Assembly (NCBI GenBank): GCA_018971605.1
Contig: JAGXAL010000008.1
Span: 1 to 34,406 of the forward strand
Direction: 5' to 3'
Source of the DNA: Natronospirales bacterium
Lineage (GTDB): Bacteria; Pseudomonadota; Gammaproteobacteria; Natronospirales; REEB76
Length of the DNA stretch: 34,406 bases
The notes below the pieces were generated by a model, which had not been told where the DNA came from, did not search any database, and worked only from the letters and a program-made list of their open reading frames with translations. Below, piece by piece: positions 1 through 34,406 of this stretch; within the stretch, counting starts at the first letter, position 1; every line of letters begins with the position of its first letter. The position numbers and the translations under genes are program-made.

Positions 1-609
1 TCAGTCGGTGGACTTGGGCAGCACCCATGCTTTCCGGATCACGACCGGTGTCAGCGGTGCATCCTGATCGAAGGGGCCGACCTTGCTGGTGGGCACGGCG
101 GCGATCTTGTCCGCTACGTCCATCCCCTGGACCACCTTGCCGAATACCGCATAGCCCCAGCGATCCGGGCGCGGATCCAGTTTGCGGTTGTCCACGAGAT
201 TGAGATAGAACTGGGCGTCGGCTGAATGCGGAGCTGCGTCGCGCGCCATCGCGATGCTGCCGCGCAGATTTTCGAGGCCATTGCCGGATTCATTCGGGAT
301 GGGCACCAGAGTCTTCTTTTGTACGTAGGCCGTGGTGTAACCGCCGCCCTGGATCACGAACCCCGGCACCACGCGGTGGAACAACGTGCCGTTGTAGAAA
401 CCCGTGTTCACGTAATTCAGGAAATTCTCGACCGTGAGCGGTGCGCGCTTGCGGTCCAGTTGCACCACGAAGGTGCCAAGAGTGGTTTCCATCGCGACGT
501 CGGGGTAGGGATCCGGCGGCGCAGTCGGGTGCACCGGTATCTGGCTGCACGCAGAGAGCAGCAAGCACGCAATGAAAAAGGCCAAGCGTTTTGGCATGTC
601 AGTCCTCAT
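1..609 (-). CDS. Cyclophilin-type peptidyl-prolyl cis-trans isomerase, lipoprotein signal; start may be the internal ATG at 597
   Basis: ORF 202 aa; LLLSAC lipobox; cyclophilin motifs LFHRVVPGFVIQGG, GSIAMAR, AQFYLNL, FGKVVQGMDV. Confidence 0.9.
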   Translation of the reverse strand: MRTDMPKRLAFFIACLLLSACSQIPVHPTAPPDPYPDVAMETTLGTFVVQLDRKRAPLTVENFLNYVNTGFYNGTLFHRVVPGFVIQGGGYTTAYVQKKTLVPIPNESGNGLENLRGSIAMARDAAPHSADAQFYLNLVDNRKLDPRPDRWGYAVFGKVVQGMDVADKIAAVPTSKVGPFDQDAPLTPVVIRKAWVLPKSTD

Positions 610-693
610 CTGGGCGTTGCCATCATACGGACAGAATCACAAATATGACAGCCGCGTCGGGACCTTGGTGGCGGCCCTGATAGAATGCGCGCC

Positions 694-2109
694 ATGTCGC
701 TCCGTACCCGATTCGCTCCCAGTCCCACCGGACAACTGCACGTGGGCAATGCGCGCACGGCTTTGTTCAATGCACTGCTCGCGGCGCACGCGGGTGGTGA
801 ATTTATCCTGCGTATCGAAGACACCGATGCCGAACGCTCGCGCACGGAGTTCGAAGTGGCGCTGCTTGTGGATCTTTCCTGGCTGGGCTTGCGCTGGCAG
901 GAAGGCCCGGACGTCGGCGGCCGGCATGGGCCTTACCGTCAGTCGGAACGCCGCGCGAGCTACCGCAGCTTTACGGATAAATTGGCCGCAAAGGGACGTA
1001 TTTATCCCTGCTTCTGCACGCCCGCGGAACTGGCGCTCAGCCGCAAGGCGCAGCTCAGCGCCGGCCGGCCGCCGCGCTATGCGGGTACTTGCGCGCATCT
1101 GACTGATGACGAAATCCAGGCACGTCTCGCAAGCGGCTTGCAGCCGGCGTTGCGTTTCCGTGTACCGGAAGACGGCGCCACCGCGTTCGAAGACTTGATT
1201 CGCGGCTTGCAGCGTTTCGCCCACAAGGATATAGGTGATTTCATTATTTGCCGCGCGGACGGCAGCCCGGCATTTTTCTTCAGCAACGCCCTCGACGATG
1301 CGCTCATGGGCATCACCCACGTGGTGCGCGGCGAGGATCACCTTGCCAACACGCCGCGTCAGTTGCTGATCCTGCAGGCGCTCGGTTTGCAGGCGCCGCG
1401 TTACGGACACCTGCCGCTGGTGCTGGGGCAGGGCGGTGCGCCCTTGTCCAAGCGCGAAGGCGGGGGCAGTCTGCAGGAATTGCGCCATGCCGGGATTCTG
1501 CCCGAGGCGTTGGTGAATTACCTTGCGCGTCTCGGTCACGTGTATGCGCGCAATGCGTTGCTTGCATTCGATGAACTGGCGCGAGATTTCGAGGTGGCGC
1601 ATATCGGACATGCGCCGGCGCATTTTGATCAGGCGCAGCTCGAGCACTGGCAGCGCGAAGCCATCCGGCATGTGGATGCCGAGCGTCTTTGGGACTGGAT
1701 GGCGCAGGCGCCAGGATTGTCGGCTCGGGTTCCGGCGGCGCAGCGCTCCGCCTTTATCGAACTGATGCGCGGCAATCTCACCCGGCCGGCGGAAGCACGT
1801 GTCTGGGCCGAGGTGATCTTTGGCGAATTGCCGGATCTGGCCGATGCAGCGCGGTCCGTAGTGCGTGCCGCAGGCCACGCATTTTTTGAAGTGACCATGC
1901 AGGCTATGCGCGGCCGGCATGCCGGATTCGCCGAGTTCGCCAAGGCAGTGAGCGCAGCCACGGGCGTGCGCGGCAAGCAGTTGTTCATGCCGTTGCGCGC
2001 GGCGCTCACCGGCATGGAGCACGGGCCGGAAATGGAGAAACTCTGGCCGCTGCTCGGCGCTGCGCGCATCGAAACGCGTTTGCGGCGCGCGGCGGAACTC
2101 GGCAACTGA
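694..2109 (+). CDS. gltX: Glutamyl-tRNA synthetase (first copy)
   Basis: [19 protein letters not shown] (HIGH-type), [17 protein letters not shown] (KMSKS-type); CFC...C zinc-site-like residues. ORF opens at 685; ATG 694 ([13 protein letters not shown]) is the likelier start. Confidence 0.9.
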
Positions 2110-2120
2110 GTAGGATGGCG

Positions 2121-3545
2121 ATGCTGCAAATCCACAATTCGCTCACCGGCAAGAAACAGGCGTTTGCGCCCATCCGTCCGCCGGAGGTGCGCATGTACGT
2201 CTGCGGACTCACGGTGTACGACTACATGCACCTCGGCCACGCGCGCATGCTGGTGGTATTCGACACGGTGGCTCGCTGGCTGCGCGCCAGCGGCTACCAT
2301 CTCACCTACGTGCGCAACATTACGGATATTGACGACAAGATCATTCGTCGCGCCGCAGAGAATCATGAATCCATCCGGCAATTGACCGAGCGCTTCATCC
2401 GCTGCAGCCACGAGGACGAGGCGGCCCTGGGCGTACTGCGCCCCGATGTCGAGCCGCGCGCCACGCAATCCATTGACGCGATTGTCCACATGGTGGACGC
2501 ACTGGTGAAGGACGGCTATGCCTACCAAGGTGCGAATGGCGATGTGTATTACGCCGTGAGCCGGTTCAAGAATTACGGGCGGCTCTCGGGCAAGCGCCTG
2601 GAGGATTTGCGCGTCGGGGCGCGCGTCGAAGTGGACGAAGCCAAGCGCGATCCGCTGGATTTTGTGCTGTGGAAGGCGGCCAAGCCCGGCGAGCCTGCCT
2701 GGCCTTCGCCCTGGGGGCCGGGGCGGCCCGGCTGGCACATCGAGTGTTCCGCCATGTCGACCGCGGCGCTCGGCAATCATTTCGACATCCATGGCGGCGG
2801 CATGGATTTGAAGTTCCCGCACCATGAAAATGAAATCGCGCAATCCGAAGCCGTAACCGGGGAACATTTCGTCAACGTCTGGATGCACAACGGTTTCGTC
2901 AACGTGGACGAGGAGAAGATGTCGAAATCACTCGGCAACTTCTTCACCGTCCGCGAAGTGCTCAAGAAGTACCGGCCGGAAGTGGTGCGCTATTTCATCC
3001 TCAACAGCCATTACCGCAGTCCGCTGAATTACAACGATCAGTCCCTGGATGCTGCGGCCGCGGGCTTGGCACGGCTCTACACCGCCTTGCGCGGGATCAC
3101 GACAGCTGTAGCGCCGCAGGAGAGCGAATTCCGCATACGTTTTACAGCAGCCATGAATGACGACTTTAATACGCCGGTTGCGATCAGCGTATTGTTTGAC
3201 TTAGCGCGCGAAATCAACCGTCGGCGCGAGGCCGGCGAGAGCGTGGGCGAGCTGGCCGGATTGCTGGTGGAGATGAGCGAAGTGCTTGGGCTTCTTCAAA
3301 CGGACCCTAATGCCTACTTGCAGGGGGAGCCTCTGGCTATATCCGATTCGTTGGCTATTTCTGCGCAAATAACGTCAGGGGAACTGGGGATTGCCAAAGA
3401 ATACATAGAATCGCAGATCAAACAGCGCAATGCTGCTCGCAAGGCGCGGAACTGGAAAGAAGCCGATCGTATCCGCGATGAACTTGCGGCCAATGGAATT
3501 CTTATCGAGGATGGTGCCAGCGGGACAAGCTGGCGGCGCAAGTGA
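2121..3545 (+). CDS. cysS: Cysteinyl-tRNA synthetase
   Basis: [53 protein letters not shown] 2121 has AGGA 6 nt upstream; ATG 2115 has almost no spacing. Confidence 0.95.
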
Positions 3546-3551
3546 TCAATT

Positions 3552-4412
3552 CTATTTGTCGTGTCGTTCGGCCGCGGTGAGCGTGTTACTGAGCAGCATC
3601 GCCACGGTCATGGGGCCGACACCGCCCGGCACCGGCGTGATAAGTGCGGCGCGTTGACGCGCATTTTCAAAATCCACGTCGCCGACTAGATTTCCTTCGC
3701 CCAAACGGTTCATGCCGACGTCAATCACCGTGGCGCCAGGCTTGACCCAGTCGCCGGGAATCAGCCGGGGTTTGCCCACTGCGACCACCAGAATGTCGGC
3801 GTCGCGCACCATCTTTTTGAGATACGGCTCGGGCGTGAAACGGTGGCAGATGCTCACGGTAGAGCCCGCGAGCAACAGTTCCAGCGCCATCGGCCGGCCG
3901 ACGATGTTGGAGGCACCCACCACTACCGCGTGGCGTCCGGTGAAAGTCTCGCCGTATTTCTGCAGCAGCTTGATGATGCCGTAAGGAGTGCAGGGGCGTA
4001 GCAAGGGAATGCGCTGCGCGAGCCGGCCGACGTTGTAAGGATGGAAACCATCGACGTCCTTGTCGGGATGGATGCGCTCAATTACGGTCTCGCTTCCGAT
4101 ATGCACCGGCAACGGCAATTGCACCAGGATGCCGTCAATAGCGGGATCAGCATTGAGTTTGTCCACAAGGTCAAGCAGAGCGGTTTGTGCGGTATCTGCC
4201 GGCAGATCGAAAGCGCGGGAAATGAAACCCACTTCCTTGCAGGCCAGCCGCTTGTTGCGCACGTAGATTTGCGAGGCAGGGTCACTGCCCACCAACACCA
4301 CAGCGAGTCCCGGCGCACGGCGGTGTTCCCCGAGGCGTGCTGCTACCCGGCGGCGGATGCCGTCGCGGATTTCAGTTGCCAGAGCTTTGCCGTTAATGAG
4401 CCGGGCCGGCAT
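3552..4412 (-). CDS. folD: Bifunctional methylenetetrahydrofolate dehydrogenase / methenyltetrahydrofolate cyclohydrolase
   Basis: [16 protein letters not shown] start; [52 protein letters not shown]. The longer ORF to 4772 is read-through of non-coding hairpin DNA. Confidence 0.95.
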
Positions 4413-4517
4413 GGGGGAGTACCTGCGAGTCAGCGGCGCGCATTGTCGCACGCGACCGTGCACGCTCCAACCGTATGCCGCCAAATTGACTGAATTAGTG
4501 GGTATCCGTATCATTCC

Positions 4518-4629
4518 CGCCCTCGCGCGGGGCTCGACCGGATCGAAATGCCGGTGGCATTTCGATCCGGTCGAGCGTGAGGCAAGGGCGAGAAGCAAAG
4601 CTTCGAGCGGGCGGGCAGAATGACTGCCC
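4518..4629. repeat. Hairpin cluster upstream of folD, including a perfect 21-bp-arm hairpin; related to the tRNA-linked palindromic elements
   Basis: GCTCGACCGGATCGAAATGCC-GGT-GGCATTTCGATCCGGTCGAGC (4532-4576); GAAGC-AAA-GCTTC (4592-4604); GGGCAG-AATGA-CTGCCC (4613-4629); GTGAGGCAAGG between them. Confidence 0.7.
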
Positions 4630-4764
4630 TGGACCACAAGCGGAGCAGGATTGCCCAGCGCAGTGGCCGAGCTGGGAGCGCGACAGAGATGTTCTGAGGT
4701 TCGGCCGAGCCTAGCAACAGCCTGCGAGCAAAGCAGGTGCAGTGTTTGGTTACGATTTGTGTGG

Positions 4765-4841
<77 letters not shown>

Positions 4842-4887
4842 ATTTGATAGCGTTGTCGAGAAACGTGACGACGCGATGTGTTAAAGA

Positions 4888-5047
4888 ATTTGCGCCTGTA
4901 GGTGAGGCAGGTGTATTAATCGGACAGCCAGTGGCTGTCCGATCGTGCCGAACGCCACGACAGGATGTCGGGACCGGGGGCTGAAAGCACTAGTTCGTAT
5001 CGCCAGGGATGGCAGCGCGAGCGCAACATGTGTATTTGCGCCTGTAG
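4888..5047 (-). repeat. tRNA-linked palindromic element, copy B (reverse orientation), including flanking direct repeats
   Basis: DR ATTTGCGCCTGTAG at 4888-4901 and 5034-5047 (second copy is the tRNA-Arg 5' end). Palindromes ATCGGACAGCC-AGT-GGCTGTCCGAT (4919-4943), CGACA-GGA-TGTCG (4958-4970), GCCAGGGATGGC (5002-5013); terminal GGTGAGGCAGG next to the DR. Confidence 0.7.
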
Positions 5048-5114
5048 CTCAGGTGGATAGAGCACCGACCTTCTAAGTCGGCGGTCGCAGGTTCGACTCC
5101 TGCCAGGCGCGCCA
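5038..5114 (+). tRNA. tRNA-Arg (anticodon TCT)
   Basis: Acceptor GCGCCTG/CAGGCGC, anticodon arm CCGAC-CTTCTAA-GTCGG, encoded CCA. Confidence 0.95.
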
Positions 5115-5141
5115 AGTCGGCGAAGCGGGCGGCAGGTTTAT

Positions 5142-5218
5142 GGTGGACGTAGCTCAGTTGGTAGAGCCCCGGATTGTGGTTCCGGCTGTCGTGGGTTCGA
5201 GCCCCATCGTCCACCCCA
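5142..5218 (+). tRNA. tRNA-His (anticodon GTG)
   Basis: G-1 opposite C73, acceptor GTGGACG/CGTCCAC, anticodon loop TTGTGGT, encoded CCA. Confidence 0.95.
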
Positions 5219-5286
5219 TTTTTGATGAAGCGTCCAGAAAATATTTTTCGTATGAATCATTGTTTGCTGCCAAAGAATCCTCTGGT

Positions 5287-5362
5287 GGGCCGTTAGCTCA
5301 GTTGGTAGAGCTGCTGACTCTTAATCAGTAGGTCGCAGGTTCGAGTCCTGCACGGCCCACCA
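5287..5362 (+). tRNA. tRNA-Lys (anticodon CTT)
   Basis: Acceptor GGGCCGT/ACGGCCC, anticodon arm GCTGA-CTCTTAA-TCAGT, encoded CCA. Confidence 0.93.
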
Positions 5363-5510
5363 GAGGATTCTTGTTCTTTGGCATTTGCCATCCATGGCGC
5401 GCTTACCGGCGCGGACTTCCATGTCCGCGCGCTCAGCCGGGACGAAATGCCACAGGCATTTCGTCGAAATCTGCCGGCCTCGCCCTGCACGCCCACCAGA
5501 GGATTCTTGT
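5347..5510 (+). repeat. tRNA-linked palindromic element, copy C, including flanking direct repeats
   Basis: DR CCTGCACGGCCCACCAGAGGATTCTTGT (5347-5374) and CCTGCAC-GCCCACCAGAGGATTCTTGT (5484-5510). Palindromes GCCATCCATGGC (5387-5398), GCGCGGAC..GTCCGCGC (5409-5430), GACGAAATGCC-ACA-GGCATTTCGTC (5441-5465); GCCTCGCC abuts second DR. Confidence 0.75.
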
Positions 5511-5600
5511 ATTTGATGCTAACCATCCATGGTGCGCTTACCGGCCGCGCTTGCGGGCCGCACAGTTGATCACAGAATAGCCAACCGTCGGTTGTCTGTG
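5511..5600 (+). repeat. Decayed tandem second unit of the palindromic element (C2)
   Basis: ACCATCCATGGTGCGCTTACCGGC (from 5522) matches copy C GCCATCCATGGCGCGCTTACCGGC; then GGCCGCGCTTGCGGGCC and CAACC-GTC-GGTTG. Confidence 0.55.
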
Positions 5601-5700
5601 TCACAGAGATCACTCGAGAATAACCAGCGTCCGTTCGATCTACGCGCGATGATGTGGATCGGTTGGCTTGTTGAAATAGCCTGCTTATATACGCATGGTT

Positions 5701-5730
5701 TTGTGGCGGCAGGGTGGTGCTGGTTATACT
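5701..5730 (+). promoter_or_regulatory. Candidate sigma70 promoter for the Crp/Fnr-family gene
   Basis: TTGTGG (5701-5706), 18-nt spacer, TATACT (5725-5730). Confidence 0.45.
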
Positions 5731-5766
5731 GACGCCTGTGGCTGTTACGGAAAAAGGAGAACAGGC

Positions 5767-6429
5767 GTGGAGATCATGTTCCCCGGCCTGGATGCCGACG
5801 CGCATCGGCGGATTGCCGCCGTTATCCGCTATCCGATTCAGGTGGATCCCGGTGAACACTTGGTGCGCAGCGGCGACCGTTTCCACGACTTGTACTCGGT
5901 GCATGACGGGGTGTTCAAGGCCTATGTGGATGATGCCAACGGCCGCGAACACGTGTGGGGTTTCAACGTGCAGGGTGAGCTCATGGGCCTGCATGCCATC
6001 ACCACCGGCCACTATCAGGCGAATTTCGTGGCCTTGGAACCCAGCCGCGTGGCGGCCATCCCCTACAGCCAGCTGTTCACGCTGTTCGACCAGATTCCGC
6101 CGCTCTTCGATTTCCTCATGCGCGCGGCCAGCGGGCGCTTGGGAATCCTCGAACGCCTGAGCGGCGACCATGCTGCCCAGGTGCGCATGGCGGCTTTTCT
6201 GGTTTCTCTGCCGCGGCGCTTTCAGCCGCTGGCACATGCGCCCGACACCTTCCGGCTGCCGATGTCGCGCCGTGACGTGGCCAATTATCTGCGGCTGGTG
6301 CCCGAAACCGTAAGTCGTATGTTCAGCCGTTTTGTACGCGACGGCCTGATACGCGTGGACGGTCAGGACGTCACGCTGCTGAAGCTTGCGCGGCTGGAGG
6401 AAATCGGAAAACCGCTGGGCGAGTTATGA
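5767..6429 (+). CDS. Crp/Fnr-family transcriptional regulator without Fe-S cysteines
   Basis: cNMP-binding-like N-terminus and C-terminal HTH LPMSRRDVANYLRLVPETVSRMFSRF; GTG start with AGGAG about 7 nt upstream; no Cys from this start. Confidence 0.85.
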   Translation: MEIMFPGLDADAHRRIAAVIRYPIQVDPGEHLVRSGDRFHDLYSVHDGVFKAYVDDANGREHVWGFNVQGELMGLHAITTGHYQANFVALEPSRVAAIPYSQLFTLFDQIPPLFDFLMRAASGRLGILERLSGDHAAQVRMAAFLVSLPRRFQPLAHAPDTFRLPMSRRDVANYLRLVPETVSRMFSRFVRDGLIRVDGQDVTLLKLARLEEIGKPLGEL

Positions 6430-6460
6430 ATGCGGTGCGATTGCGGTTGGCAGCGGTGGT

Positions 6461-7471
6461 TCAGCGGCTGCCGGTGCTTGCGGTTGCCGCAGGCGCAGAG
6501 AATGCCGACCAGCGCGCTACGAAGCCGCGCGCGTCTACGTGGACGAAGGGTGGATGATTTGCGGTGGCGCCGTATTCACCCAGTCCACCATTAAGTTCAT
6601 TGTTACCGGATTCCCGGAACAGCTGTGCGAGCTCCCGGCCGAGCACGCGCGAGTCCATGTAATCGTCGCGGCCTTCGGCGGGGAGCGGACCGGAATCAGC
6701 GTAGGCCCGCGCTTTCTCTATATATATGTCTGCAGCATCTCCCCACTGATGGCGGCTGTAGGGGACATTGCCGAGACGGGCGTTGTACCAAGGCGTGCGG
6801 TAGCCGCTCATGATGTGGATCGTCGAGGGCGGAATGCCGCGCGCGGCGAGGTAGGCGGTGAGCGCTTCGAGCTTGAGCAACAGGCGTCGGCGCAGCACCA
6901 GATATTTCGGGTAGCCGCCCGCCTGCTTGCACAGGAATTCGCCGAGGGTGAAATGCGGCGATACGTGCACAGACGCGAGTTCCGGGGTCACTTCGATGAA
7001 GCCGCGCGGCGCGCGGTAGATGGCGAGACCGTCCAGCGCCTTGGATGGATAATGCCCGATGTGGTAACCGTTGAGCTCGCCGTGGTGCACGCGCGCAGCC
7101 GGCACCATCACGAAGACTTCAAGTTGCAGGCGCGCGCCATCGCTGCGCAGGATATCAAGCGTGTAGTGACCGGGTTGCGCAGGCGCGGTCCAACGCCAAC
7201 GGCCGGGCGCGAGCGTTCGCAGCGTGCCGCTTGAGGCCTGTGTGCTAAATGCGCCCTGGGGTTGCCGGACGCTGAGCGTCAGCGCTTCGCCGGGAAGCGC
7301 GAAAATCGCGAACTGCCGGTAGCCGATATCCAGGTCCTGCACATTCACCGTTAACAGGGATCGCCCCGGATCGAAAGCAGTTGCCGTTCCTGCGTGCGCA
7401 ACGCTTGCCACAAACAGCAGCGTCACGGCGAGCAACAGGGGTAGCGATAGCAGGCGCAGCAGGTGGCGCAT
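6461..7471 (-). CDS. mepK: M15-type/DUF882 murein endopeptidase (MepK/YcbK-like), exported
   Basis: Signal peptide LLSLPLLLAVTLLFVASVAHA; HIMSGYRTPWYNARLG, SRHQWGDAADIY, PFVHVDARG; next to ldtD as ycbK is to ycbB. ORF track opens at 7480 (GTG). Confidence 0.8.
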   Translation of the reverse strand: MRHLLRLLSLPLLLAVTLLFVASVAHAGTATAFDPGRSLLTVNVQDLDIGYRQFAIFALPGEALTLSVRQPQGAFSTQASSGTLRTLAPGRWRWTAPAQPGHYTLDILRSDGARLQLEVFVMVPAARVHHGELNGYHIGHYPSKALDGLAIYRAPRGFIEVTPELASVHVSPHFTLGEFLCKQAGGYPKYLVLRRRLLLKLEALTAYLAARGIPPSTIHIMSGYRTPWYNARLGNVPYSRHQWGDAADIYIEKARAYADSGPLPAEGRDDYMDSRVLGRELAQLFRESGNNELNGGLGEYGATANHPPFVHVDARGFVARWSAFSAPAATASTGSR

Positions 7472-9092
7472 CCAATGCACTCAGAACTTGTATGTCACGG
7501 CCGTACACATCGGGGCGGGATTCTAGCATGCCGGCAGCGTTTACCCAGGCGGTGAGATAAAACACGTAGATCGGCACGGGACGATGCAGGTCGATTCGCC
7601 GGGTCTTGTCACTGGCCAGCGCCGCAGCTAGCAATGCTCCGGGTTGTAATTGGCCGTCGAGGCGCAAAAGATTTTCGGCCAATTGCAGCGCGCGGGCCAC
7701 GCGGATACAGCCGTGGCTGAAGGTGCGTCGGCAGGCGCCGAACAGTTCCTGGGACGGGGTGTCGTGCAGGTACACGTCGTAACGGTTGGGAAACATGAAT
7801 TTGACACGTCCCAGCGGGTTCTCCGCTCCGGGCCGCTGGCGGAAATGATAAGGCAGACTGTCAGCAGTCCAGCGTCTCCAATCCACGGCATGCGGATCCA
7901 GTGCATGTTCCGTGGCACCCGAACCTTCCAGCACTTCGTAACCGTGTTTAGCCAGATAATCCGGATTACGCTGCGCCAGCGGCAAGATTTTTTCACCGGC
8001 GATGCTGGAGGGCACATCCCAGGGCGGATTGATCACCAGATACTGGATCGCAGAGCTGAATTCCGGAGTCTGGCGCTCGGCCTGCCCGACAATCGCATTC
8101 GCCGTAAGTAATGGCCGATCCTGAGCGTAGAGCGTGGCGCTGAAATCCGCGACGTTGACCATGAGGCGCTCGGCTGCCAGCTCGCGCGGCAGCCAGCGCA
8201 GCCGTTCCAGATTAACGCGCAAGCGATCGATGCGTGCCGCCAGCGGTTCGTTGAGCGCGGCGAGCGTGTCGGGACCCACAATGCCGTCGCTCACCAGACC
8301 GTGGCGCGCCTGAAAGCGCTTGACCACCGTTTCCACGGCTGGATTGAACAGGTTGCCTTGCACCACGCTCGGCTCAAGATCACTGCTCGCTTTGAGCCTC
8401 AGGATCAGCGCGGCGACGCGCGCGCCCTGGTCACCCGCCCGCAAGACGGCACCCTCCGGAATTACCGGCGGGGCACCGGCAGCAGCGCGCTCGCGATAGC
8501 TTGCCAGTGCCGCACGCAGCGTCTGATATTCGCGCGTTTGCGGCAGGAGACTGTCAATCAGTGCCTGGGGATCGGCGCCCGCCATTACTTGTTTGAGTTC
8601 GGGCGTCGGGTCATGGTGGAGGGAATTGAATCCCACGGGCGGATTGAGCCCCGCGCGATCCACACGGCCGTTGAGCGCATCGCTGGCGAGTGCCAGGAAA
8701 GCGTCGCTTGCCAGCAGCTCCAATGCGACCAGTTGACGCCCGCGCTCGTCGGCGTTGCTTGCCGGCGCCGCGAGCTGATCCAGAAGCAGGTTGAGCGCAT
8801 GAAAGTGGTAATCGAGGGGTCGCAAGCCTTCTGCGCGGCTCTGGCGAATCGCATTCAGCATCTGCTCCACGTTGGGCTGTGGCCCGCCATCCGCGACCCA
8901 GCCGGGCGCGTTGCTGCGGGCCGCATAGAAGGCCAGCAGCATTGCGGGCCGGTACAGTCTTTCCCCGGCAAGTGAGGTCAGGTTTTCCGGCGAGGCGAGT
9001 GCCGCGCCGATCTCGCGGGTAAGCCCCGGAGGGTTTGCCGGCAGCGCCGCGCGGCAGCCGAGCAGCAGCAGTGCGGCGCCAAGCACGATCAT
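7245..9092 (-). CDS. ldtD: L,D-transpeptidase (YcbB/LdtD-like), peptidoglycan-binding domain, lipoprotein-like signal; ORF open to 9200
   Basis: FNPAVETVVKRFQARHGLVSDGIVGPDTLAALN (PG_binding_1) and ELFGACRRTFSHGCIRVARALQLAENLL (YkuD catalytic motif); MIVLGAALLLLGC at 9092. Confidence 0.88.
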   Translation of the reverse strand: MIVLGAALLLLGCRAALPANPPGLTREIGAALASPENLTSLAGERLYRPAMLLAFYAARSNAPGWVADGGPQPNVEQMLNAIRQSRAEGLRPLDYHFHALNLLLDQLAAPASNADERGRQLVALELLASDAFLALASDALNGRVDRAGLNPPVGFNSLHHDPTPELKQVMAGADPQALIDSLLPQTREYQTLRAALASYRERAAAGAPPVIPEGAVLRAGDQGARVAALILRLKASSDLEPSVVQGNLFNPAVETVVKRFQARHGLVSDGIVGPDTLAALNEPLAARIDRLRVNLERLRWLPRELAAERLMVNVADFSATLYAQDRPLLTANAIVGQAERQTPEFSSAIQYLVINPPWDVPSSIAGEKILPLAQRNPDYLAKHGYEVLEGSGATEHALDPHAVDWRRWTADSLPYHFRQRPGAENPLGRVKFMFPNRYDVYLHDTPSQELFGACRRTFSHGCIRVARALQLAENLLRLDGQLQPGALLAAALASDKTRRIDLHRPVPIYVFYLTAWVNAAGMLESRPDVYGRDIQVLSALDAPPAAPAIATPVARRDAAVCGKRCARRNGNCFRSGAIPVNGECAGPGYRLPAVRDFRASRRSADAQRPATPGRI

Positions 9093-9163
9093 GCCCAGAC
9101 GAGCCGCCGACGATGAGGAATAAATCACAAAACCAGCATGGCAGGTGACGGGAAGACGCTCCA

Positions 9164-9238
9164 TGATCCAGGTCAAACCCGGGAAGCGGATGCTCCGCAT
9201 TACCTAAGCTCAGCCTGCCGCCGGTTTGACCTGGATCA
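9164..9238. promoter_or_regulatory. Divergent regulatory region with two inverted FNR/CRP-like boxes
   Basis: TGATCCAGGTCAAACC (9164-9179) and its exact reverse complement GGTTTGACCTGGATCA (9223-9238), each reading TTGAC-N4-ATCA. Confidence 0.5.
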
Positions 9239-9299
9239 CTGCATGGCTCGCGCCAAGAGATCAACATTTGCCTGGCCAAATGCGAAGAGGAGCCAGACC

Positions 9300-9776
9300 A
9301 TGAAATTCACGATTCCAAAACGAATGCTGATACCCACGTTGATGGGTCCCGCGGTGCTGGTGCTGATGGCAGCTGCGACGGCGCAGACGACGCCGGCTCC
9401 GCCGGCCTCCAGCCAAGTGATGCCTTGCCCCAAGATGCAATCTGCTCGCCCCGTTGCCGGGCAGCCGATGGGTTCGCGTGATTGCATGGGTCAGGGCATG
9501 CAACACAGGATGGGTCCGGGTGGAGCGCAAGGCCCGGGGTCGAAGATGGGACGTGGACCCATGGGGCAGGCAAGTCCGCCCAGCGCTTCCGGCAGCGAGG
9601 TGATCTATGGTTCGCAACTCATGACCCCGGAAGAGCGTGCCGCCTTTCGAGCCAAGCTGCGCGCCGCCAAGACCCCCGAGGAGCGCGCCAAAATCCGCGC
9701 CGCCCATCACCAGGAAATGCAGGAACGCGCCAAGAAACTCGGCATAACGCTGGCTCCGCCCCCGCAATCAGGCTGA
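9300..9776 (+). CDS. Small exported Met/Gly-rich protein of unknown function with charged TPEER-repeat C-terminus
   Basis: Signal-like MLIPTLMGPAVLVLMAAATAQ; MGQGMQHRMGPGG..GRGPMGQ; LMTPEERAAFRAKLRAAKTPEERAKIRAAHHQEMQERAKKLGITL; GAGGAG SD. Confidence 0.75.
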   Translation: MKFTIPKRMLIPTLMGPAVLVLMAAATAQTTPAPPASSQVMPCPKMQSARPVAGQPMGSRDCMGQGMQHRMGPGGAQGPGSKMGRGPMGQASPPSASGSEVIYGSQLMTPEERAAFRAKLRAAKTPEERAKIRAAHHQEMQERAKKLGITLAPPPQSG

Positions 9777-9805
9777 TTGCGGACGCTATCCGCACAAAAA
9801 TCGGG

Positions 9806-11455
9806 TCAGTGGCGGTTGAAGTTCTGATAGCGCCGGATTAGCGCCCACGTCGAGCTGTCGAATCCATGCGCTGATTCAGGCGGGGCGTTTAACTGCGCAA
9901 TGGCATGCTGCGCGAGGGTTTTCCCCAACTCCACGCCCCATTGATCAAAGGCGTTGATGTCCCAGATCACGCTTTGCACAAACGTGCTGTGTTCATACAG
10001 CGCCACCAGCTGTCCCAGGGTTTCAGGCGTGAGGCGCTCGGCCAGCAACGTGTTGCTGGGGCGGTTGCCGGGGCAAATCCGGTAGGGCGCAAGTCCGGCG
10101 GGCGAGCCGGCCGTGTTGATTTCTTCCGCGGTCCGGCCGAACGCCAAGGCGGCCGATTGCGCGAACATGTTGGCCATCAGGAGATCGTGCTGGTTGCCAA
10201 GCGGATTCAGGCTGTTGCCGAAGCCGATGAAATCGCAGGGCACGAGCTGCGTGCCCTGATGGAGCAACTGATAAAAGGAGTGCTGGCCGTTGGTGCCGCG
10301 CTCGCCCCAGATCACCGGGGACGTGGCCCAGGTCAGCGGCCCGCCGTCCAGGCGCACGCTTTTGCCGTTGCTCTCCATGCCGAGCTGCTGCAGATAAGCC
10401 GGGAAGTATTTGAGGTATTCATCGTAGGGCAGGATTGCCGCTGTCTGCGCCTTGAAAAAATTCGCGTACCAGATCGCCAGCAGACCCATGAGCACCGGCA
10501 TGTTGCGCGCGGTGGGCGCCGTGCGGAAGTGTTCATCCATGGCGTGAAAGCCGGCGAGGAGGGCGCGGAAGTTTTCCGGGCCGATTGCGAGCATGCTGGA
10601 CAAACCGATCGCGGAATCCATGGAATAGCGGCCGCCGACCCAATCCCAGAAGCCGAAGACGTTTTTCGCGGGAATTCCGAATTTTTCAGCGGCGGCACTA
10701 TTGGCCGAGACCGCAACGAAATGCCGCTGGATCGCAGCCGCACCCCCGAGCGCGTTCTGGCACCAGGCGCGAGCGCTGTCTGCATTGGCCATGGTTTCCA
10801 GAGTGGTGAAGGTCTTGGAGCTGACGATGAACAGCGTGGTGCCCGGGTCCAGGTCGCGCAGGTTTTCCGTGAGCGCGGTGCCGTCCACGTTGGAAACAAA
10901 GCGGAAATTCAGGTCGCGCCGGCTGTAATGGCGCAGCGCTTCGTAAGCCATCAATGGCCCGAGATCGGAACCTCCGAGACCGATGTTTACGACGGTACGG
11001 ATGGGTTTGCCGTTTGCGCCGCGCCACACGTCGCTGCGCACTTGCTCGGAAAACACCGCCATGCGTTCCAGCGTGGCCTGTACCTGCGGCACGATGTCCA
11101 CGCCATCCACCCTCATGCGCACGCCGCGGGGAGCGCGCAGTGCCACGTGCAACGCGGCGCGCTGCTCACTCACGTTGATTTTATCGCCACGGAACATCGC
11201 GGCGATGCGTTCAGGCAGTTCGCATTCCTCCGCCAGCGCCAGCAACAGCTGTAGCGTTTCATCTGTAACGCGGTTCTTGGAGTAATCCAGGTACCAGCCG
11301 GCTGCTTCCAGCGTCAGGCGTGCACCGCGCTTCTGGTCGGCATCGAATAATTGTCGCAGCTGCACATCCCGCATGTGCTGATGGTGTGTCGCCAGGGCCT
11401 TCCAGGCGCGGCGTTCAGTCAGCGGTGGCCGCTTGCCGGCAACATGCTTGGTCAC
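9806..11455 (-). CDS. pgi: Glucose-6-phosphate isomerase (GTG start)
   Basis: [61 protein letters not shown]. Confidence 0.97.
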
Positions 11456-11477
11456 GCGGTAACCCCGTTATGCTCGA

Positions 11478-11810
11478 TTAGAAGGATGCAAACTCGTGTG
11501 GCAGCCGCGCATCCAGATCGCGTAGGCGCGCTTCCAGTTCCCGGATGCGTTCGATCAGTGTCAGCACCACGGCCAGGCCGGAGGCATCCAGATCCAGGTC
11601 GCGGTGCAGACGCACGGCGGTCCGGGCCAGCGGCAGGCAATCGCTGCCAAAGGTCCAGGCGGGAGTCTCTGGATCGAGCGGTGCCAGCACCCCGGCTTCC
11701 ACCAGCTGCCGCAGTTCGCTTTCCGACAACCCGGATCGCTGCATGAATTCGTGCAACGACAACTCCTGCGGAGCATCCGTCCAATGCACTTCAGTGAGCT
11801 CGACTCGCAT
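11478..11810 (-). CDS. cbpM: Chaperone modulator CbpM-like
   Basis: 110 aa, MerR/CbpM-like [25 protein letters not shown]; directly downstream of and overlapping cbpA. Confidence 0.8.
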
Positions 11811-12753
11811 GGCTCACCTCCTGTTGATAATGGGCGCGCGGCTGGAAATCGGAGCCGGCGGCCAGCTGTTTGAAGAGTTCGCGTTGTGGTTCGGTGAGCT
11901 TGGCGGGCGTGACGATTTGCACGATGGCAAACATATCGCCCGCGCCACCCTGGGGTTTGGGCAAGCCGCGCCCCGGCAGACGCAACTGCCGGCCGGAGGA
12001 GGAGCCCGGCTGGATTTTGAGGCGCACCGGTCCGTCGGGGGTGGGTAACTCGATACTGGCGCCGAGGGCCGCTTCCCAGGGTGCCAGCGGCAAATCCAGA
12101 TACACGTCGTGGCCGGTTACGCGATACAAAGGATGCGGCTGCAGGCGGATATTGAGGTACAGATCGCCGTCGTGCCCGCCGTTCAATCCCTTGCCGCCTT
12201 TGCCGGGTACCCGCAGGCGTTGTCCGTCGCTGGCGCCCTTGGGGATGCGAGCAGTGAATTTATGCGGAGTGCGGCGGGCGACGCCGTGCGAGTCGTATTC
12301 CGGCAAGTCCAATGCGAGGTTCACCTGCGTGCCGTGATAAGCATCCGTCAGGCTGATGGGTACGGATACCTCGTAGTCCTGACCGGCCATGGGCACGTGC
12401 GCGGAGGCTTTTCCGGCACGGAAGCGTCCGCCCTGCAGGCCGGCGAGCAGGTCCGCGAGGTCAATGTCCTCGAATGAAAACGGGGCATCGCTGTAGCGCG
12501 CCTGCCAGTCCGGCGGCGGGCGGAATTGCTCGCCCGCGCGTGGCTGACCAAGCTGGTCGTAGGCCGCGCGTTTCTCCGGATCCTTGAGCGTCTGATAGGC
12601 TTCGGCGACATCCTTGAATTTCTCGGTGGCGTCTTTTTCCTTGGATACGTCCGGATGATATTTGCGCGCCAGTTTGCGGTAGGCCTGTTTGATGGCCTCG
12701 GCGCTGGCAACGCGCGGCACGCCCAGAATTTCGTAGTAGTCCTTGTAGCGCAT
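11791..12753 (-). CDS. cbpA: Curved-DNA-binding DnaJ-family co-chaperone
   Basis: J domain [10 protein letters not shown]...[14 protein letters not shown]-terminal DnaJ domains, no zinc-finger Cys repeats. Confidence 0.92.
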
Positions 12754-12996
12754 GGTTCTACGGAAGGCTCGGCGTTATTGCGTGGGAGGCACCAGTGTAA
12801 ACGATGGCTGCAGCCGGGCACGGCGGGTGGTCGGAGCAGTGCGCGGAGGCACATGATCCGACCGGCGGTCCCGGCGGCCTGCCGCAAATTTGTATAATGG
12901 CGGCGTGTAACGGTTACCCCCGATGCTGCCTTGGCCGTCGCGCTCCCAAGTCTTTGATATACTTGAAAAACTAATGGTCGCTACGCGACGGAAGCG

Positions 12997-13081
12997 GCGA
13001 AAGTGGCGGAACTGGTAGACGCGCTGGATTTAGGTTCCAGTGGGGTAACCCGTGAGAGTTCGAGTCTCTCCTTTCGCACCA
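12997..13081 (+). tRNA. tRNA-Leu (anticodon TAG)
   Basis: Acceptor GCGAAAG/CTTTCGC, anticodon loop TTTAGGT, long variable arm, encoded CCA. Confidence 0.95.
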
Positions 13082-13145
13082 TAATGAACGCCGGGGTGCG
13101 CGAACCGTGACGGCGGTACGGCGGCAACTGTGAGGAATGCAAGCA

Positions 13146-14492
13146 ATGCAAGTGTCCATTGAAACCACGGCTGGCCTGGAACGGCGCATGAAAGTACAGG
13201 TGCCGGCCGAACGCGTGGAGCGCGAAGTCGAGCAGCGCCTGAGAAACCTGGGCAAGCGCGCCAAGCTCAACGGCTTCCGTCCCGGCAAGATCCCTTTCGA
13301 TGTGGTCAAGAAGCGCTTTGGCGGCGAAGTGCGCCAGGAAGTGCTGAGCGATCTGCTGCGCGATACCTGCAGCGAAGCCCTGGCGCAGGAGAAGGTCAAT
13401 CCGGCCGGCGGTCCGCGCATTGACACGGTCAACAACGAACCGGGCAAGGACCTCGAATACACCGCGACCTTTGAAGTCTACCCGGAAATCCAGCTTCAGG
13501 GTCTCGAGGGAATCGCGGTGGAAAAGCCGCAGGCGGAAATCACCGCGGCTGACGTGGATGCCATGCTCGACAATCTGCGTCACCAGCGCGCCCGTTGGGA
13601 AACGGTGATGCGTCCGGCACGTAAGGGCGATCGCCTGCAACTGGATTTCGAGGGGCGTGTGGATGGCGCGAGTTTCCCCGGCGGCAAGGGCGAGAAGTTG
13701 CTGGTGGTGCTGGGTGAAAACCGCATGCTCAAGGATTTTGAGTCCGGCCTCGACGGCGTACGTGCGGATGAGGCACGCGATTTCGAGGTGCGTTTCCCTG
13801 ATGATTACGCCAGCAAGGAAGTGGCCGGCAAGACCGCAAGCTTTCACACGCAGGTGCATCGCATCGAGCAGCAGGTATTGCCGGAGCTGAATGAGGAATT
13901 TTGCAGGAGTTTCGGCGTGACCGAAGGCGGCCTGGAAAAGCTGCGCGCCGAGGTCCTCGCGAATATGCAGCAGGAACTGGCGGATACCGTGCGCGGCCGC
14001 ATGAAGCAGCAGGTCCTGGATGCGCTGCTCGCGGCCAATCCGGTGAACCTGCCGAAGGCGCTGCTCGATGAGGAGATCGAGCATCTGCGCCAGGATGCGC
14101 TAACGCGCATGGGCATCAAGGGCACCAAGAAATCCGTGGATCTGCCCGACGAGCTGTTCCGCGAGCAAGCCACGCGGCGCGTGACGCTGGGTCTGATTAT
14201 CGGCGAGCTCATCACCCGCCGGCAATTACAGGTGGACGCCAAGCGCGTCGAACAGCGTTTGCAGCGCCTGGCCGAGGATTACAGCAATCCCGGCGAGGCG
14301 CTGCGCAGCCTGCGCTCGAATTCGGCGGTCATGCGCGAGATCGAAGGGCTGGTACTCGAGGATCAGGTCGTGGACGGGTTGCTCGAGAAGGCCGCAGTAT
14401 CTGACAAATCGGTGAGTTTCCGGGAACTGATGAATTTCCACGAGCATGATCATGAGCATCACGAGCAGGAGCACCAACATGGGCACGCCTAG
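13146..14492 (+). CDS. tig: Trigger factor with His-rich C-terminal tail
   Basis: MQVSIETTAGLERRMKVQVPAERVEREVEQRL; NGFRPGKIPFDVVKKRFG; PPIase-like centre; followed by clpP. GAGGA is 9 nt before ATG 13146. Confidence 0.95.
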   Translation: MQVSIETTAGLERRMKVQVPAERVEREVEQRLRNLGKRAKLNGFRPGKIPFDVVKKRFGGEVRQEVLSDLLRDTCSEALAQEKVNPAGGPRIDTVNNEPGKDLEYTATFEVYPEIQLQGLEGIAVEKPQAEITAADVDAMLDNLRHQRARWETVMRPARKGDRLQLDFEGRVDGASFPGGKGEKLLVVLGENRMLKDFESGLDGVRADEARDFEVRFPDDYASKEVAGKTASFHTQVHRIEQQVLPELNEEFCRSFGVTEGGLEKLRAEVLANMQQELADTVRGRMKQQVLDALLAANPVNLPKALLDEEIEHLRQDALTRMGIKGTKKSVDLPDELFREQATRRVTLGLIIGELITRRQLQVDAKRVEQRLQRLAEDYSNPGEALRSLRSNSAVMREIEGLVLEDQVVDGLLEKAAVSDKSVSFRELMNFHEHDHEHHEQEHQHGHA

Positions 14493-14516
14493 CGCGCCCC
14501 ATAAGGCAGCAAACAC

Positions 14517-15137
14517 ATGAAGGCAAGCGGCGAAACCCAAGGTCTGAATCTGGTCCCCATCGTAGTCGAGCAAACCGCACGCGGTGAGCGTTCCTACGAC
14601 ATTTATTCACGCCTGCTCAAGGAGCGTTTGATTTTCATCGTGGGCGCGATTGACGATTACGTGGCCAACCTGGTGGTGGCGCAGTTGTTGTTTCTGGAAT
14701 CGGAGAACCCCGACAAGGACATCAGCGTGTATATCAATTCGCCGGGCGGCTCGGTCACCGCCGGCCTGTCGATTTACGACACCATGCAGTTCGTCAAGCC
14801 GGACGTGTCCACCATCTGCGTGGGCCAAGCGGCCAGCATGGGCGCGCTGCTGCTGACGGGCGGCGCCAAAGGCAAGCGTTACTGCCTGCCGCACTCGCGC
14901 ATGATGATCCACCAACCGCACGGGGGCGCCCAGGGCCAGGCAGCCGATATCGATATCCAGGCGCGCGAAATCCTGCATTTGCGAGAGCGCGTCAACCAGA
15001 TTCTCGCCAAGCACAGCGGCCAAAGAATCGAGCAAATTCAACAAGATACGGACCGTGACCGCTTCATGGGGTCGGAGGAGGCGGTCAAGTACGGCCTGAT
15101 TGACGCAGTGCTGGAGAAGCGCCAAGTCAAGACCTAG
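14517..15137 (+). CDS. clpP: ATP-dependent Clp protease proteolytic subunit
   Basis: [41 protein letters not shown] (Ser), [11 protein letters not shown] (His). Confidence 0.97.
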
Positions 15138-15258
15138 GGAACATCCCGGCCGCGCCTGGCTTCTAACAGGCGGCCGGGCTATTGAAGCGCACGGCGGAAA
15201 TCCCCATAGTGTGGGCCGCGGGCTACGGCCCCCGATATTTCCAGAGGTAGACAGCGAC

Positions 15259-16548
<1,290 letters not shown>

Positions 16549-16551
16549 CTG

Positions 16552-16576
16552 CTTGAATCCTGCCAAACCGCCCATA
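16552..16576 (+). promoter_or_regulatory. Candidate sigma32 (heat-shock) promoter for lon
   Basis: CTTGAA (16552-16557), 13-nt spacer, CCCATA (16571-16576), ~70 nt before the lon start. Confidence 0.5.
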
Positions 16577-16644
16577 AACACTACGGCGGTGCCACTGACT
16601 ATCCCCAACCTGTTTGAGCAAGCACAATCCGTGAAGGACCAGCC

Positions 16645-19083
16645 GTGAGCAGCGAAAACCGCCAGAATGACCTCCTCGAGGGCCAGCCGATGCTGGTACC
16701 GGTGTTGCCGCTGCGCGACGTGGTGGTATATCCGCACATGGTGATCCCGCTGTTCGTGGGTCGCGACAAGTCCATCAAGGCGCTGGACCACAGCATGCAG
16801 GCGGGCAAGCAGATACTGCTGATTGCCCAGAAAAGCCCGGAGGTGGACGATCCCAAGGACTCCGACCTGTACCGCGTGGGCACCCTGGCCACGATCCTGC
16901 AAATGGTCAAGCTGCCGGACGGCACCGTGAAGGTGCTGGTCGAGGGCGGTGACCGGGCGCGTATCCAGCAAATCAATGACGCCGAATATTTTTCCGCGAT
17001 GGCCGCGGTGGTGCGCGTCCAGGGCCAGTACGACGAGCGCGAGGTGGACGTGCTGATGCGCTCGGCACTGTCGCTGTTTGACCAATACGTCAAACTCAAC
17101 AAGAAAATTCCACCGGAACTGCTGACCTCGCTGGCGGGAGTGGACCAGCCGGGACGACTGGCGGACACCATCGCTGCGCACATGCAGCTCAAATTGGACG
17201 AGAAGCAGAAGATTCTCGAGCTCGAGGATGTGCGTGCGCGCCTGGAGCACGTGATGGCGCTGATCGAGGGCGAGATCGACATCCTGCAGATCGAAAAGCG
17301 CATCCGCGGCCGCGTCAAGCAGCAAATGGAGAAAAGCCAGCGCGAGTATTACCTGAATGAGCAGATGAAGGCCATCCAGAAGGAACTGGGAGACCTGGAA
17401 GACGCGCCCAACGAAATCGAAGAGCTGGAAAAGCGCATCCACAAGGCGGGCATGTCCAAGGAGGCGCGCGACAAGGCGCTGGCCGAGTTCAACAAGCTCA
17501 AGCTCATGTCACCGATGTCGGCCGAGGCCACGGTGGTGCGCAACTACGTCGATTGGCTGGTGAACGTCCCGTGGAAGAAGCGTACGCGCGTGCGTCACGA
17601 CCTGGGGGCTGCGGAGAAGATCCTCGAGGCCGATCATTACGGGCTGGAAAAGGTCAAGGAGCGCATTCTCGAATACCTGGCCGTGCAGCAGCGCGTCAAC
17701 AAGCTCAAAGGCCCGATCCTGTGTCTCGTGGGTCCGCCGGGCGTGGGCAAAACCTCGCTCGGCCAAAGCATTGCCCGTGCCACCAATCGCAAGTTCGTGC
17801 GCATGTCGCTCGGCGGCGTGCGCGATGAGGCTGAAATCCGCGGCCATCGGCGCACCTACATCGGCTCGATGCCCGGCAAGATTTTGCAGAACATGGCCAA
17901 GGTGGAGGTACGCAATCCGCTGTTCCTGCTCGACGAGGTGGACAAGATGTCCATGGATTTCCGCGGTGATCCGTCCTCGGCGCTGCTGGAGGTGCTGGAT
18001 CCGGAGCAGAACAACACCTTCAACGATCACTATCTGGAAGTGGACTTTGATCTTTCCGAAGTTTTGTTCGTGGCTACGGCCAATACCATGAACATCCCTG
18101 CGCCTTTGCTGGATCGCATGGAGGTCATCCGTCTGCCGGGTTACACGGAGGACGAGAAGATCAACATCGCTATGAAGTATCTGGTGCCGAAGCAGATGCG
18201 CAACAACGGGCTTAAACCCGACGAGCTGGTGATCGGGGAAAGCGCGGTCACCGACATCATCCGTTACTACACCCGCGAAGCCGGCGTGCGCAGCCTGGAG
18301 CGCGAGATTTCCAAGATTTGCCGCAAGGTGGTCAAGGGACTGTTGCTGAAGCCTCGTGACAAGCAGGTGCATGTGCTGCCGAGCAATCTGGACAGCTATC
18401 TGGGTGTACGCCGTTTCCGCTACGGCCGTGCCGAAGAGCACGACCAGGTCGGCCAGGTCACCGGTCTGGCCTGGACCGAAGTGGGCGGTGAGTTGCTGAC
18501 CATCGAAGCCACGGTGGTGCCCGGTAAGGGCAAACTTATCCACACCGGCCAACTCGGCGCGGTGATGCAGGAATCCATTCAGGCGGCACTCACCGTGGTG
18601 CGCAGTCGCGCGGCACTGCTGGGTATCGAGCCGGATTTCCATCAGAAATATGACGTGCATATCCACGTCCCCGAGGGCGCCACGCCAAAAGACGGCCCCA
18701 GCGCCGGTGTCGGGATGTGCACCGCGCTGGTGTCGGCACTGACGAAGATTCCGGTGCGTGCTGATGTCGCCATGACCGGCGAAATAACGCTGCGGGGAGA
18801 GGTCTTGCCGATCGGCGGATTGAAAGAAAAACTCCTCGCGGCGCATCGAGGTGGCATCGGTATCGTGCTGATTCCTCAGGAAAATGCCAAGGACTTGGTG
18901 GAAATCCCGAAGAACATCAAAGGCGCGCTGGATATCCGCCCCATGCGCTGGATAGACGACATTCTTAAAGCAGCACTCGAGAATATGCCCGAGCCCAAAG
19001 CGACTGCGGCGCTTGCCGCAACCGTGCCGCCGGCCGAGGCGGTTGCGCCACAGACCGAATCCGAAGGCGTACGCCCCCATTGA
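16645..19083 (+). CDS. lon: ATP-dependent protease Lon (GTG start)
   Basis: [37 protein letters not shown]; catalytic [14 protein letters not shown]. Confidence 0.97.
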
Positions 19084-19100
19084 ATCGGGGAAACCGCAAG

Positions 19101-19130
19101 TTGACAAGCATTTATGGGCGCCTGTATAAA
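19101..19130 (+). promoter_or_regulatory. Candidate sigma70 promoter for hupB
   Basis: TTGACA (19101-19106), 18-nt spacer, TATAAA (19125-19130). Confidence 0.6.
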
Positions 19131-19269
19131 CTTGCGCTTCAAGAAGGCAGTAAAATCAAGGCGTCAAGGTATCTTGGGCGTGTGCGCTGTTGGAGAATCG
19201 CTTAGCGTTCCATTGAGCCCATGCGGGCAATGACCTTCCACATTCAAGCAACCCACGGGACAAAACACC

Positions 19270-19542
19270 ATGAACAAGGCTGAATTGATCAATGCAGTTG
19301 CCGAGTCCACCAAACTTTCGCATGCTGATGCTGACCGCGCGGTGCAGTCGGTGCTGCATTCCATCACCACTGCGCTGCGCAACGGTGACCAGGTAGTGCT
19401 GGTGGGTTTTGGCACATTCACGGTCAAGCATCGTGCGGCACGTACCGGACGCAATCCGCAAACCGGACAAACAATCCAAATTGCGGCGAGCAAAGTGCCG
19501 GGCTTCAAGGCTGGCAAAGCCCTGAAGGATGCCGTAAACTAA
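19270..19542 (+). CDS. hupB: DNA-binding protein HU-beta
   Basis: [25 protein letters not shown]...[21 protein letters not shown]; downstream of lon. Confidence 0.95.
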
Positions 19543-19553
19543 AACGCTCTTCG

Positions 19554-19629
19554 GGGTGCTTAGCTCAGCTGGGAGAGCATCGCCTTTACACGGCGAGGGT
19601 CGGGGGTTCGAACCCCTCAGCACCCACCA
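19554..19629 (+). tRNA. tRNA-Val (anticodon TAC)
   Basis: Acceptor GGGTGCT/AGCACCC, anticodon arm TCGCC-TTTACAC-GGCGA, encoded CCA. Confidence 0.95.
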
Positions 19630-19650
19630 GGCGCTGCGGAGTGCCACTGC

Positions 19651-19737
19651 GGAGTGGTAGTTCAGCTGGTTAGAATACCGGCCTGTCACGCCGGGGGTCG
19701 CGGGTTCGAGTCCCGTCCACTCCGCCATAAACAAGTC
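19651..19737 (+). tRNA. tRNA-Asp (anticodon GTC)
   Basis: Acceptor GGAGTGG/CCACTCC, anticodon arm CCGGC-CTGTCAC-GCCGG, encoded CCA ending 19737. Confidence 0.95.
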
Positions 19738-19743
19738 CTGTCG

Positions 19744-19769
19744 AAGGGCGCCTGTAGGCGCCCTTTTTT
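19744..19769 (+). terminator. Rho-independent terminator after tRNA-Asp
   Basis: AAGGGCGCC-TGTA-GGCGCCCTTTTTT. Confidence 0.85.
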
Positions 19770-19810
19770 CTGGCGCGGGTTATCAATTCGGTCCCAAGGG
19801 TCGCAAGTCC

Positions 19811-21730
19811 ATGGTCATACAGGCGTTCCGAGACAATATTCCCAAATGGCTGACCGGCATCATTCTGGTGCTGATCATCGGCCCGTTCGCGCTGTGGGGC
19901 ATCAATTCCTATTTTTCGGCTTCCACGGATACTTCGGTGGCCAAGGTCAACGGCACCGAAATCTCGCCGCAGGATTTCCAGCGGGCCTATCAGCAGCGCT
20001 ACGAGCAGATGCAGCGCCTGATGGGGGCGGCCTTCAAGCCCGGGATGATTGACGAGAAGCAACTGCGCCAGCAAGTGCTGCAGCAACTCGTGAACGAGGC
20101 GTTGCTCAACCAGCAGGCCGCCACACAGCATTACAGCATCGGCAACGCCGATCTGGTGGCCGCGGTGCAGCAGATCCCCGGATTCCAGGTGGACGGCAAG
20201 TTCTCCACCCAGGCTTACCAGGCAACGCTTTCCGCCAACGGCCTGACCCCGGCCGGTTTTGAAGATCGCGAGCGCCAGGATCTGGCGGTGACCCAGCTGC
20301 AAAATGCCGTCATGGCGAGCGCCTTCGCCACGCCGCAACAGCTGGAAATCAACCAGCAGGTGCAGGGCGAGCAGCGCGAGATCGGCTACCTGACGGTTGC
20401 TTCAGGCGCCTACCTGAAGGCCGCCAAGGTTTCCGACCAGCAGATCGAGGCCTATTACCAGGCGCACAGCGCTTTGTTCATGACGCCCGAGACGCTGACG
20501 CTGGCCTACGTGGAGCTGGATGAAGCGCAATTGGCCAAGAGCGTGTCGGCCACGGAGGCGCAGTTGCAGGCCTTGTATCAGCAGCAGCTCGCCTCCTTCA
20601 AGCAGGATGAAGCGCGCGAGGCCCAGCACATCCTGATTACGGTGGGTGGCAAGAGTGCCAAGACCGATGCGGCCGCCGAAGCCAAGGCCGAACAAATACT
20701 GCAGCAGCTCAAGGCCGGCGCAGATTTCGCGGCCTTGGCCAAGCAGTATTCCGACGATGCCGGTTCGACGGCGAATGGCGGCAATCTCGGCTGGATCACG
20801 CGCGGCACCTCCGACAAGAGTTTCGAGGATGCCCTGTTTGCCATCGCCAAAGTAGGTGAGCTTGCCGGTCCGGTGAAGCTTGCAGGCGGCTACGACATCA
20901 TCAAGCTGGACGGCATCCGCGCGCCGAGCACCAAATCGTTTGCCGAGGTGCGCGGCCAATTGCTGGCTGAATACCAGAAGAAGAAGGCCGACGACGACTA
21001 CTTTGCCCTCGGCGATCAGCTTGCGAACCTGGCCTTCGAACATCCGGAATCGCTGCAGGCCGTCAGCAAACAGCTGAATCTGCCAATTCAAACCGTGAGC
21101 GGTGTGACGCGCGACAGTGGCACAGGCATCGCGGCCAACGCCGCGGTTCGCCAGAAGGCTTTCAGTGACGAGGTGCTGGCCCAAGGCAACAACAGCGATC
21201 CGATTCAGATTGGCCCGAATCACGTGGTCGTGATCCGCGTGCAGAGCCATGTACCCAGCGAACAAAAACCGCTGGCGCAGGTGCGCGACCAGATCGCCGC
21301 GCTACTCAAGCAGCAGCAGGCCACGCGGCAGGCGCAACAAGTGGCCGTGCAAGTGCAGAGCGCGCTCGCTTCCGGGCAGACTCCGGCGCAAGTTGCCGTG
21401 AAATACCAGCTCAAATTTACCGCTGCCAAGTTCGTGAGCCGCAGTGATGCGGGCGTGCCCGCGCCGGTGCTGAGTGCCGCGTTCGCTGCGCCGCCGCCCG
21501 CGGGCAAAACACCGGAGACCGGCGTGGTGGCCCTCAGCGGCGGGGATCAGGCGGTGTATCTGCTGACGGCGATGAAGCTCGGCGACGTGTCCGGCTGGAG
21601 CAAGGATGAGCGCCTCACGCAGTTGCAGCAACTCACGCGCGCCAATGCCCAGGCGGAATTTGCGTCCTATCTGGCCACTTTGCGGCAGCACGCCAAGGTC
21701 AAAGTGAATTCCGCGAATATCCAGGAGTGA
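19811..21730 (+). CDS. ppiD: PpiD-like membrane-anchored periplasmic peptidyl-prolyl isomerase/chaperone
   Basis: N-terminal TM anchor; SurA-N-like region; parvulin domain AREAQHILITV...GGNLGWI; follows hupB. Confidence 0.92.
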   Translation: MVIQAFRDNIPKWLTGIILVLIIGPFALWGINSYFSASTDTSVAKVNGTEISPQDFQRAYQQRYEQMQRLMGAAFKPGMIDEKQLRQQVLQQLVNEALLNQQAATQHYSIGNADLVAAVQQIPGFQVDGKFSTQAYQATLSANGLTPAGFEDRERQDLAVTQLQNAVMASAFATPQQLEINQQVQGEQREIGYLTVASGAYLKAAKVSDQQIEAYYQAHSALFMTPETLTLAYVELDEAQLAKSVSATEAQLQALYQQQLASFKQDEAREAQHILITVGGKSAKTDAAAEAKAEQILQQLKAGADFAALAKQYSDDAGSTANGGNLGWITRGTSDKSFEDALFAIAKVGELAGPVKLAGGYDIIKLDGIRAPSTKSFAEVRGQLLAEYQKKKADDDYFALGDQLANLAFEHPESLQAVSKQLNLPIQTVSGVTRDSGTGIAANAAVRQKAFSDEVLAQGNNSDPIQIGPNHVVVIRVQSHVPSEQKPLAQVRDQIAALLKQQQATRQAQQVAVQVQSALASGQTPAQVAVKYQLKFTAAKFVSRSDAGVPAPVLSAAFAAPPPAGKTPETGVVALSGGDQAVYLLTAMKLGDVSGWSKDERLTQLQQLTRANAQAEFASYLATLRQHAKVKVNSANIQE

Positions 21731-21783
21731 AGCGCAACGGCAGCGGCGGCCGGCGCGTTACTCTTTCTTGTTTGCGCAGGCGC

Positions 21784-22566
21784 CTAGTCGATGCTCATGC
21801 CAACGCGACTGTAGCCGGCGTCCACATACAGGATTTCGCCGGTAATGCCGGCAGCCAGGTCTGAGCACAAGAAGGCCGCGGCATTACCCACGTCTTCAAT
21901 CGTCACATTCCTGCGCAACGGCGTCAGGTTCTGAACATGCTCCAGGATCGAGCGGAAGCCGCCGATGCCGGCTGCCGCCAGGGTCTTGATGGGGCCCGCG
22001 GAAATGCCGTTTACGCGAATACCCTCGGGCCCGAGCGCGTTGGCGAGAAAACGCACGTTGGCTTCCAGGCTGGCTTTCGCGGGTCCCATGACGTTGTAGT
22101 TGGGGATGGCGCGCACCGCACCGAGGTAGGTCAGCGTCACGATCGCCGCCTGGTGTCCACGCATCAGCGGCCGGCCGGCTTTGGCGAGCGCCGCCAAGCT
22201 GTAGGCACTGATGTCGTGCGCGATGCGGAAACCCTCGCGCGTTACCACGTCCGCGTAATTCCCGCTCAACTGCTCCCGCGGCGCGAAGGCCACCGAATGC
22301 ACGAGGATGTCGAGCGTATTCCAGTGCTGTTGCAGCGCGGCAAACGCCGTCTCGATTTCGCTGTCGCTCGCCACGTCCATGGGAAACACCAGCGTGGAAT
22401 TGAATGCCCGCGCCATGGTTTGCACGCGTTCGCGCAGGCGCTCCCCTTGATAGGTGAAAGCCAGTTCCGCGCCCTCGCGCCGGAAGGCCGCGGCGATGCC
22501 GTAGGCGATGGAGCGCTCGCTGGCCAAACCGACGATCAGCGCGCGCTTTCCGGAGAGAAAACCCAT
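21784..22566 (-). CDS. fabI: Enoyl-[acyl-carrier-protein] reductase [NADH]
   Basis: [61 protein letters not shown]. Confidence 0.95.
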
Positions 22567-22616
22567 GCGGATATCCTGCAATAATCGGGTGGGGATGACT
22601 GGGGGAAGCCGCTGGC

Positions 22617-24329
22617 TCAGCTGCTGGTGGACTGGTCAGTCACGTCCACGTACAGCTTGAGGCGTTCGCCCGCGTGCAGATAAGCGGCGCTGCTGATGCC
22701 GTTCCAGCCGGCGATATCCGCGACCGTCACGTTGAAACGCGTCGAGATCGAGTACAGCGAATCGCCGTTGCGCACCGAGTAATACACCACGCGTTGCGTA
22801 TTGGGCGCGCCCGCAGGCAGCTCGTAGGCGGTATCCAGAACTCGCGCCGTTTGCCGGTGGATGGTCAGGCGCTGGCCGACATGCAACACGCTGTGCAGGC
22901 TCAGCCCGTTCCACTGCGCCAACTGCGTGACGTTGACGCGATAGTGGCGTGCGATAGTTGAAAGCGATTCGCCGCTGCGCACGTGGTGTACGATGCGGCC
23001 GCCGGGCTGGTAACTGTCGCGGCGCGGATAGTGATGCTGCGCCACGCGGGCTTCGGCCACCAGCGTGGCATCCGCCAGCGTCTTGCGCGCCACCGGGATC
23101 AGCAGCGCCTGGTTTACATGAATAAGGTTGCCGTGCAAGCCGTTGAGCGTGCGGATTACCGCGACGGTGGTGTGCTGGCGGCGGGCGATCTCGCCCAGCG
23201 TATCGCCGGACTGCACGCGGTGCGTGGCCCATTGCACGCGATCGTGGGGCGGCAACGCGGCCAGGGCTTTTTCAAATTCGGTTTGTTTGTCGAGCGGCAC
23301 CAGCAAGGTGTCGGGACCGGTGGGGTCCGTTGCCCAGCGATTGAAGCCGGGATTCAGCAAATACATCTGCTGGGTGGTGATGTCCGCGAGGCGTGCGGCG
23401 GTCGCCAGGTCAATCTGGCCGCCCACGTCCACCTGCGCCAGATACGCTTGGTTGGGAATCGCGGGAAGGTCCACGCCAAAATGTCCGGCGGTGGCCACCA
23501 GCTGGCAGATCGCCAGCAGCCGCGGCACGTAAGCGCGGGTCTCGGCCGGCAAATCCAGGTGCCAGAAGTCCGTCGGCAGGCCGCGGCGCGCGTTGTAATC
23601 AATCGCACGCTGCACCGTGCCGCCGCCGGAGTTGTAGGCGGCCAGCGCCAGCAACCAGTCATCGTGGAACTGTCCGTGCAGATATTGCAGGTAATCCAGC
23701 GCCGCGCGCGTCGAAGCCACCACGTCGCGGCGTCCGTCGTACCACCAGTCCTGCTTGAGATCCCAGTTGCGGCCGGTGCCGGGAATGAACTGCCACAGAC
23801 CCGCGGCGCGGCCGTAGGAATAGGCGAAGGGATCGTAAGCGCTTTCCACCACCGGCAGCAGCGCGATGTCGAGTGGCATCTTGTGCGCCTCGACCTTCTG
23901 CACGATGTAATACAAATAAGGCCGCGCACGGTTGGCGACGCGCTCCAGGTAGGCGCCGTGTTGCGCGTACCAAGTCAATTCCGCCTGTACCCGGCCGTCG
24001 CCGCCGGCGCCGGACAGCGTGAAATGTTTGCCGAGATAATCCCAGAGGTTCGTATAGGTGGTTTCGACCGGCGTGATGTTGAGGCCTTGCCACTGGATCA
24101 ACGGCGACTGGTCATTGAGATCGGGAATGGGCGTGCCACTCTCGCTGGCTAGGGTGATGCTGCCGGCTGCGGGCGCCACGCTGATCGTGGTGGCGACCGG
24201 CGGCGGCTGTCTCGTTGCCGTCGGTGCAGCGTCGTGATGCATCGACGCGCAACCGCTGCCGGCCAGGGCGCAGACGCCAATCAATAGAAGCGGAAGCGTG
24301 CGTCGGTTCACGGTTGGCGGCTCATTCAA
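22617..24329 (-). CDS. mltD: Membrane-bound lytic murein transglycosylase D, LysM repeats, TTG start
   Basis: Lipobox ALAGSGC; SLT-type [32 protein letters not shown]; three LysM-like repeats; followed upstream by gloB. Confidence 0.93.
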
Positions 24330-25096
24330 TGGAATGTATCTTTCCAGCTTCTGATCACGGCAAATACCTCAATCGCATCGTTGAGCCTGTGTCCTGCATG
24401 CTTCTCTGCGGCCTCGATCACCACCGCTTCCCGGCAGCGCAGGAAGGGGTTCACCTGCCGCTCCCGTGCCAAAGTCGAGGGCAGTGTGGGCAGATTTTGC
24501 CGGCGCCGCTCTGCGGCCTGCTCGGCGTAAATCCGTATCTCCCTGTTTTCCGGTTCAATCAGCTGCGCGAAGCGCAGATTGGCCACGGTGTATTCATGTC
24601 CACAACAGACTGCGGTGGCATCCGGCAGCGCCGCAAGCTTGGCCAACGACGCGCTCATTTGCGCGGCCGTGCCCTCGAACAGGCGCCCACAACCGGCGCT
24701 GAACAAGGTGTCACCGCAGAATACTATATTGTGCCCTTGGTAGGCGATATGCCCGGCGGTATGCCCGGGGATTTCCTGGGCCTGGAACCGCAACCTGAGC
24801 GCCGGAATATCGACAAGGTCGCCTTCCCGCAACGCACGGCTGACCCCGGGAATGCCCTCGGCGGCCGGACCGAATATCGGGCAGCCAAACTCCCGGGCTA
24901 GTGCCATGGCGCCGCCCACGTGGTCCGCATGATGGTGTGTCAGCAGGATGGCGCAGAGCGTCAATCCGCGTTGCGCGAGCGCCCGGCGTACCGGCTCGGA
25001 CTCGCCCGGATCCACGACGGCGGCGCTGTGCACAGTGGCCAACAGCCAGATGTAGTTGTCACGAAACGCAGGCAGCGGCAGCAACTCGAAACTCAT
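24326..25096 (-). CDS. gloB: Hydroxyacylglutathione hydrolase (glyoxalase II)
   Basis: LLTHHHADHVGG metallo-beta-lactamase motif; CGDTLFSAGCGRLFEGT; CGHEYTVANLRFA. Confidence 0.95.
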   Translation of the reverse strand: MSFELLPLPAFRDNYIWLLATVHSAAVVDPGESEPVRRALAQRGLTLCAILLTHHHADHVGGAMALAREFGCPIFGPAAEGIPGVSRALREGDLVDIPALRLRFQAQEIPGHTAGHIAYQGHNIVFCGDTLFSAGCGRLFEGTAAQMSASLAKLAALPDATAVCCGHEYTVANLRFAQLIEPENREIRIYAEQAAERRRQNLPTLPSTLARERQVNPFLRCREAVVIEAAEKHAGHRLNDAIEVFAVIRSWKDTFH

Positions 25097-25180
25097 GGGG
25101 CTGATGATATGCGAGCCGCGGACTGTCGCCCAAGCCTGCGCCTATACTGAGGCCCGAGCGCGGCCCTGGGAAACGGAGCA

Positions 25181-25870
25181 ATGACGGATCTGCATTCCTG
25201 GTTTGAGAGTCGCCTGGGCGCGTATTTGCTGCGCCAGGAACGCAAAGTGCTGGACGAGGCGCTGCCCACGCTTTTCGGTTATTTTCTGGTGCAGGTCGGG
25301 ACCTGGGGTCCAGTTGGCAGTTTGCTGCATGCCAGCCCGATTCGCGGGCAATACGTGCTGGATCCGGGGCGCGACGATGCCCTGCAGTTGCGCAGTGAGT
25401 TTGACGCCTTGCCGCTGGCGAGCGATTCCGTGGATGCGCTGCTGCTGCCGCACACGCTGGAGCATGCCGCCGACCCGCACCGGGTATTGCGCGAGGCCGA
25501 GCGCGTGCTGGTCGGCGAGGGGCACCTCGTGGTGCTGGGTTTTCAACCCTGGAACCTGTGGGCGTTGAGACAGCGCTGCGGGTCGCCGACGCCGTGGGCG
25601 GGACGCTACGTCAGCGCCCAGCGTTTGCGCGAATGGCTCGCGGTGCTGGGATTTGACACCGTGAACTTGCGCCGCTATCTATATCGCCCGCCGTTTGCGC
25701 GCGCACTGCTGGTGCGCAGCGCGTTTCTCGATCACTGGCGCTGGCGTCCTGTCGCCAGCGCCTATATGCTGGTGGCGCGCAAACGCGTATTCGCCGTGAC
25801 TCCGCTGCGCCTCAGACGGCTTAAACCCAAGCGCGCTTTCGCGGATGTCGCCAACCCCACGCTGCGGTGA
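25181..25870 (+). CDS. Class I SAM-dependent methyltransferase (YafS-like position)
   Basis: YVLDPGRDDALQLRSEFDALPLASDSVDALLLPHTLEHAADPHRVLREAERVL; between gloB and rnhA. Confidence 0.85.
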   Translation: MTDLHSWFESRLGAYLLRQERKVLDEALPTLFGYFLVQVGTWGPVGSLLHASPIRGQYVLDPGRDDALQLRSEFDALPLASDSVDALLLPHTLEHAADPHRVLREAERVLVGEGHLVVLGFQPWNLWALRQRCGSPTPWAGRYVSAQRLREWLAVLGFDTVNLRRYLYRPPFARALLVRSAFLDHWRWRPVASAYMLVARKRVFAVTPLRLRRLKPKRAFADVANPTLR

Positions 25871-25874
25871 CTGC

Positions 25875-26327
25875 ATGGATTCGGTGGAAATTTATACAGA
25901 TGGCGCCTGCCGGGGCAATCCCGGCCCCGGTGGCTGGGCGGCGGTGCTGCGCAGCGGCGCACGTGAAAAAATCTTGCAAGGCAGCGAATCGCAAACCACC
26001 AACAACCGCATGGAGCTGACCGCCGCGGTGTCGGCGTTACGGGCGCTCACGCGGCCGGCCAGCGTGGTGGTGTTCACCGACTCGAAATACGTGCAGCAGG
26101 GAATCAGCGAATGGTTGCCGGCGTGGCGGGCGCGCGGTTGGAAGACCGCCGGCAAGAAGCCGGTAAAGAATCTCGATCTGTGGCAGGCACTGGCGCAGGC
26201 GACGCTCGGCCACGAAATTGATTGGCGCTGGGTACGCGGCCACGCGGGCAATCATTACAACGAACAGGTGGATAGGCTGGCCAACGAAGCCATAGATAGA
26301 ATGTTGGGAGTGCGCGGTGCGGACTGA
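25875..26327 (+). CDS. rnhA: Ribonuclease HI
   Basis: EIYTDGACRGNPGPGGWAAVLR; TNNRMELTA; FTDSKYV; WVRGHAGNHYNEQVDRLA. Confidence 0.96.
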   Translation: MDSVEIYTDGACRGNPGPGGWAAVLRSGAREKILQGSESQTTNNRMELTAAVSALRALTRPASVVVFTDSKYVQQGISEWLPAWRARGWKTAGKKPVKNLDLWQALAQATLGHEIDWRWVRGHAGNHYNEQVDRLANEAIDRMLGVRGAD

Positions 26328-26362
26328 GCATTCTGGATTTACGGGATAACGCCGGGGAAGCC

Positions 26363-27067
26363 ATGCGTCAAATCGTGCTGGATACGGAAACCACGGGACT
26401 CGAGCCGGGCGAGGGACATCGCATCATCGAGATCGGCTGCATCGAATTGCTGGACCGGCGCGTTACCCAGCGCGTCTTTCATCAGTATCTCAATCCGGAG
26501 CGCGCGGTGGATGCCGGCGCCGCCGAAGTCCACAACCTCGACGACAAGTTCCTCGCTGACAAACCGCGCTTTGCCCAGATCGCTGCCGAGTTTCTCAAGT
26601 TTGTCGAGGGCGCGGAGCTGGTGATTCACAACGCCGCCTTCGACATGGCGTTTCTCAACAGCGAGTTGCGCCGCCTGGGCGATGCCCAGGCGGATCTCGG
26701 CCGCCACTGCCGCGTGCTGGATACGCTGGAACTGGCGCGGCGGCTGCATCCCGGCCAGAAGAACAGCCTGGACGCCTTGTGCAAACGCTACCACGTGGAC
26801 AACACCGCGCGCGAAGTTCACGGCGCGCTGCTGGATGCGCAACTGCTGGCGGAAGTGTATCTGGCCATGACCGGCGGACAGGCGAGCTTGTCGCTGGACG
26901 CCGCGGCCGGCAAGTTCGGCGCGCAGGCCGGCGTCCCGGCTGCCGTGGATCGCGCCGGCATCAAGTTGACGGTGGTGCATGCCTCCGAACAGGAACTCGA
27001 GGCGCACCGTGAACGCCTCGCTGCGATCCGCAAGCGCAGCGGCGGCAAATGCCTGTGGCCGGAATGA
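26363..27067 (+). CDS. dnaQ: DNA polymerase III epsilon subunit (3'-5' exonuclease)
   Basis: MRQIVLDTETTGLEPGEGHRIIEIGCIEL; VIHNAAFDMAFLNSEL; HGALLDAQLLAEVYL. Confidence 0.95.
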   Translation: MRQIVLDTETTGLEPGEGHRIIEIGCIELLDRRVTQRVFHQYLNPERAVDAGAAEVHNLDDKFLADKPRFAQIAAEFLKFVEGAELVIHNAAFDMAFLNSELRRLGDAQADLGRHCRVLDTLELARRLHPGQKNSLDALCKRYHVDNTAREVHGALLDAQLLAEVYLAMTGGQASLSLDAAAGKFGAQAGVPAAVDRAGIKLTVVHASEQELEAHRERLAAIRKRSGGKCLWPE

Positions 27068-27091
27068 ACGCGTAAGCCGGGACGCTGAATC

Positions 27092-28543
27092 GTGCGCGCA
27101 TGGAATACCCTGCGCGGCCTGTTTCTCGGGGCCGCGCCCGGCTGGTACAAGCTCTGCATCGTTGCGTTTCTGATCATCAATCCTCTGGTGTTTTTCACGG
27201 CTGGCGCCTTTGTGGCGGGCTGGCTGCTGGTCGCGGAGTTCATCTTCACGCTGGCCATGGCGCTCAAATGTTATCCGCTGCAGGCCGGCGGCCTGCTGGT
27301 GCTTGAGGCGGTGCTGATCGGCATGGCTGGGCCGCAATCGGTATATGCGGAAGTCGCGCACAACTTGCCGGTGCTGCTGCTATTGATGTTCATGGTGTCC
27401 GGTATTTTCTTCATGCAGGATCTGCTGTTGGCGGTGTTCACGCGCCTGCTGCTGGGCCTGCAGCGTAAATGGTTGTTGAGCCTGTGCTTTCTGCTGGTCG
27501 GGGCATTCCTGGCAGCCTTCCTTGATGCATTGACGGTGATCGCCGTGGTCATCACCGTGGTCGGCGGTTTCTATGCGGTGTATCAACGTGCGGCAGCTGA
27601 CGGCGCATTGTCCGCAGCCGGGCTGGAACAGTTCCGCGCGTTTTTGCGCAGCTTGGTGATGCATGCTGCGGTCGGTACCACCCTGGGCGGCGTGGTCACG
27701 CTCGTGGGCCAGCCGCAGAATTTGCTGGTAGGCGAGGTCATGGGCTGGAATTTCGGCACCTTTGCCTGGCGCATGGCACCGGTGGCGGTCCCGGTGATTG
27801 CGGCCGGCTTGCTCACCGGTGTGTTGCTGGAGAAGTTCAAGGCCTTCGGCTATGGCGCCAGCCTGCCGGCCGGCGTACGCCAGGTGCTCGCAGTGCACCT
27901 GCAGCAGCAGGCCACCGAGGATCGTGCGCGCCGCCAAACAGTGGTCGGCATTCAGGCCATTGCCGGCGTGCTGCTGATTGCCGCGTTGGCCTGGCATGTG
28001 GCGGAAGTCGGGCTCATCGGCCTCGCTTTGCTCTTGACCGTGACCGCCTTTACCGGGGCTACGGAAGAAAAGCGTCTCGGGCGTGCCTTTCACGAAGCCA
28101 TGCCGTTCGCGGCCTTGCTGGTGGTGTTCTTCGCGGTGGTGGCGGTCATCCAGCAGGGAGCCTTGTTTGCGCCCGTGATTCACTGGGTGCTGGGCTTTGA
28201 AGGGCGCGCGCAACTGGCATTGCTGTATGCCGCCAACGGCTTGCTGTCGGCCGTGAGCGACAACGTGTTTGTGGCGACGGTGTACATCAAGGAAGCCCAG
28301 GCCGCGTTTCTGGCGCAGCACATCAGCCGCGAGCAGTACGAGCTGTTCGCCATTGCCATCAATTCCGGCACCAACATCCCGAGCGTGGCGACGCCCAACG
28401 GCCAGGCGGCATTCCTGTTTCTGCTGACCTCAGGCCTGGCGCCGCTTATCCGCCTCTCTTACCTGCGCATGGTGTGGATGGCATTGCCTTACACCGTGGT
28501 CCTGACCGTGGTTGGGCTATTGGCATTGGTGTTTCTCGTGTGA
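27092..28543 (+). CDS. nhaB: Na+/H+ antiporter NhaB (GTG start)
   Basis: [88 protein letters not shown]. Confidence 0.92.
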
Positions 28544-28620
28544 GCAGCGTGGATGGGCTAAACTGATGCGACAGGACGCCGGCACGCGCGGATCGAACCC
28601 GACCAATAAAGAGGTGACGC

Positions 28621-29283
28621 ATGTTGAAGATACTTGCAGACTTGGGTACCGGGTGTCTGCTGCTGGCGTGGCCGCTCCTGGGTGTCGCGCAACAAACGAG
28701 TATCCCGCAAGGCCAGCCGGTACAGTTGAGTGCGCAGCAAACGCCGGAGCCGACAACCACAGCACCGCCGCAAGATGTCTTCAGCTACAGTTACCTGCAG
28801 ATCAATCGCCTGTCCGAACAGTCGCATTCGTTCGACAGCCTGTCGGCGGGCAACGGTCTGCGCTTCTCCTATGATTTCCCCGACCAGGTGTACGTGTTCG
28901 GCGAATGGAACGGCCTGAATTTTGACAAGCTGCCCGGCAGTCATGATGTCACCGGCATCGGCGTGGGCGCGCATCAGGCGTACAACGCCTCGACCTCTTT
29001 TTATATCAACCTGTCCTATCTGCGGGACAGCTTGAGCGGGTCCCTGGGCGGTGCGCGGGATTATTACTGGCGGCTGAGCTACGGTTTCCAGAGCCACTTG
29101 TCGAGCTACGTGGGACTGACCGCGGCCATCCTCACCGAGCGCAATACCGATTTCGGGCGCCGTCCGTTTGGCGAACGCCTGGGCCTAGTTTTCGGCGGCA
29201 GCGCTGCGGCCCTGACGATCTCCGCCGAGCACACCAACAACGGCAACCGCCTGGAAGCGGCGCTCAGCTGGTACTACAAGTAA
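28621..29283 (+). CDS. Outer-membrane beta-barrel-like protein of unknown function
   Basis: Signal peptide ending LGVAQQ; alternating aromatic/polar strands (YVFGEWNGLNF, FYINLSYLRDS, YYWRLSYGFQSHLSSYVGLTA); ends LSWYYK. Confidence 0.65.
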   Translation: MLKILADLGTGCLLLAWPLLGVAQQTSIPQGQPVQLSAQQTPEPTTTAPPQDVFSYSYLQINRLSEQSHSFDSLSAGNGLRFSYDFPDQVYVFGEWNGLNFDKLPGSHDVTGIGVGAHQAYNASTSFYINLSYLRDSLSGSLGGARDYYWRLSYGFQSHLSSYVGLTAAILTERNTDFGRRPFGERLGLVFGGSAAALTISAEHTNNGNRLEAALSWYYK

Positions 29284-29311
29284 TCCGCCGGATGCGCTGC
29301 GGCCGTATTCC

Positions 29312-30541
29312 ATGCCCGGCCCCCTGGATTTTGCCAAGCACCTGAATGCCGGGTTCTGGCCGCACGCGAGGCGCGTGTATTTGCGCCTGCGCCGCGACCT
29401 GCATCTCAATCTCTGGTTCCCGCACGTGGTGCTCGCGGTCGCGGTGGCCTTGCTGGGCGTGCTGAAGATACTGCCGGAAATCCCGCGGGTGGCCGGCATG
29501 CATTTGTTCGGTGGCGGTGCGGTACAGTCCGCCGCGTTGATGCATTCCGTGGTGCACGGCTTACCGGCCATCGTGCTCGGACTGTTTCTGATCATCATGG
29601 CCATCGGCATGCTGTTGCGTTCCAAGCTTGCCTGGGTCATCGTGATCCTGATTCTCGCGGCCAACTTGATATTCGGCATCCTCAGCAGCGCGGCCAGCTC
29701 CCGGGCCTTGCTGGTATTCGACGTCATCCTGCTGATCGCCACACTGGTGAGCTACCGCAGCTTCCGGCGCAGCAGTCTGGCGGCCGGCACCTTGTTCGCG
29801 GTCACCAGCATCCTGTTGCTGCTGGTGTACGCGGTGTTCGGCAGTTTTGAACTGGGCGCGGATTTCAAGCCGCCGATCACCGATCTGGCCACCGCCTTGT
29901 ATTTTTCGGTGGTGACCATGACCACCGTGGGTTACGGCGACATCACCCCGCAGACCGTCGAGGCCAAGCTGTTCGTGGTGTCGTTCATCGTGCTGGCGGT
30001 GGCGATTTTTGCCGTATCCTTGGGCGCCATCCTGGTGCCGGTGATCAATGGCAGGCTCGCGAGCCTGCTGAAGCCCGGAGGGAGGAAGATGCAACGCAGC
30101 AATCATTTCGTGATCGTGGGCGACTCCGCGCTCGGCAACAATACCTGCCGAGAGCTGCAGGCGCGCCACGAGCCGGTTACATTTATATACCCGCACGAGA
30201 CGGCGCCCGGCGACCCGAACCGGGACGTGGTGGTGGGCAAGCCCAATGACCTGGAGGTGCTGCGCAAGGCGGGAGCCGTGCAGGCGAAAGCAGTGCTGGC
30301 GCTGAGCGAGAACGACGATCAAAACGCCTTCGTGGTGCTCGCCATGCATGAGCTGGCGCCCGAGGTCAAGACGGTGGTGCTGGTGCGCAATCCGGACAAT
30401 CTCGCCAACATGCGGCGCGTGCGCCCGGATCTGATTTTTTCACCGCAACTGCTCGGCGGCGAACTCCTGGCCATGGCCTTGAGCGGTGAGCAGATCAGCA
30501 CCGAAAACCTGCTCGGCCAACTGTTGCAGTATCGCGCCTGA
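29312..30541 (+). CDS. Voltage-gated-type K+ channel with TrkA-N/RCK domain (Kch-like)
   Basis: Selectivity filter TMTTVGYGDITPQ; cytosolic NHFVIVGDSALGNNTCRELQ; RCK-like NDLEVLRKAGAVQAKAVLALSENDDQNAFV. Confidence 0.88.
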   Translation: MPGPLDFAKHLNAGFWPHARRVYLRLRRDLHLNLWFPHVVLAVAVALLGVLKILPEIPRVAGMHLFGGGAVQSAALMHSVVHGLPAIVLGLFLIIMAIGMLLRSKLAWVIVILILAANLIFGILSSAASSRALLVFDVILLIATLVSYRSFRRSSLAAGTLFAVTSILLLLVYAVFGSFELGADFKPPITDLATALYFSVVTMTTVGYGDITPQTVEAKLFVVSFIVLAVAIFAVSLGAILVPVINGRLASLLKPGGRKMQRSNHFVIVGDSALGNNTCRELQARHEPVTFIYPHETAPGDPNRDVVVGKPNDLEVLRKAGAVQAKAVLALSENDDQNAFVVLAMHELAPEVKTVVLVRNPDNLANMRRVRPDLIFSPQLLGGELLAMALSGEQISTENLLGQLLQYRA

Positions 30542-30609
30542 ACCGCCGGTCAAGGCTGGCGGCGGGGGCTCGTGTAAAATAGCCGCCCGTTTCAGTCTCC
30601 CGGCTCGAC

Positions 30610-32016
30610 ATGACCGTCCGTACCCGCTTTGCCCCCAGTCCCACCGGTTATCTGCACATCGGCGGCGCCCGCACCGCGCTGTTCTGCTGGCTGTACGCGC
30701 GCCATCACCATGGCCAGTTCATTCTGCGCATTGAGGACACCGACCGCGAGCGCTCCACGCCGCAAGCCGTACAGGCGATCCTCGACGGCATGGGCTGGCT
30801 GGAACTGCGGCCCGACGAGGGGCCCTTCTATCAGACGCAGCGCTTTGACCGCTACAGTGAAGTGGCGGCGCAGTTGCGCCGTACGGGGCACGCGTATCAC
30901 TGCTATTGCAGCAAGGAGGAACTGGAACATATGCGTGCCGAGCAGTTGGCACGCAAACAGAAACCGCGTTACGACGGCCGTTGCCGCGAGCGCAAGCAAT
31001 CGTTGCCCGGCGTCGCGCCGGTGCTGCGCTTCAAGAACCCACAGACCGGTCAATCGGTGGTCAACGACCTGGTACGCGGCAAGGTGGTGTTCGACAACGC
31101 GGAACTGGACGATCTCATCATCCTGCGCTCGGATGGCACGCCCACCTACAATTTCACCGTGGTGGTGGACGACATGGACATGCACATCAGCCACGTGATC
31201 CGCGGCGACGATCACCTCAACAATACGCCGCGCCAGATCAACATTTTCCAGGCGCTCGGCGTGGAGCCGCCGCAGTACGCGCATCTGCCGATGATCCTAG
31301 GGCCGGACGGCACCAAGCTCTCCAAGCGCCACGGCGCGGTGAGCGTGATGCAGTACCGCGAGGATGGCATATTGCCAGCCGCCTTGCTCAATTACCTGGT
31401 GCGTCTCGGCTGGTCGCACGGCGATCAGGAAATCTTCACGCGCGAACAGATGATCGAATATTTCGACCTCGGCGACGTGAATCAGTCGGCCTCGGCCATC
31501 AACCCCGCGAAGCTCGAATGGCTGAACCAGCAATACATCAAGGGCGGCGATCCCGAGGTGCTGGCGACGGAACTGCGCTGGCATCTGGCGCGCGTGGGCG
31601 TCGAGACCGATGACGAAGCCAAGCTTGCCGCCGTGGTGCGCGCGCAGGCCGAGCGCGCCAGGACGCTCAAGGAAATGGCGGAGCACAGTCGCTTTTTCTT
31701 CCAGGACTTTGCCGACTATGACCCGCAAGCAGCTCAGAAAAATTTGACGGTGGACGCCCAACCGGCGCTCACCACGATAAGGGAAGGGCTGGCGGCGCTC
31801 AAAGACTGGTCGGCCGCCGCGGTACATGTGCTGGTGGGTGAGGTAGCGACAGCAATGGACGTGAAGCTCGGCAAAGTCGCGCAGCCGCTGCGGGTGTCGG
31901 TTTCCGGCGGCAGCATCTCGCCGCCCATCGACGTGACCCTGGAAATCCTCGGGCGAGAGGTGACGCTGGCACGGCTGGATCGTGCGCTTGCCTGGATCGC
32001 GGCACAAACCCGCTGA
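30610..32016 (+). CDS. gltX: Glutamyl-tRNA synthetase (second copy)
   Basis: [56 protein letters not shown]; beside tRNA-Ala(GGC) and tRNA-Glu. Confidence 0.96.
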   Translation: MTVRTRFAPSPTGYLHIGGARTALFCWLYARHHHGQFILRIEDTDRERSTPQAVQAILDGMGWLELRPDEGPFYQTQRFDRYSEVAAQLRRTGHAYHCYCSKEELEHMRAEQLARKQKPRYDGRCRERKQSLPGVAPVLRFKNPQTGQSVVNDLVRGKVVFDNAELDDLIILRSDGTPTYNFTVVVDDMDMHISHVIRGDDHLNNTPRQINIFQALGVEPPQYAHLPMILGPDGTKLSKRHGAVSVMQYREDGILPAALLNYLVRLGWSHGDQEIFTREQMIEYFDLGDVNQSASAINPAKLEWLNQQYIKGGDPEVLATELRWHLARVGVETDDEAKLAAVVRAQAERARTLKEMAEHSRFFFQDFADYDPQAAQKNLTVDAQPALTTIREGLAALKDWSAAAVHVLVGEVATAMDVKLGKVAQPLRVSVSGGSISPPIDVTLEILGREVTLARLDRALAWIAAQTR

Positions 32017-32032
32017 TATTCCCGACATTTTA

Positions 32033-32062
32033 TTGACAGCCCGGGTAGCAGGCCGGAAAATA
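32033..32062 (+). promoter_or_regulatory. Candidate sigma70 promoter for tRNA-Ala
   Basis: TTGACA (32033-32038), 18-nt spacer, AAAATA (32057-32062), GC-rich discriminator CGCGCCCC. Confidence 0.5.
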
Positions 32063-32074
32063 CGCGCCCCGCGT

Positions 32075-32150
32075 GGGGCTATAGCTCAGCTGGGAGAGCG
32101 CCTGCATGGCATGCAGGAGGTCGCCGGTTCGATCCCGGCTAGCTCCACCA
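32075..32150 (+). tRNA. tRNA-Ala (anticodon GGC)
   Basis: Acceptor GGGGCTA/TAGCTCC, anticodon arm CCTGC-ATGGCAT-GCAGG, encoded CCA. Confidence 0.95.
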
Positions 32151-32291
32151 GAGATTGTTGTGACTGGTGGCAGAGAGCCATCCATGGCGGACAGACCAGC
32201 TTGGACATCCTGTCCAAGCGCTGGGCAGGAACGAACAGCCACTGGCTGTTCGTTTGGAGCACCTGCCTCGCCCCGGCTAGCTCCACCAGAG
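32134..32291 (+). repeat. tRNA-linked palindromic element, copy D, including flanking direct repeats
   Basis: Perfect 20-bp DR CCCGGCTAGCTCCACCAGAG at 32134-32153 (tRNA-Ala 3' end) and 32272-32291. Palindromes GCCATCCATGGC (32177-32188), CTTGGACA-TCC-TGTCCAAG (32200-32218), CGAACAGCC-ACT-GGCTGTTCG (32232-32252); CCTGCCTCGCC (32262-32272) abuts second DR. Confidence 0.8.
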
Positions 32292-32406
32292 TTTTGGAGA
32301 GAGAACTCCCAGAACCGTCCTTGGTGCGCCAACCGGCCCGGACATCGTGTCCGGGCACTCGGCGGGGCGAAGCAGTGCTTCGCCTGGTAGCGTGTCCCGG
32401 GGCGAG
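32292..32406 (+). repeat. Decayed tandem second unit of the palindromic element (D2)
   Basis: ACCGTCCTTGGTGCGCCAACCGGC matches C2 ACCATCCATGGTGCGCTTACCGGC; CCCGGACA-TCG-TGTCCGGG (32337-32355); GGCGAAGCA-G-TGCTTCGCC (32366-32384). Confidence 0.6.
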
Positions 32407-32456
32407 TTCTGCAGTAAAGTTTGATGCACAGGGAATCATAAAGGTTCTTCCGCCTC

Positions 32457-32532
32457 GTCCCCATCGTCTAGAGGCCCAGGACATCGCCCTTTCACGGCGG
32501 TAACGGGGGTTCGAATCCCCCTGGGGACGCCA
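32457..32532 (+). tRNA. tRNA-Glu (anticodon TTC)
   Basis: Acceptor GTCCCCA/TGGGGAC, anticodon loop CTTTCAC, encoded CCA. Confidence 0.95.
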
Positions 32533-32545
32533 CTATTCCTTGATT

Positions 32546-32575
32546 TTGAGCGTCCGGGGCTAATGGGCGTACAAT
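32546..32575 (+). promoter_or_regulatory. Candidate sigma70 promoter for kup
   Basis: TTGAGC (32546-32551), 18-nt spacer, TACAAT (32570-32575), GC-rich discriminator. Confidence 0.4.
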
Positions 32576-32709
32576 GCGCGCCCGAAACAATACCGACCTG
32601 AGCGGAAGCGCGCCTAATCTGCTGCAAGTGACCATTTGGTTGTACCGGCTGGTGCTCGAACGAGACCGGCCGGTTGTGTTTTGGGAGTCCAGGAGCGGGG
32701 AGACGTCGG

Positions 32710-34406
32710 GTGAATAAACTCGAAACCAACAGCGCCACGCCATCCATGCGTTCCCGCCACGCCAATGGCGACAGCGGTCCGCTGGATCGCAAGCGCCTGT
32801 TGACCTTGAGTCTGGGCGCTCTCGGGATCGTGTTCGGCGATCTCGGCACCAGCCCGCTTTACACTTTTTCCAGCGCGTTTTCGAGCGGCTATGGGCTCAG
32901 CATGACGCCCGAGAACGTGCTCGGCGTGGTGTCGCTGGTGTTGTGGACGCTGATCATCATCGTTTGCATCAAGTATGCGGTCTTCGTGCTGCGCGCCGAT
33001 AACAAGGGCGAGGGCGGTATCCTGGCGCTGCTGGCGCTGCTGGATCCCTGGCGTGCACCGCGTAGCAAGCGCTCGCACGTGCTCATCGCGCTCGGAGTGT
33101 TCGGCGCCGCGCTCCTGTATGGCGACGGCATGATTACGCCGGCGATCTCGGTGCTGAGCGCGGTAGAGGGCTTGCAGGTGGCCACGCCGACGCTGGACCG
33201 TTCGGTGATCATCCTGATCACCGTGATCGTGCTGCTGCTGTTGTTCGTATTCCAGAAAAACGGTACACGCCGCGTGGGTTTCGTGTTCGGCCCCATCATG
33301 CTGCTGTGGTTTTTCGTCATTGCGCTGCTGGGCTTGATTGCCATCCTGCGCTATCCCGCCGTGCTGGTGGCCATCAATCCGGCCTATGCGCTGTATTTCA
33401 TTTTCCATCACGGCTTTGCCGATATCATCGTGCTGGGCGCGGTGTTTCTGTGCGTGACCGGTGCCGAGGCGCTGTATGCCGACATCGGGCACTTCGGACA
33501 GACGCCGATCCGCTTCTCCTGGTTTTTCTTTGTGATGCCGGCGCTATTGCTCAACTACTTCGGCCAGGCGGCTGCGATTCTGGCGCATCCGGGCCAGAGT
33601 GTGGCGCAGCCGTTCTACAATCTTTCGCCGAGCTGGTTTCTGTATCCCATGGTGGTGTTGGCGACCGCGGCTACCGTCATTGCCTCGCAAGCCATCATTT
33701 CCGGCGCCTTCTCGCTCATGAGCCAGGCGATCCAGTTTGGCCAAAGCCCGCGCCTCACGATTGTGCGCACCTCGGCCGAGATTGAAGGCCAGATTTACAT
33801 CCCTTCGCTCAACTGGATACTCGCGATCGCCACCATCCTCATCGTGCTGGGTTTCAAGACTTCCAACAACCTCGCGGCGGCCTACGGCGTGGCGGTGAGT
33901 TCCACCATGCTGATCACCACTATGCTGCTGTTTCTCGCCATGCGTGAGCATTGGCGCTGGCCCATGTGGGCCGTCGCCCCGATCATCAGCTGTTTCTTCA
34001 TCGTGGACTTCGTGTATTTCCTGGCCAACATTTTCAAAATCTGGGACGGCGGCTGGCTGCCGCTGCTGGTCGGGCTGGTGGGCTTCACCATCATGACCAC
34101 CTGGGCGACCGGACGCCAGAACCTCATTGACCGGCTGCGTACCATCACCCAGCCGCTGGACGCGTTTCTCGACCACATCCGCGAGCTGCGGCCGGTGCGC
34201 GTGCACGGCACCGGCATCTTCATGACCGCACCCAATCTCGGCACGCCACCCATGCTGCAGCACCATCTGGAACACAACCAAGTGCTCCATGAGCAGGTAG
34301 TGCTGCTTACGGTGCTGACCGAGGACGTGCCCTTTGTGCACCCGCAGCGGCGTCTGGAGGTGGAGAAGCTGGAACTCGGTTTTTACCGCGTGCTTGCCCA
34401 CTACGG
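32710..34406 (+). CDS. kup: Low-affinity K+ uptake protein Kup, 3' end beyond window (GTG start)
   Basis: Frame from GTG 32710 is open to window end: LSLGALGIVFGDLGTSPLYTF, ADNKGEGGILALLAL, YGDGMITPAISVLSAVEGL, TGAEALYADIGHFG. Confidence 0.95.
   Translation, partial: MNKLETNSATPSMRSRHANGDSGPLDRKRLLTLSLGALGIVFGDLGTSPLYTFSSAFSSGYGLSMTPENVLGVVSLVLWTLIIIVCIKYAVFVLRADNKGEGGILALLALLDPWRAPRSKRSHVLIALGVFGAALLYGDGMITPAISVLSAVEGLQVATPTLDRSVIILITVIVLLLLFVFQKNGTRRVGFVFGPIMLLWFFVIALLGLIAILRYPAVLVAINPAYALYFIFHHGFADIIVLGAVFLCVTGAEALYADIGHFGQTPIRFSWFFFVMPALLLNYFGQAAAILAHPGQSVAQPFYNLSPSWFLYPMVVLATAATVIASQAIISGAFSLMSQAIQFGQSPRLTIVRTSAEIEGQIYIPSLNWILAIATILIVLGFKTSNNLAAAYGVAVSSTMLITTMLLFLAMREHWRWPMWAVAPIISCFFIVDFVYFLANIFKIWDGGWLPLLVGLVGFTIMTTWATGRQNLIDRLRTITQPLDAFLDHIRELRPVRVHGTGIFMTAPNLGTPPMLQHHLEHNQVLHEQVVLLTVLTEDVPFVHPQRRLEVEKLELGFYRVLAHY

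What the first reader, a model, noticed from the sequence alone, without database searches (positions are those of the whole stretch)
5347..5510. Copy C of the element after tRNA-Lys, with a 27/28-bp duplicated tRNA 3' end
CCTGCACGGCCCACCAGAGGATTCTTGT (tRNA-Lys 3' end plus trailer) recurs 137 bp downstream with one G missing. Between are GCCATCCATGGC, GCGCGGAC..GTCCGCGC and GACGAAATGCC-ACA-GGCATTTCGTC, with GCCTCGCC abutting the second repeat. Period (137 vs 138 bp) and order match copy D, although the P2 and P3 arms differ in sequence.
Basis: seen in the sequence. Interest (0 to 1): 0.75.

Follow-up and report, generated by a model that had tools for sequence, protein, structure and literature searches.

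The report
Tiny integrating elements at gene ends
A roughly 140-base non-coding piece of DNA with three hairpins has inserted, in dozens of copies per genome, into the ends of tRNA genes and of conserved protein genes, each time bringing a replacement copy of the gene end so that the gene stays intact; it looks like a new kind of very small mobile element whose enzyme is unknown.

Summary
A 28-base stretch made of the tRNA-Lys(CTT) 3' end and trailer (5347-5374) recurs at 5484-5510 with one G missing. Between the copies lies a three-hairpin core (5385-5483).

The core belongs to a structured family with strong covariation. It has about 24 copies in this genome, occurs in 10 of 11 genomes of the genus at E<=1e-4, and is scattered across Gammaproteobacteria. 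Copies sit at tRNA 3' ends (sense) and tRNA 5' ends (inverted). They also sit at the 5' ends of conserved protein genes (sucD, murG, xthA, rng, hslU).

The core's 3' hairpin foot, CTC(G/A)C, almost always joins a CC in the target. From there the target end is duplicated: 16 nt of tRNA (from C61), 19 nt (from G19), or up to about 60 nt of coding sequence. Element-free alleles exist in sister genomes. In protein genes the displaced native end and the current end differ almost only synonymously. The current end therefore probably arrived with the unit, as with attP of an integrative island. The unit is only about 139 bp and encodes nothing. No dedicated recombinase was found.

Best reading: a non-autonomous integrative micro-element moved in trans. 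E. coli rtT repeats have the same layout but do not match the core model.

The parts
5287..5362 (+). tRNA-Lys(CTT), the target gene; its last 16 nt (5347-5362) form the gene-end block of the unit
5347..5374 (+). proximal (current) block: tRNA nt 61-76 plus 12 nt of trailer; start of the mobile unit
5375..5386 (+). remaining spacer between block and core (target-derived type sequence, not conserved between targets)
5385..5484 (+). structured core, covariance model R1 hit (103 bits, E=7e-16)
5387..5398 (+). P1 hairpin GCCA-TCCA-TGGC
5409..5430 (+). P2 hairpin GCGCGGAC-TTCCAT-GTCCGCGC
5431..5483 (+). P3 hairpin: outer stem GCTCAGCCGG/CCGGCCTCGC, inner GACGAAATGCC/GGCATTTCGTC; recombination junction at its 3' foot (5483|5484)
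5484..5510 (+). distal (displaced) copy of the tRNA-Lys 3' end plus trailer, one G missing
5511..5592 (+). decayed second unit of the tandem (P1 and start of P2 recognisable)
   Evidence: E=0.5
4888..4901 (-). copy B: displaced 5' end of tRNA-Arg(TCT) (ATTTGCGCCTGTAG)
4901..5015 (-). copy B core, inverted, at the 5' end of tRNA-Arg(TCT) (E=5e-11)
5034..5047 (-). copy B: current 5' end of tRNA-Arg plus leader (block)
32134..32156 (+). copy D: proximal block at the tRNA-Ala(GGC) 3' end
32175..32272 (+). copy D core (E=2e-15)
32272..32294 (+). copy D: displaced tRNA-Ala 3' end
32312..32401 (+). second unit of the copy D tandem (E=5e-7)
4499..4629 (.). copy A: isolated P3-like hairpin upstream of tRNA-Pro; only a weak model hit, membership doubtful
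   Evidence: E=0.015-0.019

Best explanation
It is a unit of a non-autonomous, non-coding, site-specifically integrating micro-element. A unit (median 139 nt) is [gene-end block starting at CC] + [about 20-30 nt of that gene's natural flank: trailer, leader or ribosome-binding site] + [about 100-nt core of three hairpins ending CTC(G/A)C]. A circular or tandem form of the unit recombines at the CC (GG on the other strand) inside the end of the matching gene in a recipient. The incoming block becomes the functional gene end, and the native end is pushed outward behind the core. Essential genes therefore survive insertion. Repetition at the same site gives tandem arrays with the newest unit next to the gene. 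Shown: anatomy, fixed junction, target range, element-free alleles, structural covariation, tandem arrays. Inferred: that the block is imported; horizontal movement; the order of units in arrays; that a recombinase supplied in trans recognises the folded core as a single strand.
For: 1) Family and fold: 18 of 30 pairs change on both sides in 11 own copies. In 128 copies the covariation score is 0.515 against 0.146 shuffled and <=0.084 when slid (that alignment is fitted to the model). 2) Fixed junction: the block begins CC in 125 of 141 copies and the core ends CTCAC/CTCGC in most. The tRNA part is 15-17 nt at nearly all 3' sites and 18-19 nt at most 5' sites. 3) Same geometry at tRNAs for at least 12 amino acids, both gene ends, and sucD, murG, xthA, thiS, rng, hslU. 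4) Empty sites: tRNA-Lys in G005/G006/G008/G009. tRNA-Trp is empty in G000, while G001 and G004 carry different cores at the identical GG|T position. 5) Displaced versus current protein-gene ends: 28 synonymous against 4 non-synonymous codon changes; neutral drift of the displaced copy is rejected even if only half of the changes fell on it (P about 6e-6). 6) Core relatedness follows the target: 24 of 55 nearest neighbours share the target against 2.0 expected; only 7 of 55 are in the same genome. Cross-target jumps favour similar blocks (Lys-CTT/Lys-TTT, Arg-CCG/Arg-ACG). 7) Identical head-to-tail units.
Against: No recombinase is linked. Element-rich complete genome G037 has only two PF00589 proteins, Y1 transposases are absent from several carriers, and no cargo-bearing unit was found. 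Same-target clustering can also come from vertical inheritance of old insertions. The exact crossover position inside the block is not resolved. No excised circle has been seen, and no carrier phage or plasmid was found.
Confidence: 0.6

Rival explanations
1. Transposition with long, variable target-site duplications: the core alone inserts just outside a gene end, and repair of a staggered break copies the stretch from the CC to the insertion point. Later drift makes the two copies differ.
For: Direct repeats flank every well-preserved copy. The spacer resembles the gene's natural flank (sucD ribosome-binding region). It explains easily how new targets are acquired.
Against: In protein genes the displaced copies have not drifted like free DNA: 28 synonymous versus 4 non-synonymous codon changes. 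The duplication always ends at a fixed position per gene (C61, G19, murG GGAGG, sucD) in independent insertions, unlike variable-length staggered cuts.
Confidence: 0.17
2. Structured trailer/leader RNA of tRNA operons that multiplies by local tandem duplication, like E. coli rtT (tyrT/tyrV-rttR). The repeated tRNA end is a by-product or an RNA decoy, and core similarity reflects shared RNA function.
For: The E. coli tyrV locus has the same layout: tandem units each carrying the tRNA-Tyr 3' end from the T-loop plus hairpins. Tandem arrays are common here. The core folds well as RNA (z=-3.4).
Against: Inverted copies at tRNA 5' ends and at protein-gene 5' ends are not tRNA trailers. Element-free and parallel insertions at one site need movement. 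E. coli rtT does not match the model (best E=0.7).
Confidence: 0.1
3. Mobile units as in the best explanation, but integrated by ordinary homologous recombination (RecA or single-strand annealing on the lagging strand) between block and target, the hairpin core being only a replication or transfer signal.
For: The block is homologous to the target (16-60 nt). Cross-target jumps favour similar blocks. No dedicated recombinase was found.
Against: Blocks of 16-20 nt, or diverged by 15-25%, are poor RecA substrates (general knowledge). It does not explain the constant CC junction at the hairpin foot.
Confidence: 0.1

Closest known systems
E. coli rtT repeats (tyrT/tyrV operon, rttR, Rfam RtT)
   Same: Tandem units of similar size behind a tRNA gene, each carrying the tRNA 3' end starting in the T-loop, with a P3-like hairpin (GTTGCC-GCA-GGCAAC).
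   Different: The core is not matched by model R1. It was seen here only at one tRNA locus, and no 5'-end or protein-gene insertions are known to me.
tRNA-targeting integrative islands / satellites with tyrosine integrases
   Same: The incoming attP carries the gene end and restores the target gene, leaving the displaced native end at the far side. Targets are tRNA 3' ends and conserved gene 5' ends (cf. dusA 5'-end islands, PMC4482086, abstract only).
   Different: About 139 bp with no gene or integrase. Dozens of unrelated targets, D-loop sites at tRNA 5' ends, a fixed CC junction at a hairpin foot.
Integron gene cassettes / attC sites
   Same: Small units ending in a folded site, recombination at the hairpin foot, head-to-tail arrays (from general knowledge).
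   Different: No GTT/AAC boxes, no attI, no ORF, insertion dispersed over gene ends. Candidate integron-type integrases only in some carriers and absent from others (inferred from match length only).
REP/REPIN elements (RAYT/Y1-mobilised) and CGTC-tagged REPs
   Same: Short non-coding hairpin elements in many copies, mobilised in trans (PMC3733652).
   Different: No GTAG/CGTC tag layout, three different hairpins, direct gene-end duplications. Y1 transposases missing from several carriers.
IS110 elements with bridge RNA
   Same: Structured nucleic acid and a core dinucleotide at the exchange point (PMC11208160, abstract, and general knowledge).
   Different: No transposase gene in the unit. IS110 genes were not searched for. 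Long gene-end duplications are not an IS110 feature (general knowledge).

Membership tests
rtT/RtT repeats | Sequence/structure match to the family | tested here: not met
   No Rfam match to the window unit at E<=1; R1 does not match E. coli tyrT/tyrV
rtT/RtT repeats | Tandem units each carrying the tRNA 3' end from the T-loop | tested here: met
tRNA-integrating island/satellite | Target gene end duplicated, functional copy restored by the element | tested here: met
tRNA-integrating island/satellite | Integrase gene in the element or a shared dedicated integrase | tested here: not met
   No ORF-sized content; G037 (complete) has only two PF00589 proteins; drafts G001, G007 likewise two
Integron cassette/attC | R'/R'' boxes (GTTRRRY/RYYYAAC) at the ends | tested here: not met
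   Ends are CTC(G/A)C|CC
Integron cassette/attC | IntI present with the array | tested here: inconclusive
   Candidate IntI-length matches (about 600 nt) in G004, G005, G099, G150, G326; none of that length in G000, G001, G007, G018, G037
REP/REPIN | GTAG or CGTC tag and inverted paired units | tested here: not met
   Units are head-to-tail direct; no such tag in the consensus; definition from PMC3733652
REP/REPIN | Y1 (RAYT) transposase in the genome | tested here: not met
   PF01797 absent from G000, G001, G008, G018, G262
IS110/bridge RNA non-autonomous derivative | Cognate IS110 recombinase and matching ends | not tested
MITE (DDE transposase) | Terminal inverted repeats and short fixed-length target duplication | tested here: not met
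   Duplications of 14-62 nt with a gene-specific boundary; no terminal inverted repeats seen

The most novel reading that the evidence does not exclude
A new class of self-fitting mobile element: a circular (perhaps single-stranded) unit of about 140 nt in which a captured gene end acts as a homology guide that directs an unknown recombinase, bound to the three-hairpin core, to the matching CC/GG in any recipient. Changing the captured gene end reprograms the target.
Probability: 0.3. Interest if true: 0.92.

Novelty: categorically new. Interest (0 to 1): 0.8.

Why it matters
If true, mobile elements can be as small as about 140 bp, encode nothing, and still insert precisely and harmlessly into the ends of essential genes by carrying a spare gene end. 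The family is widespread (though patchy) in Gammaproteobacteria and offers a natural set of reprogrammed insertion specificities. It would explain puzzling tRNA-end repeats such as E. coli rtT by analogy. It also predicts an unrecognised recombination activity, possibly single-strand specific and homology guided, that could be isolated. It further shows that foreign 5' ends of essential genes (sucD, murG) have probably been swapped in, which matters for annotation and phylogeny.

Tried and rejected
- Linked integrase: G003:C16 has an integrase about 0.9 kb from a copy, but the copy sits at the 5' end of tRNA-Phe; read as an ordinary tRNA-linked island, not part of the element.
- Y1/RAYT transposase: not present in all carriers.
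- Dedicated tyrosine recombinase: not present in all carriers. XerC/XerD-type proteins remain possible.
- Cargo-bearing longer units: a far upstream match of the block was sought for every copy; none convincing, but most fetched flanks were only about 600 nt.
- Phage or plasmid carriers: BLAST found none. 17 viral-contig pattern matches were chance (no model hit).
- rtT homology: rejected at the sequence/structure level.
- Specificity control for the model: zero hits in 378 kb of other gammaproteobacterial folD/tRNA loci.
- Literature: no description found in open-access full text; subscription papers could not be searched.

Full report
Observation. The direct repeat and the palindromes are present as described. 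tRNA-Lys(CTT) is at 5287-5362. The first copy of the repeat is 5347-5374. The second is 5484-5510, 137 bp on, with one G missing. The tRNA part of the duplication is exactly its last 16 nt: the T-stem 3' strand, the acceptor 3' strand and NCCA. A decayed second unit follows.

A genome-wide pattern. A script over the tRNA genes of the genome found the same thing behind Phe-GAA, Leu-TAA, Pro-CGG, Ala-GGC, Glu-CTC and Leu-CAA (twice in tandem), besides Lys-CTT. In each case that tRNA's own last 16 nt (13-16 of them matching) recur downstream.

Structure. The intervening cores align and share three hairpins. P1 is (N)CCA-TCCN-TGG(N). P2 has about 9 bp and an apical TCCN. P3 is long; its foot is GCTCGGCCGG...CCGGCCTCGC or the covarying GTTC...CTCAC. 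Compensating changes are abundant: 18 of 30 pairs change on both sides in 11 own copies, covariation 0.41 against 0.17 shuffled. In 128 copies it is 0.515 against 0.146 (an alignment fitted to the model). Variable stems with conserved pairing point to a folded single strand (DNA or RNA), not a double-stranded protein site. No Rfam family matches.

Distribution. The covariance model finds 24 copies at E<=1e-4 in this genome, copies in 10 of 11 genomes of the genus at that cut-off, and in several relatives of the order. It finds copies in 16 of 369 genomes drawn over the class at E<=1e-5, including complete genomes G037, G099 and G326. Controls are clean: no hit in 378 kb of other gammaproteobacterial tRNA neighbourhoods or in 154 kb of viral DNA chosen by a partial pattern.

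Targets and junction. With flanks fetched for 142 copies, a copy of the target end directly follows the core in 93 (score >=12), against 2 of 702 control sites. The block begins with CC in 125 of 141. Sense insertions carry 15-17 nt of the tRNA 3' end (mostly 16). Antisense insertions carry mostly 18-19 nt of the 5' end (to G19) and sometimes 30. Protein-gene targets, with the core upstream of the gene and inverted, are murG, xthA and sucD, and rng and hslU; the gene names are my reading of the translated starts. One copy sits at the 3' end of thiS. The spacer between block and core looks like the gene's natural flank: the sucD spacer resembles the sucD ribosome-binding region of element-free relatives. 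Copy B of the window (4888-5047) is the 5'-end type at tRNA-Arg(TCT).

Empty and parallel sites. tRNA-Lys(CTT) is element-free in G005, G006, G008 and G009. It has the element at its 3' end in G000, G001, G007 and G010, and at its 5' end in G001, G004 and G010. Upstream of tRNA-Trp, G000 is empty while G001 and G004 carry different cores at the identical point after AGCGGCGG.

Where the block comes from. At sucD, murG and xthA the displaced native end and the current end can be compared as codons. 28 changed codons are synonymous and 4 are not, against an expected 79% non-synonymous for random changes. The pairs were chosen by hand and are few, but displaced copies that drifted freely would not look like this. 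In G000 sucD the displaced copy resembles relatives without the element at both ends of the block, by eye. The simplest reading is that the current end came with the unit from a diverged relative, as attP of an integrative island does. Core similarity follows target identity across genomes: 24 of 55 nearest neighbours against 2.0 expected, at most 10 in 2000 permutations. The closest cross-target pairs have similar tRNA ends. Part of this clustering may be plain vertical inheritance.

Tandem growth. Identical or near-identical head-to-tail units occur at tRNA-Arg (G004), tRNA-Ser (G008), murG (G001) and tRNA-Met (G037, seven units on one side and more on the other).

Machinery. PF00589 proteins: several carriers have only two, presumably XerC and XerD. 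Y1 transposases are not shared by all carriers. Serine recombinases and IS110 were not tested. So either a host recombinase (Xer or RecA type), an untested family, or an enzyme that comes and goes does the work. This is the weak point of the explanation.

Comparison with known kinds. The E. coli tyrT/tyrV rtT repeats have the same layout but are not matched by the model. It works like a tRNA-targeting integrative island, yet lacks any gene. It looks like an integron cassette array in having a junction at the foot of a fold, yet lacks attC boxes. REPIN-like mobility is similar in scale but differs in anatomy. I found no description in open-access papers, which does not exclude one in subscription journals.

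Verdict. A real, structured, dispersed and mobile-looking family. The integration logic is well supported; the enzyme and the form that moves are unknown.

Noticed in passing
window 5265-5293 and 5359-5385; also G005 tRNA-Lys locus (L208): The tRNA-Lys leader and trailer are long inverted repeats (CAAAGAATCCTCTGGT / ACCAGAGGATTCTTG). In element-free G005 the sequence differs but pairing is kept (GGATTGTTCAGGCTCCCT / AGGGAGCCTGAACAATCC), suggesting a selected leader-trailer stem in the precursor.
   Followed up: partly
P1 and P2 loops of all cores, e.g. window 5387-5398 and 5409-5430, opposite strand: The reverse complement of the two apical motifs is CANGGATG, close to the CsrA/RsmA consensus (ACARGGAUGU, from memory). 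In 5'-end insertions these GGA hairpins would lie in the leader of sucD, murG or xthA mRNA.
   Followed up: no
L415 (E. coli K-12 tyrT-tyrV-rttR), 700-1640: Two tRNA-Tyr genes, each followed by units ending in the tRNA 3' end. Possibly an independent family of the same kind of element.
   Followed up: partly
C57:14383-14512 of the own genome (L098): A core sits at the 3' end of thiS and appears to supply the stop codon; a rare 3'-end protein-gene target.
   Followed up: partly
G004:C42, G005:C20, G099:C1:434357, G326:C1:760963: Candidate integron-type integrases (about 600-nt PF00589 matches, judged by length only) in some element carriers.
   Followed up: no
window 4514-4594: Isolated long hairpin upstream of tRNA-Pro with a P3-like apex (ATGCC-GGT-GGCAT); possibly a remnant of the element.
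   Followed up: partly
L356 (G003:C13): Array of at least four 109-nt units carrying what looks like the antisense 5' end of a tRNA-Glu, but no tRNA gene was found in the fetched 1.2 kb.
   Followed up: no

Follow-up and report, generated by a model that had tools for sequence, protein, structure and literature searches.

We describe a family of small repeats, termed E here, whose copies carry three hairpins, sit at the ends of conserved genes and, with a probability that we put at about one half, have spread between species by homologous recombination at the same locus. E appears to be a previously undescribed family of small DNA elements, either mobile or exchanged, which lodge at essential genes yet leave them intact. 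The element is non-coding, spans 97-113 nt and consists of hairpin P1, hairpin P2 and, within an outer stem (GGCAGG/CCTGCC), hairpin P3, ending in CCTCGCC. Its copy D adjoins a tRNA-Ala gene in the window (the whole stretch of DNA analyzed here, 34,406 nt), which is contig 34 of genome G000 (1.94 Mb, 91% complete). The locus has the following parts, with bit scores from model R1, which was built together with alignment A1 from eight G000 copies:

32075-32150, plus strand: intact tRNA-Ala(GGC) gene, faced by P1 (ARAGORN and Rfam tRNA)
32134-32150, plus strand: 17-nt end of the tRNA-Ala gene that recurs past copy D, starting at the T-arm CC ('X')
32151-32176, plus strand: 26-nt flank (f) separating tRNA-Ala from P1, similar to the trailers that G008 and G001 have at this locus
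32177-32272, plus strand: element E, copy D (103 bits)
32177-32188, plus strand: hairpin P1 of copy D, GCCATCCATGGC
32199-32219, plus strand: hairpin P2 of copy D, GCTTGGACATCCTGTCCAAGC
32224-32229, plus strand: outer-stem 5' strand, GGCAGG (the stem encloses P3)
32231-32253, plus strand: hairpin P3 of copy D, ACGAACAGCCACTGGCTGTTCGT
32262-32267, plus strand: outer-stem 3' strand, CCTGCC, after which the fixed box end TCGCC runs to 32272
32272-32291, plus strand: relic, in which the tRNA-Ala 3' end is repeated perfectly and whose first base is the last C of the box
32314-32401, plus strand: decayed second unit (D2) after copy D (46 bits)

The original prediction, made from the letters of this DNA, was of an exact 20-bp duplication of the tRNA-Ala end, and the perfect repeat CCCGGCTAGCTCCACCAGAG is indeed found at 32134-32153 and 32272-32291, with a spacing of 138 bp. 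It starts in the T-arm, runs beyond the CCA end and lengthens to 23 nt if one mismatch is allowed. The three predicted palindromes are likewise all in place, with the box touching the second repeat, although the outer stem had been overlooked. When the 96 nt of copy D were folded as single-stranded DNA, P1, P2, P3 and the outer stem formed with z = -5.9, and none of 200 shuffles was equally stable. None of the ORFs listed mechanically through the copy D region accounts for the conserved structure, as had been claimed, and a search of the same region for a terminator found none. Relics agree with each species' own tRNA, reading GCTAGCTCC in G000 and GCTGGCTCC in G008.

Copies A and B lie elsewhere in the window:

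4888-4901, minus strand: tRNA-Arg 5'-end relic of copy A; the plus strand reads ATTTGCGCCTGTAG
4901-5013, minus strand: element E, copy A (86 bits), upstream of tRNA-Arg(TCT) with P1 towards the tRNA start
5287-5362, plus strand: tRNA-Lys(CTT), the gene of copy B
5387-5484, plus strand: element E, copy B (99 bits)
5484-5516, plus strand: tRNA-Lys 3'-end relic and similar flank, after copy B

A partial second unit follows the relic of copy B, with a P1 core (CCATCCATGG) at 5523-5532. Copy A duplicates the 5' end of tRNA-Arg, so E is not confined to tRNA 3' ends; a description limited to these ends is thus too narrow, and E occurs on both sides of tRNA genes with P1 towards the gene. Two other features of the window are recorded here in their own right: the leader and trailer of tRNA-Lys(CTT) (5272-5385) are complementary (AAAGAATCCTCTGG / CCAGAGGATTCTTGTTCTTT), lengthening the acceptor stem, and two glutamate--tRNA ligase genes of the gltX type (685-2109 and 30610-32016) are ~37% identical.

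The expectation that the same layout recurs elsewhere was borne out within G000, across its genus and in other families. R1 located E at 29 places in G000 (E-value < 1), about 25 of them solid, and detected it in 10 of the 11 genomes of the window's genus, with 7-41 copies per relative, as well as in the single genome of the same family and three genomes of the same order. Across the class, 16 of 243 gammaproteobacterial genomes were positive (E-value ≤ 1e-5), representing at least a dozen further families, and their copies again mostly adjoin tRNA genes. These distant copies are ~110 nt long and have ~17 additional nt between P1 and P2, like copy A. Since the layout is present in single-contig genomes (G037 and G103), it is not an assembly artefact. 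In G003, two contig ends (C26 and C48; loci L122 and L123) carry equal-score E copies at a tRNA-Leu end, and E repeats may break or collapse assemblies of metagenome-assembled genomes (MAGs) in this way.

No named family had been recognized in the original prediction, and in a comparison of E with the Rfam covariance models no family scored at or above its gathering threshold: tRNA alone passes, with nothing meaningful inside E. A literature search, with most subscription papers outside its reach, found no description of the family. Genome-wide scanning with a DNA pattern gave mostly chance matches (4 of 38 records were convincing with R1), and a search of phages and plasmids for E gave no match. 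We therefore rejected carriage by phages or plasmids; where the DNA pattern turned up in viral contigs, three in all, it did so by chance (best, 16 bits). We also rejected a young G000 subfamily, to which bit scores had pointed; R1 was trained on G000 copies, and nearest neighbors are without genome clustering.

The hairpins are conserved as structures. In an alignment of 116 distinct copies, itself fitted to the structure, 94.4% of cells hold standard pairs, both partners have changed in 25 of 28 pairs and 765 double-change cells were observed versus 221 in shuffles; in a control in which partners were slid, pairing falls to 31-44%. The original eight copies gave 95% pairing versus 26-42% when slid. 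On the opposite strand, the P1 and P2 loops read CANGGATG, which we take to resemble CsrA/RsmE binding hairpins or sites.

The geometry of E relative to genes is regular, with P1 nearly always turned towards the gene and the box on the far side. A tRNA gene lies within 100 nt on the P1 side in 59 of 123 copies and on the box side alone in 2, and one tRNA may have E at its 3' side, its 5' side or both (both at L072, L074, L076 and L081). Among 58 tRNA-adjacent copies, 55 have a box followed by a copy of the adjoining gene end, and in 54 of those 55 the relic begins no more than one base from the box, at a CC found within the gene; this CC lies in the T-arm for 3' ends and mostly in the D-loop, antisense, for 5' ends. 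In a control with unrelated tRNAs, 13% show a gene-end copy after the box, because the D-arm is shared. From this CC to P1 there are 38-48 nt (median, 41) where E lies 3' of the gene and 32-51 nt (median, 46.5) where it lies 5'. The same arrangement occurs at the starts of the protein genes murG, sucD, sdhE, rpe and xthA (named from translated starts and context), so the tRNA targeting of the original prediction stands as a preference but not as a restriction. Tandem arrays repeat the full unit of gene end, flank and E; for example, tRNA-Met of G037 is preceded by seven units and followed by three. The box joins the CC inside the gene, and on the P1 side the gene end is complete, which leaves the gene intact and a relic of its end outside.

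Several comparisons bear on how E came to be so distributed. In non-tandem copies (n = 31), median identity is 100% for the gene part of the repeat and 31%, near random, for the flank part; a plain duplication decaying over time would lose gene and flank alike, and the difference therefore favors exchange. The nearest neighbor of an E copy is at the same locus of another genome in 26 of 75 cases (2.9 expected) and within the same genome in 17 of 116 (13 expected). This kinship by locus rather than by genome means that present-day spread looks like same-locus exchange and not like a burst of transposition within genomes, so that of the predicted 'mobile' element the dispersal is confirmed, but the movement takes on another character. 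At protein genes, relic and intact start differ by nine synonymous and no nonsynonymous changes in sucD (P < 0.00025), by 11 and two in sdhE of G004 (P < 0.00025) and by five and two in murG (P = 0.012), all under a neutral-relic simulation; a synonymous excess was sought but not shown in sdhE of G002 and G003. The murG relic also retains the native ribosome-binding context, as in relatives without E at murG. In sdhE (L134, L149 and L140) and murG (L018), the relic frame is open through E and its TGA end overlaps the ATG of the intact gene, which suggests translational coupling across the element. Such frames could constrain relics through selection for coupling, and, as alternatives to exchange, gene conversion or selection may likewise explain why relics remain tRNA-like.

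Empty sites, a check proposed with the original prediction, are present as well. Six genomes of the same order (G013-G018) have a short interval from tRNA-Ala to tRNA-Glu, with neither E nor a copy of the tRNA end, and duplications without the palindromes, which had been named as the counter-evidence to look for in relatives, were not found at the tRNA-Ala locus. Within the genus, E copies or decayed remnants occupy this locus in every member in which it is readable.

We propose that E would have begun with a rare founding insertion that duplicated ~40-50 bp, and that it would then pass between species at the same locus via homologous recombination. The conserved gene end on either side of E would act as a homology arm, with crossovers limited to these ends; the incoming E, flank and gene end would replace the native end, which would persist as the relic. 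Tandem amplification of units and then decay would come later. We infer the exchange between related species from sequence comparison, with no close-strain donor-recipient pair observed. A bolder version, in which E is gene-less selfish DNA that duplicates the end of an essential gene as its homology arm and replaces that end across species by recombination, is one that we hold tentatively and at somewhat less than even odds.

Alternatively, E could be an ordinary non-autonomous transposon (MITE-, SINE- or YPAL-like), moved in trans with a ~40-50-bp target-site duplication from the CC, in which case gene ends would merely be those insertions that survive. The near-constant CC-P1 distance is reminiscent of a long target-site duplication, as is the 40-bp duplication of the distant copy L251, which contains two differences and stops exactly at P1, and the box end is fixed; YPAL/RU-2 also combines internal inverted repeats with variable 3-26-bp duplications, at targets near dyad symmetry (PMC2229807). 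Inverted dimers add to this: contig C1 of G103 has at least seven head-to-head E dimers scattered away from tRNAs (L294, L295, L296, L298, L323, L324 and L335, one with a nested insertion), which are ~265 bp long, 83-93% alike and flanked by the inverted repeat ACAGGATT..CAG / CTG..AATCCTGT. These dimers suggest that some form of E has been mobile, and they count against the exchange model, which does not predict them. Against a transposon, however, the gene half of the supposed duplication is identical in single copies whereas the flank half is dissimilar and usually not duplicated; in L251 the duplication is full, and nearly all perfect full-length duplications are tandem units. We therefore rejected a fresh target-site duplication as the sole explanation. 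Copies also do not cluster within genomes. No transposase or integrase is linked to E, which counts against the exchange model too. Within the limits of MAG completeness, searches found no Y1 transposase in the E-bearing genomes G000, G004, G005 and G011 (the last estimated to be 100% complete) and no reverse transcriptase in G000, G004, G003 and G008. Y1 transposases are present in some other E-bearing genomes; both enzymes were rejected as the mover of E, being missing from the E-rich G000 and G004. Overall, we consider a conventional transposon unlikely, while still a serious candidate.

Other explanations dispense with mobility. E might be a selected cis element of tRNA loci, relic included, with a role in processing or stabilizing RNA, in termination or in binding protein; that its structure is strongly conserved across families, that it persists at the same loci, that relics remain tRNA-like and that the loops presumably resemble CsrA/RsmE sites would all suit this reading. 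But the orientation of E tracks the gene end and not transcription (sense downstream, antisense upstream of tRNAs), the copy D region has no terminator, and E is missing from most of the gammaproteobacteria sampled and from the tRNA-Ala loci of related genera, which together make such a role improbable. The arrangement might also have arisen when tRNA ends were duplicated in tandem or slipped, with E as a passenger, as may hold for E. coli tyrT with its identical layout; arrays of perfect units would fit this. Against it, one of the two junctions coincides in every case with the exact box end of a single structured family, at dozens of unrelated genes and on both strands, the box/CC precision is unlike that of random duplication endpoints, and the flank differs between units in single copies; we find this origin quite implausible. 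Relics beginning in the T-arm are typical of integrase sites and in that respect recall remnants of integrase-type islands (attL/attR) in tRNA genes; yet dozens of different tRNAs, protein gene starts and 5' ends all carry the same box, and the ~140-bp unit has no integrase between its repeats and is too short for a gene, so that we attach very little credence to such an origin.

If same-locus exchange is the correct reading, conserved gene ends would be pointed to as ports for interspecies DNA exchange. E would also give a family-level frame to something odd but long familiar, namely tRNA genes trailed by repeats of their own 3' ends (tyrT), and it widens the phenomenon to include 5' ends as well as protein genes. 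Given a calibrated model, empty sites and relics that have been dated, strain collections would allow separate tests of founding, exchange and decay. For annotation, E serves as a warning of partial tRNA copies and of gene starts displaced by ~140 bp.

Finally, we compared E with known systems. The closest described layout is that of the E. coli tyrT 178-bp repeats and rtT RNA (Rfam RF00391), which are unrelated to E in sequence. At tyrT-tyrV (L293, E. coli K-12 1285800-1289200), 178-bp units stand in tandem as in E arrays, and each unit starts at the T-loop, covers the rest of the tRNA 3' end and continues into a segment that is not tRNA, likewise as in E. However, R1 reaches at best 7.6 bits on tyrT with filters off, which is no match in sequence or structure, and RF00391 does not match E copies; at the locus examined, the tyrT repeat is found at the 3' end of one tRNA gene only, whereas E is found at many genes and at both ends. 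REP/REPIN sequences, which are associated with REP-associated tyrosine transposases (RAYTs), share short palindromes and inverted pairs with E, but the three hairpins of E form a fixed unit that comes with a duplicated gene end, and the four genomes searched for Y1 transposases have no match. Unlike MITEs, E has no terminal inverted repeats, a single copy having the fixed box end at one side and P1 at the other, and MITE-like inverted ends are seen only in the G103 dimers. The reverse transcriptase of a SINE-like retroelement is missing from the four genomes searched for it, and the integrase gene that sets apart integrase-type tRNA islands is missing between the repeats. In fungal mitochondria, endonuclease-linked mobile gene ends bring their own gene end and leave the native end as a relic; E would be like them in both respects but is without an endonuclease gene. 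YPAL/RU-2 (Yersinia palindromic sequence) resembles E in its internal inverted repeats and in not being A+T-rich, but by its description it is 168 bp long, and the main text of the review makes no mention of tRNA (PMC2229807). The Beta-proteobacterial repeat element (BRE) is, like E, short (~90 bp), G+C-rich, tandem and locus-variable, and differs by description in that no tRNA association is reported (PMC3110155). On these comparisons, we class E as a new family of small structured repeats, akin in kind to YPAL, BRE and tyrT and belonging to none of the families against which it was tested.
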